Shown here in pieces: positions 1-64,000 of a DNA stretch of 64,000 nt. The notes under the pieces are model-generated. The model was not told the origin of the DNA and made no database searches. It worked only from the letters and a program-made list of their open reading frames with translations. Source of the stretch: Salinivenus lutea (GTDB lineage Bacteria; Bacteroidota; Rhodothermia; Rhodothermales; Salinibacteraceae); contig NCRC01000018.1 of the NCBI GenBank assembly GCA_002894685.1, forward strand, positions 1 through 64,000, in the 5' to 3' direction. Position numbers and translations under genes: made by a program. Each line of letters begins with the position of its first letter. Within the stretch, counting starts at the first letter, position 1.

Positions 1-56
1 GACGAGGAGCGGGAGGGGCCCCCGCCCCTCGGCGCTGGCCCCTCCCGCTCCTCGTC
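1..56. repeat. perfect 20-bp inverted repeat at window edge
   Basis: Bases 1-20 and 37-56 are exact reverse complements, with a 16-base spacer at 21-36. The repeat lies inside the coding frame of the truncated lipoprotein gene, over its signal-peptide region. The arms may extend further left, beyond the window. It could fold as a very stable hairpin in the mRNA near the translation start. Confidence 0.85.
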
Positions 57-785
57 CTGCTCGTTCTCCTCGGCACGGGGTGCGGCGGGGCGGACCGGGC
101 CGTCGACCGCGATCGGGGCGCGCGCCTCTCCCCGGACTCGCTGTACCAGGCCGCCATCGCGGACGCCCGCACCGCCACACCGGCGGACCTCACGACGACG
201 CTCACCCCAATCGCCCCCTACAACGACGATCTGGTGTGGCAGCACCGCCGCGATTCGACGCGGCGCGTGCGGGTCGTGACGTGGGGCGGGGCCGACACGT
301 GGCCCGAGGCGGCCGCCGGCGACACGGTGACGACGGACGCGGACGTGTGGGTCACCGCCGCGCCCCAGCTCCGGCAGTTCTGCCGCGGGCTGGATCGCTC
401 TGGAGACGCCCTCGACCTCCGCCTCGCCCAGCGCCTCGGCCTGCCGCCCGACGTGGACTACGACCGGGTCCTGGAGCTCTGGGTGCGCCCCTCGGACCTC
501 GTCCGCCCCTGCCCCGACCCCGAGGTGAGCGACCGCGAGTGCGAACTGCGCACGCCCGTCCCCGCCCGGCACGCCCAGGTCAGCGCGTCCCACCGCGAGT
601 GGTTTCGCACGCTAAAGCAAACGTCCTACGGCCCGGACGGCTACCCCTTCACCGGCCTCGGCTACACCTACGACTGGCACCCCGCGACCGACGACGTGGG
701 CCTCAGCGAGTTCGTTCTGCGCCCCGGCCATTCCGCCGTCGTGCACCGCGTTCAGTCCACGGCGGCGTACTGCGGCCCCCGGTAA
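3..785 (+). CDS. putative lipoprotein, 5' end outside window
   Basis: The frame is open from the left edge to the TAA at 783-785, and no ATG, GTG or TTG occurs in frame before the signal sequence, so the start lies upstream of the window. The visible N-terminus has a basic Arg-Arg-Trp stretch, then a Leu/Val-rich hydrophobic run ending in L-G-T-G-C (Cys codon 81-83). This resembles a signal peptidase II lipobox, so export and lipid anchoring are inferred. The remaining ~230 residues contain several Cys and Trp and match no family I recognise. An internal ATG at 234 would drop the signal sequence, so I reject it as the start. Function unknown. Confidence 0.7.
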   Translation, partial: RGAGGAPAPRRWPLPLLVLLVLLGTGCGGADRAVDRDRGARLSPDSLYQAAIADARTATPADLTTTLTPIAPYNDDLVWQHRRDSTRRVRVVTWGGADTWPEAAAGDTVTTDADVWVTAAPQLRQFCRGLDRSGDALDLRLAQRLGLPPDVDYDRVLELWVRPSDLVRPCPDPEVSDRECELRTPVPARHAQVSASHREWFRTLKQTSYGPDGYPFTGLGYTYDWHPATDDVGLSEFVLRPGHSAVVHRVQSTAAYCGPR

Positions 786-1020
786 CCCCGCCCCTCCAGA
801 ACAGAGCACCGTCGATCCGATCCCCCGGGGCCGACTGTCCACTCCCCCCGCCGCATCCTTGTATGGGCGCAGGTGATGTTTGTGTGAGGGTGCGACCTGC
901 GCCGAACTCCAGTCGAGAGACTGCTTAAGAACCTATTCATGTCCTATTGCCACTCTTCGTCGACGGGGCGCCTCTCCCCCACCGCTTCCCTTCCACCAAC
1001 CGACGGCCATCCTCGACCAC

Positions 1021-3480
1021 ATGATCGACGCCCTTTCCCCGGACGCCCTTCGCCAACACTTTGCCCCCTCCGACTTTGACTTCGAGACCACCGACGACCT
1101 GCCCGCCAACACCCAGGTGGTGGGCCAGGACCGCGCCGTCGACGCGCTCGAGTTTGGCATGAACATCGACGGCGACGGGCACAACGTCTTCGCCCTGGGC
1201 CCGACCGGGACGGGCCGCCGCGAGCTCGTGCAACACCTGCTCGAGGACGAAGCGGCCGACGACGAGACGCCCCCCGACTGGTGCTACGTCAACAACTTCG
1301 ACGACGAGCGGGAGCCGCGCGCCCTGCGACTGCCGGCCGGCCGCGGCTGCGACCTGCAGGAGGACATGGAGGCCCTCATCGAGGAGCTGAAGACGGCCCT
1401 CCCCGCCGCCTTCGAGAGCGAGGAGTACCACTCCCGGCGCGAGATGATTCAGGAGGAGGCACAGCAGGGCCAGGAGGCCGCCCTCGAGGAGCTCCAGGAC
1501 GAGGCGCGCGAGGACGACATTGCGCTCATCCGCACCCCCCAGGGCTTCGCCTTCGCTCCCATCCGCGACGGCGACGTGCTCGCGCCCGACGAGGTAGAGT
1601 CGATGCCCGAAGAGGAGCGCGAGGCGGTGCAGTCCAAAATCGAATCGTACCAGGAGGAGCTGCAGAACATCCTGCAGAAGGTGCCCGAGAGCCAGCGCGA
1701 GGCCCGCGATCGGATCGAGGAGCTGAACGAGGAAATGGCGGCCTTCGCCATCGACGACGGCATCAACACCCTTCGACAAAAGTACAGCACCCTCGAGGCG
1801 GTCCTCGACTTCCTCGACGACGTGCGGGCCGACCTCCTCGACAACGTCGACGTGTTCGTGCAGGCGGCCCAGAACGGCGGCCGACAGGGACAGATGCCGC
1901 CCATGCTGCAGCAGGGCCAACAGGGCGGCGGGCAAGGGGGCGATCCGGGCGGGGCCTTCTGGCGGCGCTACCGCGTGAACCTGCTCGTCGACAACTGCGA
2001 CACAGACGGCGCGCCCGTGGTCTACGAGGACAACCCGAACTATCAGAACCTCGTGGGTCAGGTGGAGCAGATCGCCCAGATGGGCGCCCTCGTCACCGAC
2101 TTCAACCTCATTCAGCCCGGCGCCCTCCACGAAGCCAACGGGGGCTACCTCATCGTCGAGGCCCGCAAACTACTGACCCAGCCCTACGCCTGGGAGGGCC
2201 TCAAGCGCGCCCTGCGCAACGACAAGATTCAAATTGAATCGCCCGGCCAGGCGCTCGGCCTCATGCGGACCGTCACGCTGGAGCCGGAGGCCATTCCGCT
2301 CGACGTGAAGCTGGTGGTCGTGGGCGAGCGGCTGCTCTACTACCTGCTCGACGCCTACGACCCGGACATGGAGCGGCTGTTCAAGGTCATGGCCGACTTC
2401 GACGACCAGATCGACCGGAGCGACGGGCACGAGGCCGAGTACGCCGACCTCATCGCCACGATGATTGCGGAGAACGACCTGCCGCCGTTCGATTCGTCGG
2501 GCGTGGCGCGGGTCATGGAGCGCAGCGTGCGCCTGGTGAGCGACACCGAAAAGCTGAGCGCCCGCATCGACCGGATTCGCGACCTGGTGGAGGAGGCCAG
2601 CTACTGGGCCAACCACAACGACGCCTCCACGGTGACGGATGCGCACGTGCAGACGGCGATTGACGAAAAGATCCGGCGCGCCAGTCGGATGCGCGAGCGG
2701 GTGCAGGAGTCCATCGAACGCGACACGCTGTACATCGACACCGACGGCGCCGCGGTGGGGCAGGTCAACGGGCTCGCCTACCTGGAGGCCGGGGGCTTCG
2801 GGTTCGGAAAACCCAACCGCATTACCGCCCGCACCCGGCTGGGCAAGGGCGAAATCGTAGACATCGAGCGCGAGGCGGCCCTCGGCGGCCCCCTCCACTC
2901 GAAGGGCGTGCTCATCCTCTCCGGCTTTCTGCAGGGGCGTTTTGCCCAGCGGTACCCGCTGTCCCTCTCGGCCAGCCTCGTCTTCGAGCAGTCGTACGGC
3001 GGAATCGACGGGGACAGCGCCTCCTCGGCCGAGCTCTACGCCCTGCTCTCCTCCCTGGCCGACGTCCCGCTGCGGCAGACCCTGGCCGTCACCGGCTCGG
3101 TGAACCAGCACGGCGTGGTGCAGCCCATCGGCGGCGTGAACGAAAAAATCGAGGGCTTCTTCGACGTGTGTCAGGCGCGCGGCCTGACGGGCGATCAGGG
3201 CGTGCTCATCCCCGCCGCGAATACGGACCAGCTCATGCTCCGCCGCGACGTGGTCGAGGCCGCCGAGGCCGGCGACTTTCACATCTACCCGGTCGAGACG
3301 GTCGACCAGGGGATTGAGCTTCTCACCGGCGCCGAGGCCGGCACACGGGACGAACAGGGGGGCTACCCGGACGATACAATCAATGGACGGGTCGAGGCGC
3401 GCCTGCGGACCTACGCCGACCGCCGCCGCCAGTTTGCCCTGACCAACGGGCAGGCCGAGGAGGCCTCGGAGGAGGCGTAG
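1021..3480 (+). CDS. Lon-like ATP-dependent protease (AAA_32/YcbZ-type)
   Basis: Predicted 819-residue cytoplasmic AAA+ protease of the Lon-related family that is distinct from classical Lon. The N-terminal ATPase region has a P-loop-like GPTGTGRR at residues 60-67, where the usual Lys is Arg. A charged, helical coiled-coil-rich insertion follows (about 130-290), with a Gln/Gly-rich linker near 305-320. The C-terminal Lon protease domain carries the Ser-Lys dyad: S666 in the G-D-S-A-S-S context and K709 in the V-N-E-K-I context. Their 43-residue spacing equals that of E. coli Lon. I chose ATG 1021 because the extra residues from the upstream ATG at 880 look non-coding. Presumed role: degradation of damaged or regulatory proteins. 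Substrates unknown. Confidence 0.88.
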   Translation: MIDALSPDALRQHFAPSDFDFETTDDLPANTQVVGQDRAVDALEFGMNIDGDGHNVFALGPTGTGRRELVQHLLEDEAADDETPPDWCYVNNFDDEREPRALRLPAGRGCDLQEDMEALIEELKTALPAAFESEEYHSRREMIQEEAQQGQEAALEELQDEAREDDIALIRTPQGFAFAPIRDGDVLAPDEVESMPEEEREAVQSKIESYQEELQNILQKVPESQREARDRIEELNEEMAAFAIDDGINTLRQKYSTLEAVLDFLDDVRADLLDNVDVFVQAAQNGGRQGQMPPMLQQGQQGGGQGGDPGGAFWRRYRVNLLVDNCDTDGAPVVYEDNPNYQNLVGQVEQIAQMGALVTDFNLIQPGALHEANGGYLIVEARKLLTQPYAWEGLKRALRNDKIQIESPGQALGLMRTVTLEPEAIPLDVKLVVVGERLLYYLLDAYDPDMERLFKVMADFDDQIDRSDGHEAEYADLIATMIAENDLPPFDSSGVARVMERSVRLVSDTEKLSARIDRIRDLVEEASYWANHNDASTVTDAHVQTAIDEKIRRASRMRERVQESIERDTLYIDTDGAAVGQVNGLAYLEAGGFGFGKPNRITARTRLGKGEIVDIEREAALGGPLHSKGVLILSGFLQGRFAQRYPLSLSASLVFEQSYGGIDGDSASSAELYALLSSLADVPLRQTLAVTGSVNQHGVVQPIGGVNEKIEGFFDVCQARGLTGDQGVLIPAANTDQLMLRRDVVEAAEAGDFHIYPVETVDQGIELLTGAEAGTRDEQGGYPDDTINGRVEARLRTYADRRRQFALTNGQAEEASEEA

Positions 3481-3557
3481 GGGCCCGCCTACGAAGTCGG
3501 TGCCCGCGCGCCCTTGACGCTCCGCCCCCCTGACGTCCAACAGAGAGCCCCGGTCCC

Positions 3558-4406
3558 ATGAGCGATGACGCGTCTCCGCCTCCGGTTCAGCGTATCCTCG
3601 TCGCCGCCGATGCGTCGCCCCAGAGCCAGGCCGCCCTCGCCGCGGCGGTGCAGCTGGCGGCGGCGGTGGAGGCCGCGGTGAAGGGCCTGTTCGTGGAGGA
3701 CGAGCAGTTGCTCCGCGCCGCCGGCCTTCCCTTCACGGCCGAGGTGCGCACCCACTCCCAGCCCCCGACGCCCCTCTCCGACCGGCGCATGGAGCGCCAG
3801 CTCCGACGACAGGCCGAACGGGCCGAGGCAGCCCTCCAGCGCACCGCCGAGTCCCTCGACGTTCCCCACTCGTTTCAGGTCGTCACAGGGGCCGTCACGC
3901 AGGAGCTCCGGGCGGCCGCGGCGGAGGCCGACCTGCTGGCCCTGGGCAAAACCAGCACGGACAGCAGCCGCCACCGGCTCGGGTCCACGGCACGGGCCCT
4001 GCTGTCCGAGTGCGGCACCTCCGTGCTCGTGCTCCGCTCCGCCGCCCCTCTCCACCAGCCCGTGCTCACGTACTTTGACGGCTCGGCGGCGGGCGACCGG
4101 GCCCTCGCCCTCGCCGCCCGGTGCGCGTGTCGGGGCGAGGGCGACCGACTGCACGTGCTCCTCCCCGCCCGCGACGACGACACGACGGCGCGCCTTCGCG
4201 AGGGGGTGCGCACCCAGTGCCGCGACCTCGACGTCGAGACGAACGCCCACATCCTCCCTCCCTCCGAGGCCGATCAGTTGGCCGCGCTTGCCCACCCCCC
4301 CGGCGGCGGCCTGGTGGTGCTCCCGCGCACGTGGGAACCGCTCTCGACCGCCTCCCTCCAACAGTTTCTGTACGAGTTGGATCGTCCCCTCCTTCTCGTT
4401 CAATAG
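3558..4406 (+). CDS. universal stress protein, tandem UspA domains
   Basis: Protein of 282 residues with two Usp-like halves. The first begins with the typical strand I-L-V-A-A-D-A-S near residue 13 and runs to V-L-V-L-R near 158. The second runs from about 165 to the C-terminus, ending in L-L-L-V-Q. The second half lacks a clear ATP-binding G-x2-G-x9-G-S/T loop; the first has a related G-K-T-S-T-D-S-S-R-H-R-L-G-S region. The role in stress resistance is inferred from the family only. It starts 77 bases after the Lon-like protease gene on the same strand, and a small gene follows at once, so co-transcription is plausible. Confidence 0.8.
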   Translation: MSDDASPPPVQRILVAADASPQSQAALAAAVQLAAAVEAAVKGLFVEDEQLLRAAGLPFTAEVRTHSQPPTPLSDRRMERQLRRQAERAEAALQRTAESLDVPHSFQVVTGAVTQELRAAAAEADLLALGKTSTDSSRHRLGSTARALLSECGTSVLVLRSAAPLHQPVLTYFDGSAAGDRALALAARCACRGEGDRLHVLLPARDDDTTARLREGVRTQCRDLDVETNAHILPPSEADQLAALAHPPGGGLVVLPRTWEPLSTASLQQFLYELDRPLLLVQ

Positions 4407-4436
4407 CACCAATTGTCGCACCGACGGTTGTCTCTC

Positions 4437-4841
4437 ATGACCCCTCCCAACCCCCCCGTCTCCCAGCTTGCCCTCACCACCGCGGATGTCCCCGTCACCC
4501 CGTCGGAGGTGCTGGCCGACTTTGCGGACGCCACGCCGCGCTGGACCTACCTGCCGGACGACTCGCGGCACTACGCCGAGCACAAGGGCCGCCCCGCCCT
4601 CGTGCTGCGACGCCGGCGCGACGACGTACCCCGTCTCATTGACTTTGCCTTTGCGTCGCCCCCCGAACGCCCCCAGTCGCTCCGGCTCGTCCTCCTCGAC
4701 GCCCCGGCGGCGGAGGCTCCCCTCCCCACCGGGGAGCGCAGCGCCCTCGTGGAGACGTTTGGCGCCACCCTCCGCGACCACCTGAGCGCCCGCGCCCCCG
4801 ACACGTCGCTCCACATCGAGCGGGCGACCCCGGACGCATAA
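4437..4841 (+). CDS. conserved hypothetical protein
   Basis: Reading frame of 134 residues beginning at ATG 4437, 30 bases after the stop of the universal stress protein gene. A TTG at 4413 would add eight residues, but ATG is preferred. The protein is rich in Pro, Ala and Asp/Arg and has no signal peptide or transmembrane segment. A central W-T-Y-L-P-D-D segment and the following R-P-A-L-V-L-R-R-R suggest a small folded domain, but I recognise no family. Synonymous GC-rich third positions and the tight spacing support that it is real. Function unknown. Confidence 0.6.
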   Translation: MTPPNPPVSQLALTTADVPVTPSEVLADFADATPRWTYLPDDSRHYAEHKGRPALVLRRRRDDVPRLIDFAFASPPERPQSLRLVLLDAPAAEAPLPTGERSALVETFGATLRDHLSARAPDTSLHIERATPDA

Positions 4842-4947
4842 CGCGTTCCGACAGGAAAAACACGCCCCCGCCGAAAGCCGGGAAGTCTCACAATCCCTTC
4901 TCGCGCTCTACCCAATACGATAGGCGCACCACCGGGCCCGACTTGCT

Positions 4948-4961
4948 CGGCCGTACGGCCG
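4948..4961. repeat. 14-bp perfect palindrome between convergent genes
   Basis: CGGCCGTACGGCCG reads the same on both strands. It lies in the 151-base gap between the convergent hypothetical gene (stop 4841) and the OsmC gene (stop 4993). No T-run follows on either strand. It may be a protein-binding palindrome, or simply chance in GC-rich DNA. Confidence 0.5.
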
Positions 4962-4992
4962 TTGTGAACAGAACGCGCCCTTTCGACGCCCC

Positions 4993-5415
4993 TCAGGCCG
5001 ATTCGTCGCCGGGCCAGTGGAAGACGACCGGCGCCTCGACGTCGGGGTGGATGCTCTCGTGCACCGGGCAGTGGCGGGCGGCACGCTCCAGCCGAGCGCG
5101 CATCGTCTCGTCGAGCCGACGGGGCATCCGGACCTCCGCCCGCAGCGTGTCGATGCGGCGGGGATTCGACGCCATTTCCTTCTCGACCGAAATCTCCATC
5201 CCCTCCAGGTCGAGGTCGTGTTTCTCCGCCTGAATGCCGAGGATGGTGACCACACAGGTCCCGAGCGCGGTGGCCACCAGATCGGTGGGTGAGAAGGAGC
5301 GCCCCTGGCCGTGGTTGTCCTCCGGCGCGTCGGTGGTAAGGGTGACGCCGGAGGGGCCGTGCGTGGCCGTGCAGCGCAGGTCGCCGTCGTAGGTCGTGTC
5401 GATGCGAACGGACAT
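4993..5415 (-). CDS. OsmC/Ohr-family peroxiredoxin-like protein
   Basis: Predicted 140-residue cytoplasmic protein of the OsmC superfamily (thiol-dependent reduction of organic peroxides in characterised members). The two family cysteines are present: C54 in A-L-G-T-C-V-V-T and C116 in R-H-C-P-V-H. The F-S-P-T-D-L-V-A-T-A helix before the first Cys is also typical. The start at 5415 gives M-S-V-R-I-D, matching the usual family N-terminus; the upstream ATG at 5544 would add an atypical Cys-rich extension that overlaps the neighbouring divergent gene. The closest subtype is probably the YhfA-like OsmC group rather than Ohr. The divergent dat gene lies 127 bases away. Confidence 0.85.
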   Translation of the reverse strand: MSVRIDTTYDGDLRCTATHGPSGVTLTTDAPEDNHGQGRSFSPTDLVATALGTCVVTILGIQAEKHDLDLEGMEISVEKEMASNPRRIDTLRAEVRMPRRLDETMRARLERAARHCPVHESIHPDVEAPVVFHWPGDESA

Positions 5416-5542
5416 GGATCGGAGGTGCTTGCAGAAAGGCGGGCGAAGGACCGGGCAACAACACTCCGGCCCGAATCTTTGCCCGGCGTACTCCATAGGC
5501 ATCCCCGGTGATTCGCATTCCACTCCCCGCCCCCTGTGTCTC

Positions 5543-6382
5543 ATGACGGTCTACTTCAACGGCGCGTTCGTTCCGAAAGACGAGGTCTCCATCTCGCCCG
5601 ACGATCGCGGCTTCGTGTTCGGCGACGGCGTCTACGAGGTCGTCCGGGCCGCGGACGGCGCCCTCTTCCGCCTCGACGACCACCGCGAGCGGCTGCGCCG
5701 GAGCCTGGAGGGCATCCGGCTGCGCGAGGCCGTCGATCTCGACGCCCTGTGGGACGCCGTGCAGGGCCTCCTCCCCCGCAACGACCTCACGGGCGACGCG
5801 AAGGTGTACCTGCAGATCACCCGCGGCGCGGCCCCGCGGCAACACGCCTTCCCCGACCCGCCTCCGGAGCCGACCGTTTACGCCCGGGCCGAGGCCATCG
5901 ACCTACCCGTTGAGAAGTGGGAACGGGGCGTGAAGGTGATCCTGCACCCCGACCAGCGCTGGGCCCGCTGCGACATCAAGTCGCTCAACTACCTGCCCAA
6001 CGTGCTCGCCAACCAGGCCGCGATGGAGGCCGACGCCTACGAGGCGCTCCTCACGCGCGAGGGGTTCGTGACGGAGGGGACGCACTCCTCCGTGGGTGCC
6101 GTGGTAGATGGCACCGTCGTCACGCACCCGCTCACCAACCGCGTGCTGCCGAGCATCACGCGGCAGGTCCTCCTGGAGCTGTGCAGCGACCAGGGCCTCC
6201 CCGTGACGGAGCGACCACTTGCTGTCGACGAGCTGCCCGATGCCGACGAGCTCATTCTGCTGGGCACCACCACGGGCATCATGCCGATCGTGCAGGTGGA
6301 GGACCGGGCCATCGATGACGGCACGCCCGGCCCCGTCGTCCGCGAGCTGCAGGACGCCTTCCGGGGACTGACACCAGCCTAA
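5543..6382 (+). CDS. dat: D-amino-acid transaminase (PLP fold type IV)
   Basis: Protein of 279 residues, the usual length for D-alanine/branched-chain transaminases of fold type IV. The N-terminus M-T-V-Y-F-N-G and the R-G-F-V-F-G-D-G-V-Y-E-V motif (about 27-38) are typical. The Schiff-base lysine is K146 in D-I-K-S-L-N-Y-L, almost the same position as K145 of the Bacillus enzyme. The T-T-G-I-M-P phosphate-binding motif is near the C-terminus. It probably interconverts D-alanine and D-glutamate with 2-oxo acids for peptidoglycan supply. A related ilvE or aminodeoxychorismate lyase assignment is less likely. ATG 5543 has a pyrimidine-rich leader. The stop lies 7 bases from the convergent MBL gene. 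Confidence 0.85.
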   Translation: MTVYFNGAFVPKDEVSISPDDRGFVFGDGVYEVVRAADGALFRLDDHRERLRRSLEGIRLREAVDLDALWDAVQGLLPRNDLTGDAKVYLQITRGAAPRQHAFPDPPPEPTVYARAEAIDLPVEKWERGVKVILHPDQRWARCDIKSLNYLPNVLANQAAMEADAYEALLTREGFVTEGTHSSVGAVVDGTVVTHPLTNRVLPSITRQVLLELCSDQGLPVTERPLAVDELPDADELILLGTTTGIMPIVQVEDRAIDDGTPGPVVRELQDAFRGLTPA

Positions 6383-6389
6383 CCGGAGA

Positions 6390-7280
6390 CTACGCGTTCT
6401 CCATCGCCGGCACCTCGACGGTCAACCCGTCGTAGGCGAGCTGGATGTCGTCGGGGAGGGCGGCGTTGGCCTCGGCGTGGCGCACGTTGTGGGTCATGTG
6501 CACGAAGTAGGTCTGCCGCGCGCCGATGCGCCGGGCCGTCGCCACGGCTTCGTCGAACGAGAAGTGGGTGCGGTGCGGTTTGGGGCGCAGGGCGTCGAGC
6601 ACAAGCACGTCGATCCCCTCCAGCGCCTCGTAGCTCGGCTCCGGAATGCGACTCACGTCCGTGAGGTAGGCGAAGCGGCCCATCCGGTAGCCGTACACCG
6701 GCGTGCCCCCGTGGTCGAGCAGCACCGGGTCGACGGGCAGCGCAGGGCCGTCGTCGTAGCGGCTGGCCACCGTGAACGGGCCGTCGATCGTCTCCAGTTG
6801 CACGCGGGCCGCGCCGGGGTACGGGTCGCCCCCGAAGATGTAGTCGTAGTTGCGGCGTAGGACGGCGGCCGTGTCGGGATGTGCGTAGCACGGCATCGTC
6901 GCCGGGTTGTCGAAGAAGAAGGGCCGCAGGTCGTCGAGGCCGGCGACGTGGTCGAAGTGGTGGTGGGTGTAGCAGACGGCATCGATGCGCTCGATGCCTT
7001 CGCGGAGCGCCTGCTGGCGGAAGTCGGGCCCCGTGTCGATGAGCAGGCCCAGGTCGCCGGCGCGGACGTAGCAGGCGCAGCGGGTGCGGGTATCGTGGGG
7101 ATCGTCGGAGGTGCACACGTCGCAGTCGCAGCCCAGGACGGGCACGCCGGTGGAGGTGCCGGTGCCGAGCAGGGTGACGGTGAGCGGGGGCGTATCGGCG
7201 TGGCGGGCGGGGGCTGCCCCCGCCACCACGTCGGCCGCCGTGGGCCCGGTGCGACCGTCGGGGGTGTTATTCGTGGACAT
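6390..7280 (-). CDS. MBL-fold metallohydrolase (PhnP-like)
   Basis: Protein of 296 residues with a metallo-beta-lactamase fold. The metal site H-x-H-x-D-H is intact: H106, H108, D110, H111. An N-terminal L-L-G-T-G-T-S-T-G-V-P-V-L-G segment and a Cys cluster near residues 51-70 (C-D-C-D-V-C, C-A-C) resemble PhnP-type cyclic phosphodiesterases, where cysteines bind a structural zinc. A D-V-S-R-I-P segment and later H-F-S-F-D-E and H-M-T-H residues could supply other metal ligands. The substrate is not predictable; no phn operon is nearby. It overlaps the upstream 97-residue gene by 14 bases, indicating co-transcription. Confidence 0.82.
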   Translation of the reverse strand: MSTNNTPDGRTGPTAADVVAGAAPARHADTPPLTVTLLGTGTSTGVPVLGCDCDVCTSDDPHDTRTRCACYVRAGDLGLLIDTGPDFRQQALREGIERIDAVCYTHHHFDHVAGLDDLRPFFFDNPATMPCYAHPDTAAVLRRNYDYIFGGDPYPGAARVQLETIDGPFTVASRYDDGPALPVDPVLLDHGGTPVYGYRMGRFAYLTDVSRIPEPSYEALEGIDVLVLDALRPKPHRTHFSFDEAVATARRIGARQTYFVHMTHNVRHAEANAALPDDIQLAYDGLTVEVPAMENA

Positions 7281-7560
7281 GCGGGGCCTCCTCCGACGGG
7301 GCGTCGTCCAGGGCCCAGGCCTCTTCCAGGGCCGTGCGCACCGCCGGCTTCAGGTAGATGGTGTCGAGCGGCGCCTCGCGCAGGGCGTTCGCAAACACGA
7401 CGAGCTGGGTTTCGGGGAGGTGGTTTTTGTTCAGCATGATGATCTCCTCGTCGCCCACCACGCAGCGGCCGCCGCGGAAGTTGCCCTTCTCGGCGCGCAC
7501 GGCCAGGCCCAGGCGCTCGGCCACGTCTTCCAGCTCCTCAATGATCGCGGTCGTCTCCAT
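7267..7560 (-). CDS. small conserved hypothetical protein
   Basis: A 97-residue acidic protein with no signal peptide or membrane segment. The predicted pattern is an N-terminal helix (about 1-20), a beta stretch around R-G-G-R-C-V-V-G-D-E-E-I-I-M-L-N-K (28-46), and helices to the end. It lies between the RNase G gene (48 bases upstream) and the MBL hydrolase (14-base overlap downstream), all on the minus strand, so the three look like one operon. I do not recognise a named family. The overlap and the distinct fold-like pattern make it likely to be a real gene. Confidence 0.7.
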   Translation of the reverse strand: METTAIIEELEDVAERLGLAVRAEKGNFRGGRCVVGDEEIIMLNKNHLPETQLVVFANALREAPLDTIYLKPAVRTALEEAWALDDAPSEEAPHVHE

Positions 7561-7607
7561 GGCAAATCACGGGCGTCTCGGCAACAGATCGGCGGGCTCG
7601 GCGGGGG

Positions 7608-9443
7608 CTACGAGGTCGCCAGCGTCTCCCCGGACCGGGTGTGCTCGATCTCGAACGAGAGGGGCGGCACGCGGTCGTCGGCCTCCAGGTGCACGCGCAC
7701 CAGGTGGTCCATGAACCAGCGGGTGGGGTAGGCCGGCACGGGGCGGCGCAGAAAGGCGGCCGTGAAGGGGTGCACGCGCACCGTGACGGCCCGGTGCTGC
7801 CCCCGATGATCGACAATCCACTGCTCCAGCCGCTCGACGAACGCGTCCGGGGAGGTCGCCGCCTCCGCGTCCTCCGCCGAGGTCTCAGCCACCTCGCCGT
7901 CGCCGGACGGGGCGGGGGCCCGCTGCACCTGCTCCTCGTAGCGCTTGGCCTCTTCACGATACCGGCGCGCCTCCTCGCGGGCCTCGTTTACCTCCTCCTC
8001 CAGGCTCTGGATCTGACTGCGGAGCCGGTCGACCTCCTCCCCGTCCTGGTCCTCGTTCTCTTCCCGGAGCCGCTTCATCTCTCGCTCGCGCGCCTCCACC
8101 TTCTTCTGCAGGCGCTGAATCTTGCGCTCGGCGCGGCGCAGCTCGTCGGTGCTCTCGTCGTCGTCCTCTCCCGACGGGTCCCCGTTGGACGAGGAAAACG
8201 TGGTGGTAATGCTGGGCCGGAGGCGCTGCCGCGTAATTTCCACGAGGCCGAAGTCGCTCATGGGCAGCACCTTGGTGACGGCGCGGTCCTCGCTGAAGCC
8301 CTTCTTGAGCTCGTCGTAGACCTTCTTCTTGTCCTTGTCGTCGCGCAGGTCGATGAAGTCGACCACGATGATGCCGCCCAGGTCGCGCAGTCGGATCTGG
8401 CGGGCGATGACGCGGGCGGCCTCCAGGTTCACGTCGAGCGAGTTCTGGGACTGGGACTTGCCCTTTCCCGAGCGCCCCGAGTTCACGTCGACGACGTGCA
8501 TCGCCTCGGTCTGCTCGATGAAGAGGTAGCCGCCGGACGGCAGCTCCACCCGGTCTTTGAACGCGCGGTCGGCCCCCTGCTGGATCCCGGCCGCCTCGAA
8601 CACCGGCTGCCCCCCCGTGTGCAGGTCGATGCGATCCACCATCTTCGGCGCCACGGCCTTCACGTAGCTCCGAATGCTGTGGTAGAGCGCCTCGTGGTCG
8701 ACGAGGATGCGGTCGTACTCCTCCGAAAACTGGTCGCGGATGATGGAGGAGGCCATGTCCACGTCTTCGTGCACCAGGGCCGGCGGGTCCGGCTTCTCCT
8801 GCAGGCGGTTTTCGACGCGGCGCCAGCGCTCCTTCAACAGCTTGAGGTCCTTGTCGAGCGACTTGGCGTCGCGGTCCTCGGCCACGGTGCGCACGATGAC
8901 CCCGTAGTTGTCGGGCACCAGGCTGCTGGCGAGGGCCTTGAGGCGGCGGCGCTCCTTGTCGTCGGTAATCTTGCGCGAGACGGCGACGTAGTTCTGGAGC
9001 GGCACCAGCACCAGGAACCGGCCGGCCAGCGACAGGTCCGTGGAGATGCGGCTGCCCTTGTTCGAGATCGGCTCCTTCGTGATCTGGACGAGAATCTCCT
9101 GGCCGCGGTTTAGGATGTCGGACGGGCGCTTGTCCCAGTCCTTTTCCCCCGGCGGCACAGTGATCCCTTCCACCTTCGGGGTCTGAAGGTCCAGGTACTT
9201 GAGGAGGTAGGGCAGGTTGTCCGAGAGGTCCGAGAAGTGGAGGAAGGCATCCTGCTCCTGGCCGATGTCCACGAAGGCGGCCTGGATGCTCGGCATCACC
9301 TTGCGGATGCGGCCGAGGTACAGGTTGCCAATCGTGCGCTTGTTCTCGGCGTTCTCGATGTAGAGTTCGACAAGCTTGCCATCTTCGACGATGGCGATGC
9401 GGGTTTGGCTCTCGCCAACGTTGACGACAATTTCTTTAGACAT
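7608..9443 (-). CDS. rng: ribonuclease E/G family, zinc-link replaced by coiled coil
   Basis: Protein of 611 residues. The N-terminal half is clear RNase E/G: M-S-K-E-I-V-V-N start, an S1-type RNA-binding region (about 38-140), and the catalytic aspartates D319 (V-V-D-V-N-S-G-R) and D362 (I-V-V-D-F-I-D-L). The two are 43 residues apart, as in E. coli RNase E (D303/D346). The expected Zn-link C-P-x-C-x-G near residue 420 is absent, and the whole protein contains no cysteine. In its place are an acidic Ser/Gly linker and a charged heptad-like coiled coil (about 432-508), followed by the usual C-terminal domain (535-611). Expected role: endonucleolytic rRNA maturation and mRNA decay. Leader C-C-T-C-C-C-T-C-C precedes ATG. 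Confidence 0.9.
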   Translation of the reverse strand: MSKEIVVNVGESQTRIAIVEDGKLVELYIENAENKRTIGNLYLGRIRKVMPSIQAAFVDIGQEQDAFLHFSDLSDNLPYLLKYLDLQTPKVEGITVPPGEKDWDKRPSDILNRGQEILVQITKEPISNKGSRISTDLSLAGRFLVLVPLQNYVAVSRKITDDKERRRLKALASSLVPDNYGVIVRTVAEDRDAKSLDKDLKLLKERWRRVENRLQEKPDPPALVHEDVDMASSIIRDQFSEEYDRILVDHEALYHSIRSYVKAVAPKMVDRIDLHTGGQPVFEAAGIQQGADRAFKDRVELPSGGYLFIEQTEAMHVVDVNSGRSGKGKSQSQNSLDVNLEAARVIARQIRLRDLGGIIVVDFIDLRDDKDKKKVYDELKKGFSEDRAVTKVLPMSDFGLVEITRQRLRPSITTTFSSSNGDPSGEDDDESTDELRRAERKIQRLQKKVEAREREMKRLREENEDQDGEEVDRLRSQIQSLEEEVNEAREEARRYREEAKRYEEQVQRAPAPSGDGEVAETSAEDAEAATSPDAFVERLEQWIVDHRGQHRAVTVRVHPFTAAFLRRPVPAYPTRWFMDHLVRVHLEADDRVPPLSFEIEHTRSGETLATS

Positions 9444-9738
9444 AAAGGAGGGAGGACACGCCTACGCAACCGTCGGGGCACGTCCAGGACCGGTCAAAGC
9501 GGTTCCACACAGGTCGTCGGATGGGTCGACAAGGATCCAGCGAGGACCCATGCGGAGCGCAACCGTCCAGTCCAGAACGCGACGGAGCACTGGCCGGGCC
9601 AACGCGCCGCCGTGCGGCGCACCGACCAGCATTCAGCTCCAGGCCCGAAGCCGCGGGAGGCGCGGGTAAACTCATGAGCATAGGTGCGAATGAAGGGTCG
9701 TCTCCGGACGACCAGCGGGGACCGACGGACGGCGTACC

Positions 9739-9753
9739 GGGTACTGTGTACCC
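9739..9753. repeat. palindrome GGGTAC-TGT-GTACCC
   Basis: Exact 6-bp arms around a 3-base centre, about 300 bases upstream of rng and 570 upstream of gltA. It has the size and symmetry of a dimeric regulator site. Chance is possible for arms this short. Confidence 0.5.
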
Positions 9754-9921
9754 TCTACGAGGCGGCACCATTCGCTGCGCGACGGGGCGTGCGGCCCTTC
9801 CATCCCGACACCGGTCTCTTCGTCTCGGGGCGCCGCCCCGCATTGTTGCGGGCGGCCGAAAGGAGAAGTCGCACAGTCGCGCCGGCCGCTCGGTACGCGT
9901 GGCCGGTTCCATCGGCATGAG

Positions 9922-9972
9922 TTCGAAGACTCACGCAATACATGTCGCCATGGGTATTGCTGGCGTGTCGAA
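9922..9972. repeat. long imperfect inverted repeat in rng-gltA gap
   Basis: Nested complementary segments pair as follows: TTCGA (9922-9926) with TCGAA (9968-9972), CACG (9932-9935) with CGTG (9964-9967), and GCAATAC (9935-9941, sharing its first base) with GTATTGC (9954-9960). That gives a bulged stem of about 15 pairs around a 12-base loop. No T-run follows, so it is not a classical terminator. It may be a leader structure or a protein site. The CGCAATAC word also recurs in the sdhD-sdhA spacer. Confidence 0.55.
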
Positions 9973-10320
9973 AATGATCCCGGGCCCCCGGACGGGCCGC
10001 CGGCGGGGCGCGGTTCCAGGAGGCCTTAGAACAAAATTCGCTGGGTTCCTCCTGCCTGTTTCGTATCCTGATTTTTCCCTTACCAGCGCCTATGTGTTGG
10101 CGCGGCCTTGCGTCCGCGCCTGGAAGGGGACAGACTGCGAAACCCATCCCTGCACAAGACTTTACGCAAAGGGCGCGTCCTCTCCGCGCGTCGTGCGGTC
10201 GTTCCGCTCCCGACCCGCGCCGCACCGCCCGCTCCCAGGCGCCTGCGTCCTTCCGTCCCTCGGAGGCTTCTCGCCTGGACGTTTCTCATCCACTTCCGAC
10301 ATCCAACGATCCGACCAGAC

Positions 10321-11484
10321 ATGGCTGACCAAGACGTACGCGAACTTACCTCCGACGACCCGCCCGTGAAGGCCCGCGGCCTCGAAGGCGTTGTGGCCCT
10401 TGAGTCGTCGCTTTCCTTCATCGACGGGCAGAAGGGAGAACTCGTCTACCGCGGGTACGACATTCACGACCTCGCCGAGGGCGCCTCGTTCGAAGAGGTC
10501 GTGTACCTCCTGGCCAACGGGTCGCTCCCGACCGAGGACGAGTTGGCCGGCCTGCGCCAGGAACTCCGTAGCGAGCGGACGCTCCCCGATCCGGTGCTCG
10601 ACCTTCTCCGCAACGCGCCCGACGACGCCCACCCCATGGCGGTGCTCCGCACGGCGGTTTCCGCCCTCGGGCTCTACGACGACGAGGCCGACGTGATGGA
10701 GGAGGCCGCCAATCGACGCAAGGCCGTGCGCATCCTCGCCCAGATCCCGACCATCATCGCCTCCTTCGACCGGATCCGCAAGGGGCTCGACCCCGTGGCG
10801 CCGCTCGACGAGGGCACGATGGCCCACAACTTCCTCTACATGCTGAACGGGGAGGAACCGGGCGAGGCGGCCGAGCGCATCTTCGACGTGTGCCTCGTCC
10901 TCCACGCCGACCACGGCCTGAACGCCTCGACGTTCACGAGCCGCGTCATCGGCTCCACGCTCTCCGACATGTACTCCGCCATCCCCGGCGCCATCGGCGC
11001 ACTGAAGGGGCCGCTTCACGGGGGCGCCAACCGCGAGGTCATGCGCATGCTCCTCGAAATTGACGAGCAGGGCGCCGACCCCGCCGAATACGTGAAGGAG
11101 CGCCTGGCCCAGGGCGAGCGCGTGATGGGCTTTGGGCACCGCGTCTACAAGACGATGGACCCCCGCGCCGCCATCCTTCGCGACCTGGTGAAGGAGCTCA
11201 GCGAAGAGGCCGGCGAGATGAAATGGTACGAGTACAGCATGGCCATCCTGGACACGATGCGCGACGAGAAGGGCATCGACCCGAACGTCGACTTCTTCAG
11301 CGCCTCGACCTACTACCAGCTCGGCCTCGACCCCGACCTCTTCACGCCCATCTTTGCCCTGAGCCGCACCGCGGGCTGGACCTCGCACCTGCTGGAGCAG
11401 TGGGCCGACAATCGGCTGATCCGGCCGCGCGCCCAGTACGTCGGGGCCCGGGATCAGTCCTTCGTGCCGATTCAGGAACGGTAG
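10321..11484 (+). CDS. gltA: citrate synthase
   Basis: Protein of 387 residues, the length of the shorter citrate/2-methylcitrate synthase class. It condenses oxaloacetate and acetyl-CoA, the entry step of the TCA cycle. Key residues are present: H198 in H-A-D-H-G-L-N-A-S, H233 in G-P-L-H-G-G-A-N, H273 in G-F-G-H-R-V-Y and D324 in V-D-F-F-S. The last three match the catalytic His-His-Asp set. ATG 10321 follows a pyrimidine-rich leader with no Shine-Dalgarno. The succinate dehydrogenase genes follow 165 bases downstream on the same strand, so this is a TCA-cycle cluster. A methylcitrate synthase role cannot be excluded. Confidence 0.95.
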   Translation: MADQDVRELTSDDPPVKARGLEGVVALESSLSFIDGQKGELVYRGYDIHDLAEGASFEEVVYLLANGSLPTEDELAGLRQELRSERTLPDPVLDLLRNAPDDAHPMAVLRTAVSALGLYDDEADVMEEAANRRKAVRILAQIPTIIASFDRIRKGLDPVAPLDEGTMAHNFLYMLNGEEPGEAAERIFDVCLVLHADHGLNASTFTSRVIGSTLSDMYSAIPGAIGALKGPLHGGANREVMRMLLEIDEQGADPAEYVKERLAQGERVMGFGHRVYKTMDPRAAILRDLVKELSEEAGEMKWYEYSMAILDTMRDEKGIDPNVDFFSASTYYQLGLDPDLFTPIFALSRTAGWTSHLLEQWADNRLIRPRAQYVGARDQSFVPIQER

Positions 11485-11520
11485 GCCCACGGCCCCTTTC
11501 CGCCGGGCCGACCCGCCCGC

Positions 11521-11540
11521 CGCCCGGAAACTTTCGGGCG
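11521..11540. repeat. small hairpin between gltA and sdhC
   Basis: CGCCCG (11521-11526) pairs with CGGGCG (11535-11540) around GAAACTTT, 37 bases after the gltA stop. No T-run follows. It could weakly attenuate transcription or stabilise the gltA 3' end. A very similar CCGAAACTTTCGG occurs near 36278. Confidence 0.45.
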
Positions 11541-11649
11541 CCCTCCACATTTCGCACATCCGTCGCTGACGGACGAGGACGGGAGCGGAGACTCGGGGCC
11601 GTTCCCTCCTCCTTCAGTCCTCCATTCGCGTCACAACGCCCTGCCCATC

Positions 11650-12114
11650 ATGGCCGTCGACACCCAAGAGCGCCCTGCGCCCACTGCCTCGCAAGAGGGG
11701 GCGACCGCCGAGCAAGACAGTCGCTTTCAGCGCTACCGGATCCGCACCGGGATGTTTGCGTGGATGATGCACCGTCTCACGGGGGTCGGGCTCGTGGTCT
11801 ACCTCATCATTCACATCTGGGGCCTTACGGCACTTACCGACCCCGAGACCTTTAACGCGCTGATTGCCAAGTACCACAGCCCCATCTTCAAGGTCGGCGA
11901 ATTTGCCCTGCTGGTGGCCGTGGCCTACCACGCCATGAACGGGCTGCGCATCGTGCTCATCGACTTTCTCGGCTGGAGCCCGAACCAGAAAAAACTGTTC
12001 TGGACCCTCGGGGCCGTGACGGCCGTCATCATCCTCGTGGGCGGCTGGCCCTCAATTTATTCCCTGGGAGAATGGATTCTCGGGCCGGGCTCAATGCCCA
12101 CCCTCTTCCTCTAA
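11650..12114 (+). CDS. sdhC: succinate dehydrogenase cytochrome b subunit SdhC
   Basis: Membrane anchor of 154 residues. After a ~30-residue hydrophilic N-terminus come three hydrophobic helices: about 43-61, 82-105 and 117-137. H41 in M-M-H-R-L-T-G and H94 in A-Y-H-A-M-N-G-L-R match the quinone-site and haem-ligand histidines of type-B cytochrome subunits. With SdhD it anchors SdhAB to the cytoplasmic membrane and passes electrons to quinone. The leader is pyrimidine-rich (C-C-T-C-C repeats). First gene of sdhC-sdhD-sdhA-sdhB; sdhD starts 51 bases downstream. Confidence 0.93.
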   Translation: MAVDTQERPAPTASQEGATAEQDSRFQRYRIRTGMFAWMMHRLTGVGLVVYLIIHIWGLTALTDPETFNALIAKYHSPIFKVGEFALLVAVAYHAMNGLRIVLIDFLGWSPNQKKLFWTLGAVTAVIILVGGWPSIYSLGEWILGPGSMPTLFL

Positions 12115-12165
12115 CCCTGAGGCCGCACCGCTCGCCCCTCCCTCTCGATCTGCCCCGTCGCTCCC

Positions 12166-12624
12166 ATGGCTGCCTCCACGTCGAACGCGCTCAACTGGTT
12201 TCTGCACCGCATCACGGGCACCTTCCTCATCTTTATGCTGATCACCCACTTTTGGGTGCAGCACTACGACCACCAGGCCGCGTCGGTGACCCACGAGGTG
12301 GTGACCGAGCAGGGGGCCATGCCGGACTACCCGGAGGAAGCCAAGGAAGGAGTACGGGCCCGCTTCGGCCCCGACGCGGAGGCGACGCCCTACCAGGTGG
12401 TGATGCAGCGCCTGGCCGACCCGGTCTACGCCGTGCTGTGGAAGGGCTTTAACATCCTGTTTCTCATTGTCGCCCTCCACCACGGCTTCTACGGCCTGAA
12501 CAACGTGATGACCGACTACATCCGCGACCCCATGGGGCGCCTCATCGCCCGGTCGCTCTCGTGGACCGTGGCCCTCGGCCTGCTCATCATCGGAATGTAC
12601 TCGGTGATCACGGCCGGGTGGTGA
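12166..12624 (+). CDS. sdhD: succinate dehydrogenase membrane anchor SdhD
   Basis: Hydrophobic 152-residue protein with three membrane helices (about 12-33, 90-112, 127-150). L-H-R-I-T-G-T near the N-terminus and A-L-H-H-G-F-Y-G-L-N-N-V mid-protein are typical of SdhD and include the second haem/quinone-region histidines. The loop between helices 1 and 2 is long and acidic (about 35-85), which is more than most SdhD proteins have and may be exposed at the membrane surface. It lies in the sdh operon. The spacer to sdhA contains a repeat (12628-12728). Confidence 0.9.
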   Translation: MAASTSNALNWFLHRITGTFLIFMLITHFWVQHYDHQAASVTHEVVTEQGAMPDYPEEAKEGVRARFGPDAEATPYQVVMQRLADPVYAVLWKGFNILFLIVALHHGFYGLNNVMTDYIRDPMGRLIARSLSWTVALGLLIIGMYSVITAGW

Positions 12625-12627
12625 TAC

Positions 12628-12728
12628 CTTGCGTATTTCGTCTTGCGTATCTACGGAGAAAAGTATCCGGATGCGCAATACGTCAATACGCACTACGCAA
12701 TACGCCATACGCAACACGCAATACGCAC
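12628..12728 (+). repeat. CGCAATACG-type direct and inverted repeats in the sdhD-sdhA spacer
   Basis: The spacer consists largely of variants of one word. The left part has two copies of TTGCGTAT (12629-12636 and 12643-12650). The right part (12671-12728) has at least five copies of the complementary type: GCAATACG, CAATACGC, GCAATACGCC, ATACGCAA and GCAATACGC. Left and right parts are inverted relative to each other, so the transcript can fold into a large stem just upstream of sdhA ATG 12730. The repeat also encodes an in-frame extension from an upstream ATG (12643), which I reject as the start. Confidence 0.85.
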
Positions 12729-12729
12729 C

Positions 12730-14469
12730 ATGACTTTTGAGCACGATGTCGTCGTAGTTGGAGCGGGCGGTTCGGGGCTGATGGCCGCGCTGTACGCCCG
12801 TGAAGGCGGGGCCGACGTGGGCGTCGTTTCCAAGCTGCACCCCCTCCGCTCGCACACCGGCGCCGCGCAGGGCGGCATCGCCGCGGCCCTCGGCAACGAG
12901 GAGGAGGATCACTGGCTCTGGCACGCCTTCGACACCGTCAAGGGCAGCGACTACGTGGGCGACCAGGACGCCATCGAGGCGCTCTGCAAGGACGCCCCGC
13001 GGACCATCGTGGAGCTGGAGCACTACGGCGTGCCCTTTAGCCGCAACGAGGAGGGCAAGATCTCGCAGCGGCGCTTCGGGGGACACACGCGCAACTTCGG
13101 CGAAGCGCCCGTCAAGCGCTCCTGCCACGCCGCCGACCGCACCGGGCACACCATCCTGCACACGCTCTACGACCAGTGCACGAAGCAGGGCGTCCGGTTC
13201 TACGACGAGTTTCAGGTGCTCGACCTCATCATGCAGGACGGGGAGTGCGCCGGCGTGGTGGCCTACGAGATCCTGACCGGCGAAATCCACACGTTCCACG
13301 CCAAGCAGGTCTGCTTCGCCACCGGCGGGTACGGCCGCGCCTTCGAGACCACCTCCAACGCACACGCCAGCACGGGCGACGGCATGGGCATCATGCTGCG
13401 CAACGGCATCCCGCTGGAGGACATGGAGTTCGTGCAGTTCCACCCGACCGGGCTCTACCGCCTCGGCATCCTCATCACGGAGGGCGCCCGCGGAGAGGGC
13501 GGCATCCTGCGCAACAGCGAGGGCGAACGCTTCATGGAACGCTACGCGCCCACGGTGAAGGACCTCGCCCCGCGCGACATGGTGAGCCAGTGCATCTACA
13601 AGGAAATTCGGGAGGGGCGCGGCGTGCAGGGCAAAAACTACGTCCACCTCGACCTTACCCACCTCGACGAGAAGATCCTCGACGAGAAACTGCCGGAGAT
13701 TTCGGAGTTCTCGCGTACCTACATGGGCGTCAACCCGAAGGAGGAGCCCATTCCGGTGGTCCCCACCTGCCACTACGCCATGGGCGGCATTCCCACCGAT
13801 GAGAAGGGGCACGTGGAGATCGGCGAGCGCGGCACCACCGTGCCGGGCCTCTACGCGGTGGGCGAGTGCGCCTGCGTGAGCATCCACGGCGCCAACCGGC
13901 TGGGCACCAATGCCCTGCTGGAGCTGGTGGTGTTTGGCCGCCGGGCCGGCATGCAGATGGCCAAGGAGGTCAAGCAAGGAAAGGACTACACGCCGCTGCC
14001 CGAGAATCCGGAGAAGGACACGCGGGACATGCTCGACAACCTCCTCTCGAACACGCGCGACGAGGGCGAGCCCACCGTGAACGTGCGCACCGATCTGCAG
14101 GAGACGATGATGGAGAACGTCAGCGTCTTCCGCAACGAGAATACCCTCTCCACGGCCCTCGACCGCATCGAGGAGTACCGGGCCCGCGCTCAGAATGTGG
14201 TGGTGGACGACAAGGGCAAGCGCTTCAACACCGACCTGATGGACGCCGTGGAGATTGGCTACATGGTCGACTACGCCGAGGCCATCGCCGCCTGCGCCCG
14301 CCAGCGAACCGAAAGTCGCGGCGCCCACTCGCGGGAGGACTATGAGGAGCGGAACGACGACGAGTGGCTGAAGCACACGCTCTTCCGCAGCGAATGCAAC
14401 GGCAACTACGAGTTCGACGACAAGGACGTCGTCATTACTCGCTTCGAACCCAAGGAACGCAGCTACTAA
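12730..14469 (+). CDS. sdhA: succinate dehydrogenase flavoprotein subunit SdhA
   Basis: Protein of 579 residues. The N-terminal FAD-binding G-A-G-G-S-G is near residues 11-16. The covalent flavin histidine is H42 in [10 protein letters not shown]. The substrate site includes Q-F-H-P-T-G-L-Y and the T-E-G-A-R-G-E-G-G loop with its catalytic Arg. H-G-A-N-R-L-G-T-N is present, and the C-terminus ends in the usual K-E-R-S-Y. It oxidises succinate to fumarate on the cytoplasmic face of complex II. ATG 12730 gives the standard [11 protein letters not shown] start directly after the repeat spacer. sdhB follows after 71 bases containing a weak hairpin. Confidence 0.96.
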
Positions 14470-14477
14470 GTGTGTGC

Positions 14478-14516
14478 GTGTGAGGGGAGCGGGTCTGTCC
14501 TCCCCTGCATTCTCAC
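14478..14516 (+). repeat. imperfect hairpin between sdhA and sdhB
   Basis: GTGAG (14480-14484) and GGGGAG (14484-14489) face CTCCCC (14500-14505) and CTCAC (14512-14516). A two-part stem can form in the intercistronic RNA. There is no T-run, so it is probably a processing or stability element, if functional at all. Confidence 0.4.
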
Positions 14517-14540
14517 TCTCCCACACCCCCAACCTCGATT

Positions 14541-15272
14541 ATGCAGTTAAACGTCGAAATCAAGCGCTACAATCCCGACGAGGATGAGGAGCCGCACTGG
14601 GAGTCGTACGAGGTGCCGGCCGAGCCGCTCGACAGTGCCCTGTCCCTGCTGCTGCACGTGAAGTGGCACGAGGACGGGACCCTCTCCTTCCGCAAGAGCT
14701 GCGCCCACGGCATCTGCGGCTCCGACGCCATGCAGATCAACGGCGAGAACAAGCTCGCCTGCTCCGTGCTCGTCCAGGACCTGGTGGGCGAAGACGCGGA
14801 GGATGGGTCGACCATTACGTTTGAGCCGCTCCCCTCGGCCCCCGTCATCAAGGACCTTATCATCGACCAGAGCCGCTTCTTCGAGAAGTACCGCGACGTG
14901 AAGCCCTGGCTGATCACCGACGGGCCCGCCCCGGAACGCGAGCGCGAGCAGAGCCCGGAGGAGCACGCCATGATTGAGGACGCCACCAAGTGCATCATGT
15001 GTGGCGCCTGCACGCACGCCTGCCCCTCCACCTGGGCCGATCCCGACTACCTCGGCCCCGCGGCCATGCTCAAGGCCTACCGCTATACCTTCGACACGCG
15101 CGACGACGGAGCGGAGGAGCGCCTCGACGTGGTCGACTCCCCGGACGGCCTCTGGAAGTGCTACACCATCTTCAACTGCAACGAGGCCTGCCCGAAGGAC
15201 ATCGACATCACGCGCTGGCTCTCGGCCCTCAAGCGCCGCGCGGCCACCTCGCAGGCGTCTACGAACGCCTAA
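14541..15272 (+). CDS. sdhB: succinate dehydrogenase iron-sulfur subunit SdhB
   Basis: Protein of 243 residues carrying all three iron-sulfur centres. [2Fe-2S] ligands are C54, C59, D62 and C74 (Asp as the third ligand, as in E. coli SdhB). [4Fe-4S] ligands are C151, C154, C157 and C217. [3Fe-4S] ligands are C161, C207 and C213. It relays electrons from SdhA flavin to the membrane quinone. Last gene of the sdh cluster; a strong intrinsic terminator starts 22 bases after its stop. Confidence 0.96.
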   Translation: MQLNVEIKRYNPDEDEEPHWESYEVPAEPLDSALSLLLHVKWHEDGTLSFRKSCAHGICGSDAMQINGENKLACSVLVQDLVGEDAEDGSTITFEPLPSAPVIKDLIIDQSRFFEKYRDVKPWLITDGPAPEREREQSPEEHAMIEDATKCIMCGACTHACPSTWADPDYLGPAAMLKAYRYTFDTRDDGAEERLDVVDSPDGLWKCYTIFNCNEACPKDIDITRWLSALKRRAATSQASTNA

Positions 15273-15294
15273 CGCGCTCCCGCCCGACCCGCAC

Positions 15295-15339
15295 AACCGC
15301 CCTGCTCCGGCCCGCCGGGGCAGGGCGGTTTTTTTCTTT
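15295..15339 (+). terminator. intrinsic terminator of the sdh operon
   Basis: AACCGCCCTG (15295-15304) pairs perfectly with CAGGGCGGTT (15321-15330), and an inner CCGG-rich extension adds further pairs. A T-run continues through 15329-15335. The T-run is on the plus strand, so it serves sdhB. The convergent carboxylase gene ends at 15367. Confidence 0.92.
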
Positions 15340-15366
15340 GGGGAGGCCCTCGCTCGCCCGGCCCGC

Positions 15367-16953
<1,587 letters not shown>

Positions 16954-17038
16954 AGGGATGGGCATCGTGACTAAAAGCAAGGACGCGGACCCCCGCCGGT
17001 CGAAAGGTAGGGGGCAGGCCGACCTCCGTCAACGCTCC

Positions 17039-17239
17039 TCAGTCCTCCTCCTCCAGCGCAAACAACTCCTCGACCGACGTCTCGAAGACGCGGGCCAGCT
17101 TGAGCGCGAGGGCCGCCGAGGGCACGTAATCCTGCGTCTCCAGCGCATAGATGGTCTGGCGCGACACGCCGACCCGCTCGGCCAACTCCGCCTGCGTAAG
17201 ATCGTGGCGGGCCCGCTCCACACGCACGCGGTTCGTCAT
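17039..17239 (-). CDS. small XRE-family transcriptional regulator
   Basis: A 66-residue protein that is almost only a Cro/CI-type helix-turn-helix: [21 protein letters not shown] (about 11-31), followed by the E-T-Q-D-Y-V-P-S-A helix and an acidic tail. This is the YozG-like class that often pairs with a membrane protein. Its ATG overlaps the stop of the upstream membrane-protein gene (ATGA at 17236-17239), so the two are translationally coupled. A palindrome upstream of the pair (17724-17740) is a candidate binding site. Confidence 0.88.
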
Positions 17240-17673
17240 GCCTCAGAGCCATCGGTTCGAAGCGAGCGCAGTGCCGAGTGAAACCGGACCAGATAGAACG
17301 CCAGCACCGCACACATCCCCCCCGTGCCGGTGTAGACGTCGGCCTGCCCGTCCACGAAGAACGCAATCGTGTTGGCTCCCACCAGCATGCTAACGGCCAC
17401 CATGAGGGCCCAGTAGGCCGATTCCAGTCGAAGCTTGCGGGTGAGTTCGTCCTCCACCGGTTCCCGCGAAAACGCGGCCCCCGCCAGTCCGACCATCGTG
17501 GCCGTGCCGCCGACAAAGGTCCCCAGCACCACCGATCCACGCGCCGCCAGCGCGAGAAAGATCCCGGCGCCCACGACGGCCACGGCCCCTCCGCCCCACC
17601 GAAAAGACGGCGGCAGGAGCGCCACCGGTCGCCCGACCTCGTCAAGAATCTCGTAGCTGCTGCGCGTGCTCAT
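17236..17673 (-). CDS. putative membrane protein paired with XRE regulator
   Basis: A 145-residue protein with four predicted membrane helices: about 28-46, 48-68, 84-106 and 115-133. Short charged loops separate them, with [14 protein letters not shown] between helices 2 and 3. No catalytic motif is visible. First gene of a two-gene unit with the XRE regulator. Such pairs are common in bacteria and are often autoregulated; whether the membrane protein senses a signal for the regulator is speculation. Function unknown. Confidence 0.78.
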
Positions 17674-17723
17674 GGCTTGTTGAGACGTTGCTCGACCATA
17701 CGCACCCGAATATGTAAACCATA

Positions 17724-17740
17724 CTTGTCAATATGTCAAG
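17724..17740 (-). promoter_or_regulatory. candidate operator/promoter of the XRE-membrane pair
   Basis: On the minus strand the sequence CTTGACA-TAT-TGACAAG is a 17-base inverted repeat with one mismatched pair, 51-67 bases upstream of the membrane-protein ATG. It contains two TTGACA words, one of which could act as a -35 element, with TACATA 17 bases downstream as a weak -10. The region around it (17711-17740) is strikingly AT-rich compared with its surroundings. It is consistent with autoregulation by the small XRE protein. Confidence 0.5.
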
Positions 17741-18120
17741 TCTGCTTTACCCCTCGTCGGCGATGTGCCTTCTCTCCGATCCGCAACACGTTCGTTTCGG
17801 CCTGGCCTGGGGATCGGAGCGGTGGCGCGTGTCGTCCCGACGCGATGGCCGCCCGTATGGGCCTCTCCCCCGCACGGTCAACCACCACATCGTCCGTGCC
17901 CGAACGCACCGCCGGCGTCGCCTCCAGGAGTACCGGCCCGATCTCCTATCGCGGCCCGCCCCCGTCAGTGGCTTGCACCACACGCCACGCACAAAACACC
18001 ACGGGTGCCCCACGTCTCGCCCCAAACTGACCGGGCGCCTTCAGACGCCGCGATGTACACTTCAGTCGTAGCCTTCACCGACCGCCCGCGGTCGTCTGTC
18101 TTCCCAAGACGTGACCTACC
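17741..18120. other. intergenic region without recognised gene
   Basis: Remainder of the 447-base divergent gap between the XRE unit and the secreted-protein gene at 18121. Frames here overlap each other on both strands and show no start, family or composition support. No clear promoter box or hairpin with T-run is seen. Confidence 0.5.
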
Positions 18121-18741
18121 ATGAAATTGAAAACGACCCGGCAGTTCGTGGTCTGTGCCCTGGCCTTGCTATTGGCCGGTATTCTGCCCACGAACGCCTC
18201 CGCCTCGCCTGTCCCATACACCCTCCCAAACGACGCCCCCACCGCCGTCTCCCTCGTCGACCACCTACACACGGAGCTCCGCTCAAAGGACGCCCTCCGG
18301 CGCCAAAACGCCCTTGACGACGTGGTGGCCCTGGCCTCCTGTGCGGCCTCCTGCACGATTTCGCTCCGCTCGCTCCCGGGCAAGAAGATCCGAATTGAGA
18401 ACGAGACGGGCATTGGCCCCGTCGTTGACCTGACGACGCTGATCCCCGACGTGGAGCGGATCTACCTCACCGACCGGAGCGACGAACGTCGTCTCCAGGC
18501 GCTCGACGCGCTGCTGAGCATTGGCAACGAGCCGAGCCTCGAACGACTCATCGCGACCCCCGCCAGGAGTTCGGCCCACGTGCAAGAAATGACCCAGCGA
18601 GGCGTGGCGCGCTACTTCATGGACAAGTACCCCACCCTCAAAACACGAGCGCTCCGACGCGGCACCTTCACGCTGGACGATGTGGAACGGGCCCGCAAAG
18701 ACCACGAACGGAGCATTCGTCGCACGGCTCAGCGGATGTAG
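18121..18741 (+). CDS. secreted hypothetical protein
   Basis: Protein of 206 residues with a clear signal peptide: M-K-L-K-T-T-R then a hydrophobic run and a signal peptidase I-like site around N-A-S-A-S (about 25-29). The mature part has two Cys-rich positions (A-S-C-A-A-S-C, about 73-77) that could form a disulfide. Basic helices follow, ending R-R-T-A-Q-R-M. No known domain is recognised. The HEAT-like helical segments (L-H-T-E-L-R-S-K-D-A-L-R-R-Q-N-A-L and R-L-Q-A-L-D-A-L-L-S-I-G) may indicate a small repeat fold, which is an inference. Confidence 0.75.
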   Translation: MKLKTTRQFVVCALALLLAGILPTNASASPVPYTLPNDAPTAVSLVDHLHTELRSKDALRRQNALDDVVALASCAASCTISLRSLPGKKIRIENETGIGPVVDLTTLIPDVERIYLTDRSDERRLQALDALLSIGNEPSLERLIATPARSSAHVQEMTQRGVARYFMDKYPTLKTRALRRGTFTLDDVERARKDHERSIRRTAQRM

Positions 18742-18775
18742 CCGCCCTTTTTTCCGAGTCTACGCCATTCCCCCG

Positions 18776-18803
18776 GCGCCCACGGAGTCCGCTCCGCGGG
18801 CGC
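18776..18803. terminator. hairpin between convergent genes
   Basis: GCGCCC-A-CGGAG, loop TCCG, CTCCG-C-GGGCGC: eleven pairs with a single A/C mismatch. It lies 34 bases after the stop of the secreted-protein gene and 44 bases from the pcrA stop. It is symmetrical and could terminate both strands, though there is no T-run directly after it. Confidence 0.55.
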
Positions 18804-18847
18804 TTGGCATTTCTACCTTCCCCCGACCGCCCCTCGACCGGGCCCTC

Positions 18848-21196
18848 CTACCCAATCACCCGCAGCTTCGCGTATTTGAGCTTCAGTTTCTTGTTGCCCA
18901 CGTCCGACCCAAAGTAGACGACCGCGCTGGCCTTCTCCCCCTCCCCCTCCACGCTCTGCACCTTGCCCTCGCCAAAGGTCTTGTGCTCCACGCGAACCCC
19001 CGGCACGATCTCGCCGTGCCCCTCATCGTAGACGACGCGACGGCCGTTGCCACTGCTCGTCGACTCAATGCGTCGCAGCCCGTCCGATGAGCCTTTGGTG
19101 CGGGTCCCGCTCAGGTCCTGCCGGTAGTAGTGCGGGTCCATCTCGTCGTAGTCGTCCGTGCCTCCCTCCTCGGCCGTAAAGCGGTCGGTCTCCTGCTCCA
19201 GCTCCCCGCCCGCCTCGGTGCGCACCACGTCCGAGTCCACCTCCTCCAGGAAGCGGCTGCGCGTGTTGGAGGTCTGCTCGCCGTAGCGGTAGCGACTGCG
19301 GGCCCAGCTGAGGTAGAGGCGCGCCTCGGCCCGCGTGGCCCCGACGTAGAAGAGGCGCCGCTCCTCCTCCAGCTCCGCCTTCTCCTGCGTGGCCTGCTCC
19401 AGCGGAAAAAGCCCCTCCTCCAGCCCGGCGACGAACACGACCGGGAATTCGGTGCCCTTGGCCGCGTGGAGCGTCATGAGCGTCACCTTGTCGCCGTCGT
19501 CGTCCGACTCATCCTCGTCGGTCATGAGGGCCACCTGCTGCAGGAAGGTGCTGATGGTGGCGTCCTCGGTCGACTCCACGTACTCGGCCAGCGCGCTGAT
19601 GAGCTCCTGCACATTTTCCCAGCGACGCAGGTTTTCGCGGGTGTGCTCCTCGCGCAGGTCGCTAAGGACGCCCGCGTCCTGGATCAGGTCGCGGGCCAGC
19701 TCGTCGGCCGGCTCGGTGCCGACCTTCGAGATGTAGCGGGCCATGAGGTCGCGGAAGGAGCCGACGGACCGCTCGGCGCGGGTGCCCAGCGTCTCAATCT
19801 CTTCCACTCGCTCCACCGCCTGCCACAGCGAGAGGTTGTGCTGCTGGGCGTAGCGAAGCAGCCGCTCTTGCGTCTTGTCGCCGATCCCGCGCGTGGGGTA
19901 GTTGATGACGCGCTGCAGGCTGGCCGTGTCGTTCGGGTTCACCAGCAGCTTCAGGTACGCCAGCACGTCCTTGATCTCCTTCCGCTCGTAGAAGGAGGTG
20001 CCGCCGATCACGCGGTACGGCACGTTCTCCTTGCGCAGCGCCTCCTCAATGGCGCGGCTCTGCGCGTTGGTGCGGTAGAGCACCGCGAAGTCGCCGTACT
20101 CCATGCCCTCCCGCAGGTTGAGGTCGCGGATGCGGCGCTCGATCTTCTGCGCCTCGTCCTTCTCGCTGAGCGCCTCCATGAGCGCCACGTACTCGCCCTC
20201 GGCGTTGTCCGTCCACAGGCTCTTGTCGATCTGGTCGTCGTTCTCCTCGATGATCGAGTCGGCCAGGCGGAGGATGTTCTGGGTGGAGCGGTAGTTGCGC
20301 TCCAGCCGAATCGTGGTGGCGTCCGGGTAGTCGTCCTCGAAGTTGAGGATGTTGGTAATGTCGGCCCCGCGGAAGGCATAGATGCTCTGCGCGTCGTCGC
20401 CCACCACGCAGAGGTTCTTGTGGCGGTCCGCCAGCTTGCGGGCGAGGACGTACTGCGCCTGGTTCGTGTCCTGGTACTCGTCGATGTGGACGTACTGCCA
20501 GCGCCGCTGATACTTCTCCAGCACGTCCTCGTGCTCCTCGAACAGCTCGATCGGCTTGAGGAGCAGGTCGTCAAAGTCGAGCGCGTTGGCCTGCCGGAGG
20601 GCCTGCTCGTAGGCGGGGTACACCTTGGCGACCTCCTCCTGCTGGTCCCCGCGGGCGAGGCTCGCGTACTCCTCCGGCCCGATCATCTGATTCTTGGCGC
20701 TGGAGATCATGCGCTGCGCCGAGCGCGGCTTCACAAGGTCGGTGTCCAGGCCACGGCCCTGCATCTGCTGCTTGATGAGCCGCTTCGAGTCGGTGGTGTC
20801 GTAGATCGAAAAGTCCTGGGTGTAGCCGATCTTGTCGCCCTCCATGCGGAGCAGGCGGGCGAAGGAGGAGTGGAACGTGCCCACCCACATGCCGCGGGCG
20901 TCGTCGCCCACGAGGCGCTCGACGCGCTCCTTCATCTCGTTGGCCGCCTTGTTGGTGAACGTCAGCGCGAGGATGTCGCGCGGCTGCGCCTTGCCGGCGG
21001 CCAGCAGGTAGGCGATGCGGTGCGTGAGGGCGCGCGTCTTGCCGGAGCCCGGCCCGGCGATGATCATGACGGGGCCCTCGGTCGTGGTGACCGCCTCGCG
21101 CTGCTTCTCGTTGAGCCCGTCGAGGATGCGCTTTTTGGCCTCGGGGTCGGGGTCAACGGTCGTCGTGTCGTCGGGGGTAAGCGAGATGCGGCGCAT
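18848..21196 (-). CDS. pcrA: PcrA/UvrD-type DNA helicase
   Basis: Superfamily 1A 3'-5' helicase of 782 residues. Q-motif L-N-E-K-Q-R-E-A-V (about 28-36), Walker A G-P-G-S-G-K-T (48-54), V-G-T-F-H-S, D-E-Y-Q-D-T-N (motif II), V-V-G-D-D-A-Q-S-I-Y (III), R-L-E-R-N-Y-R-S (IV), V-T-L-M-T-L-H-A-A-K-G (V) and Y-V-G-A-T-R-A (VI) are all present. The C-terminus has an acidic linker and a Tudor-like end (V-R-V-E-H-K-T-F-G-E-G-K-V), as in PcrA/UvrD. Role: nucleotide excision and mismatch repair, and removal of RecA or stalled RNA polymerase. ATG 21196 is preferred over TTG 21211. It follows the ABC permease gene by 106 bases. Confidence 0.94.
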   Translation of the reverse strand: MRRISLTPDDTTTVDPDPEAKKRILDGLNEKQREAVTTTEGPVMIIAGPGSGKTRALTHRIAYLLAAGKAQPRDILALTFTNKAANEMKERVERLVGDDARGMWVGTFHSSFARLLRMEGDKIGYTQDFSIYDTTDSKRLIKQQMQGRGLDTDLVKPRSAQRMISSAKNQMIGPEEYASLARGDQQEEVAKVYPAYEQALRQANALDFDDLLLKPIELFEEHEDVLEKYQRRWQYVHIDEYQDTNQAQYVLARKLADRHKNLCVVGDDAQSIYAFRGADITNILNFEDDYPDATTIRLERNYRSTQNILRLADSIIEENDDQIDKSLWTDNAEGEYVALMEALSEKDEAQKIERRIRDLNLREGMEYGDFAVLYRTNAQSRAIEEALRKENVPYRVIGGTSFYERKEIKDVLAYLKLLVNPNDTASLQRVINYPTRGIGDKTQERLLRYAQQHNLSLWQAVERVEEIETLGTRAERSVGSFRDLMARYISKVGTEPADELARDLIQDAGVLSDLREEHTRENLRRWENVQELISALAEYVESTEDATISTFLQQVALMTDEDESDDDGDKVTLMTLHAAKGTEFPVVFVAGLEEGLFPLEQATQEKAELEEERRLFYVGATRAEARLYLSWARSRYRYGEQTSNTRSRFLEEVDSDVVRTEAGGELEQETDRFTAEEGGTDDYDEMDPHYYRQDLSGTRTKGSSDGLRRIESTSSGNGRRVVYDEGHGEIVPGVRVEHKTFGEGKVQSVEGEGEKASAVVYFGSDVGNKKLKLKYAKLRVIG

Positions 21197-21302
21197 GCGT
21201 CGGGCAGGCAACAGTCATCGAGAATAGTGGCGGCGTGTGGACGTACGCTCGGGGCCCCGTGGCGTTCAGGCTGTCCGCTGACTTCACGGACCCGATCCGC
21301 GC

Positions 21303-22511
21303 TCATTCGTACCGCAGCGCGTCGATGGGGTCGAGGCGGGCGGCCCGGCGCGCCGGCACGTAGCCGAAGAGGATGCCGACGGCGCCGGAGAAGAGAAAGG
21401 CAATGACGATGATCGTGGGGTCGAGCACGAACGGCACGCCCAGCCAGGGCGCCGCCACGGCGGCGAGGCCCAACCCCAACGCGATGCCCACGAGTCCCCC
21501 AAACAGCGACAGCAGGGTCGATTCGAGCAGGAACTGCAGCAGCACTTCGTGCCCCTGCGCCCCAATGGCGAGGCGAATGCCGATCTCGCGCGTCCGCTCC
21601 GTCACCGACACCAGCATGATGTTCATGATGCCGATGCCCCCCACCAGCAGGCTGATGGCGGCGATGGCCCCGAGGAAGGTGGTCAGGACGCCGGTCGTGC
21701 TCTCCACGATGGTCGCGATTTCGGCCATGTCCTGCACCGTAAAGTCGTCCTCCTGGCCCGCCCCGATGCGACGCCGCTGCCGCAGCAGTCGCTCCAGGTC
21801 GCCCTGCACCTGGGCGGTCGCGGCCTCGCTCTGCGCGGAGACGAACATCAGGTCCACGTCGTCGTCGCCCACCAGTCGACGCTGGACGGCGCGGAGGGGC
21901 GCCAGGATGAAGTCGTCCTGGTCCATGCCGAAGGTCGACTCGCCGCGCGCCTCCAGCACGCCGACGACGCGGCAGGCGGCCGAGCCCAGCCGGATCGACG
22001 CCCCGAGCGGGTCCTGCCGTCCAAACAGCTCGTCCTGCACCGTCGCCCCCAGCAGGCACACCATCGCCCCGGCCTGCTCCTCGCCCTCGGTAAACGCGCG
22101 CCCCCTCGCCAACGGCCAGTCGCGCGCGGCGAGGTACGCACTCAGGGTCCCGTTGACCGTGGTCGACCAGTTCGCATTGCCGAAGACCGCAACCGTGGGG
22201 GCGGAGGTCATCGGGGCCACGGCCTCGGTGTTGGGCACCTCGCGGACGATGGCCTCCACGTCGGCCCGGTCGAAGGGGGCGGCCTGCACCTGAATGCCGC
22301 CGTGCTGCGGCTGGGTGCCGGGCCGCACGATGATGAGGTTGCTCCCCAGACTCGAAATCTCGCCGGTAATCTGTGAGGTCGCCCCGCCCCCGAGCGTCAC
22401 CATGCTGATGACGGCGCCCACGCCGATGACGATGCCCAGAATGGTGAGCGACGAGCGCATCGCGTTGCGCCCCAGCTCGCGCAGCGCCAGCCGGATGGTG
22501 CTCCAGATCAT
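21303..22511 (-). CDS. MacB-like ABC transporter permease
   Basis: A 402-residue permease of the MacB/FtsX type. One N-terminal membrane helix (about 18-42, with T-I-L-G-I-V-I-G-V-G-A-V) is followed by a large periplasmic MacB_PCD domain (about 45-265). Three C-terminal helices (about 275-300, 330-355, 362-385) and the V-P-A-R-R-A-A-R-L-D-P-I-D-A-L-R-Y-E tail complete the typical layout. It probably works by mechanotransmission, driving substrates from the periplasm through an outer-membrane partner. Its start overlaps the ATPase stop by four bases (ATGA), so the genes are coupled. In E. coli MacB the ATPase and permease are one chain; here they are split. Confidence 0.92.
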   Translation of the reverse strand: MIWSTIRLALRELGRNAMRSSLTILGIVIGVGAVISMVTLGGGATSQITGEISSLGSNLIIVRPGTQPQHGGIQVQAAPFDRADVEAIVREVPNTEAVAPMTSAPTVAVFGNANWSTTVNGTLSAYLAARDWPLARGRAFTEGEEQAGAMVCLLGATVQDELFGRQDPLGASIRLGSAACRVVGVLEARGESTFGMDQDDFILAPLRAVQRRLVGDDDVDLMFVSAQSEAATAQVQGDLERLLRQRRRIGAGQEDDFTVQDMAEIATIVESTTGVLTTFLGAIAAISLLVGGIGIMNIMLVSVTERTREIGIRLAIGAQGHEVLLQFLLESTLLSLFGGLVGIALGLGLAAVAAPWLGVPFVLDPTIIVIAFLFSGAVGILFGYVPARRAARLDPIDALRYE

Positions 22512-23296
22512 ACCGCCAGCCCTCCCCCACCGCCGGGCACCCGGTCGGCCGGTCGTTCCCGGTCCACCACGATGCGGCCGTCGAGAAAGCGGACGATGCG
22601 GCGGGCATACGTGGCCATTTCCTCCTCGTGCGTCACCATGGCGATGGTGATGCCACGCTCCACGTTGAGCTCCGTCAGCAAGTCCATGATTTCGCGGCTC
22701 GTGGTGGAGTCGAGGTTGCCCGTGGGCTCGTCGGCCAGGAGGAGCGCCGGCGCGGTAACGATGGCCCGCGCCACGGCCACACGCTGCTGCTGCCCGCCCG
22801 ATAGCTCCGCGGGGGTGTGGTGCTCGCGCCCCTGCAGTCCCACGGCCGCCAGCGCCTCGTGCGCGCGCCGCCGGCGCTCGCGGCCCGGGACGCGCCGGTA
22901 CACGAGCGGCATCTCCACGTTTTCGAGGGCGGAGGTGCGCTTCAGCAGGTTGTACCCCTGAAAGACAAAGCCGAGGTAGTGCCGCCGCAGCAGGGCCCGC
23001 TGGTTCCGGCTGAGCGTGCCCACCTCCACGCCCGCAAAGCGATACGAGCCGGACGTGGGGGTGTCGAGGCACCCGATCATGTTGAGGCAGGTGGACTTGC
23101 CGGACCCGCTCGGTCCCATGATCGCCACAAACTCCCCGGCCCCGATCGTAAGGTCGACGCCGTCGAGGGCGCGCACCTCGGCCATGCCCGTGCCGTAGAT
23201 TTTGGTGATGCCCTGAAAGGCCACGAGGGCGGGAGGGGCCGCCCCCTCTCCCTCGGCACGCGGGCGCTCGGTCTGGTCGGCGATCTGTGGGCTCAT
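22508..23296 (-). CDS. MacB/LolD-type ABC transporter ATPase
   Basis: A 262-residue ATPase with Walker A G-P-S-G-S-G-K-S (about 63-70), Q-loop V-F-Q-G-Y-N-L-L, signature L-S-G-G-Q-Q-Q-R-V-A-V-A-R-A, Walker B L-L-L-A-D-E-P-T-G-N-L-D and H-switch V-T-H-E-E-E. This is the MacB/LolD/FtsE subfamily. The upstream extension in the same frame is a shadow of the adaptor gene, so ATG 23296 is chosen. It overlaps the adaptor gene by four bases (23293-23296) and the permease by four. The N-terminal ~20 residues are acidic and Pro-rich and may be disordered. Confidence 0.93.
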   Translation of the reverse strand: MSPQIADQTERPRAEGEGAAPPALVAFQGITKIYGTGMAEVRALDGVDLTIGAGEFVAIMGPSGSGKSTCLNMIGCLDTPTSGSYRFAGVEVGTLSRNQRALLRRHYLGFVFQGYNLLKRTSALENVEMPLVYRRVPGRERRRRAHEALAAVGLQGREHHTPAELSGGQQQRVAVARAIVTAPALLLADEPTGNLDSTTSREIMDLLTELNVERGITIAMVTHEEEMATYARRIVRFLDGRIVVDRERPADRVPGGGGGLAV

Positions 23297-24522
23297 GCGT
23301 CCGGCGAGTCGATGTTGGTCAAGAGTTCGCGTCCGGGCGCAATGTCTCCGGCCCGCACCTCCGTCCACTGCCCGTCGGTGCGGCCCGGGGTCACGGGAAT
23401 GGCCCTCGGCGTGTCGTTTTCCAGCGCCCACACGACCTCCGTCCCTTCCGCCCGCTCGGGCCGCTCGGCATTCGGAGGCGTGAAGCGAAGGGCACTGTTG
23501 GGGACGAGGAGGACATCGGCCACCGTGTCGGTCGTGATGTCGGCGGTGGCCGTCATGCCGGGGCGGAGCAGGCCGTCGCTGTTGTCGACCGTCACCACCG
23601 CCTCGTAGGTCACGACGCCGGAGACGGTCTTCGGGGCGTAGTGCACCTTTACCACGGACGCCGGAAAGGTGCGACCGGGGTAGGCATCCACGGTGAAGGT
23701 GGCCGGCTGACGCGCCGCCACCTGTCCCACGTCCGCCTCGTCCACATCCACCCGCAGCTCCATGCGCGCCAAATCCTCAGCGAGCGTAAAGAGGACCGGC
23801 GTCTGAAACGAGGCGGCGACGGCCTGGCCCGGGTCCACGTTGCGCGAGAGCACCAGTCCGTCGATCGGGGCCCGGATGGAGGCCTTGCGGAGCGTGGTGC
23901 GGGCCACAGCGAGCGCCGCCTCCACGACCGCAATCTGCGACTCGCTGCTGGTCACCGCCGCCTCGGCACGGTCGAGCGCGGCGCGGGCCGCCTCCAGGTC
24001 CTGCGGCGCCACGTACTCCTGGGCGGCCAGCCGCTCGGTGCGGACCGTCCGGAGGCGCTGCTCCTCCCGCGTCGCCTCCGCCTGTGCCCGGTCCGCACGG
24101 GCCGCCGTCAGGGTGGCCTCCGCCTGCGTCACCTCGGCCCGGAGCCGCTCCGTGTCGAGGGTCGCCAGCACCTGCCCCCGCTGCACCCGATCGTTGGCCT
24201 CCACCGCCACGGCTTCCACCAGGCCCGAGATTTCACTGCCCACCTCCACCGTCGTCACGGCCGCCAGCGCCCCGGTGGCCGTCACCGACAGCGTGAGCGT
24301 GCCCCGTCGCGCCTCCTGGGTCTCGTACGCCACCGGCGCGGCGGGCTGCACGCCCCACCACACCGCCACGGCCACGGCCCCCAACAGGATCGCGAGGCCG
24401 ACCCACCGCCCCCACCGTCTCGACTTCAGGCTCAGCGTGGACTCCAGATCGGACGGCCGGACCCCGTCCGGGGCCGGAGGGGCCTCCGCCGGGGCGGGCG
24501 ATGCGGTCGTCGGTGTATCCAT
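23293..24522 (-). CDS. MacA-like periplasmic adaptor (HlyD family)
   Basis: Membrane-fusion protein of 409 residues. A single N-terminal membrane helix (about 40-58) follows an acidic cytoplasmic head. Then come the first half of the lipoyl domain (G-S-E-I-S-G-L-V-E-A-V), an alpha-helical hairpin with Ala/Arg/Glu heptads (about 125-205), the second lipoyl half (I-R-A-P-I-D-G-L-V-L-S-R-N-V-D-P-G-Q), a beta-barrel and a membrane-proximal domain. It should link the MacB-type pump to an outer-membrane component. It lies 59 bases after the outer-membrane fusion gene and overlaps the ATPase gene by four bases. ATG 24522 has a C/T-rich leader. Confidence 0.93.
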   Translation of the reverse strand: MDTPTTASPAPAEAPPAPDGVRPSDLESTLSLKSRRWGRWVGLAILLGAVAVAVWWGVQPAAPVAYETQEARRGTLTLSVTATGALAAVTTVEVGSEISGLVEAVAVEANDRVQRGQVLATLDTERLRAEVTQAEATLTAARADRAQAEATREEQRLRTVRTERLAAQEYVAPQDLEAARAALDRAEAAVTSSESQIAVVEAALAVARTTLRKASIRAPIDGLVLSRNVDPGQAVAASFQTPVLFTLAEDLARMELRVDVDEADVGQVAARQPATFTVDAYPGRTFPASVVKVHYAPKTVSGVVTYEAVVTVDNSDGLLRPGMTATADITTDTVADVLLVPNSALRFTPPNAERPERAEGTEVVWALENDTPRAIPVTPGRTDGQWTEVRAGDIAPGRELLTNIDSPDA

Positions 24523-24581
24523 CGAGTGTCGATTGAAAAAGAAGAGAGAGCTAAAAACGAAGGTGGCCTGCCCGCCCGGCC

Positions 24582-27500
24582 CTACCACCCCGGCAGGATG
24601 TTCACGCCCACGAACCCGCCCTTCTCCGGGCGCTGGTACGGCTGCGCGTAGAACACCTCCAGGATCAGCGACCCGAGCACGTTCATCCGCGCGCTGATGC
24701 CCGTGCTCACCACCGGCACCCGCTCGTCGGTATCGCGATCCCATCGCCACACCGGAGGCTCATCGGCGGTCCAGGCCACCCCCGCGTCCACAAAGAGGGA
24801 CAGTTCGGTGGGCAGGTACGGGAAGTTGATGAGCCCGAACTGCTCGGTGCCCAGGACCGGCACCCGCACCTCCGCACTGGCGACCGCCACGCGGGTCCCG
24901 ATCAGGCGCTCCAGCGACGCACACGTGCCCGTTTCCGAGAAGCATTCCTGCGGTTCGAAGGAGTTGAAGCTGTAGCCGCGGAGGTACGTCGGCGTAAACG
25001 AGTCCCCCAGGTACTCCGAGGAGAACAGATCGCCGTCCTGCGCCCCGTAGTTGCCAATGTGAATGACCCGTCCGGCAACCGTGACGGGTCCCGTGCGGAG
25101 GTAGCGGCGCAGGTCCGCCAGCACCGTGGCGTACTGCGTGCTGCCCAGCGTGCTGCCCACCTGCAGGCGGTAGCGCCCGCCCTGCACCGGCGAGGTAAAC
25201 CCAAAGTTTGAGAAGTCCACAACGTACGCGGCGGACGACTGGGACAGATACAACGGGTCGGGGGCGTCGAGCGAGAACGTATCGCGGCGGAAGCCGACCG
25301 GGGTTTGGAAGAAGTCGCGCACCGTTCCGCTGAAGCCATAGCGCGTCAGGCCGGTCTGCACCTCAAATCGACGGGTGTTCCGGAGCGGATAGGCGCCCAG
25401 GAGGCTGAACTGACTGGCAAAGACGCGCTGTTCAATCTCGCGGAAGCGCAGGGTCGTGAGGCCCGTGGCGGGATCCTGGACCAGCGCGCTAAAGCCGCTG
25501 ACGGAGCGGAACGGAATGTGGGACAGCTGCGCGCCGTAGTTGAGCCGCTGCGCCCGGTTGATGTACGTGAATTGGCCGCCCAGGTCCTGCAGCGTGCCGT
25601 TGGCCAGCGCCTCGATCGACAGATTGTGCTCGCCCAGCATGTCGCTAAAGTAGAAGCCCACGCTTCCCCCAAGCCGCGTGCCGAAGCCCCCGCCCACGCC
25701 GACCCCAATTGAGGGGGGCGCAATGGCGTCGAGCTGAAGGCGCGGGCGGTAGGCCGTCACCGCGCCGGGCGGATCCGTCGGCAGGCCGGCCGTCGGGTCG
25801 GCGAGGGCTTGCTCCACCACCCCGGGGCCCGTCCACGGCGGCAGCACCCCGGCCAGGGCCGGACGCGGAGCCGCCGCGGCCCCGAGGCTCGTCGTGTCCT
25901 GGAGGGTCGTGTCGATCTCCGTCGTATCGGCCGCCGGGGCCTCCAGGACGAGCGAGTCCGGCACCGTCGAACGCGGGGGGGCCGTCGTGTCGGCCGTCGG
26001 CGCTCCGGCCTGGCGCGCGGCCAACGCGTCGGGGCCCAATTCCACGACGGCGTACTCGTTGTCCGCGAACACCGAGAACATCATGCGCCCGCTCTGTGCG
26101 GCCACCGTCATGGCGGGCGACAGGGGCGTAAAGCCACTCGCCCCGGTTTGCAGGTGGGTGATGGGCGTCGTGCGGCCCGTCTCCAGGGCCAGGTAGTGGA
26201 CGTCCTTGAAGCCGTCGTGGTCGCTAATGAAGTAGAGGCCCTGCCCATCGGGGGCGAACTGCGGGTTGTGCTGCAGGCCGCCCTCGACGGGGCGGAGCGG
26301 CGTGATGGCCCCGCTCGCCACCTCCAGGAGGGCGAGGCGCGGCTTCCCAAAGTCGAGGGTGGCGAAGTCCGTGCCGCTGGGGCCACGGTCGGTCACGAAG
26401 GCAATCTGGCTCCCATCGGGCGACCAGGTGGGCTGGAGGTCGCCGTATCGGTCGTCTGTAAGCTGGCGGGCCGTGCCCGAGGCCACGTCCACCAGGTAGA
26501 GGTCGCTAATGCCCCCGTCCATCCCCGACACCGCGATCGTCTCCCCATCGGGCGACCAGGCCGGCTGGGCGAGGGCCGTAACGCCCTCCACGGAGAAGCG
26601 CCGCTCGATGCGGCCCGACTGCACGTTCCAGATGGCGAGTTCGTTGTCGCCCTCCGCAAACGCCACAAACGCAAACCGACGCCCGTCGGGCGACCAGGTG
26701 CCGGCCGAGTTTAGGAACCGGATCGCGTCGAAGTGGGCGTCGCGGTTTGAGGACCCGAGCCGCTTCACAATCGCGCCCGTCTCGGCGTCCGCCACGTAGA
26801 GGTCCATCGTAAACAGGTCGCGACTCGACAGGAACGCCACGTAGCGCCCATCCGGACTCAGGGCCGGCGATACGTTGATGCGTCCCGATCCCGCCTCCGG
26901 CGCAAGCACGCGACGTCCCACCTCCGCCGCCGGGGTGCGCCCCTCCACGAGCGGCCCGTACGAGCGCTGGACCGTCCGAATCCAGTCTGCCGACAGCGAA
27001 TCGGACGTCATGCCCGTCACGAGCACCACGCCCTGCTCCACGCCGGCCTGCCCCGCCACCTGGTACAAACTGGTGACGGCCCCGTCGCCGTAGGTCTGCC
27101 CGATGTAGGCCATGTACGCCTGCCCGAACCGGTAGGGAAAGTAGCGCCCCGTGCCCAGGTCCCGGATCGTCGGGAGGTCGTCGCGCACGAGCGCGTCGCG
27201 GAGCCACATGGCGGTGTGGGGGTCGTTGGCGCCGAGCGACAGGTACTCGGCCATCCCCTCCATCATCCACAGCGGCAACCGCCGCAGCTGAATCCCCCGC
27301 CCCGTCGACAGGGCCAGGTCGAACTGAAACGAGTGCACCAGCTCGTGCCCCAGCACGTGATCGGTGTCGGCGTACAGGCCCGTGAGCGGCATGACCACCC
27401 GCTGTTTCAGGCCCTCTGTGACGCCGCCCACCCCCTGGCTAATCTCGCCCCCAATGACGTTGGTCTGCTGGAAATCGGCGTCGTTGGCGTAGAAAATGAG

Positions 27501-27761
27501 CGGGCGCCGCGCCGTGAGGTCGTGGGCAAACACCGTGCTGTGCCGCACGTGCCAGCGGTCGGCCATGCGGGCCACGTCGCGGATGGCCGTCTCCGTTTCG
27601 TCGTAAAAGTAGATGTCGAAGTAGTCCGTCGGCAGGATGTCGAAGCGGAATTGGTCGTACTGCACCTTGTTGCGCCCGAAGTACTGCGCCGCGGCGTCGG
27701 GGAGGGGCCCCAGCGTGGCGACGAGAATCAGAACGAGCGTGCGGACGAGGACGGACGACAT
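24582..27761 (-). CDS. outer-membrane fusion: HELVH metallopeptidase, TolB propeller, beta-barrel
   Basis: Protein of 1059 residues. The signal peptide (1-26) ends near D-A-A-A-Q. An N-terminal gluzincin-like domain carries H-E-L-V-H at 139-143 and a downstream W-M-M-E-G-M-A-E-Y motif, whose E168 is the likely third zinc ligand. A TolB/WD40-like propeller (about 290-590) shows repeated W/L-S-P-D-G motifs. A Thr/Ala/Pro linker (about 600-660) leads to a C-terminal outer-membrane beta-barrel of the surface-antigen (D15) type, ending in an aromatic (P-G-W). It should sit in the outer membrane with periplasmic peptidase and propeller. First gene of a unit with the adaptor, ATPase and permease genes. 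Cleavage activity and substrate are unproven. Confidence 0.85.
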   Translation of the reverse strand: MSSVLVRTLVLILVATLGPLPDAAAQYFGRNKVQYDQFRFDILPTDYFDIYFYDETETAIRDVARMADRWHVRHSTVFAHDLTARRPLIFYANDADFQQTNVIGGEISQGVGGVTEGLKQRVVMPLTGLYADTDHVLGHELVHSFQFDLALSTGRGIQLRRLPLWMMEGMAEYLSLGANDPHTAMWLRDALVRDDLPTIRDLGTGRYFPYRFGQAYMAYIGQTYGDGAVTSLYQVAGQAGVEQGVVLVTGMTSDSLSADWIRTVQRSYGPLVEGRTPAAEVGRRVLAPEAGSGRINVSPALSPDGRYVAFLSSRDLFTMDLYVADAETGAIVKRLGSSNRDAHFDAIRFLNSAGTWSPDGRRFAFVAFAEGDNELAIWNVQSGRIERRFSVEGVTALAQPAWSPDGETIAVSGMDGGISDLYLVDVASGTARQLTDDRYGDLQPTWSPDGSQIAFVTDRGPSGTDFATLDFGKPRLALLEVASGAITPLRPVEGGLQHNPQFAPDGQGLYFISDHDGFKDVHYLALETGRTTPITHLQTGASGFTPLSPAMTVAAQSGRMMFSVFADNEYAVVELGPDALAARQAGAPTADTTAPPRSTVPDSLVLEAPAADTTEIDTTLQDTTSLGAAAAPRPALAGVLPPWTGPGVVEQALADPTAGLPTDPPGAVTAYRPRLQLDAIAPPSIGVGVGGGFGTRLGGSVGFYFSDMLGEHNLSIEALANGTLQDLGGQFTYINRAQRLNYGAQLSHIPFRSVSGFSALVQDPATGLTTLRFREIEQRVFASQFSLLGAYPLRNTRRFEVQTGLTRYGFSGTVRDFFQTPVGFRRDTFSLDAPDPLYLSQSSAAYVVDFSNFGFTSPVQGGRYRLQVGSTLGSTQYATVLADLRRYLRTGPVTVAGRVIHIGNYGAQDGDLFSSEYLGDSFTPTYLRGYSFNSFEPQECFSETGTCASLERLIGTRVAVASAEVRVPVLGTEQFGLINFPYLPTELSLFVDAGVAWTADEPPVWRWDRDTDERVPVVSTGISARMNVLGSLILEVFYAQPYQRPEKGGFVGVNILPGW

Positions 27762-28048
27762 GGGCGGGCGGAGCGAGGGCGATCCGTTTGCACAGAAGCG
27801 CCGAGTGAGGAGAGAAAATGTGGAGGGGCGAGGCATGGCGCGCGGTGGACGCCGAATCGAGGGTCTTGGTTTCCCCTTCCGACTGTGATTTTTCCAGGCG
27901 CGTGCGCCGGACCGGACTTCGAAATATCGGTCCCCCGGGAGTCCCCCCGGTCCTCTTTCTGCGCATGTGCCCTGCGCTTTCGCTCCCCGCCCCGCCGGGC
28001 CCGAGGCGCCCCCGCCGCCCGGACGCGACCGCCCTTTAACCCGTTCTT

Positions 28049-28081
28049 TTTTCCAATTCGGTGATGAGGAAGTTAGATTGC
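28049..28081 (+). promoter_or_regulatory. candidate promoter of the M1 peptidase gene
   Basis: TTTT (28049-28052), 21 bases, then TAGATTGC (28074-28081), about 40 bases before ATG 28121. This has the spacing of Bacteroidota promoters (TTTG-N19-21-TAnnTTTG), but both boxes are degenerate. A near-identical GTTAGATTG occurs at 63736. The box lies downstream of the in-frame ATG at 28061, which argues against that start. The rest of the 359-base divergent gap (27762-28120) holds GC-rich DNA and no gene I can support. Confidence 0.45.
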
Positions 28082-28120
28082 AGGTGTCGTTTCCCCTTTC
28101 TTAATGACCTGTCGTCCGTC

Positions 28121-30121
28121 ATGCGATCTTTTCTGCGCACTGCGTGTGGTCCGGTATGTCTTCTCCTCGGCGCCTTTCTGTTGCTTCCGGTGGCCGCCCC
28201 GGCCCAGCCGACCCAACAGGTGCCGGACCATAACCTCGACGCCTTTGAGCCGATCGACTTTCCCGACCCCAACGACTACCGAGACGCAGATGGCAGCCCG
28301 GGCGCGGACTACTGGCAGCAAACCGTCGACTACCAGATCGACGTGTCGCTCGACACAGCGAGCAACCGCGTGACCGGCACCGAAACCATCACCTACACCA
28401 ACAACGCCCCGGAGGACCTGGAGCGCCTCTGGGTGCAGCTGGAGCAGAACTACTTTAAGCCCGGCAGTCGCGGGGCCGCCGCCGTGCCCGCGGACGCCCG
28501 CTTCAGCGGCTTCTTTGAGGGCGCCGGCTACGACCTCTCCAACCTCCGCCTGCACCGCAACGGCGAAACCACCACGCCGGACACCCTGGTGGCCGGCACC
28601 CGGCTCAAGGTGTCGCTGGACGAGGCGCTCGCCTCGGGCGACAGCCTCCAGCTCTCGTTCGACTTCGCGTTCACCCTTCCCCAGTACGGGGCCGACCGCC
28701 ACGGCTACCTGCAAGTGGAGGACGGCACCGTCTACCAGTTTGCGCAGTGGTACCCCCGCATGTACGTGTACGACGACGTGCACGGCTGGAACCACCTCCC
28801 GTACCTGGGCCAGGGCGAGTACTACCTGGAATACGGCACCTTCAACATCAACATCACCGTGCCGCGCGACATGATTGTGGCCGCCACGGGCCGCCTCCAA
28901 AATCCCGGCGAGGTGCTCACCCAAACGCAACGCAATCGCCTGGACGAGGCGCGCGAGAGCCGCGAGACGGTGATGATCATCAACGAGGACGAGGTGGGCA
29001 CCGACGCCACGCGCCCCGACGGCTCCGGCCCCCTCACCTGGCGGTACACGGCCGATCAGGTCCGCGACTTCGCCTGGGCCGCCTCCCAGTCGTTCCTCTG
29101 GGACGCCGCCACCGCCGAGGCCGGCGACCGGTCGGTGCTCGCGCAGTCGTTCTACCCGGTCGAGGGCATCAGCAGCGACGGTGAGGAGGACGGGTGGGAG
29201 CGCTCGACGGAGTTCGTGCAGCACTCGGTCGAGTTCTACTCCGACTTCCTGGCCCCGTACCCCTACCCCAACGCCATTAACGTGGCGGGGCGCGTGGCCG
29301 GCATGGAGTACCCGCAGATCATGTTCTGCGACGTCGAGTCGCGGGGCCGCAGCCTCTTCGGCGTCACCGACCACGAGTTCGGCCACACCTGGTTTCCGAT
29401 GGTCGTGGGCTCGGACGAGCGCCGCTGGGCCTGGATGGACGAGGGCCTCAACACGTTCATGAACCAGTACTCCGAGGACGCCTTCTACGGCGAGAACAAC
29501 ACGCAGAGCCTCCAGGAGAATTCGCAGCTCATCGGGCAGCGGTTCATGCCCTCCCCCTTCGGCGACCAGCCGATCATGACGTACGCCGACCGCATCCGCG
29601 ACCGCGCCCTCGGCGCCCTCGCCTACCTGAAGCCCGCCAACGGACTGATGCTCCTGCGCGACTACGTGATCGGCCCCGAGCGCTTCGACGCGGCGTTCAA
29701 GGCCTACTTCGACCGCTGGGCCTACAAGCACCCCAAGCCCGCGGACTTCTTCCGCACCATGGAGGACGTGGCCGGGGAGGACCTCGACTGGTTCTGGCGC
29801 AGCTGGTTCTACGAAACCGACACGCTCGACCAGGCCGTCGCGTCGGTATCGCCCGGCGACACGACATCGGTCACCGTGGAGCAGCGGGCGGACCTCATGC
29901 TTCCGATGACGGTGCAGCTCGCCTTTGAGGACGGATCCACCCAGCAGCGTCGCGTGCCGAGTGAGGCGTTCTACACGAACGACACCCACACGCTGCGGGT
30001 GCCCGACGCGGCTGTGCAGTCGGTCACGATCGACCCGAACCAGCTCCTGCCGGACGCCAACCGGGAGAACAACACCTGGTCGGCCTCGGACACCACCAAC
30101 ACGTCCCCCTCCGGACGGTAA
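28121..30121 (+). CDS. secreted M1-family zinc aminopeptidase
   Basis: Protein of 666 residues with a signal peptide (about 1-29, ending V-A-A-P-A-Q). The M1 catalytic signature is complete: H418-E419-F-G-H422, then 18 residues and E441 in W-M-D-E-G. A G-M-E-Y-P segment upstream replaces the classical G-A-M-E-N. The N-terminal ~250 residues match the M1 beta-domain. The C-terminal ~90 residues look like a beta-sandwich and end in a hydrophilic Ser/Thr/Asn tail. Likely periplasmic or secreted peptide degradation for nutrition. It is divergent from the outer-membrane metallopeptidase fusion. ATG 28121 (M-R-S-F-L-R) gives the proper signal peptide. Confidence 0.92.
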   Translation: MRSFLRTACGPVCLLLGAFLLLPVAAPAQPTQQVPDHNLDAFEPIDFPDPNDYRDADGSPGADYWQQTVDYQIDVSLDTASNRVTGTETITYTNNAPEDLERLWVQLEQNYFKPGSRGAAAVPADARFSGFFEGAGYDLSNLRLHRNGETTTPDTLVAGTRLKVSLDEALASGDSLQLSFDFAFTLPQYGADRHGYLQVEDGTVYQFAQWYPRMYVYDDVHGWNHLPYLGQGEYYLEYGTFNINITVPRDMIVAATGRLQNPGEVLTQTQRNRLDEARESRETVMIINEDEVGTDATRPDGSGPLTWRYTADQVRDFAWAASQSFLWDAATAEAGDRSVLAQSFYPVEGISSDGEEDGWERSTEFVQHSVEFYSDFLAPYPYPNAINVAGRVAGMEYPQIMFCDVESRGRSLFGVTDHEFGHTWFPMVVGSDERRWAWMDEGLNTFMNQYSEDAFYGENNTQSLQENSQLIGQRFMPSPFGDQPIMTYADRIRDRALGALAYLKPANGLMLLRDYVIGPERFDAAFKAYFDRWAYKHPKPADFFRTMEDVAGEDLDWFWRSWFYETDTLDQAVASVSPGDTTSVTVEQRADLMLPMTVQLAFEDGSTQQRRVPSEAFYTNDTHTLRVPDAAVQSVTIDPNQLLPDANRENNTWSASDTTNTSPSGR

Positions 30122-30139
30122 CCCGATCCTGCTGCCGAC

Positions 30140-30175
30140 GACGAGGGGGCCGGGCCTGGGGCTCGGCCCCTCGTC
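30140..30175 (+). terminator. GC-rich hairpin after the M1 peptidase gene
   Basis: GACGAGGGG-g-CCG (30140-30152) pairs with CGGCCCCTCGTC (30164-30175), twelve pairs with one bulged G, starting 19 bases after the stop. Only TGTAT follows, so there is no proper T-run. It may act as a weak terminator or a 3'-end stabiliser. Confidence 0.5.
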
Positions 30176-30210
30176 TGTATCGGGGCCGGAGGGCCATACC
30201 CAGGCTCGGC

Positions 30211-30240
30211 TTGTGTTCGTCCTCGCAGTCGTTATCTTAC
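30211..30240 (+). promoter_or_regulatory. weak candidate promoter of the nucleoside transporter gene
   Basis: TTG (30211-30213), 19 bases, then TATCTTAC (30233-30240), matching TAnnTTTG at six of eight positions. It is about 120 bases before ATG 30364. The match is partial, so this is a suggestion only. Confidence 0.3.
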
Positions 30241-30363
30241 GCTCTGTCCAGCGGATCCACGCCCGCCCCGCCGGTGCGACGCGCCGGTGAGAGCAGAGGG
30301 GGGCGCGTGGACGGGGGAGGCCGCGGGCGTCCGTCGTTCGTCTACGCACGCCATACACGCTCT

Positions 30364-31674
30364 ATGTCGCTCCCCGTCGCCGTCCTCCGGGGCCTCATTG
30401 GCCTCGTTGTTTTCGTTGGGATCGCCACCCTCTTTTCCACCAATCGGAAGGCCATCAACTGGCGGCTCGTGGCCGCGGGCATTGGGTTGCAGCTCGTGTT
30501 TGCCGTCCTGGTCCTGAAGACGGCGCCCGGGGAGATGTTCTTCGACACCCTCGCCACGTTCTTCGACACGCTGCTGTCGTTCACGTACGAGGGATCGGAG
30601 TTCATCTTCGGCCAGCTGGGCAACCCCGACGAGGGCAACAACTTTGCCTTTCAGGTGCTGCCCACCATCATCTTCTTTGCCTCGCTGATGGGGGTGCTCT
30701 ACCACCTGAAGATCATACAGCCGCTGGTGAACGGCATGGGGTGGATCATGCAGAAGACCCTCCGCATCTCGGGCGCCGAGTCGCTGGCGGCCTCGGCCAA
30801 CGTGTTCATCGGGCAGACCGAGGCGCCGCTGGCGGTAAAGCCCTACGTGGAGGACATGACGCGCAGCGAAATCATGACGCTCATGACGGGCGGCATGGCC
30901 ACCATCGCGGGGGGCGTGCTGGCGGCCTACATCGGCTTCCTGGGCGGCGACTCGCCGGAATCGCGCCAGCTGTTTGCGAAGCACCTGCTCTCGGCCTCGG
31001 TCATGAGCGCGCCGGCCGCCATCGTGATGGCCAAGATCCTGGTGCCGGAAACCGGGACGCCCGAGACGAGCGGCGGGGCCGAAATCCAGGACACGGAGGA
31101 GGCGGACAACGTGATTGAGGCGGCCGCCAACGGGGCCTCGGACGGGCTGCGCCTGGCCCTCAACGTGGGCGCCATGCTGCTGGCCTTCATCGCCCTCATC
31201 GGCGCCATCAATGCCGGCTTCGAGTGGATCGGGGCGCCGACGGTGTACGGGGTGGAGCTCTACAACGTGAACGAGCTCGTCGCCCAGGCCTCGGGCGGGC
31301 GCTTCGAGGCGCTGTCGCTGGAGGCCGTGTTTGGGTTTCTCTTTGCCCCCCTGGCCTGGGCCATGGGCGTGCAGGCGGTCGACATCCTGCAGTTCGGCAC
31401 GCTGCTGGGGGAGAAGGTCGCCGTGAACGAGTTCGTCGCCTACGCCTCGCTCCGCGACCTGCGCGGCGTCATGAACGAGCGCTCCGTCATCATCGGCACG
31501 TACGCGCTCTGTGGCTTCGCCAACTTCTCGTCCATCGCCATCCAGATCGGGGGCATCGGGGGCATTGCCCCGTCCCGGAAAAGCGAGATCGCGGCGTTGG
31601 GCCTGCGGGCGGTGCTGGGGGGCGCCCTTGCGTCGTGGATGACGGCGACGGTGGCCGGCGTGCTCGTCGGATAA
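30364..31674 (+). CDS. concentrative nucleoside transporter (CNT/NupC family)
   Basis: A 436-residue inner-membrane protein with many hydrophobic helices and CNT-family motifs: G-Q-T-E-A-P-L-A-V-K-P-Y near residue 155, E-I-M-T-L-M-T-G-G-M-A-T-I-A-G-G (about 178-193) and A-L-C-G-F-A-N-F-S-S-I-A-I-Q-I-G-G-I-G near 390. These contain the substrate- and cation-binding Gln, Glu, Asn and Ser residues. It imports nucleosides with Na+ or H+; Na+ is likely in a halophile (inference). A hydrophilic acidic loop around 240-255 is longer than usual. ATG 30364 chosen after a C/T-rich leader. Confidence 0.92.
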   Translation: MSLPVAVLRGLIGLVVFVGIATLFSTNRKAINWRLVAAGIGLQLVFAVLVLKTAPGEMFFDTLATFFDTLLSFTYEGSEFIFGQLGNPDEGNNFAFQVLPTIIFFASLMGVLYHLKIIQPLVNGMGWIMQKTLRISGAESLAASANVFIGQTEAPLAVKPYVEDMTRSEIMTLMTGGMATIAGGVLAAYIGFLGGDSPESRQLFAKHLLSASVMSAPAAIVMAKILVPETGTPETSGGAEIQDTEEADNVIEAAANGASDGLRLALNVGAMLLAFIALIGAINAGFEWIGAPTVYGVELYNVNELVAQASGGRFEALSLEAVFGFLFAPLAWAMGVQAVDILQFGTLLGEKVAVNEFVAYASLRDLRGVMNERSVIIGTYALCGFANFSSIAIQIGGIGGIAPSRKSEIAALGLRAVLGGALASWMTATVAGVLVG

Positions 31675-31715
31675 GCAGGGGCACGACGAACGGCCCCGCC
31701 CGGGACACACGCAGA

Positions 31716-31752
31716 ACGGGCCGGCCCCCGTCTCGTGCGGCGACCGGCCCGT
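31716..31752. terminator. hairpin between convergent transporter and lipoprotein genes
   Basis: ACGGGCCGG (31716-31724) is the exact reverse complement of CCGGCCCGT (31744-31752), with a 19-base loop. It lies in the 104-base gap between convergent stops (31674 and 31779). No T-run is present on either side. Probably a shared 3'-end structure. Confidence 0.5.
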
Positions 31753-31778
31753 CGAACGTTGCCCACTAACGCACTCGC

Positions 31779-32498
31779 TTAGCGCGGCGCCGGGAAGTTA
31801 ACCGAGAAGCGCGCCCACGAGGTCTCCGGCACCCACTCGCCCTCCCGCATCACGTAGGCCGGCTCCCACTTGGTTTGCGTCGCGGCCCTCATGGCGATCG
31901 CGTCGAGCGTGGGGTGGGCGGTCTGGATGGCCTCGACCGCATTGACGGCCCCGGAGGTGTCGATGTGCACCTGCAGCTCCACGCTGCCGCTCGCCTCTTC
32001 GCTCTGACGGAGCGAGTCCGGGTACACGAGGTCGGCGCCCTCCTCGCGCTGCGGCTCGCGGAAGTGCTCGGTGATGGACTCGTACGCCTTCTTCTTGTAG
32101 GTCTGCAGGAGCTTCGGCTGAAGCTGGCCGCCCTCCTGCACCGCGTCGCCGCCCAGGTCGGCCTGCGCGAGGGAGTCCACCGCGTGGGCCTCAAAGAGCG
32201 AGTCGACCACCTCGGGGTTGTTGCGGTACAGGCGCACGAGGCTTCGCTTGATGGCGTCCTGGAACTGCTCCTGGGACAGTTCGCCGGGGCTGAGCGAGAG
32301 CTCGTCCTCGGCGATGCCCATCGTGGTCAGGTCCTCCAGGTTGCGAAAGACCCGAGTGGTGTCGAGGTCCTCGGCCCACATGCGCGTCTCGGTCGCCTGC
32401 CAGCCTGAGGGCGGCGCCGCGGGGTCCTCCCCGCCGGAGCAACCGACGAGCAAGAGGGCGGACGCAAGAATCGCAGGAATCCAGCGGGAAAGAGTCAT
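31779..32498 (-). CDS. lipoprotein with TonB-like C-terminal domain
   Basis: A 239-residue protein. The N-terminus M-T-L-S-R-W then a hydrophobic run ends in the lipobox L-L-V-G-C (C20), so it should be lipid-anchored. A helical charged middle (about 45-150) is followed by a TonB C-terminal-type domain: S-G-S-V-E-L-Q-V-H-I-D-T-S-G-A-V-N-A-V then H-P-T-L-D-A-I-A-M-R-A-A and W-E-P-A. It lacks the usual TonB inner-membrane helix and Pro-rich spacer. Role unknown; it may bind a membrane partner rather than energise transport. ATG 32498 chosen because it places the lipobox correctly. Confidence 0.8.
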   Translation of the reverse strand: MTLSRWIPAILASALLLVGCSGGEDPAAPPSGWQATETRMWAEDLDTTRVFRNLEDLTTMGIAEDELSLSPGELSQEQFQDAIKRSLVRLYRNNPEVVDSLFEAHAVDSLAQADLGGDAVQEGGQLQPKLLQTYKKKAYESITEHFREPQREEGADLVYPDSLRQSEEASGSVELQVHIDTSGAVNAVEAIQTAHPTLDAIAMRAATQTKWEPAYVMREGEWVPETSWARFSVNFPAPR

Positions 32499-32590
32499 GG
32501 TGTTGGGGATCGGTGAGAAAGAAGAAGAAAGCATGTTGGCGATCGGCGCGACGGGCGCGACGGAAGTCGGCGGGCTGGCAGCCCCGGGGA

Positions 32591-33412
32591 TTATTCGACA
32601 AGGACGGGCGTGCCCACCTTTACGGTCGGCCAGAGCCGGTTCATGTCTTCATTTTGCACGGCCACGCACCCTTGGGTCCAGGTCGTGGCGGCTCCGGTGC
32701 CCTCGCCGTGGATTTCGATCCAGCCCCCCAGGTCCGTGCCCATCGGCGGCAGGCGGAAGTCGCGCTGCGCCTCGACGATGGCCTCGTACTGGGCCTCCGA
32801 AATGAGGTCCTGTCGCAGGCCGCGCTCGGCGTCGTCGATGGTCGGGTAGTTGAGGACGAGGGCCTTGTAGAAGGAGCTGGAGGGGTTTTTCCGAATGACG
32901 TAGAAGGTCCCTTCCGGGGTGCGCCAGTGGTCCCGAAGGGTCTCGGACCCCTGCCGCTTTTTGTCCGAGAACGTGTTGTATCCCACGTCGGCCTTGAAGG
33001 TGGCCGCAAGCTCGGGGCCGCGGTAGAGGTAGACGCGGCGCTCGGCCTTCGAGACCCGAATCCATACGTTGGAGATCGCGGCCTCGGGGACGTGGCCCGT
33101 TCGCCCCTCGTCGGTGCGCACCCGGCACCACCCCTGCTCGCACTCCTGTCGCTGGAGCGGGGTGCGCACGGGCAGGCGCCGCACGGGGGCGGTCGAGTCG
33201 GGGCGGTTGTAGAGGAGCGTGGCGTCCCCCACAACGTGCGACAGCGCGGCGTCGGCGGGCCGGTGCGTAGGCAGGGCCCTCGCGGTGGTCGTCTCCTCCA
33301 CGTCCGACAGGGCCGCGGGGGATGGGACCGCGGGCGGGGTCGACTGCTGAGCCGCCACCGGCCCCGCAAGCCCCAGCAGCCCAACAAGAGCAACAGCGAG
33401 AATCTTTCGCAT
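32591..33412 (-). CDS. L,D-transpeptidase (YkuD) with SH3-like domain
   Basis: A 273-residue exported protein. Signal peptide (1-22) ends G-P-V-A-A-Q-Q. A bacterial SH3-like domain (about 58-112) with a C-E-Q-G-W-C-R-V motif precedes the YkuD catalytic domain (about 115-272). Its active site has H235 in E-I-H-G and C249 in T-Q-G-C-V-A-V. The enzyme should form 3-3 peptidoglycan crosslinks or attach proteins to the wall from the periplasm. ATG 33412 is preferred because it starts the signal peptide; the longer frame upstream is a shadow of the HAD gene. Confidence 0.9.
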   Translation of the reverse strand: MRKILAVALVGLLGLAGPVAAQQSTPPAVPSPAALSDVEETTTARALPTHRPADAALSHVVGDATLLYNRPDSTAPVRRLPVRTPLQRQECEQGWCRVRTDEGRTGHVPEAAISNVWIRVSKAERRVYLYRGPELAATFKADVGYNTFSDKKRQGSETLRDHWRTPEGTFYVIRKNPSSSFYKALVLNYPTIDDAERGLRQDLISEAQYEAIVEAQRDFRLPPMGTDLGGWIEIHGEGTGAATTWTQGCVAVQNEDMNRLWPTVKVGTPVLVE

Positions 33413-33494
33413 GGGGGAACGCAATGCATGCCACGGGACGCGGGCAGCGCCGTCCCTGCTCGCCCGTCCGTGGCAAAGTCCGTGTGGAAGCAAG

Positions 33495-34232
33495 TTATGC
33501 ATCATGGAGGGCTCGACACGTCCGATAGGCCTCGAGGGTCCCATCGAGGACCCTCCCCTCGGTGACGTGGTCGACACGCCGACGCACCTCGGCGTCGGCG
33601 TTGGCCGGCGCAAACGAGTGGCCCACCGCGTCGAGGGCCTCCAGGTCCGACTCGGCATCGCCAATGTAGGCCACGTCGTCCATGGGCACCTCCAGGTGGT
33701 CCGTGAGCCATTCCAACCCGGTCCGCTTGGTAATCCCCGGCGGCACCACGTCAATCGACACGGCGGTCGAAAACACGCGGAGATCCGGGACACGCTCCTC
33801 TACAAACTGCTCGGTGCGCGGACGAAGATCAAGGATCTCGTCCGGATTCGGGGACACCACCCCCGCCTGGGTCCGCTTCGCATGGTCGAGCGACAGGCTC
33901 GTGCCCGGCACACAGTCGGTAACAAACCAGTGCCGGACCTCCTCCAGCTCGGCCTCGATCGCGTCCGTCAGCGCCGGAGACCAGGTGGTCTGGGCCGCAA
34001 CGGGATCGAACCGCCCGCCGCCGCTCTCGAACAGCACCGGCACCGTGAGGCCGAGCGCCTGGGTGAGGGCCTCGACGTACGGGTACGAGCGCCCCGAGCA
34101 GATGGAGAGCGGAGGATTCGCCGGGTCGTCCGAGGCGGCGTACTGCCCCAGCGTCGCCATCCCCTCCAGGTCGAACGCCGTGTACGGCTCGGCCAGGCAC
34201 CCGTCGATGTCGGTGACGAAGAGTTTGATCAT
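33495..34232 (-). CDS. HAD-superfamily (IIB) sugar-phosphatase-like hydrolase
   Basis: A 245-residue cytoplasmic HAD phosphatase with nucleophile motif D8-I-D10-G, motif II S-I-C-S-G-R-S near 43-49, a Lys in I-T-K-R-T-G-L-E-W-L, and motif III/IV G-D-A-E-S-D-L-E. The subclass IIB cap suggests a sugar phosphate substrate; mannosyl-3-phosphoglycerate or sucrose-phosphate phosphatases are the closest types by motif. Compatible-solute phosphatases would suit a halophile, but no partner synthase is beside it. It is 82 bases upstream of the transpeptidase gene on the same strand. Confidence 0.82.
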   Translation of the reverse strand: MIKLFVTDIDGCLAEPYTAFDLEGMATLGQYAASDDPANPPLSICSGRSYPYVEALTQALGLTVPVLFESGGGRFDPVAAQTTWSPALTDAIEAELEEVRHWFVTDCVPGTSLSLDHAKRTQAGVVSPNPDEILDLRPRTEQFVEERVPDLRVFSTAVSIDVVPPGITKRTGLEWLTDHLEVPMDDVAYIGDAESDLEALDAVGHSFAPANADAEVRRRVDHVTEGRVLDGTLEAYRTCRALHDA

Positions 34233-34415
34233 GGAAAGAAGTCGTTCACACGAGAACGGCAGTTACAGGGGCAACAGGGGCCCTCAATCATGGAAAAGGA
34301 CGCGCGGTGCGTGAAGACGTGATGCGTGCAAAATCAGCCTGTAAAGCTCACGATTCCTGTGTCACTCCCCACGCACCCCACGAAGAAGCACGACGGTCCC
34401 GATCGGCCCCACGCG

Positions 34416-35258
34416 TTAGGACGGGTCCTCGTCCCCCTCTTCGGCAAACGAGTCCTCCATCGCCTTCACGATCTGATCCGAGATGCCCATGCTGGAGAAG
34501 CCGCCGTCGTGGTAGAGCGTCTGCATGGTCACCATGCGCGCGTAGTCGCTGAGGAGCGTCGTGGCATAGTCGGCGCAGCTGTCGGCGCTGGCATTGCCGA
34601 GGGGCGACACGCGCTCGGCAAACTCGTACATGGCGTCGAAGCCCTCGATGCCCGAACCGGCGGTCGTTTTGGTGGGGCTCTGCGAGATGGCGTTGATGCG
34701 GATGTCGCGCTTGCCCAGCCGGTAGCCGAACGAGCGGACGATGCTTTCGAGGAGCGCCTTCGCGTCGCCCATCTCCGAGTACTTCGAAAAGATGCGCTGC
34801 GCGCCGATGTAGCTCATGGCGAGGATGGATCCGCCGTCGTCGATCGCCTCGGTGTCGAGGGCGTGCTTGACGATGCGGTGCAGGCTCACGGCCGACACGT
34901 CGAGCGTCTGCTCGTACCAGTTGTAGTTGAGGTCCTCGTACGGCACGTCCTTCCGCACATTCACGCCCATCCCGATGGAGTGGACGATGAAGTCGATTTT
35001 CCCGTACGCGTCCTTCACCTCCTCAAACAGCTCCTCAAGGTCCTCATCGTCGGTGGCGTCCGCCCAGATGATGTCGCTGTCCGTCTCGTCGGCCAGCTCG
35101 TCGAGGGAGCCGAGGCGGCGGGCCACCGGGGCGTTGGAGAGCACAAACTCGGCGCCCTCGCGGTGACAGGCCTGGGCGATGGACCAGGCAATGCTGTCCT
35201 CATTCAAGGGGCCGAAGATGATGCCGGTTTTTCCGTCGAGCAGGTCGTGTCCGTCCAT
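34416..35258 (-). CDS. fabI: enoyl-[acyl-carrier-protein] reductase FabI
   Basis: A 280-residue NADH-dependent reductase, last step of the fatty-acid elongation cycle. The N-terminal I-I-F-G-P-L-N-E-D-S-I-A-W is the FabI nucleotide-binding motif. Catalytic residues fit E. coli FabI spacing: Y150, Y160 and K167, in S-Y-I-G-A-Q-R and Y-S-E-M-G-D-A-K. The R-I-N-A-I-S-Q-S-P motif is typical. The C-terminal tail is strongly acidic. The suhB gene lies 88 bases upstream on the same strand, and the HAD gene 183 bases downstream. The latter gap contains GTGCGTG-type short repeats near 34300-34330. Confidence 0.95.
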   Translation of the reverse strand: MDGHDLLDGKTGIIFGPLNEDSIAWSIAQACHREGAEFVLSNAPVARRLGSLDELADETDSDIIWADATDDEDLEELFEEVKDAYGKIDFIVHSIGMGVNVRKDVPYEDLNYNWYEQTLDVSAVSLHRIVKHALDTEAIDDGGSILAMSYIGAQRIFSKYSEMGDAKALLESIVRSFGYRLGKRDIRINAISQSPTKTTAGSGIEGFDAMYEFAERVSPLGNASADSCADYATTLLSDYARMVTMQTLYHDGGFSSMGISDQIVKAMEDSFAEEGDEDPS

Positions 35259-35346
35259 GGCAGTGAGGGGGGTGTGTCAGAAGTGAGTAAGGAAGCTCTG
35301 GGGCGAGCAAGAATGCCAAATGCACGTGAGAATTTCGAGCGGGGCG

Positions 35347-36186
35347 TTACAGCCGGACGTCCTGCATGGAGCTCAGGTGTTGCAGGAGGGCCGCGTGCAC
35401 GGAGCCGTTGGTGGCGCAGACTTGTTGGTCGAAGAGGGGCGTAAGCCCGCCGTTGGCCCCGCGGTAGTCGGTCACCCGTCCGCCGCCTTCGCGCACGAGA
35501 AGCGTGCCCGCCGCCACGTCCCACGGCGACAGCCCCGTCTCGAAGAAGCCGTCGAAGCGGCCGGCGGCCAGCCACGCCAGGTCGACCGAGGCCGCCCCGT
35601 GCCGCCGCACGCTCCGCGCATCCCGCAGGATCGTGCCGAGCACCTCGAGGTACTGCTCGGTGTGTTCGAAGCGGCGGTACGGAAAGCCGGTCGCCAGGAA
35701 GGCCTCCGAAAAGCCCTCGGTGTCCGACACGCCCGTCGGCTCCCCGTTTAGCTGCAGCCCGTGGTCGGCGACGGCCGTAAAGAGCTCCCCATGCGGGACG
35801 TTGAGCACCACGCCGACCACGATCGCGTCGTCTTCCTGCAGCGCAATGCTTACGGCGTAGGGCGGCACCCGGTGCATGAAATTCGTGGTGCCGTCGATCG
35901 GGTCCACGATCCACCGCCGCCCCGCAATCGTCGCGGATTGGTCGTCGGCGGCGGGCCCCTCCTCGGCCATCACCGGCACGTCGGGCATGGCGTCGTGAAG
36001 CATCTCCACGATCGCCGCCTGCGCGGCCTCGTCCGCCTCGGTCACAAAGTCGTTGCGCCCCTTCGCCCGAACCCCGTTCCGCCGGTGGGTATGATCGCGG
36101 ATGCACTCCGCTCCGCGACGGGCCGCCCGCACAGCCACGGTCAGGGCCGCGTCGTACGGCGAATTGTGAGACGGAAGGTCGTTCAT
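35347..36186 (-). CDS. suhB: inositol-1-monophosphatase family protein
   Basis: A 279-residue Mg2+-dependent phosphatase. It has the metal-binding E-E pair (M-A-E-E-G, 75-76), the signature W-I-V-D-P-I-D-G-T-T-N-F (92-103), and the distal S-P-W-D-V-A-A-G. D95, D98 and the acidic pair bind the metals. It may act on inositol phosphates or related sugar phosphates, or as a SuhB-type factor. A candidate minus-strand promoter box lies at 36322-36329. Start ATG 36186 gives a usual N-terminus for the family. Confidence 0.92.
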   Translation of the reverse strand: MNDLPSHNSPYDAALTVAVRAARRGAECIRDHTHRRNGVRAKGRNDFVTEADEAAQAAIVEMLHDAMPDVPVMAEEGPAADDQSATIAGRRWIVDPIDGTTNFMHRVPPYAVSIALQEDDAIVVGVVLNVPHGELFTAVADHGLQLNGEPTGVSDTEGFSEAFLATGFPYRRFEHTEQYLEVLGTILRDARSVRRHGAASVDLAWLAAGRFDGFFETGLSPWDVAAGTLLVREGGGRVTDYRGANGGLTPLFDQQVCATNGSVHAALLQHLSSMQDVRL

Positions 36187-36321
36187 GTGCAGGAGCAGAT
36201 CCGTCGAACGAAACGAGCGCGCCGCGAGGCGCTGTCACCCACGAGACCGAAGACTCTGCGAAGCCGGTGCGCCGCCCCGAAACTTTCGGCGCCCGTCGGG
36301 CTTGCGGTATCGGGCTACGCA

Positions 36322-36329
36322 CAAACGTA
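36322..36329 (-). promoter_or_regulatory. perfect TAnnTTTG box upstream of suhB
   Basis: Minus-strand TACGTTTG matches the Bacteroidota -7 element exactly, 136 bases upstream of the suhB ATG. No TTTG occurs at the expected 19-21-base distance, so the match is to one half only. The divergent lipoprotein gene starts at 36347. The same gap contains CCGAAACTTTCGG (36277-36289), similar to a hairpin after gltA. Confidence 0.35.
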
Positions 36330-36346
36330 TAAACCGACGGCCAGTG

Positions 36347-37186
36347 ATGCAGCCAGCGTTCCCTGAACGTGCCCGTTCTTTACACGCCCTCCTGCTGGGG
36401 ACGCTCCTGCTGAGCCTGGGACTCGGCCTCGGGGGGTGCGCCTCGTCGTCCGACGGCCCGGCCGCGCCCTTCCTCCCGTCGGACACCATTGCGGCCGCCG
36501 AAACGGACCGGGACTCGGCCCTGGCCGTGCTCACGAGCATGGACCGCACGGCCTTCGACTCGGCCTTCGCGGCGCTGGACGCCTACACGACGACCCGTCA
36601 GCTCCGCACCGAGCAGCTCACGCCCGACGGCTCGGTCTCCGCGACGCGGACCCACACGGTGCGCTACCCGCCGGCCCCGGCGCAGGGCACGATCCAGGCC
36701 CGCGACTCCAGTGGCACGTTCCGGGCGGGGGGCCTCCTGTCCAGCCTGGCGTCCCCCGAGAAGCCCACGGCGCGGCCGGAAAACGTGGCGCCGCAGGCCC
36801 TGTCCGACCCGCCGGCGTACGTGGCCCCGCGGACCCGCGAGGCCTTCCGCTACGCCCTCGCCCCCGACACGGGCCCCGACGGCCGGCCGGTGCAGGTGGT
36901 GCGCGTGCAGGCCCGAGCCAACGGGCCGGGGCGCGATCAGGGCATCCGGTTCGCCCGCCTCACCCTGCTGCGCGACACTCACGAGCTGATCGCCCTCACC
37001 GTGGTGCGGGCGGAGCGGTCCCTCCTGTTCTGGGAAGACAGTCGGCTGACCGTCCGGCTGCGCCCGGCACCCGACGACCCGGCCTGGCTCCCCGCCCTCG
37101 TCCGCTTTCGGGCACGCGTCGATGTGCCGTTCCGGGCACCGCGCCAGTTCCACACCGTGTCCCGATACACCGAGTACGCCCGCTAG
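36347..37186 (+). CDS. putative lipoprotein
   Basis: A 279-residue protein. The N-terminus has a basic segment (R-A-R-S-L-H), a Leu/Gly-rich hydrophobic run and the lipobox L-G-G-C (C31). The mature part starts Ser/Asp-rich, then helical segments and beta-rich sequence (about 75-279) with V-R-F-R-A-R-V-D-V-P-F near the end, which may be a LolA-like or outer-membrane-associated half-barrel; that is only an impression. The stop is 4 bases before the birA start, so the two are probably co-transcribed. Family not recognised. Confidence 0.72.
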   Translation: MQPAFPERARSLHALLLGTLLLSLGLGLGGCASSSDGPAAPFLPSDTIAAAETDRDSALAVLTSMDRTAFDSAFAALDAYTTTRQLRTEQLTPDGSVSATRTHTVRYPPAPAQGTIQARDSSGTFRAGGLLSSLASPEKPTARPENVAPQALSDPPAYVAPRTREAFRYALAPDTGPDGRPVQVVRVQARANGPGRDQGIRFARLTLLRDTHELIALTVVRAERSLLFWEDSRLTVRLRPAPDDPAWLPALVRFRARVDVPFRAPRQFHTVSRYTEYAR

Positions 37187-37190
37187 CCTC

Positions 37191-37985
37191 ATGACGCGCC
37201 CCCTCGTCGACGACGTCCGCGACCGGCTCGACACCGACCGTTTCGGCCAGGCCCTCCGCGGGTTTGAGACCGTCGGCTCGACCAACGCCGAGGCCCTCGA
37301 TTGGGCCCGCCAGGGGGCGCCGGAGGGCGCCGTGGTGCTCACCGAGTACCAGTCCGCGGGCCGCGGGCGCCACGGACGCTCCTGGACGGCCCAGAAGGGG
37401 CAGAACCTCATGTTTTCCGTCGTCCTGCGCCCCCGCCTCTCCCCCGACCGCCTCGGCCTCCTCACCATTGCGGCGAGCGTCGCCGTGGCCGAGGCCGTCG
37501 ACGCCTTCGTGTCCCCGCACCGCGCCGCCCTGAAGTGGCCCAACGACGTGCTGCTGGAGGGCCGCAAAACGTGCGGGATGCTCCTCGAATCGTCGGTCTC
37601 GGGGTCCGCGGCCGCCGAGGCCGTCGTCCTGGGCATCGGGCTCAACGTGAACCAGACCGACTTCCCCCCCGCGCTGGCCGACACGGCCACCTCCCTCCGG
37701 CTTGCCACAGGCCGCCCGGTGCCGCGGGCGCCCCTGCTGGCCCGCCTGCTGCGTGCACTGGAGCAGCGGACCGACGCCGTACAGTCGGGCGACGCCGCCG
37801 CGGTCCGGGCCGCGTTCACGGAGCGGCTCCCGTCCGTCCAGGAGCCCATTACGCTCCGCTTTACCGGCACGGACCGCACCGTCTCCGGCACCATTCAGGG
37901 CCTTACCGAGACGGGGGCCCTCCGGCTCGACACCGACGACGGGCCGGAAACGGTGCACGCCGGCGAAGTCACCACCCGACGCTAA
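37191..37985 (+). CDS. birA: biotin-[acetyl-CoA-carboxylase] ligase
   Basis: A 264-residue monofunctional biotin protein ligase. It has G-S-T-N-A-E-A (29-35), the biotinyl-AMP-binding R-G-R-H-G-R-S-W (58-65) and K-W-P-N-D-V (115-120), plus the small C-terminal SH3-like domain. The N-terminal DNA-binding domain of E. coli BirA is missing, so it should not repress transcription. It attaches biotin to the carrier subunit of carboxylases such as the acyl-CoA carboxylase partly encoded at 15.4 kb. The upstream lipoprotein gene ends 4 bases earlier; coaX follows after 86 bases. Confidence 0.93.
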
Positions 37986-38071
37986 GTCGCCAAGTCGCCG
38001 CGCGCAGGGATCGCCGGGCCCCGTCCGCGCCCTGCGCTCCCCCTCGGCCTTCTGCAGATCGTCCCGCCCCC

Positions 38072-38842
38072 ATGTTTCTCGCTCTCGACATCGGAAACAG
38101 TGCCGTGAAGGGCGGCCTGTTCGACGGCGACGCCCTCGTCGAGGTCTTCTCCGTCGCGCCGCCCCCCGGCATCGCAGACACCGAGCCCCCGGCGTGGGCC
38201 GAGGCGCTGGCGCCCCACCTCGAGGGACACGCCGTCGACCGGATCGGCCTCGTGTCGGTCGTGCCCGCCGCCACCACCGCCGTGACGGAGGCGCTGTCGG
38301 CCCTCACCGACGCGCCCCTCACGCGCCTCCGGGTCGACATGGACCTGCCGTTCGCCCTCGCCTACGAGACGCCCGGCACGCTGGGGGTGGATCGGCTGGT
38401 GGCCGCCGCGGCCGGCTGGGTGCAGTACGGACGCCCCGCCGGCCGAAGCGTGCTCGTCGTAGACACCGGCACCGCCGTCACGTACGAGGTGGTTCACCGC
38501 GACGGGGTGTACGAAGGCGGGGCGATCGGGGCCGGGCCGGCCCTCATGCGAAACGCCCTCCAAGCCGGAACGGCGCAGCTTCCCGACGTGTCGCTCACCC
38601 TGCCCCCGGACCCGGTGGGCCGGTCCACCGCCGGCGCTCTTCAGAGCGGCATCATGTGGAGCCTCATCGACAGCGTCCGCGGCATGACGGATCGCCTTGC
38701 GGCCCGGCTGCCCGACGCCCCACGCCTCGTCCTTACGGGCGGGTGGAGCGCCCTGTTGGCCGAGCATGTGGACCGGGTGGACGTGCATGCGCCCCACCTC
38801 GTGCTGGAGGGTGCACGCCGGCTGACGACGACCGCCCCTTAG
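38072..38842 (+). CDS. coaX: type III pantothenate kinase
   Basis: A 256-residue enzyme of the ASKHA fold, first step of coenzyme A synthesis. Motifs: [10 protein letters not shown] at residues 6-15 (phosphate loop, catalytic Asp), [10 protein letters not shown] (pantothenate site), D-T-G-T-A-V-T-Y (second phosphate loop) and G-G-A-I-G-A-G-P. Downstream of birA, so cofactor enzymes are grouped; birA-coaX neighbours are common in bacteria. Its stop overlaps the convergent udk stop by four bases. ATG 38072 follows a C-rich leader. Confidence 0.93.
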
Positions 38843-39492
38843 GGCACCTCCACCTTCACTTCGTCCACGCCCGGCAGCAGGTCCTGAATGCGCGACATGA
38901 GCATCTGGATGGCCACGTGATTGTGGCCGCCCCGTGGAATGATAATGTCGGCCTCCCGCTTCGACGGCTCCACGAACTCCAGGTGCATCGGACGCACCGT
39001 CCGCTCGTACTGCCGCAGGATGCCCTCGATCGACCGGTCGCGCTCCTCCATGTCCCGCCGGATGCGTCGCATGAGCCGAATGTCGTCCGGCGCGTCCACG
39101 TAGATTTTGATGTCCATCTGCTCCCGCAGGGCCGGCTCGGCGAGCACCAGAATGCCCTCGATCAGAATGACGGGCCGGGGCTCCACGGTCTCGGTTTTTT
39201 CCCGGCGCGTATGGGTCGTAAAGTCGTAGACCGGCTTTTCGATCGGCTCTCCCTCAACGAGGCAGTCGAGGTGATCGCGCATCAGGTCCGTTTCCAGCGC
39301 GTCCGGGTGGTCGAAGTTGAACTGCGCCCGTCGTTCCGGCGAGAGGTGCGAGAGGTCGCGGTAGTAGGCGTCGTGATCGAGGATGGCAATGGGATCCGCC
39401 CCGAAGGTACGGATGATGCGACGGAGGACCGTCGTTTTTCCGGAGCCCGACCCACCCGCGATGCCGATGACCACCGGCTTGCCTGAGGACAT
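38839..39492 (-). CDS. udk: uridine kinase
   Basis: A 217-residue P-loop kinase with Walker A G-G-S-G-S-G-K-T (13-20), [15 protein letters not shown] and the lid region [12 protein letters not shown]. It phosphorylates uridine and cytidine for pyrimidine salvage, fitting with the nucleoside transporter in this window. The 54-base spacer to the upstream yaaA-like gene is made of CTTCCT-type pyrimidine repeats on the coding strand; there is no Shine-Dalgarno. Convergent 4-base overlap with coaX. Confidence 0.94.
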
Positions 39493-39546
39493 AGGAAGAA
39501 CGGAGGAAGCGCAGGAAGCAGAGACAGCGAGGAGGAGACGCCTCGC

Positions 39547-40371
39547 TCATTCGTGTTGCACCATTTCGATCGTCCAGGTATTGGTTTCCTCGTCGTAGGT
39601 CGACGCGTCCTCGTCGAACACAAAGTCGTCGGGGTGCTCCTCCCACTCGTGCAGCTCTTCGAGGTCCTCGGCCGTCTCCTGAACGACGTAGTTCACGAAC
39701 TGGCCGCGCTGCACCTCGAGCTCTTCGCCGGTCACGGGCACGCGCTCCCCGTCCTTTTCTTCCATAAAGCGGACCTGCACCCGCGCCTCATAGGTGTGCT
39801 CGTCGGTCCAGGCCGTATGATGGTCCTCGGGCATCAGGTCCCACACCCATCGCCCCTCCAGGCTGTCGTTGAGAAGCGGGCTAATGATGGGCCGCCAGTA
39901 GTCGGCCACGGACCCAACGTCCGGCAGGTGGACGTCCATGCCGAGCTGGTAATTCGGGATGAGGTCGTCGGGGCGCAGGAGGCCAAAGAGCCCGGACAGG
40001 ATGACCCCATTTTCGAGCAGGCGGCGCTGGGCCCCGGTGGGCAGATTGGCAAAGTCCATGGCGGCGTACATCACGCCGGGGCTGAACCGGTCGAGGGCCG
40101 ACATGAGGGGCGCGTCGTAGATTTCCGAGTTGACCCGAACGGCTTCTTCGAGTTCGTACCCCTCCAGCCCAAAGATGTCCGCAAGGGTCTCGTCGTCCTC
40201 CTCTTCGACCACGTCCTGCAACGTGTCGATCAGGGTGCGACGCTCGGGGTTGAGGTCATCAAAGTAGTTGAACGTGCCCGAGGTCCGGTAGTCGAACATG
40301 TCGGGCGCAAACGGATTGCCGCCGGGTTGCTTTCGATCGGCGGGAGCCAGAAGGACAGTCAGGTTTGGCAT
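39547..40371 (-). CDS. yaaA: YaaA/DUF328 family protein
   Basis: A 274-residue acidic protein of the YaaA (UPF0246) family, linked in E. coli to lowering free iron and limiting DNA damage during peroxide stress. Family segments include L-L-A-P-A-D-R-K near the N-terminus, the A-I-x-R-F-S-P-G-V-M-Y-like S-A-L-D-R-F-S-P-G-V-M-Y-A-A-M-D stretch, the S-G-L-F-G-L-L-R-P-D-D-L-I-P-N-Y-Q-L block and a C-terminal G-Q-F-V-N-Y-V-V region. A DEDD-rich insertion near 55-70 is likely halophilic adaptation. The biochemical function in this organism is inferred only from the family. Confidence 0.85.
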   Translation of the reverse strand: MPNLTVLLAPADRKQPGGNPFAPDMFDYRTSGTFNYFDDLNPERRTLIDTLQDVVEEEDDETLADIFGLEGYELEEAVRVNSEIYDAPLMSALDRFSPGVMYAAMDFANLPTGAQRRLLENGVILSGLFGLLRPDDLIPNYQLGMDVHLPDVGSVADYWRPIISPLLNDSLEGRWVWDLMPEDHHTAWTDEHTYEARVQVRFMEEKDGERVPVTGEELEVQRGQFVNYVVQETAEDLEELHEWEEHPDDFVFDEDASTYDEETNTWTIEMVQHE

Positions 40372-40451
40372 GTAGGAGGGGATCGATCAACAGATGCGAG
40401 AAGAACGGCGCGGGGCCCCACGAACGTCGGGCGGGCCGATAGAGGCAGAAC

Positions 40452-40790
40452 TTAGCCCTCCTCGTCCGACGAGTCGGCTTCGCGCTGGCGACGAAGCTCT
40501 TCGAGCAGGGCGTCGATGTCGCTTCGGATGTGATCGGCACGGGCCTCGGCATCGGCCACGAGTTCGTCTCCCGTGCGGTGCGGGCCTTCGCTCAGGCGGC
40601 GGCGAAGGAGGTTGCGGAGCGTGTCGCCCGCCTGTGCCGCAAGGTGCTCCACCTGGTACGTAAGGCGTCGCCGGGCATCCGGTCCTCGCTTCGGGGCAAA
40701 GAGCATTCCGAGCGCAAATCCGAGGGCGCCCCCCGCAAGCGCGCTCCAGATGCCGACCCGTGTGGTGCGATTTCGTGTGTTCTTCTCCAT
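40452..40790 (-). CDS. YtxH-like membrane-anchored protein
   Basis: A 112-residue protein. One N-terminal membrane helix (about 12-30, with small-residue A-L-A-G-G-A-L-G-F-A-L-G) is followed by A-P-K-R-G-P-D-A-R-R-R-L, typical of YtxH/general-stress proteins, and a long charged helix with an acidic tail. Role unknown; such proteins are often stress-related in other bacteria. ATG 40790 (M-E-K-N-T-R-N) is preferred over the longer frame starting 180 bases upstream, whose extra residues are not plausible. Confidence 0.78.
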   Translation of the reverse strand: MEKNTRNRTTRVGIWSALAGGALGFALGMLFAPKRGPDARRRLTYQVEHLAAQAGDTLRNLLRRRLSEGPHRTGDELVADAEARADHIRSDIDALLEELRRQREADSSDEEG

Positions 40791-40980
40791 GAGCAGCGTG
40801 GTCCTTGGACGAAAGAAGCCCGTACGGCGTACTCGAAAGTGTACCGGGTGCGCGAAGTCCAGTTTCTCGCCGCCACGTCCGCCCGACGGCACAGTACGGG
40901 CGGCAGAAGGAGGCCGTTTTCTGCCCGAAGAGGCCTCTCCCCCGATCGTACGGGACGGCGCCGCAAACAACCCGGGCCAT

Positions 40981-41013
40981 TTTGCTTTGAATGTTATCGA
41001 CCTCGTACGTTTC
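40981..41013 (+). promoter_or_regulatory. candidate Bacteroidota promoter for the alpha/beta hydrolase
   Basis: TTTG (40981-40984), 21 bases, TACGTTTC (41006-41013). The second box matches TAnnTTTG at seven of eight positions with correct spacing. It implies a start site near 41020 and a ~100-base leader before ATG 41119. The rest of the 328-base divergent gap (40791-41118) shows no gene. Confidence 0.5.
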
Positions 41014-41118
41014 TTGCAACAGGCGAATACGAAATCTTCGCGGCCTTTCCGAATCCGGCATGTTCACCACTGCCCTTCGGAGGGTCCTCGCCCGCCCCGC
41101 TGACGAGCTCCCTCGCTC

Positions 41119-41934
41119 ATGCACGACACCCCCTTTCCCGTCCACGAAACGGGAGACTTTCGGTATAACGACGAAGGCCCGGCCGACTCGCCGGCCCCCC
41201 CGATTGTACTCCTGCACGGCATGCTCGGCGACCTGAGCAACTGGGTCGATACCATCCATACCCTTTCGGAAAACGGCTACCGGGTGCTCGCCCCCATCCT
41301 CCCGGTCTACGATTTCCCCCTCTCCGAAACAGGCGTGCCCCGCCTCACGGAGCACGTCGCCCGCTTCGTGGACGCCCTGGAGCTCGGCCCCAGCATCCTC
41401 GTGGGCAACTCGCTGGGGGGGCACATCGCCCTCCTCTTCGCCCTCGACCACACCGATCGGGTGGAGGCGCTCGTCCTCTCGGGCTCCTCCGGCATCTACG
41501 AGGCGACGATGGGCACCACCTTTTTCAAGCGGCAGGATCGCGAGTTCATCAAGGAGCGCACCGAGATGACGTTCTACGATCCGGCCCACGCCACGGAGGA
41601 GCTGGTGAACGAGATGTTCGAGATCGTCAACGATCGACCCCGCGCCCTTCGGCTCCTGCAAATCGCCCGCTCGGCCGACGATGAAACCGTCGCCGAGGAG
41701 CTGTCGCAACTCCACATGCCGACGCTGCTCATCTGGGGCCAGGACGACGTGATCACCCCGCCGGAGGTCGCCGAAGAATTCCGCGACCGCATTCCCAAGG
41801 CGCGGCTCCACTTTATCGACAAGTGTGGCCACGCCCCGATGATCGAGCATCCGGAACAGTTCAACCAGCTGACGCTCGACTTCCTCGGCGAGCTGGCCGC
41901 GACGACACACGCGCCGTCGGCCTCCCGGCCCTGA
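41119..41934 (+). CDS. alpha/beta-hydrolase fold protein
   Basis: A 271-residue cytoplasmic hydrolase. Oxyanion motif L-L-H-G-M-L-G (31-37), nucleophile S98 in V-G-N-S-L-G-G, acid D209/D210 in W-G-Q-D-D-V-I-T-P-P and H238 in K-C-G-H-A-P-M give a complete triad. It resembles small esterases and C-C hydrolases of the MhpC/BioH type; the substrate is unknown. No pathway partners lie nearby. ATG 41119 follows a C/T-rich leader. A strong terminator lies about 210 bases downstream. Confidence 0.85.
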   Translation: MHDTPFPVHETGDFRYNDEGPADSPAPPIVLLHGMLGDLSNWVDTIHTLSENGYRVLAPILPVYDFPLSETGVPRLTEHVARFVDALELGPSILVGNSLGGHIALLFALDHTDRVEALVLSGSSGIYEATMGTTFFKRQDREFIKERTEMTFYDPAHATEELVNEMFEIVNDRPRALRLLQIARSADDETVAEELSQLHMPTLLIWGQDDVITPPEVAEEFRDRIPKARLHFIDKCGHAPMIEHPEQFNQLTLDFLGELAATTHAPSASRP

Positions 41935-42141
41935 CCGCCCTCTCCTTGTCCAGTCGCGCGGACAAGCTGTGTGGCAGAGCGCACGCCCTCGGGCCCCCTG
42001 GCCCCGAATGCGGTCGTCTCAGACGCCCGTCCACCGCCTGGCACGTAGGTTGCCGTCTGTGTTTATGCGATGTTGTCTCGCTCTCGGGCGGTTCAGCATC
42101 GTTCCCTCGGATCTCTGTAGCGTCCGGGGGCCTCCGTACAG

Positions 42142-42191
42142 GCCGGGCAGGCGCGTCTCTGGGTGAGCGTGCCTGCCCGGCTTCTTCTTTT
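42142..42191 (+). terminator. intrinsic terminator in the hydrolase-ssb gap
   Basis: GCCGGGCAGGC (42142-42152) pairs perfectly over 11 bases with GCCTGCCCGGC (42171-42181), followed by TTCTTCTTTT. It lies 208 bases after the alpha/beta hydrolase stop, so it ends a long 3' UTR or a separate short transcript. The other parts of the 495-base gap (41935-42429) show no gene; the ssb promoter should lie in 42192-42429. Confidence 0.85.
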
Positions 42192-42429
42192 GGCCAACTG
42201 TGCCGTCTCCCCGGGCCGCTCCGGGAAGCCGGCCCCCCGACGAGCGCGCTCCCGAACGTTATGATCCCGTCGGGCACCTGTCTATACGAATACACTCTGC
42301 TTCTTCCGTCCTCTCCCGTTCTTCCCTCCGTGCCGTCGTCCGGGGACACTCCGGGGGCGCGGGGCGTATACGAACCGCATGCGGGGCGTCGGACCTCGTC
42401 ACTCTTCGAACAGCACGCTCTTTCGACCC

Positions 42430-42960
42430 ATGGCACGTGGAGTCAACAAGGTTATTCTCATTGGCAATTTGGGGCAGGACCCCGAACTTCGGTACACCGG
42501 AAGCGGCACGGCCGTCTGCAACATGCGGCTGGCGACCACCAACACCTACACCAACCGGGACGGGGAGGAGGTCCAGGACACGGAGTGGCACAACGTGGTC
42601 GCCTGGGGCCGGCTCGGCGAGGTCTGCAACGAATACCTCTCGAAGGGGTCGCAGGTCTACTTTGAGGGATCGCTGCAGACCCGCTCCTGGGAGGACCGCG
42701 ACGGCAACACGCGGTACACCACGGAGGTGAAGGCGCGCGACATGACCTTCCTCGACAGCAATCGGCAGGGGGGCGGCATGGATGGCGACTTCAACCAGGC
42801 GCAGGAGAGCGACAACTTCGACCAGCGCCCGCCCCAGCAGCAGCCCGCCTCGCAGTCCGGGGGCGGCCCGTCCGGCGGCGGCCAATCCGGCGGCGGCGCG
42901 TCCGGCGGCGGCTCCGGCGAAGAGGAAACGTTTGAGCCCGACGACGAGCTTCCGTTCTAG
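42430..42960 (+). CDS. ssb: single-stranded DNA-binding protein
   Basis: A 176-residue SSB. The OB-fold covers about 1-110 ([19 protein letters not shown] start, [17 protein letters not shown]). A Gln/Gly/Ser-rich disordered tail with repeated S-G-G-G units (about 138-163) leads to the acidic tip D-D-E-L-P-F, which recruits repair and replication proteins; most bacteria have D-D-D-I-P-F. It binds ssDNA as a tetramer during replication and repair. ATG 42430 gives the family start. Confidence 0.96.
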
Positions 42961-43157
42961 GCACTGCTCGCCCGCCCCGTCGCTTGGACTCCAGTTCAGT
43001 CCCGGGCGGGGAGCGGCGAAGGGAGCGCCGGCCGGGATCCTCGGCACTGTACGTCGATCCTGCACTCTGCACCGTGGGCCGCCGACGACCGGGACGCACC
43101 GGTCGCCGGCGGCCCATTCTGTCTTTGGGGGGCGACTCCCCTCATTCGTTTCAGTTT

Positions 43158-43193
43158 CGTTTGCAGATGAGGCGTCTGCAAACGATCTTTTTT
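43158..43193 (+). terminator. perfect palindromic hairpin with T-run (terminator or operator)
   Basis: CGTTTGCAGA (43158-43167) and TCTGCAAACG (43175-43184) are exact 10-bp arms around TGAGGCG, followed by ATC and six T (43188-43193). It lies 198 bases after the ssb stop and 94 bases before the acyl-CoA dehydrogenase start. Reading as a terminator fits the T-run; the low GC and perfect symmetry would also fit an operator of the downstream gene. The rest of the 317-base gap has no gene. Confidence 0.65.
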
Positions 43194-43277
43194 GTCCAAG
43201 CGCTGTTGGACGCGTGTACTCTGACGGGCACATTCCACACCGGCCCGGTTCTGTCGTCTCGAAAGTTCCGCTGTCCC

Positions 43278-44810
43278 ATGAGCATTGCCTCATACCTCTC
43301 CGAAGACATCGGCTCGTCGGTCGAATTCAGCACCTTCCGGGAGTCGTTCCGGAAAAAGCTCCGAAAGGTGTTCAACAAGCGGGCGGACTTTGACCAGGTG
43401 AGCACGCAGCGGGGCCTCCCGCCCTTCATGATGCGGGAGATCCAGTCGCTCACCCCCCTCTCGGTCTTCATCCCCGAGGAGTATGGCGGGCGCGGCGGCC
43501 ACGTGCACGAGTGCCAGGCCATCCTCGCCACAGCCTCGTACGAGTCCCTGGCCCTGTCCCTAACGCTGGGCATCAATGGCGCCCTCTTCCTCCAGCCGCT
43601 TTCAAAGTACGGCCACGAGGAAATCAAGGCCCCGATCTTTGAGCGGTTCGTCCAGGACAAGAACATGGGCGGGCTCATGATTACCGAGCCCGACTACGGC
43701 ACCGATGCCCTGAACATGAAAACCTCCTACACGCAGGAGGACGACCACTACCACGTACAGGGCACGAAGCACTGGGCCGGCCTCACGGGCTGGGCCGATT
43801 TCTGGCTCATCACGGCCCGTCGCCAGGGCAACAACGGCGACCTGGGCCGTGACATCGACTTCTTCGTGGCCGACATGAACCGGCCCGAACAGATGGTGGA
43901 GGTGGAGGAGTTCTACGAAAACCTCGGCCTCTACATGATCCCGTACGGCCGGAACCACGTCGACATTCGGGTGCCCGAGACCCATCGCCTCCAGCCCGAG
44001 AGCACCGGCATCAAAATGATGCTGGACACCCTGCACCGCAGCCGCATTGAATTTCCCGGCATGGGGATGGGCTTTCTGAAGCGCCTGCTCGACGAGGCCC
44101 TCGCCCACTGCAAGGAGCGCTCGGTGGGCGGACAGGCCCTGATCAACTACGACCAGGTGCAGCGCCGCATCGCGGACATCCAGGCGGCCTTTACGGCCTG
44201 CTCCGCCATGTGCCTCCACACCAGCGAGCACGCCGATCCGTCGAACAACCTGGCGGGCGAGGCCCTCTCGGCCAATGCCGTGAAGACGGTGGTGACCGAC
44301 CTGATGCAGGACGCCGCTCAGTCGCTCCTGCAGCTGACGGGCGGCATGGGATACCGCCTCGACCATGTGGCGGGCCGCTCGGTCGTCGACAGTCGCCCGT
44401 TCCAGATTTTCGAGGGCTCGAACGATGTGCTCTACCAGCAAATTTCGGAGTCGGTGCTCAAGTCGATGCGCACGACGAAGGAGCGCAACCTGCTCTCCTT
44501 CCTCGAAGACCACGAGCTGACGCACCGTGCCGCGGACTACTTCTCCGACACGCTCGACTTCGAGGTCGACCAGTCCCTCTCGCAGCGCAAGCTGGTGGAT
44601 CTGGGCCGGGTCCTGGGCCGGGTCGTCACGATGGAACTCGTCATTGAGCTGGGCGACCGCGGCTTCCGGAGCGACCTCATCTCCAACTGCCTGCAGGCCT
44701 TCCAGGAAAAGGTCGACGGGCTGCTCGCCTCGTACCGCCGCGAACGCACCCCCTCCGTGATCGACGATTACGTGGAGGGCAGCGCCTGGCTCGACTACGT
44801 GAATGCGTAG
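43278..44810 (+). CDS. acyl-CoA dehydrogenase-like flavoprotein
   Basis: A 510-residue protein. The N-terminal and middle domains match acyl-CoA dehydrogenases: F-I-P-E-E-Y-G-G (about 60-67), M-I-T-E-P-D-Y-G-T-D and K-H-W-A-G-L-T-G-W-A-D for FAD and substrate contact. The C-terminal helical domain has L-T-G-G-M-G-Y and F-E-G-S-N-D-V-L-Y. An extra ~100-residue helical C-terminal extension is beyond the usual ~380-residue length. The catalytic base cannot be assigned with certainty. It may oxidise a fatty acyl-CoA, but no electron-transfer flavoprotein or thiolase genes are nearby. ATG 43278 chosen; the longer upstream frame crosses the hairpin. Confidence 0.82.
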   Translation: MSIASYLSEDIGSSVEFSTFRESFRKKLRKVFNKRADFDQVSTQRGLPPFMMREIQSLTPLSVFIPEEYGGRGGHVHECQAILATASYESLALSLTLGINGALFLQPLSKYGHEEIKAPIFERFVQDKNMGGLMITEPDYGTDALNMKTSYTQEDDHYHVQGTKHWAGLTGWADFWLITARRQGNNGDLGRDIDFFVADMNRPEQMVEVEEFYENLGLYMIPYGRNHVDIRVPETHRLQPESTGIKMMLDTLHRSRIEFPGMGMGFLKRLLDEALAHCKERSVGGQALINYDQVQRRIADIQAAFTACSAMCLHTSEHADPSNNLAGEALSANAVKTVVTDLMQDAAQSLLQLTGGMGYRLDHVAGRSVVDSRPFQIFEGSNDVLYQQISESVLKSMRTTKERNLLSFLEDHELTHRAADYFSDTLDFEVDQSLSQRKLVDLGRVLGRVVTMELVIELGDRGFRSDLISNCLQAFQEKVDGLLASYRRERTPSVIDDYVEGSAWLDYVNA

Positions 44811-44852
44811 CGCCGTCCCTCGCCCGTCCCCACCCTCCCCGCCGCCGTCCCC

Positions 44853-45560
<708 letters not shown>

Positions 45561-45600
45561 CCCCGATCGGTTTTCGTTTCTCCGCGTCCGCGCCCCGCCC

Positions 45601-46230
45601 ATGGAGCAACTGCTGAACGCCCCCATCACGCTGGCCCTCCTGCTGTCGAACCTCGGCGTTAGCGGCTACGCGATGTTCGCCGATCCCTCGCTGATCAACG
45701 AGCTCTCGTTTCGGCCCCGCCGCATCCGGGAGCGGGGCGAGTACTACCGCTTCCTCACGGCCGGCTTCGTGCACGCGGGCGGCGCCCACCTGGCGTTCAA
45801 CATGATCACGCTCTACTTCTTCGGGCCGCCGCTGGAGCGCATTCTGGGCGCCGGGGCCTTCCTCATTCTCTACTTCGGCTCGGAGCTGTCGGCCCACGCG
45901 CTCACCTTCGTGATGCACCGCGACGACCCACAGTACGCGGCGGTGGGGGCCTCCGGGGCCATCAGCGGCGTGCTGTTTGCCTTCTGCCTCTACGCCCCCC
46001 TCGCCCTGCTCGGCATCATGTTCGTGCTGCCGATGCCCGCCATCCTCTTTGCGGTGCTCTACGTGGTCGTGTCGATCTACGCCATCGGGCAGCGGCAGGC
46101 CGGCACGCAGGGCGGCATCGCCCACGAGGCGCACCTGGGCGGCGCCCTGGGGGGCGTGGTGCTCACGATTCTGCTCGACTATCCGCGCCCCCTCAACGCG
46201 TTTGTGCGCGAGATGCAGTCGCTCCTGTAG
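45601..46230 (+). CDS. rhomboid-family intramembrane serine protease
   Basis: A 209-residue membrane protein with about six helices. Catalytic S118 lies in V-G-A-S-G-A-I-S-G and H178 in E-A-H-L-G-G-A-L-G-G; the H63-L-A-F-N67 oxyanion motif is present in the second helix. It should cleave membrane proteins within the bilayer; substrates unknown. It starts 40 bases after purQ. The stop is only 4 bases from the convergent HAD gene, so both 3' ends are tightly packed. Confidence 0.92.
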   Translation: MEQLLNAPITLALLLSNLGVSGYAMFADPSLINELSFRPRRIRERGEYYRFLTAGFVHAGGAHLAFNMITLYFFGPPLERILGAGAFLILYFGSELSAHALTFVMHRDDPQYAAVGASGAISGVLFAFCLYAPLALLGIMFVLPMPAILFAVLYVVVSIYAIGQRQAGTQGGIAHEAHLGGALGGVVLTILLDYPRPLNAFVREMQSLL

Positions 46231-46234
46231 GGAG

Positions 46235-46936
46235 CTACGACAGGCGGTCGAGGAGTGCGGACCAGTCCGTGAACACGAAGGTCTCCCCGTCGACCGACGA
46301 CCGCGCCGCCGGGTCGTCCGGGGCGTACCAGGCCACGCGCCACCCGGCGGTCCGGCCGCCCTGCACGTCCGATCGGTACGAGTCGCCCACGTACAGCACC
46401 TCGGTCGGCCGCACACCGGCCTGCTCCGTGGCGTGGGCGAATGCCTGCGGGTCGGGCTTGAGGGCCCCCGCCTCCTCGCACACCACGATCGCGTCGGCCC
46501 GCTCGCGCAGCACCGGAAACCGCTCCAGCTTCTGGGCCTGCACCTCCGCAAAGCCGTTCGTCATGACGCCCACCGGGTGGCGGTCGGCGATCGCCTCGTA
46601 GGCGCGCCGCGCCCCGTCGATGAACTGCCAGTGGGCCGCGTAGCGCTGGAGGTAGTACCGCCCCACGAGCGCGGCGTTGGCGTGCGGCGCCCCCACCGCC
46701 TCGAGCAGCTGCTCGAACCGCTGGGCCTGAAGCGTCTCCTTCTCAATCTCCCCGTCGGCGTAGCGGGTCCACAGCGGATCGTTAATGGCGTGGTACTCGG
46801 CCTGCAGCTCGTCCACCGAGACGGTGCCGAAGACCTGCTGATAGCGATCGCGCACGTCGGCGAGCGCGTCGCGCTCGGCCCGGCGGTGGTCGAGCAGGGT
46901 GTCGTCGAGATCGAAGTACACGAAGTCGATGTCCAT
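46235..46936 (-). CDS. HAD-family hydrolase (YjjG-like)
   Basis: A 233-residue HAD subfamily IA enzyme. Motif I F-D9-L-D11-D-T-L, motif II V-M-T-N-G-F (about 124-129), motif III Lys in G-A-L-K-P-D-P and motif IV G-D-S-Y-R-S-D. The helical cap (about 15-95) suggests a nucleotide- or sugar-phosphate substrate; YjjG-type nucleotidases are the closest match. ATG 46936 fits the family; the long upstream extension is a shadow of the next gene. The GNAT-like gene ends 33 bases upstream on the same strand. Confidence 0.85.
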   Translation of the reverse strand: MDIDFVYFDLDDTLLDHRRAERDALADVRDRYQQVFGTVSVDELQAEYHAINDPLWTRYADGEIEKETLQAQRFEQLLEAVGAPHANAALVGRYYLQRYAAHWQFIDGARRAYEAIADRHPVGVMTNGFAEVQAQKLERFPVLRERADAIVVCEEAGALKPDPQAFAHATEQAGVRPTEVLYVGDSYRSDVQGGRTAGWRVAWYAPDDPAARSSVDGETFVFTDWSALLDRLS

Positions 46937-46968
46937 GGGTGGGGGTCGGTTGTCGAAGTCGGCACGCG

Positions 46969-48126
46969 TCACTCGGCACTCGGGAGGGCCTTTTCGTACA
47001 GCGCATACTCCTTGTCCTTCACGCCGCCCAGCGACTCGACGTGGTTCTTGAGCCGGGTGTTGGTGTCGAGCACCCAGCTCATCTCGCAGGCGTCGAACCC
47101 GTTCGGCGGCCCGTTCTCGATGGTGGCGAGCACGAGCATGCTGTCGAGCCCCTTGCCCTGGTAGTCCGACCGGATGCCCATGAGCGGCATGCGGCACTCG
47201 TAGACGCCGTAGTAGAGGTTTAGGAGCAGCTTGGGGAGGCCGAGCGGGAAGAGGCGCCCGTCGTCGACGTGGCGGAGGGCCTGGTTCACGTTGGGGAGCG
47301 CGATGGAGAAGCCGACCGGGGTGCCCTCGTGCTCCACAAAGAACACCATCTCCGGATCGACGATCTGCTCCATCTCGTCGGCCAGCTGCATGAACTCCCC
47401 CTCCGTCACCGGCACGAAGCCCCAGTTCTCGGCCCACGCCTCGTTGTAGATCTCGCGGATCGTGCGCGCCTCCTCCTCAAACCGATCGACGTCGAGCGTG
47501 CGCACCGACAGGCCCGGCGTCCGCTTCTTGACGATGTCGACGCCGCGCTGCAGGCGCTCGAACCGGCAGTACTTTTTGTGGACGTAGTACGCCCACATCG
47601 TCATGGCCCGGTCGAAGCCGTAGCGCACGAGGAAGTCCTCGTGGTAGGGCGGGTTGTAGGGCATGAGGATGGACGGCTCCCGGTCGAACCCGTCGACGAG
47701 CAGGCCCGCGGTGTCGTTGAGGGAGGGGTTGGCCGGGCCGCGGATCTGCGTGAGGCCCTGCCCGCGCACCCAGTCCGCGGCGGCATCGAGCAGCGCCTCG
47801 GCCACGGCGTAGTCGTCGATGCACTCAAAGAAGCCGAAAAAGCCGGTGCCGTCGTCGTAGGTCTGCAGGTGCATCCCGTTGACGATGCCGGCCACCCGCC
47901 CAACCGCGGCCCCCGACGCGTCCTCGGCCAGGAACAGCTGCATCGTGCCGTGCTCGAAGAAGGCGTTCTCCGAGGGATCGAGGGTGTCGTTCACGTCGCG
48001 CCGGAGGGGCGGGACCCACTGCGGATAGCGGTCCGGGTAGAAGTCGTAGGGCCAATCGATGAAGCGCTGGCGACCGCGTCGCCCCTCCACCGGGCGGATT
48101 GTGATGGACGAGGAGGGAGTGGGCAT
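46969..48126 (-). CDS. GNAT-like N-acyltransferase family protein
   Basis: A 385-residue cytoplasmic protein. The first ~200 residues contain F-I-D-W-P-Y-D-F-Y and conserved G-P-A-N-P-S-L-N-D-T-A-G-L-L; the C-terminal half has GNAT features, with an acetyl-CoA loop-like S-D-Y-Q-G-K-G-L-D-S-M-L (about 330-340). I know similar two-domain proteins only as uncharacterised. It sits between the alpha-oxoamine synthase gene and the HAD gene on the same strand. A role in N-acylating the product of the upstream synthase (as in sphingolipids or sulfonolipids) is possible but is speculation from the neighbourhood only; a terminator separates them. Confidence 0.72.
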   Translation of the reverse strand: MPTPSSSITIRPVEGRRGRQRFIDWPYDFYPDRYPQWVPPLRRDVNDTLDPSENAFFEHGTMQLFLAEDASGAAVGRVAGIVNGMHLQTYDDGTGFFGFFECIDDYAVAEALLDAAADWVRGQGLTQIRGPANPSLNDTAGLLVDGFDREPSILMPYNPPYHEDFLVRYGFDRAMTMWAYYVHKKYCRFERLQRGVDIVKKRTPGLSVRTLDVDRFEEEARTIREIYNEAWAENWGFVPVTEGEFMQLADEMEQIVDPEMVFFVEHEGTPVGFSIALPNVNQALRHVDDGRLFPLGLPKLLLNLYYGVYECRMPLMGIRSDYQGKGLDSMLVLATIENGPPNGFDACEMSWVLDTNTRLKNHVESLGGVKDKEYALYEKALPSAE

Positions 48127-48166
48127 ACAGGGGACGTAACACGCAAACTCGGGGCTGACAGACGAA

Positions 48167-48195
48167 AGCCGCCGCCCCGGCGGGGAGCGACGGCT
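48167..48195 (-). terminator. terminator of the alpha-oxoamine synthase gene
   Basis: On the minus strand AGCCGTCGCTCCCC pairs with GGGGCGGCGGCT (one G-U pair and one bulge), followed by a short TTTCGTCTG. It lies 42-70 bases after the synthase stop (48237). The stem is strong, the T-run weak. Confidence 0.6.
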
Positions 48196-48236
48196 ACGTC
48201 CACGGTTGATCCGTCGACTTCGTTTCGGCCCGGGGC

Positions 48237-49571
48237 TCAGTGCCCCGCGGCGTGCCCATTCTGGCTGTGCCCGTTCTGGCCAATCACGCCGTGCTTCTTC
48301 CCAATCTTGTGGAAGGCGTCGAGAATCTGATCGAGCTCCTCGTCGGTGTGGGTGGCCATGTACGACGTGCGCATGAGGGCCTGCCCCTTCGGCACGGCGG
48401 GCGGCACCACCGCGTTGACGAAGACGCCCTCCGCCAACAGGTCGCGCCAGAAGCGGAAGCACTGCTCCATGTCGCCGATGACGACCGGGATGATGGGCGT
48501 CTCGCTCTCCCACACGTCGAAGCCCAGGTTCTTAAAGCCGTTGCGCATGTAGTCGGAGACCTCCTGGAGCCGATCGAGGCGCTCCGGCTCATTTTCGAGG
48601 ATGTCGAGCGACTTCAGGACCGTCGCGACCGTAGACGGCGGCATCGAGGCGCTGAAGATGTGGGGGGAGCTCTCGTGGCGGATGTACTCGATCACGTCGC
48701 AGTCGCCGACGGCAAAGCCGCCGATCGAGGCGAAGCTCTTGGAGAACGTGCCCGTGATGATGTGCACGTCGTCCTTGCGCCCGAACGTGGACGCCGACCC
48801 GCGCCCGCCCCTGCCAATCGCGCCGATGGCGTGCGCATCGTCAAGCATGAGCGCGGCGTCGAATTCCTCGGCCAGGTCGAGGAGCGTGGGCACCTGGGCC
48901 ACCTTGCCGCTCATCGAAAACACCCCGTCCGTGGCAATTAGCTTTCCGGCGTCGGGCCGGTCCTCATGGGCCCGCTCCAGCATGGTCCGCAGGTGGTCCA
49001 TGTCGTTGTGCTGGTAGCGGCGCGTCTCGGCAAAGCTCGTCCGCGTCCCGGCGTTGATACAGGCATGGTTGTCCTTGTCCGAGAACACGATGTCCCCCTT
49101 CGTGGCAATCGCCTCCACCACGCCCATGTTGGTCATGTAGCCGGTGGAGAACAGGACGGCCTTGTCTTTGCCCATAAAGTCGGCCAGCCGCTCCTCCAGC
49201 TCCAGGTGCAGGTCGAGGGTTCCGTTCAGAAAGCGACTGCCGGTGCAGCCGGTGCCGTACTCGTCGACCGCCTGCTTCGCGGCCTCTTTTACCCGGGGAT
49301 CGGAGGTGAGGCCAAGGTAGTTGTTGGACCCGGCCATGATGACCTCGTCTCCGTCCATTACGGCCCGCGAGCCCTCACTTTCTTCGATGGGACGGAAGTA
49401 CGGGTAGAGGTCCGCCCGCTTCAACTTGGCGTAGTCGCCGGACGGGTCGAAGAAGCGCTGACACTTTTCAAACAGCGAGGGGGCCTCCGGGGCGTCGTCC
49501 TGCACGGTCGTCGTGTCGGACGCGTCGGACGGGGCAGACTCGTGTGTAGGATACTGATCGGGCGTGGTCAT
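48237..49571 (-). CDS. alpha-oxoamine synthase (serine palmitoyltransferase/cysteate acyltransferase-like)
   Basis: A 444-residue PLP enzyme. PLP lysine K278 in G-T-F-S-K-S-F-A-S-I-G-G-F, D244 and H247 in L-D-D-A-H-A-I-G and ring-stacking H169 in D-N-H-A-C give a complete family site. The glycine-rich G-S-R-F-L-N-G-T near 111-118 is typical. The K-S-F-A-S-I-G-G context is closest to serine-palmitoyltransferase-type enzymes. A ~30-residue acidic N-terminal extension and an Asn/Gly/His-rich C-terminal tail are unusual. It condenses an amino acid with an acyl thioester; in this lineage the substrate could be serine or cysteate (sulfonolipid). Start ATG 49571. Confidence 0.87.
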   Translation of the reverse strand: MTTPDQYPTHESAPSDASDTTTVQDDAPEAPSLFEKCQRFFDPSGDYAKLKRADLYPYFRPIEESEGSRAVMDGDEVIMAGSNNYLGLTSDPRVKEAAKQAVDEYGTGCTGSRFLNGTLDLHLELEERLADFMGKDKAVLFSTGYMTNMGVVEAIATKGDIVFSDKDNHACINAGTRTSFAETRRYQHNDMDHLRTMLERAHEDRPDAGKLIATDGVFSMSGKVAQVPTLLDLAEEFDAALMLDDAHAIGAIGRGGRGSASTFGRKDDVHIITGTFSKSFASIGGFAVGDCDVIEYIRHESSPHIFSASMPPSTVATVLKSLDILENEPERLDRLQEVSDYMRNGFKNLGFDVWESETPIIPVVIGDMEQCFRFWRDLLAEGVFVNAVVPPAVPKGQALMRTSYMATHTDEELDQILDAFHKIGKKHGVIGQNGHSQNGHAAGH

Positions 49572-49958
49572 ACAGTCAATAGCGTCATCCGGGAGGCTAC
49601 GCGGGAAGCGGCGCCAACACCCTCCGCCTGGGCCAAGCGTCGACCCTTGCATAGTTTCATCTATATGTAGACGCAGCGCCCGGGCCGGAAGTAACACGCC
49701 GACAGAAGGTTCTGCACAGGGGGGCGCTGGTGCTTTGTCCACGTTCTCTGTACGACTCGGGCCGGGCGCGTTTCCTGTCCTCGCGCGCCAGGGATCTAGA
49801 CGGAAGGGCTTCCAAATGGATATTACCTCTGTTTTACGAGGCCCTTCACGTTTCGCTGCGGGGTCCCCATCCCCCACTGCGGGCCTCGACCGCCGCCCAT
49901 CCACACCGTTACTTTTGTGAATTAAGTGCGAACAAAAGACGGCCGGGGCGCCCGCTCC
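49572..49958. other. 387-base intergenic region upstream of the alpha-oxoamine synthase
   Basis: No gene supported. It is AT-richer near 49650-49670 and 49810-49840. It contains an inverted repeat (49803-49847) and, on the plus strand, TACTTTTG (49910-49917), a perfect TAnnTTTG box with no partner TTTG. The synthase promoter on the minus strand must lie here. A weaker CTTTTGT/ACAAAAG pair flanks 49913-49936. Confidence 0.5.
49803..49847. repeat. nested inverted repeat
   Basis: GAAGGGC (49803-49809) pairs with GCCCTTC (49841-49847) and an inner CCTC (49826-49829) with GAGG (49838-49841, sharing one base). It sits 230 bases upstream of the alpha-oxoamine synthase start and 112 bases beyond the DUF5683 stop. 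It may be a 3'-end structure of the par operon or a leader element. Confidence 0.5.
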
Positions 49959-50642
49959 TCAGAACCGGACGCGAAGCTGGACTCCCGTCCCTGCGCCCCC
50001 CGATGGCTCTGACGCAGCGTAGGGGGGAGCGCCCGTCGGCCGCACGTCGAGCGCGAGGTCGCCGCCCACGTCAAACGTCAGGAGGTGGGCACTCACGTAG
50101 GCGTCAACAAGGGTGAGCGCGTAGAACAATCCGGTCCCCACAATCGAGAGGTCCCGCCACCGACGGAATTTATCCCGCTGCTCGCGGAGCTGGGACGGGC
50201 TGAGGGGCAGATCCGCCAGATTGTCCGTGCTGCCGCCAGCGCGGCGCACGGCCTCGGCGTAGTCGCCCTCGTAGGAGGCCCAGTCGGAGATGACGGGCGG
50301 GATGTCCTGGCCCTGATTCGTCAGGCGCTGGCCCTGGGCAAAGATCGCCCCGCGGCGGTGGAGGCCGTAGCTCCGGTTCATCCGGTAGATCGCATACCCC
50401 AACGCGGCCAGCCCGCCGTACACGAAGGGCAGCTTGTAGTACTGGCGATTGTAGACCTGCCCCCATCCGGGCACGGCGGCCGCCCGCCACAGTGCCCCGC
50501 GAGGGGAGTGCTCCGGGGAGAAGCCCCGTTCCTCCAGGATCTCCGTCCGCACGCTATCGGGCTGGGCCTGCACCGTTGTCGGGGCCGCAAGGAGACCCGC
50601 TGCGGCGACCACGACCAAAAGCAGGGCCCGAGGGTCACACAT
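49959..50642 (-). CDS. DUF5683-domain membrane protein
   Basis: A 227-residue protein with a signal peptide (M-C-D-P-R-A-L-L-L then a hydrophobic run, ending V-Q-A-Q). The DUF5683 motif W-R-A-A-A-V-P-G-W-G-Q-V-Y-N-R-Q-Y-Y-K-L-P is at about 50-70, followed by two short hydrophobic segments (about 73-88 and 165-185). Function unknown; in Bacteroidota the gene commonly follows parA-parB, as here. ATG 50642 chosen; ATG 50657 would add five residues. Third gene of the par unit, 77 bases after parB. Confidence 0.82.
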   Translation of the reverse strand: MCDPRALLLVVVAAAGLLAAPTTVQAQPDSVRTEILEERGFSPEHSPRGALWRAAAVPGWGQVYNRQYYKLPFVYGGLAALGYAIYRMNRSYGLHRRGAIFAQGQRLTNQGQDIPPVISDWASYEGDYAEAVRRAGGSTDNLADLPLSPSQLREQRDKFRRWRDLSIVGTGLFYALTLVDAYVSAHLLTFDVGGDLALDVRPTGAPPYAASEPSGGAGTGVQLRVRF

Positions 50643-50719
50643 GACATCGCACCACATTGCCGGCAGCCTTCCCCGCCCCTGGGCCGCCCGCGGAGTCCGA
50701 TCCGGCACCGCTCCGTCCA

Positions 50720-51697
50720 TTAGCGCTCGGCAATCAGCTCAATGAGACGCTCCAGGTCTTCCTCCGAGTAATACGTGATTTCGATCGCGCCTTCGCCGTC
50801 GGCGCGGTGGTTAATTTTTACCTGGGTGCCGAGGCGGGAGCGGAGTTGGTCGCGGTAGTCGTCGAGCTGGAGGTTGGTGCGGTCCGGGGTGGGGGTCGGA
50901 TCGGGTTCCGCCTCGGCCGACGCCTCGTCCGTTGGCGCGTCGTCTTCCGCGTCGTCGTGCCAGGTGCGGGCGCGCTGCTCCACCTCGCGCACGGAGAGGT
51001 CTTCTTCGATGGTCTCTTCGAGCAGGGCCACCTGGGCCTCCTCGTCGTCGATGGCGATCAGGGCGCGGGCGTGCCCCATGGCCACCTCCTTGTCGCGGAG
51101 CGCGGCCTGGATGCGGGGCGGCAGCCGAAGCAACCGGAGGAAGTTGGACACCGTCGCCCGGCTCTTGCTCACCTTCTCGGCCACCGCTTCCTGCGTGAGC
51201 CCACACTCCTCCATCAGCCGCTGGTAGCCGAGGGCCACCTCGATGGGGTTGAGCTCCTCGCGCTGGACGTTCTCGACGAGGGCCATCTCCAGCATCTCCT
51301 CGGAGGTCGCCTCGCGGATGAAGGCGGGCAGCCGGTCGATGCCGGCGCGCCGGGCGGCCCGCAGGCGCCGCTCGCCCGAGATGATCTCGAACTGCCCGTC
51401 GTCGTCCAGCGCCCGCACCGTAATCGGCTGAATGACGCCGAGCTGCTCGATCGAGGCCGCCAGCTCGTCGAGGGCCTCTTCGTTGAACTCCTGCCGCGGC
51501 TGGTACGGGTTGGGCCGGATGCGGTCGACGGCCACCTCCGCCACCCGCCCCAGGAGCCGCGTGCCGTCTTCAAACTGGTAGAGTTGGCTCTCGGCCACCT
51601 CTTCGCCGGTACGCTCCTCCCCCTCGCGGCGCTCCTCCTCTTCGTCGGAGGGAATGAGCGCGTTGAGTCCTCGTCCGAGTGCGGATTTATCAGCCAT
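50720..51697 (-). CDS. parB: chromosome-partitioning protein ParB
   Basis: A 325-residue ParB/Spo0J. The N-terminal K-S-A-L-G-R-G-L-N-A-L-I is the ParA-stimulating peptide. The CTP-binding ParB domain (about 50-145) has N-P-Y-Q-P-R and G-E-R-R-L-R-A-A. A helix-turn-helix follows (L-T-Q-E-A-V-A-E-K-V-S-K-S-R-A-T-V-S, about 168-185), then an acidic linker and a C-terminal dimerisation domain. It binds parS near the origin and loads SMC. ATG 51697 gives the usual start. parA lies 50 bases upstream. Confidence 0.95.
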   Translation of the reverse strand: MADKSALGRGLNALIPSDEEEERREGEERTGEEVAESQLYQFEDGTRLLGRVAEVAVDRIRPNPYQPRQEFNEEALDELAASIEQLGVIQPITVRALDDDGQFEIISGERRLRAARRAGIDRLPAFIREATSEEMLEMALVENVQREELNPIEVALGYQRLMEECGLTQEAVAEKVSKSRATVSNFLRLLRLPPRIQAALRDKEVAMGHARALIAIDDEEAQVALLEETIEEDLSVREVEQRARTWHDDAEDDAPTDEASAEAEPDPTPTPDRTNLQLDDYRDQLRSRLGTQVKINHRADGEGAIEITYYSEEDLERLIELIAER

Positions 51698-51747
51698 ACC
51701 AAGCAACCATCAGAAACAAGTACGCGATGAAGCGCGGGCGTCCTGCG

Positions 51748-52677
51748 CTATCCAGAGACCTCGTCGGCGGTCGCCGTCGACTCCTCCGTCGGGCCGGACG
51801 GGTCGCCCCCAATCGTCCCGGACACGCCGCCCGGGTCCTCCCCCGTCTCCCCGGTCCCCGCCGGCGCCTCGTCTCCCGGCTCCGCCCCGTTGGTGTGGTG
51901 GGGGCTCCCCACGTCCGGGTTGTTGTCGAGGATCTCGCGGGCCAGGGCCATGTAGTTCTTGGCGCCGGTGCTCGAGGCCTCGTACAGGATGGCGGGCTCG
52001 CCGAAGCTGGGCGCCTCCGAGAGGCGCACGTTCCGCTTCACAATCGTCTCGAACACGTTCTCCCCAAAGTAGCGGCGCACCTCCTGGGCCACCTGGTTCG
52101 ACAGGTTCAGGCGCGTGTCGAACATCGTGAGCAGCACCCCCTCAATCTCGAGGTCGGGGTTCAGGTGCTGGCGCACAATCTTGATCGTGTTGAGCAGCTG
52201 CCCGAGCCCCTCCAGCGCAAAGTACTCGGCCTGCACCGGAATGAGCACCGAGTTGGCCGCCGTCAGCGAGTTGAGGGTGAGCAGGCCCAGGGAGGGCGGG
52301 CAGTCGATGACCACGAAGTCGTACTTCCGTCGCACGCGGGGCAGGGCGTTGCTCAGAATCTTCTCCCGCTTCATCTCGTCGATCATCTCAATCTCGGCCC
52401 CCACCAGATTGATGTGGCTGGGAATCACATCGAGGAACGGCATCTCGGTCGTAACGACCGCCTCGCTGGCCGCCACCTCGCCGATGAGCACCTCGTAGAT
52501 CGACGCTTCGATCTGGTCTTCCTCCAGGCCGACGCCCGAGGTGCAGTTCGCCTGGGGGTCGATGTCGAGGAGCAGGGTGGAGTGCTCGGCGGCCGCCAGG
52601 GACGCCGCCAGGTTAATCGCGGTCGTCGTCTTGCCGACGCCGCCCTTCTGGTTCGCAATCGCGATGACTTTTCCCAT
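51748..52677 (-). CDS. parA: chromosome-partitioning ATPase ParA
   Basis: A 309-residue ParA/Soj. Deviant Walker A K-G-G-V-G-K-T-T (11-18), L-L-D-I-D-P-Q-A-N (switch I), [11 protein letters not shown] (switch II). The fold should end near residue 258. A further ~50 residues of Gly/Pro/Asp/Glu/Thr-rich low-complexity sequence are added, absent from typical 250-260-residue homologues. It segregates origins with ParB. A TAGATTGT promoter box candidate lies 84 bases upstream. Confidence 0.95.
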
Positions 52678-52760
52678 AGGTGCAAGCGGTCACACTCTTC
52701 GAAAGAGGCGGACGGGACGGTCGGCACAGCCCCGTGCGGGGTCCGGGCCGGGGGGCCGTC

Positions 52761-52768
52761 ACAATCTA
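52761..52768 (-). promoter_or_regulatory. candidate -7 box of the parAB operon
   Basis: Minus-strand TAGATTGT, 84-91 bases before the parA ATG, resembles the TAGATTG boxes at 28074 and 63738. No TTTG lies at 19-21 bases upstream, so only half a promoter is seen. The 308-base divergent gap (52678-52985) shows no gene; it also holds a short CTCTT-CGA-AAGAG hairpin near 52696-52708. Confidence 0.35.
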
Positions 52769-52985
52769 CGAAACGCCGCGCGTCAATGTCCACAGAGCCC
52801 CGATCCCGGGCCCCACCCGGCCGGATCACTGTCCCCCCTCCAGGGGTTGAGCACCGTGGTTCTCAGACGGGGTCGTTTGTGATTTTCGGCGTCCCGATCG
52901 GCAGGCTACCAACCGGTGTCTGCCGCCCGTGTTCGGGCCTCGCTGCGGCCCCTTCGGTCTCTTCGTGACCACTACGTCGTTCCCC

Positions 52986-55112
52986 ATGGCGCGTCGCATC
53001 GTCCTGCGTTCGGAGGAAGACCCGGATCGACCGCAGCCCGAAGACCTGACCATCGATTACGCGGCCGACCTGAACGAGCAGCAGTACGCCGCCGCCACGG
53101 CGGGCGACGGGCCGCTCCTCATCGTCGCCGGGGCCGGCACGGGCAAAACGCGCACCCTCATCTACCGCCTCGCCTACCTGGTGGAGACCGGCACGCGGCC
53201 CGGACAGATCGTGCTGCTCACCTTTACCCGCCGGGCGGCCCACGACATGACGGCCCGCGCCACCCAGCTGCTCGACGGGCGCTGCGAAAAGGTGCAGGGC
53301 GGCACCTTCCACGCCTTCTGCCTGCAGGTGCTGCGCCGCCACGCCCCCGCCCTCAACCTCCCCCGCAACTTTACGGTGCTCGACGCGGCGGACGCCGCCG
53401 ACGTGCTGAGCGTGCTGCGGGCCCGCGGCGACTACACGAGAGGCGAGGAGCGCTTTCCGCAGAAGCGGACGCTCTACAACATGTTCTCCGCGGCCACCAA
53501 CCGCGACGAGGCGCTCCACGAGGTGCTGGCCCGCCGCTACCCGCAGTTCAAGAGCCACTACAACGCCCTCAAGCAGCTCCAGAGCGCGTACCGCCGCTAC
53601 AAGCAGACGCACGGCCTGCTCGACTTCGACGACCTGCTGGAGCGCACGCTGGAGCTGTTCGAGGCGGACGACGACATCCGACAGCAGGTGGCGGGCCGCT
53701 GCAAGCACGTGCTCGTCGACGAGTACCAGGACACCAACGCCCTGCAGGCCGCCCTCGTGAAGCAGTTCGCCTCCGTGCACGGCAACGTCACCGTGGTGGG
53801 CGACGACGCGCAAAGCATCTACCGCTTCCGCGGGGCCGACTTCCGCAACATCTTCCGCTTCCCCGACGAGTACCCGAACGCCGAGGTCCTGAAGCTGGAA
53901 AAGAACTACCGCTCCACCCAGCCGATCCTGAACCTCGCCAACCACGTCATCGAGCAGGCGGATCGGTCGTACGACAAGGAGCTGTTCACCGACCAGGCCG
54001 AGGGCGACCTGCCCGCCCTCGTCCCCGCGGCCGACGGGGAGATGGAGGCCCGCTTCGTGGCCCAGATGGTCCTTCGCCTGCGGGAGAGCGGCGTGCCCCT
54101 CCGCGACCTCGCCGTGCTCTTCCGCAGCAGCCACAACGCGTACGACGTAGAGGTTGAGCTCAACCGGCGCAACATCCCGTTCGTGAAGTACGGCGGGATG
54201 AAGCTCAACGAGGCCGCCCACATCAAGGACGTGCTGGCCCACCTGAAGGTGGCGGAAAACCCACAGGACGCCGCCTCCTGGAACCGCATCCTGCAGCTCA
54301 TCCACGGCATCGGGCCCAAGACGGCCCAGGACCTGATCGACTGGGCGACGGAGGACGCCGACGACCCGTTCGTGCCGGGCGACGGCCTGCCGTTCTCCTC
54401 CCGCTACGTTGGCACGCTGAAGGAGCTCCTGGGCACGCTCCGCTCCATCCGCGACCCGGACCGGCCGGTGGCCGAGCAGGTCGAGACGGTGCTCGACTAC
54501 TACCAGCCGCTCTTCGAGGAGGAGTACGCGGAGGACCACCCGAAGCGCGCGCCCGACCTCGACCACCTGGCGGGCCTGGCGGCCAATTACGAGAGCCGCC
54601 AGCGCTTCCTCGAGTCCCTGGCGCTGGACCCCATCGAGCTTACGGCGCTGGAGCAGGAAGAGGCCGAGGACGACGAGCCGCCCCTCACGCTCTCCACGAT
54701 CCACTCGGCGAAGGGGCTCGAATTCCACACCGTCTTCCTCATCCGTGCGCTCGACGGCACACTCCCCTCCCGCCACGCCCTCCGCGAGGACGGCGGCACC
54801 GACGAGGAGCTGCGCCTCTTCTACGTCGCCTGCACGCGGGCCGAGGAGAACCTCTTCATCTCGTACCCCATGACGCAGTACCGCCGCTCCTTCGGGGAGT
54901 ACATGACCGACCCCAGCCGCTTCGTGGACGACATCCCCGAGGATGTGCTGGAGCCGGTGCAGCTGGTGGAGGAGGACGCCCCCGATCCCGACGACGCAGT
55001 GGAGGCCCCCGACGCGCCGCCCCCGCTGCCGTCCGGAAACGACGCCGACGCGTCCGACACGGACGAAGCGGCCGCCGATGCAGATGCCCCCGACGATGGT
55101 CTCCCCTTTTAG
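52986..55112 (+). CDS. UvrD/Rep-family DNA helicase
   Basis: Second superfamily 1A helicase in the window, 708 residues. L-N-E-Q-Q-Y-A-A-A (Q motif), G-A-G-T-G-K-T (49-55), L-T-F-T-R-R-A-A (Ia), D-E-Y-Q-D-T-N (II), V-G-D-D-A-Q-S-I-Y-R-F-R-G-A-D (III), Y-R-S-T-Q (IV), T-L-S-T-I-H-S-A-K-G (V) and Y-V-A-C-T-R-A (VI). It lacks the Tudor-like C-terminus of PcrA and ends in an acidic Pro/Asp-rich tail. Start ATG 52986 is preferred over GTG 52929. GNAT and rpiA follow closely (14 and 89 bases), so a transcription unit is likely. Confidence 0.92.
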   Translation: MARRIVLRSEEDPDRPQPEDLTIDYAADLNEQQYAAATAGDGPLLIVAGAGTGKTRTLIYRLAYLVETGTRPGQIVLLTFTRRAAHDMTARATQLLDGRCEKVQGGTFHAFCLQVLRRHAPALNLPRNFTVLDAADAADVLSVLRARGDYTRGEERFPQKRTLYNMFSAATNRDEALHEVLARRYPQFKSHYNALKQLQSAYRRYKQTHGLLDFDDLLERTLELFEADDDIRQQVAGRCKHVLVDEYQDTNALQAALVKQFASVHGNVTVVGDDAQSIYRFRGADFRNIFRFPDEYPNAEVLKLEKNYRSTQPILNLANHVIEQADRSYDKELFTDQAEGDLPALVPAADGEMEARFVAQMVLRLRESGVPLRDLAVLFRSSHNAYDVEVELNRRNIPFVKYGGMKLNEAAHIKDVLAHLKVAENPQDAASWNRILQLIHGIGPKTAQDLIDWATEDADDPFVPGDGLPFSSRYVGTLKELLGTLRSIRDPDRPVAEQVETVLDYYQPLFEEEYAEDHPKRAPDLDHLAGLAANYESRQRFLESLALDPIELTALEQEEAEDDEPPLTLSTIHSAKGLEFHTVFLIRALDGTLPSRHALREDGGTDEELRLFYVACTRAEENLFISYPMTQYRRSFGEYMTDPSRFVDDIPEDVLEPVQLVEEDAPDPDDAVEAPDAPPPLPSGNDADASDTDEAAADADAPDDGLPF

Positions 55113-55126
55113 CCCTCCGCCTCCCC

Positions 55127-55618
55127 ATGAGCCGTCCGAACACCGACTCGGGACGCACCGCGGCGGAGGGGGCGGACGTGCCCCTGACCATCGCCGAGGT
55201 GGGCCTCGACCGCCTCGATCTCATCCGCCGCCTCAACGTCGCGATTTTCGACGAGGAGCAGATCATCAAAACATTTGAGCGCGACGACCTGCTGATGCTC
55301 GTGGCCCGCTCGGAGGGCACCGCGGTCGGCTTCAAGCTCGGGTATCGGCTCGACCCGCGCTCGTTCTACAGCGCCAAGGGCGGCGTGCGCGAGGCCTACC
55401 GCCGCCGCGGCGTGGCCCGCGCCCTGCTCTACGCCATGCTCGACCTCGTCCGCGAGCGCGGCTACAACCGCTTCGTCTACGACACCTTCCCCAACAAGCA
55501 CCCGGGCATGACGGTGATGGGGCTCGACGAAGGCTTTCGTGTCATTCGCGCCGGCTACAGCCCCCGCTACCAGGACTACCGGCTGCGATTTGAATTGTCG
55601 CTGACGGACGACGCCTGA
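55127..55618 (+). CDS. GNAT-family N-acetyltransferase
   Basis: A 163-residue GNAT protein. The acetyl-CoA pyrophosphate loop is V-R-E-A-Y-R-R-R-G-V-A-R-A-L-L (about 88-102), preceded by the core strand G-F-K-L-G-Y-R. The C-terminal half continues with Y-N-R-F-V-Y-D-T and G-F-R-V. Substrate unknown (small molecule or protein N-terminus). It starts 14 bases after the helicase stop and precedes rpiA by 89 bases. Confidence 0.85.
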   Translation: MSRPNTDSGRTAAEGADVPLTIAEVGLDRLDLIRRLNVAIFDEEQIIKTFERDDLLMLVARSEGTAVGFKLGYRLDPRSFYSAKGGVREAYRRRGVARALLYAMLDLVRERGYNRFVYDTFPNKHPGMTVMGLDEGFRVIRAGYSPRYQDYRLRFELSLTDDA

Positions 55619-55707
55619 GGCGCTGCCCAACAGCCGCCGCGTCGATTTTGGGCGAGACGATGGTTACGTTCAGTCCACGCGCTCGTCTCACCAACGCCCT
55701 CGCCCCC

Positions 55708-56400
55708 ATGGATCGCGACGCCGCGAAACGGGCCGCCGGCACCCAGGCGGCCGCCCTCGTCGAAGACGGCATGTGTATCGGCCTCGGCACCGGATCGACC
55801 ACGGCCTACGCCCTTACCGCCCTCGGCCAGCGCATCGAGGACGAAGCCCTCGACGTGCGCGGCGTGCCCACCTCGTTCGCCGCCGAGCGCCGGGCCCGCT
55901 CCCTGAACATCCCCCTCACGACCCTCGACACCGATCCCCACCTCGACCTTGCGTTCGACGGGGCCGACGAGGTGGACCCGGACGGGCGCCTGATCAAGGG
56001 ACGCGGGGCGGCCCACACCCGCGAGAAGGTGGTGGCGACGCAGGCCGAGCGGTTTGCGGTGCTCGTCGACCCGACGAAACTCGTCGACCGCATCGGGAGC
56101 GAGCGCGTCCTGCCCGTCGAGGTGCTCCCCATGGCGGTCACGCCCGTCCTGCAGGCCCTGGACGACTGGGGCGCCGCCCCCACGCTCCGAATGGGCGACG
56201 CCAAAGACGGCCCCGTCGTCACCGATCAGGGATTTTGGGTCATCGACGCCGCCTTCCCGGACGCCATCCCCGATCCTGCGGCGCTCAACGACGCGCTCAA
56301 TGCCCGGCCCGGCGTGCTCGACCACGGGCTCTTCCTCGACCAGGCCACCGATGTGTTCGTCGGGCACCCGGACGGCTCCGTCGATCATCGGGCCGTGTAG
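55708..56400 (+). CDS. rpiA: ribose-5-phosphate isomerase A
   Basis: A 230-residue enzyme of the pentose phosphate pathway. G-T-G-S-T-T (27-32), D-G-A-D-E-V-D (84-90), K97 in L-I-K-G-R-G-A-A and E106 region match RpiA. The family usually has K-G-G-G-A-A; here the second Gly is Arg, a small variation in the active-site loop. ATG 55708 (M-D-R-D-A-A-K-R-A-A-G) is the family start; earlier in-frame ATGs at 55648 and 55660 would add a poor extension. Last gene before the convergent tonB unit. Confidence 0.93.
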   Translation: MDRDAAKRAAGTQAAALVEDGMCIGLGTGSTTAYALTALGQRIEDEALDVRGVPTSFAAERRARSLNIPLTTLDTDPHLDLAFDGADEVDPDGRLIKGRGAAHTREKVVATQAERFAVLVDPTKLVDRIGSERVLPVEVLPMAVTPVLQALDDWGAAPTLRMGDAKDGPVVTDQGFWVIDAAFPDAIPDPAALNDALNARPGVLDHGLFLDQATDVFVGHPDGSVDHRAV

Positions 56401-56422
56401 CTCCCGCCAGCGCACCGCAAAT

Positions 56423-56458
56423 AAAAAAGCGCACCGCGGCGCGGGGCCACGGTGCGCT
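56423..56458 (-). terminator. intrinsic terminator of tonB
   Basis: On the minus strand AGCGCACCG (56458-56450) pairs perfectly with CGGTGCGCT (56436-56428), followed by T6 (complement of the A-run 56423-56428). It lies 24 bases after the tonB stop (56482). The convergent rpiA stop is at 56400. Confidence 0.88.
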
Positions 56459-56481
56459 CATCGTAAGGTGCCGTCAACGCT

Positions 56482-57141
56482 CTACTGGAGGCGGAAGGTC
56501 ACCGGAAGGGACATCTGCACCTTCACGGCCTTGCCTCGCTGCTTCCCGGGCTTAAACTTCATTTCCTTCACCGCCCGCATCGCCTCCTGGTTGAGGAGCT
56601 TGTGCACCCCGCGCGTCACTTTCGGGTTCTTTACGTTGCCTTCCTCGTCGACCACGAACTGAACGAACACCCGGCCCTCAATGCCCGCCTTGCGGGCAAA
56701 GTCGGGATACTCAACTTCCTCGTTGAGCGCCTTCATGCCGCCGATGAGCTCCGGCTGGTTCTCCACAACGACGAAGACCTCCTGCTCTTCCTCCTCTTCC
56801 TCATCGTCGCCGGGCGGGGGGCCCTGGTTGGTGTCGAGCCGATCGTCGAGGTCGAGCGACGCGTCGAAGTCCGCCTCATTCTCAATCACCTCGTTGTTCG
56901 GGACCTCGACCGGAACCGGGGGCTTCGGCGGGGGCGGGGGCTCGGTCTCTTGTTCGGTCTGCTGAATTTCTTCCATGTCAACGACCTCCTGCTCCTCCAT
57001 TTGCACCTCGAAGCTTTGCCCCGTCTGGATGTCGACGCGGACCGCGACGATGAGGAGGACCAGGGAAAGTACCAGCCCTGCTTCCACGAACAGGGGATAC
57101 TTGTTTCGAAGGTTGGCGCTATCAGTTTTGCGCAGTGGCAT
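56482..57141 (-). CDS. tonB: energy transducer TonB
   Basis: A 219-residue protein. Short cytoplasmic N-terminus, one inner-membrane helix (about 17-36), an acidic segment with a Pro-rich P-P-P-P-P-K-P-P spacer (about 69-80) and a very acidic stretch (D-D then six Glu, about 112-119). The C-terminal TonB domain (about 135-219) has Y-P-D-F-A-R-K-A-G-I-E-G-R-V-F-V-Q-F-V-V and F-K-P-G-K-Q-R-G-K-A-V. It transmits proton-motive force to TonB-dependent outer-membrane receptors. No exbB/exbD is adjacent. Well-defined terminator downstream. Confidence 0.93.
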   Translation of the reverse strand: MPLRKTDSANLRNKYPLFVEAGLVLSLVLLIVAVRVDIQTGQSFEVQMEEQEVVDMEEIQQTEQETEPPPPPKPPVPVEVPNNEVIENEADFDASLDLDDRLDTNQGPPPGDDEEEEEEQEVFVVVENQPELIGGMKALNEEVEYPDFARKAGIEGRVFVQFVVDEEGNVKNPKVTRGVHKLLNQEAMRAVKEMKFKPGKQRGKAVKVQMSLPVTFRLQ

Positions 57142-57269
57142 GAGTACAATCGCCGTTGTGCTCGGAAGCGCGGGGGACCTGTCGCGAGTGGACAGGGACT
57201 GTGCATAAAAGCACGTACCACTACCCCACCTTCACGTGAATGTTTCGAGACGGTGGGGGCGGAGACGCA

Positions 57270-57698
57270 TCACATCCGCGTCGAATGCTCAACCGACTCC
57301 TCCCCGTCGCCCACGGTGTACCCGTAGCCGCCAACGGCAAGGCTGAGCCCCACCAGATTGGCCAGCAGGTCGTACGGATCGCCCATGCGCCGAATGGGCG
57401 CCACCTGTTGGAGCACCTCGGTGCCCGCCGCCACGCCGACCCCAATCGCGAAGACGCCGGCCGTCCACCGCCACAGCACCGCCCGGTCGGCGGCCGCGTC
57501 CGGGGGACAAAGGGCCCGCATCCAGAGCCCGCCGAAGCCCGCAAAGAGCACAACGTGGACGACCTTGTCCATTCCCACCGCCGGCTGAACCGACGACAGG
57601 GTGCTCGCCGGGATCAGGCACGCCGCCACAATCCCGATCGTCCATAGCAGGGCCGCGGCGCGGTAATGCGTCGTGGTGAGAAACGATCGCGGATCCAT
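57270..57698 (-). CDS. VanZ-like membrane protein
   Basis: A 142-residue membrane protein with four helices (about 12-32, 46-63, 74-92, 113-130). The family pattern D-K-V-V-H-V-V-L-F-A-G-F-G-G and the E-V-L-Q-Q-V-A-P-I-R-R-M-G-D-P-Y-D-L-L-A-N-L-V-G motif are typical of VanZ-like domains. Function in the family is unknown beyond teicoplanin resistance in enterococci. It lies 41 bases from the nnr gene on the same strand. Confidence 0.85.
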   Translation of the reverse strand: MDPRSFLTTTHYRAAALLWTIGIVAACLIPASTLSSVQPAVGMDKVVHVVLFAGFGGLWMRALCPPDAAADRAVLWRWTAGVFAIGVGVAAGTEVLQQVAPIRRMGDPYDLLANLVGLSLAVGGYGYTVGDGEESVEHSTRM

Positions 57699-57739
57699 TC
57701 AATCAAGAGGGTTGGGAGAGGGGAGCGACATCCGGACCG

Positions 57740-59356
57740 TCACCGGCGGCTCGTCCCCGCCGGATCGCCCGTCCGTTCGGCCGTGGCACGGGGAAGCTCG
57801 TCGATGAGGTCCGAGGCATTCATGGTGCGCGCATCGCGGGTCCGGGCGTATCGGCGGGCCGCGGCGCCGCCCAGGTGCAGCGCCGTCGCGGCCGCTTCGA
57901 GCGGGGGGAGGCCCTGCGCCAGCAGCCCGACGCACTGCCCCGCCAACACGTCCCCCGTGCCGGCGGTGGCGAGGGCCGGAGTGCCCGTGCTGCCGACGAG
58001 GGTGCGCCCGTCGGGGGCGGCGACGAGGCTGGGGCTTCCCTTCAGGAGCAACACCACATTCCAGCGCTGCGCGTACTCCTGCACGACCCGCACCCGATCC
58101 GTAAGGTCGACCTCGTCCTCTGCCAGGCGCCGAAACTCCCCGGCGTGCGGCGTCAGGATCCAGCGGCCGTCGGCGCGGGGCAGGAGGGCGTCCGCGTGGC
58201 CCGCCAGGGCATTCAGGGCATCCGCATCCAGGACGAGCGGGCGGTCCGTCGCGTCGACCAGGCGGCGGACGGCCCGCTCGGTGCTCTCGGCCCGTCCCAG
58301 GCCGGGACCGACCAGCACGGCATCCGCCCGTGCCTCCGCCACCGACTCGCGCAGCCCCTCCGGGTCGAGCCCCCCGTCCGCGGCCGTCGGAAGGGGGCGC
58401 GTAGGGATGGACGGCGTGGCCCCCGCAAGGGTGGACTGAATCGTGTCGGGGCCGGCGCAGGTGACGTAGCCGGCCCCGCTCCGCTCGGCGGCCTGTGAGG
58501 CCATCGTGGGCGCCCCGGAGAAGCGCGGCGACCCGCCCACCACGAGGGCCGTGCCCACGCTGTACTTGTACGCGTCTTGTCCCCGCCCGGGCCACCACCG
58601 GCGCACCGCCGCGTCCGTCGTTTGCCGGACGCAGCCGGGCGCCGCGGCGGCCGCGTCCATCACGAACGCCGGGATGCCGATGTCCACCACGTCCACCGCC
58701 CCGGCCCGCGACGGCCCCTCGCCAACCAGCAGGCCCACCTTCGGCGCCGCCATGGTGACGGTCCGATCCGCCGCCACGGCCACGCCCATCGCCTCGCCCG
58801 TGTCGCTGTGGAGCCCCGTCGGGACGTCCAGGGCGACAACCGGCACGTCCCGCTCGGTGAGCCACTCCACCATCCCGCGGATTGGCGCGCGAAGGGCACT
58901 CGTGAGCCCGGTGCCGAGCAGGGCGTCGACGTAGAGGCGCGCCCCCTCCCGCCCGGCAAGCGCACGGGCGTCGGCGTCCTCCGCAATGAGGAGGCGGTCG
59001 GCCCCGGCACTCTCCCGCTGCAGGGTGCGGAGCAGCGTAAGGTTGTGAGCCGTCTCGTCGCTCAGTTCGTCGGGCGGGGCGGCCAGAACCACCTGCACGC
59101 GGGCCCCGGCGGAGAAGAGGTGGCGCGCGACCACGAGGCCGTCGCCGCCATTGTTGCCCTTGCCGCAGAGAATCGTCACCGTGTCGTCGTCCAGCGGCCC
59201 GTAGGCGTCCCGAATGCGGTCGGCGCAGCCGCGCCCGGCCACCTCCATGAGCGTGCGGCTCGGCAGCCCAAACTCCTCCATGGTGCGGCGGTCCGCCGTC
59301 CGCATGGCCTCGGCCGTGAGGGCGGGCGGACACGGGGTTGCAGTCGCGACATCCAT
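57740..59356 (-). CDS. nnr: bifunctional NAD(P)HX epimerase/dehydratase
   Basis: A 538-residue fusion. The N-terminal epimerase domain (about 8-230) has G-N-N-G-G-D-G-L-V and L-D-V-P-T-G-L-H. The C-terminal ADP-dependent dehydratase (about 245-525, ribokinase fold) has G-S-P-R-F-S-G-A-P, G-P-G-L-G, L-T-P-H-A-G-E-F and the G-T-G-D-V-L-A-G anion hole with catalytic Asp. It repairs hydrated NAD(P)H by converting R and S forms and dehydrating S. Located before the VanZ-like gene, after the Ig-domain lipoprotein gene (45 bases). Confidence 0.94.
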   Translation of the reverse strand: MDVATATPCPPALTAEAMRTADRRTMEEFGLPSRTLMEVAGRGCADRIRDAYGPLDDDTVTILCGKGNNGGDGLVVARHLFSAGARVQVVLAAPPDELSDETAHNLTLLRTLQRESAGADRLLIAEDADARALAGREGARLYVDALLGTGLTSALRAPIRGMVEWLTERDVPVVALDVPTGLHSDTGEAMGVAVAADRTVTMAAPKVGLLVGEGPSRAGAVDVVDIGIPAFVMDAAAAAPGCVRQTTDAAVRRWWPGRGQDAYKYSVGTALVVGGSPRFSGAPTMASQAAERSGAGYVTCAGPDTIQSTLAGATPSIPTRPLPTAADGGLDPEGLRESVAEARADAVLVGPGLGRAESTERAVRRLVDATDRPLVLDADALNALAGHADALLPRADGRWILTPHAGEFRRLAEDEVDLTDRVRVVQEYAQRWNVVLLLKGSPSLVAAPDGRTLVGSTGTPALATAGTGDVLAGQCVGLLAQGLPPLEAAATALHLGGAAARRYARTRDARTMNASDLIDELPRATAERTGDPAGTSRR

Positions 59357-59401
59357 CGTTGGGGGGGAAACAGGGAGTGAGAGAGCGAGTAGGGGCCGGC
59401 C

Positions 59402-61315
59402 TTACGGGCGGCCGGGTGCGGTCGTGTCGGCGGGCGCCGTCGTGTCCCGCGGAGCGGCGGCGTTCGGGGCGGCGGCCGTCGTGTCGGGCGGGGCCAGGCG
59501 CAGCAGCGGAACCCGGAGCGGCCCCGGCAGCACGGTGGTCCAGCGCGGGCGCGCCTCCGTCGGGCCGCTGCTCCACGTGAGCGGCTCGGGCGGCTCGTAG
59601 GGCTGCACCTGCCCGCCGTCCCACCGCTCGTTGCCGTTTCGGTCGAGCGCCGCCCGGAATCGATACGCTCCCTCGGGCAGCCGGCGAAACACGAACGTGC
59701 TGCCGGCCGCCACCGTCTGCCGACGCGAGTCGACCGGGAGCGCCGTGTCGCCGGGGCGCAGCTCCACCAGCATCTCTGCCGCCGAGTCGGCCGGGGCGCT
59801 CGTCGTGTCCCGCGCCGCCCGGGCAGGGACCCGTTCCAGGGCGGCCACCCGGAGGGTGGTGTCGGAGCGGAGGGCCCGCCCTTCCAGCGCCCCCAGCCGG
59901 CGCGACGAGACGCGATAGAACCGACGCTGATACGTGGTGTCGGGCCCCCCGGGACGGGCCGCGACGCGAACCTCGAGCCTCTCGCCCGGCCCCAGCGGCG
60001 GGTCCATCGACAGGCGATACGTCCGCCCGTCGTCGCTGCTGAGGGTGTACGACCGGGCCGCGCCCGTGGTGTCCCCCACGAACAGGCGCTCGCGGAGGTC
60101 GGCGCTGTCGGGGGCCTGGTTGAACCGCACCCCGGGCGCGGTCCCCGGAAGAAGCGGGTAGAAATCCGCCGTGTCCGGGGACGCCTCCGCCGGCACGAAG
60201 GTGCGGAAGCGAGTCTGTACCGTGTCCTCCTGCGGCGGGGCCCGGAACCGCGCCGTGTCGGGGCGGAGGGGCTGCCCCAGCGTATCGGTCACGAGCGCCG
60301 GCCCGAGGGCCACCTCGTGGCGGGTCGAGTCCATCGGCTCCGTCCGCAGCACAATTGTGTTGGCCCGATCGGGGGCGGCATAGACGGCCGTCACCGGCAC
60401 GCGGGTGCCCGCCGTCGAGTCGCGGAGGGTCCACGCCTCGGGCTGTCGGGTGCCCAGGCGCACCGGCTCGTTGAAGCTGAGGCGCAGGCGTTGGCGGCTG
60501 CGCGCGGTCGCCTGCTGCAGGGCGGGCCCGGTCGTATCAATCCGCGTGAGGAGCCAGGGCACGGGCACCTCGGCGGCGCCACTATCCGCCGGCAGGGCCG
60601 GGTGCGGCGGGGGCGCAACCGCCTCGCCGGGGTCGGGGCGCCGGTTGCGGTTGTTGTCGCGGACCGCCACGACGTAGTAGCGCTGTTCGCGCAGGTAGTC
60701 GAACGAAAAGCGCCCCTCCTCGCCGGTCTGCGTACGGTAGGCCGGCTGCTCGGGGAGCGGGTCGGGCGCCCGGGCCGCCCCCGTGTCCGGCGTTGCGTAG
60801 GCGAACACGTCCACCCCGCTCTGGGCGTCGCCCCGGCGCGGCGTCACCACCCGCCCGACCAGCTCGCCCTGGTTGATGCGCGGCCCCGTCGCGAAGGCGA
60901 GCGTGATCGGCTCCTCGAGCGACACCCCGCGCGCGTCCGAGAGGTCCGTGCTGAGCGACACGATGTAGGTGGTGCTGTCGCGGAGCGTCGTGGGCAACTC
61001 GATCCGCACCGTGCGCCCGCTCCAGTCGAACCGGAGGCGCCCCTCCACGCTCGGCGTAAGGGACAGGGCCTCGGACAGCGTGGTGCGCTCCACGTACTCC
61101 GAAAACGTGAGACGAATCGACTGGGTCTCCGTCGGCACGTTCACCGTGTCGCTCGTCGGCCGGGACGACGCGATGGACGGGGGCGTCGTGTCGCGCGGGC
61201 CGCCGCTCGGGGCCACCGGGTTGGCGCACTGCACCAGCAGGGCGGCCGCCGCGAGGACAAGAACGGCACGGAGCCAGGCACTGAACACGCCGCTGCGGAG
61301 GGGAAGCGAAGACAA
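59402..61315 (-). CDS. Ig-like-domain lipoprotein
   Basis: A 637-residue secreted protein. N-terminal hydrophobic run ends in L-L-V-Q-C (C30), a lipobox. Directly after comes an SbsA/Big_5 Ig-like domain: G-P-R-D-T-T-P-P near residue 40 and L-T-F-S-E-Y-V, the typical start in Bacteroidota lipoproteins. Further beta-rich domains follow, each with similar L-S-F-N-E-P-V segments, and a Thr/Ala/Pro-rich C-terminal tail with repeated A-P-x-D-T-T-A. It may be surface- or periplasm-exposed and adhesion- or wall-linked. Function unknown. Co-directional with gdhA upstream (92 bases). Confidence 0.86.
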   Translation of the reverse strand: MSSLPLRSGVFSAWLRAVLVLAAAALLVQCANPVAPSGGPRDTTPPSIASSRPTSDTVNVPTETQSIRLTFSEYVERTTLSEALSLTPSVEGRLRFDWSGRTVRIELPTTLRDSTTYIVSLSTDLSDARGVSLEEPITLAFATGPRINQGELVGRVVTPRRGDAQSGVDVFAYATPDTGAARAPDPLPEQPAYRTQTGEEGRFSFDYLREQRYYVVAVRDNNRNRRPDPGEAVAPPPHPALPADSGAAEVPVPWLLTRIDTTGPALQQATARSRQRLRLSFNEPVRLGTRQPEAWTLRDSTAGTRVPVTAVYAAPDRANTIVLRTEPMDSTRHEVALGPALVTDTLGQPLRPDTARFRAPPQEDTVQTRFRTFVPAEASPDTADFYPLLPGTAPGVRFNQAPDSADLRERLFVGDTTGAARSYTLSSDDGRTYRLSMDPPLGPGERLEVRVAARPGGPDTTYQRRFYRVSSRRLGALEGRALRSDTTLRVAALERVPARAARDTTSAPADSAAEMLVELRPGDTALPVDSRRQTVAAGSTFVFRRLPEGAYRFRAALDRNGNERWDGGQVQPYEPPEPLTWSSGPTEARPRWTTVLPGPLRVPLLRLAPPDTTAAAPNAAAPRDTTAPADTTAPGRP

Positions 61316-61407
61316 TCGACAGGGAAGACGTGGAACGGGGCGCCGGAAGCGAACGGTTCCCCGTTGCCCGCCGGCTGCGCCCCGTTTTCACGTCCCCGCG
61401 GCCCGGC

Positions 61408-62712
61408 TCAGGCATAGATGCCGCGCATGCGGAGCGCCTCGGCGACGCGGCGCACCCCCATCACGTACGCCCCGATCCGAAGCGACACGTCGTGCTTCTC
61501 GGCCGTCTCGTACACCTTGTCGAAGGCCTTCTGCATCATCCGGTCGAGCCGCTGGTTCACGCGGTCCTCGGTCCAGAAGTAGCCCTGGCGGTCCTGCACC
61601 CACTCGAAGTACGAGACCGTGACCCCGCCGGCGTTGGCCAGAATGTCGGGGATGACGAGCACCTCTTTCTCCTGAAGCACCTGATCGGCCTCGGGGCGCG
61701 TGGGGCCGTTGGCCCCTTCCGCCACGATGCGGGCCTCCATGTTTTCCGCGATGGTCTTGTCGATCTGGTCCTCTTTCGCGGCGGGCACCAGCACGTCCAC
61801 ATCGAGCGTCAGGAGCTCCTCGTTCGTGATGTGGGTGGCGTTCTCGTAGCCGCTCAGCGTCCCGCCGTTCTGCTCCGCGTAGGCCTTCACCTCCTGGATG
61901 TTCAGCCCGTTCTCGTTGTAGTACCCGCCCGTCACGTCGCTCACGGCCACCACCGTGCACCCTTGCTGCGACAGCAGGTCGGCCGCCGTCGACCCGACGT
62001 TGCCAAACCCCTGCACGGCCACGGTGCACTCGCCCGGCGACAACCCGAGGCGGTCCATCGCGGCCAGCGTGACCGTCATGACGCCGCGCCCCGTCGCCTG
62101 TCGACGCCCCTTCGAGCCGCCCAGGCCCACGGGCTTGCCCGTCACCACCGCATTCTCCGTCCGGCGGGCGTGCATCGAGTACGTGTCGAGAATCCACTCC
62201 ATAATCTGCTCATTCGTGTTCATGTCCGGCGCGGGGATGTCCTTGTCCGGCCCGAACACGTCGAACAGATCGGCGGTGTAGCGGCGCGTCAGGCGCTCCA
62301 GCTCGTCCCGGCTCAGCTCGTCCGGGTCGCAGATGATGCCCCCTTTCGCCCCGCCGAACGGCAGGTCCACCAGCGAGCACTTCCACGTCATCCACGCCGC
62401 GAGGGCCTTCACCTCGTTCAGCGTCACGTCCGGCGCGTAGCGGACGCCGCCCTTGCTCGGGCCGAGCACGTTGTTGTGGATCACCCGGTAGCCCTCGAAC
62501 ACCTTCACGCGGCCGGTGTCCATCTCCACCGGGATGGAGGTCATGTGGACGCGCGCCGGGCGACAGAGGTATTCGTAGAAGCCGGGGTTGAGCTCCAGAA
62601 TCTCGGCCGCCACGTCGAACCGCTCCATCATGGACTGGAACGGGCTGTCGCGGTCGATGGGGGCCGGTTCGCGGTACACCGAGCGGTCGTAGACATCAAG
62701 CTTAAAGGGCAT
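61408..62712 (-). CDS. gdhA: glutamate dehydrogenase (Glu/Leu/Phe/Val dehydrogenase family)
   Basis: A 434-residue oxidoreductase. The substrate site includes K87 in G-P-S-K-G-G, K111 in M-T-W-K-C and K123 in P-F-G-G-A-K-G-G. The Rossmann domain has V-Q-G-F-G-N-V-G-S. It interconverts glutamate and 2-oxoglutarate with ammonia; coenzyme preference cannot be read with confidence. The length fits hexameric bacterial GDH. Start at 62712 (M-P-F-K-L-D) preferred over the longer upstream frame. Links the TCA cycle (gltA-sdh) to nitrogen metabolism. Confidence 0.94.
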   Translation of the reverse strand: MPFKLDVYDRSVYREPAPIDRDSPFQSMMERFDVAAEILELNPGFYEYLCRPARVHMTSIPVEMDTGRVKVFEGYRVIHNNVLGPSKGGVRYAPDVTLNEVKALAAWMTWKCSLVDLPFGGAKGGIICDPDELSRDELERLTRRYTADLFDVFGPDKDIPAPDMNTNEQIMEWILDTYSMHARRTENAVVTGKPVGLGGSKGRRQATGRGVMTVTLAAMDRLGLSPGECTVAVQGFGNVGSTAADLLSQQGCTVVAVSDVTGGYYNENGLNIQEVKAYAEQNGGTLSGYENATHITNEELLTLDVDVLVPAAKEDQIDKTIAENMEARIVAEGANGPTRPEADQVLQEKEVLVIPDILANAGGVTVSYFEWVQDRQGYFWTEDRVNQRLDRMMQKAFDKVYETAEKHDVSLRIGAYVMGVRRVAEALRMRGIYA

Positions 62713-62892
62713 GGGGCACGGGCGTTGGTCGAGGGAAGAGAACCAGCGGGAGCGAGTGACAAGAAAGATCTGGATTCTCGGCCAAAATGTCGAATGAAGA
62801 GGGCGTACGGGGCCTCTCCCCGAACGATTGCTCCGGAGCGTGGTTGCTCTCCATCGCCGTCGCGCCCTCTCCACGCGCCCCCCTCGTGCCTC

Positions 62893-63678
62893 ATGCCCAC
62901 GCCCCTGTCCACCCGACGCCGCAAGGCCATCGCCCGCCTCACCCGGCGCCGGGGCCGTCGCGAACAAAACCAGACCCTTATTGAAGGCCCGCGGGCGCTC
63001 GACTCGGCCCTCGCCGCCGGCGCGCCCCTCGTCGCGTGCGTCGCGACGGAGGACGCCCTCCACGACCCGACGGTGCAGTCACTCGTCGACCGCCTGGAGG
63101 TGCCCGTCTACACCACGGACGCCGACACGATGGCGACGCTCACCGACGTGCAGTCCCCGCAGGGCCTCGTGGCCACGGTGGAGCGCCGCCTCGTGGCCCC
63201 CGACACGCTCCCGGAGCACCTGCCGGACGACGGCACGACCCTGCTCCTGGACGGGGTGCAGGACCCGGGCAACGTGGGCACCCTGCTCCGCACGGCGGCC
63301 TGGTTTGGGGCCGATGCCGTGGTGGCGGGCCCCGGCACCGCCGGCCTCTACGGCCCAAAGGTCATGCGCGCCGCCACCGGCGGGCACTGGGCCCTCACGC
63401 TCTCGCGCACCGACGACCTCGGCCCCGTGCTCGACGCCCTCCGCCGGACCGGCTGCGCGCTCTACGGCGCCGACCTGGAGGGCGTCCGCGCCGACGCCTG
63501 GACCGCCCGCCGCCCCTCGGCCCTGGTGCTCGGCAGCGAGGCCCACGGCCTGAGCCCCACCGTCCTCGACCGCCTCGACACCCCCGTGTCCGTCCCCGGC
63601 GCCGCCGGCCGCCCCGCCGCCGAGTCCCTCAACGTGGCCGTGGCGGGCGGCATCCTGGTCTACGAGTGGCTCGGCTGA
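62893..63678 (+). CDS. SpoU/TrmH-family RNA 2'-O-methyltransferase
   Basis: A 261-residue SPOUT-fold methyltransferase. N-terminal substrate-binding domain with H/Q-N-x-T-L-I-E-G-like N-Q-T-L-I-E-G-P-R-A-L, then the three SpoU motifs: L-L-L-D-G-V-Q-D-P-G-N-V-G-T-L-L-R-T-A (motif 1), L-V-L-G-S-E-A-H-G-L-S (motif 2) and S-L-N-V-A-V-A-G-G-I-L-V-Y-E (motif 3). It methylates ribose 2'-OH in rRNA or tRNA; target not determined. The longer upstream frame overlaps gdhA and is a shadow. A promoter-like sequence begins 35 bases after the stop. Confidence 0.92.
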   Translation: MPTPLSTRRRKAIARLTRRRGRREQNQTLIEGPRALDSALAAGAPLVACVATEDALHDPTVQSLVDRLEVPVYTTDADTMATLTDVQSPQGLVATVERRLVAPDTLPEHLPDDGTTLLLDGVQDPGNVGTLLRTAAWFGADAVVAGPGTAGLYGPKVMRAATGGHWALTLSRTDDLGPVLDALRRTGCALYGADLEGVRADAWTARRPSALVLGSEAHGLSPTVLDRLDTPVSVPGAAGRPAAESLNVAVAGGILVYEWLG

Positions 63679-63712
63679 TCCAATTCGCCCTCTGCGCCCG
63701 CTTCGGCATAAC

Positions 63713-63745
63713 TTTGTAACGTTTCAGATACCGACGTTAGATTGG
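63713..63745 (+). promoter_or_regulatory. candidate Bacteroidota promoter
   Basis: TTTG (63713-63716), 21 bases, TAGATTGG (63738-63745): a TTTG box at the right spacing from a box matching TAnnTTTG at seven of eight positions. It is the best promoter match I find in the window, and is not directly in front of any visible gene. A start site near 63751 is expected. Confidence 0.55.
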
Positions 63746-63750
63746 GCGCG

Positions 63751-63834
63751 CTCATGCGTCTATCCGAATGCATTTCTTTCCTGGGCGCACTTCTCCCAGA
63801 AGCCCGGTCTCTTGGTGGGGGTCCGGGCTTTTTC
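63751..63834 (+). ncRNA. candidate small RNA or attenuated leader
   Basis: Between the promoter candidate and the terminator lies an 80-odd-base segment. It contains two adjacent stems: CTGGG (63781-63785) with CCCAG (63795-63799), then AAGCCCGG (63800-63807) with CCGGGCTT (63823-63830) and a T-run. This is the form of a small transcript or of a leader with attenuator for a gene beyond the right edge. An ATG at 63753 opens a frame through the hairpin to the window edge, which has no recognisable product. Confidence 0.45.
63800..63833 (+). terminator. intrinsic terminator at right edge
   Basis: AAGCCCGG (63800-63807) is the reverse complement of CCGGGCTT (63823-63830), and the T-run extends to 63833. 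Located 122 bases after the methyltransferase stop, it may end either that transcript or the candidate small RNA. Confidence 0.8.
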
Positions 63835-64000
63835 TTTATCTCAACGGAATTTTCTGCGGCGCGCGGGCCGCGTGAGCGCCGCTGCGGGCAGGGGGCGCCA
63901 CCCCTCCGGGGCGCTGGGGGAAACGGCCACGGCGGGTGTGCATTGAGAGTCAGGGCGCTTGCCCCAAGTCGACTTCCTTCACCCATCTCCGACGACAGTA
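63835..64000. other. right-edge region without recognised gene
   Basis: GC-rich sequence after the terminator, with frames open on both strands but no start, family or composition support. A GGGGCGCC-rich stretch near 63890-63920 could be part of a gene or leader outside the window. Confidence 0.4.

Follow-up and report, generated by a model that had tools for sequence, protein, structure and literature searches.

The region that follows the gene for a SpoU/TrmH-type RNA methyltransferase (trmH) in Salinivenus lutea, close to the right end of the 64,000-nucleotide stretch of contig NCRC01000018.1 analysed here (the window), contains a promoter-like element, a hairpin and a terminator, which raises the question of whether these parts constitute a stand-alone small RNA (sRNA) or the attenuated leader of a gene located further to the right. 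Direct reading of the sequence found in place all the elements named in a preliminary description of the locus: TTTG-N21-TAGATTGG, the CTGGG/CCCAG stem, the AAGCCCGG/CCGGGCTT stem and the T-run. Their coordinates are collected in Table 1, in which the 5′ end of the sRNA is inferred from the promoter and the 3′ end from the terminator.

Table 1. Features of the trmH-linked element (window positions 63713-63838) and of its surroundings.
Feature	Window position	Strand	Basis
SpoU/TrmH-type RNA methyltransferase gene, upstream neighbour	62893..63678	+	Pfam PF00588; synteny
Promoter-like element TTTG-N21-TAGATTGG (TTTG 63713-63716, TAGATTGG 63738-63745)	63713..63745	+	Direct sequence reading
Inverted repeat TAACGT-N11-ACGTTA, overlapping the sRNA promoter	63717..63739	.	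Direct reading
CGACGTTAGAT, part of the promoter element conserved among copies	63732-63742	+	Alignment; promoters of copies
Putative small-RNA gene, about 88-91 nt	63748..63838	+	Covariance model R1 match; alignment A2
5′ motif GYGTCTA near the RNA start	63756..63762	+	Alignments A2 and A3
CAYNUCU linear motif, first copy (CATTTCT)	63771..63777	+	Single-stranded in consensus prediction
Hairpin 1, CTGGG 63781-63785 / CCCAG 63795-63799	63781..63799	+	Compensatory stem changes across copies
Hairpin 1 loop with second CAYNUCU copy (CACTTCT)	63788-63794	+	
Intrinsic terminator, AAGCCCGG 63800-63807 / CCGGGCTT 63823-63830 with T-run 63829-63837	63800..63837	+	
Terminator apical motif TGGTGGG	63813-63819	+	Alignments of copies
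GGAAAC-N16-CATTG promoter-like block of the downstream MPTYT gene	63919..63945	+	Intergenic sequences and alignment

Examined by itself, the window sequence gave a mixed picture. The terminator exceeded chance expectation, since three terminator-like sites were detected in 1.2 kb where 0.5 would be expected, and two of these correspond to the terminator hairpin of the element. The promoter had been presented as the strongest in the window, and it scores 9 out of 10 against TTTG/TAnnTTTG; however, two other window sites equal it and 5 of 10 simulated windows reach a score of 9, so that the strength of the promoter match is weak evidence when taken alone. When the window sequence alone is folded to minimum energy, the 5′ half prefers a pairing other than hairpin 1, and the existence of this hairpin therefore rests on comparative evidence and covariation. 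The case for an sRNA is made by conservation and not by the single sequence. The Rfam collection (release 15) gave no match to the window at gathering score, and a permissive scan returned only chance hits, whose 13-15 bits fall below the cut-offs (at least 45).

A DNA search revealed matches to the element in all 13 genomes of the genus (Salinibacter/Salinivenus), with the similarity mostly limited to the element itself. The covariance model built for the family (R1) matched the window at positions 63746-63838 with 97.8 bits, and 11 trmH-linked copies were recovered at E values of about 1e-19 to 1e-23. The same type of search located three copies in the genome of the window (C10:63746, C2:6614 and C13:68402) and one to eight matches in each Salinibacter genome (model R1). 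Altogether, about 30 to 40 paralogous copies occupy unrelated gene contexts, including plasmids: one resides at 22762-22852 of pSR35 in S. ruber DSM 13855, which also has a locus at G005:C1:676625-676714, and BLAST found others in pSR84 and in a further three plasmids of S. ruber. The pSR35 and pSR84 copies (L324 3001-3221 and L325 1862-2044, respectively) are situated in gaps without annotation, downstream of genes of the thermonuclease family. The trmH-linked copy of one genome (G011:C95; L225 1009-1097) is degenerate and has lost CAYUUCU; five or six other copies persist in this genome.

Beyond the genus, clear members were found in several other Rhodothermales families. Order-wide matches reached 28 of 114 genomes with model R1 and 39 of 112 with model R2, counts that have to be read as upper figures because some of the weakest matches, those scoring under about 35 bits, are plain terminators that lack the motifs. 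Across 296 genomes of the phylum, convincing matches were confined to Rhodothermales; a match outside the order (G310) was rejected as a plain terminator in which the motifs are absent. Phage records gave no match, and viral contigs contained no convincing family member. The preliminary description could not reveal that the element belongs to a family of multiple copies that share two invariant motifs.

The alignment of trmH-linked copies revealed a fixed order of elements: CGACGTTAGAT upstream, followed by GYGTCTA, CAYTTC, a hairpin with a CAYTTCT loop, and GCCCGGTCTCTTGGTGGGGGTCCGGGC with the T-run. In all but one of 25 cases, the ACGTTA block (CGTTA) is separated from GTC by 23-24 nt. The copies carry two to three CAYNUCU motifs, one of them usually in the loop of the covarying hairpin; when several are present, their spacing is about 17 nt. 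Copies in different contexts retain the UGGUGGG-capped terminator, and in some of them (e.g. G011:C58, G001:C19 and G005:C1:3498987) an additional internal hairpin with a UGGUGGG loop is present. The hairpin stems vary while the loops are constant, with CUGGG/CCCAG, UUGGG/CCCAA, UGGCA/UGCCA, CGGCA/UGCCG, CGGGG/CCCCG and CCAUC/GAUGG among the pairs observed. A peptide-coding reading of the element was excluded by one-base indels among orthologs.

The inverted repeat that overlaps the sRNA promoter may be an operator of a common regulator. Repeats like TAACGT-N11-ACGTTA occur in the copies of three genomes (G009, G017 and G018), and other copies have TAACG...CGTTA or AACGaCGTT.

Checking covariation in related genomes showed a structure that is both conserved and covarying. 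In an alignment fitted to the model, 94.9% of the cells were paired, 10 of 12 pairs had changed on both sides, and none of 500 shuffles scored as high. A second test, in which the 3′ arms flanking CAYNUCU were swapped among sequences, gave a pairing score of 11.38 for the native arms vs 9.24 for the swapped ones (sd 0.36, maximum 10.50, 300 trials); this test is independent of the model-fitted alignment, although the copies themselves had been found with the model. In addition, CAYNTCH was located at most 72 nt upstream of 55 out of 59 terminators with a TGGTRRG loop, compared with 6 in shuffles, at loci chosen by a model that contains the motif. A count on close orthologs aligned with MAFFT only did not reveal covariation, because the terminator hardly varies among them.

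The conserved covarying structure, the paralogues in unrelated contexts and the separate promoter-like block of the downstream gene support the proposal of a stand-alone small RNA, and we conclude that the sequence very probably encodes a real sRNA belonging to a real sRNA family. As judged from the searches described above, this family is a new, previously undescribed one, and its dispersed intergenic copies, each with its own predicted promoter and terminator, have the traits of generic multicopy trans-encoded sRNAs. The whole explanation that we propose, namely an sRNA of about 90 nt linked to trmH that belongs to a multicopy Rhodothermales family and would act by means of repeated recognition sites, is in our opinion moderately probable. 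According to this proposal, the RNA would act in trans, with CAYNUCU and UGGUGGG displayed as repeated sites for recognition by a partner, most probably an RNA-binding protein that would be sequestered or delivered by the sRNA, CsrB-like in principle but not in family. A protein-ligand or sponge mechanism of this kind is put forward with a little less than even confidence. All four bases occur at position 4 of CAYNUCU (T57, C13, A12 and G4 in 86 instances), and a protein ligand is favoured because degeneracy of this kind at the centre would be poorly tolerated by a base-pairing seed.

The main alternative is a family of base-pairing trans-acting sRNAs, FopS- or LhrC-like, in which the exposed CAYNUCU or UGGUGGG would block translation through pairing with the leaders of mRNAs, the different copies adding dosage or target diversity; we regard this as a tentative but real possibility. 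The multicopy layout and the repeated loops are in line with it, and FopS provides a precedent of multicopy sRNAs with canonical promoters that pair near start codons (PMC11697453). The start regions sampled belong to 272 genes that a simple calling method identified within 400 kb of S. ruber sequence, which corresponds to about 11% of one genome. The leaders of this sample (L257-L276, 1.0-1.4 Mb) are C/U-rich, with CTCTC and TTCTC enriched, which would allow pairing of a G-rich loop with some of these leaders. However, in these 272 regions AGANRTG, the complement of the linear motif, occurred zero times upstream of starts, CCCACCA was not enriched, and the duplex energies of the sRNA at start regions were not clearly better than those of shuffled sRNA pieces. 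No Shine-Dalgarno signal was visible in the same starts. Two further ideas were rejected for the sampled S. ruber genes: CAY as an anti-start-codon seed, whose complements are not enriched, and a mimicry of leader elements by the linear motif, since CAYNTCT in leaders is not enriched beyond composition. The lack of enrichment of motif complements at these starts leans to protein recognition and is compatible with specific mRNA targets. Of the two mechanisms that we infer, we favour protein-recognition sites over base pairing.

Searches for known RNA-binding proteins, each with positive controls, narrowed the candidates for such a partner. Hfq (PF17209) was found in none of 112 genomes of the order, CsrA/RsmE (PF02599) and ProQ/FinO (PF04352, with E. 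coli as control) in none of 27 genomes of the family, and RRM_1 (PF00076; RbpB-like) in none of the 13 genomes of the genus. RRM_1 proteins were present in 45 of the 112 Rhodothermales genomes. These results indicate that the known chaperones are unlikely partners in the genus, and that any protein partner would be another one. A more specific version of the protein reading, in which a dedicated Rhodothermales protein unrelated to Hfq, CsrA, ProQ or RRM would bind CAYNUCU and/or the UGGUGGG loops and be titrated or delivered by the multicopy sRNAs, is offered as a speculative and rather doubtful suggestion.

The sequence to the right of the window was inspected with regard to the other option raised at the outset, an attenuated leader. 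The absence of a recognisable gene downstream holds inside the window only, as an 84-aa ORF (MPTYTIIGFEKDG...) begins at position 64001, one base beyond its edge. This MPTYT gene is uncharacterised and has no Pfam match; of the 13 genomes of the genus, 12 have the order trmH - element - MPTYT gene, and for all 12 trmH-linked copies the gene lies on the same strand, 152-306 nt downstream. Such an arrangement would suit a leader acting through terminator read-through, with the other copies acting on their own neighbours. Nevertheless, the GGAAAC-N16-CATTG block is kept between the terminator and the MPTYT gene in 12 of 12 genomes, amid otherwise variable sequence; this conserved promoter-like block of the gene's own, situated past the terminator, makes the sRNA element look like a separate transcription unit and argues against an obligatory leader. 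Furthermore, the other copies have different neighbours, often on the opposite strand, and none is near MPTYT or trmH, except one by a distant trmH relative, and an unsystematic look did not find a conserved antiterminator pairing. We therefore consider the leader improbable. The GGAAAC-N16-CATTG block resembles promoters of the extracytoplasmic-function sigma factor type.

Equally improbable is that the element represents only a conserved terminator or repeat devoid of regulatory function, be it the 3′ terminus of trmH transcripts or something REP-like. In favour of this reading, the terminator hairpin is the most conserved part of the element and the copies are dispersed, plasmids included. 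Against it, conservation with fixed spacings covers the promoter block and the 5′ half as well, the stems vary around an unchanging CAYNUCU and UGGUGGG, and some copies have extra UGGUGGG hairpins away from the terminator; moreover, a fixed loop is not required in a plain terminator.

Salinibacter serves as the principal bacterial model for hypersaline waters, and the papers searched contained almost nothing on its small RNAs. A conserved multicopy sRNA family in bacteria in which no Hfq, CsrA, ProQ or RRM protein was detected would offer a direct handle on their post-transcriptional regulation, and could be used as bait for a new RNA-binding protein. Should the reading with a dedicated protein be true, these sRNAs would be the hub of a so far unknown post-transcriptional system.

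Among the known systems, CsrB, CsrC, RsmY and RsmZ share with the putative recognition-site RNAs described here short invariant motifs that recur in linkers and in the loops of hairpins whose stems vary. They differ in that the motifs here are CAYNUCU and UGGUGGG instead of GGA, so that the repeated ANGGA loops are missing, in the low number of motif copies (only 3-5 per RNA), and in that CsrA was not found in the 27 genomes of the bacterial family. LhrC of Listeria and related anti-Shine-Dalgarno sRNAs exist in several copies and carry short motifs repeated in single-stranded segments and in loops, that of the terminator among them. The Salinibacter family is likewise multicopy, with its motifs repeated in loops and single strands, terminator loop included; however, these motifs are not Shine-Dalgarno complements, no such signal was seen in the sampled starts, and Hfq was not detected. 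The nearest described system, likened by description and not by sequence, is FopS, a group of 14 paralogous sRNAs of Bacteroides thetaiotaomicron, which bind RbpB, an RRM protein, and repress the translation of susC (PMC11697453). The Salinibacter family differs from FopS/GibS in that an RRM_1 partner was not detected in Salinibacter genomes, though relatives have RRM_1, in that start-codon pairing was not detected in the 272 S. ruber genes sampled (about 11% of the genome), and in having no Rfam match. What both have in common are short paralogues present in multiple copies, equipped with their own promoters and terminators and dispersed over the genome of a host without Hfq (PMC11697453).
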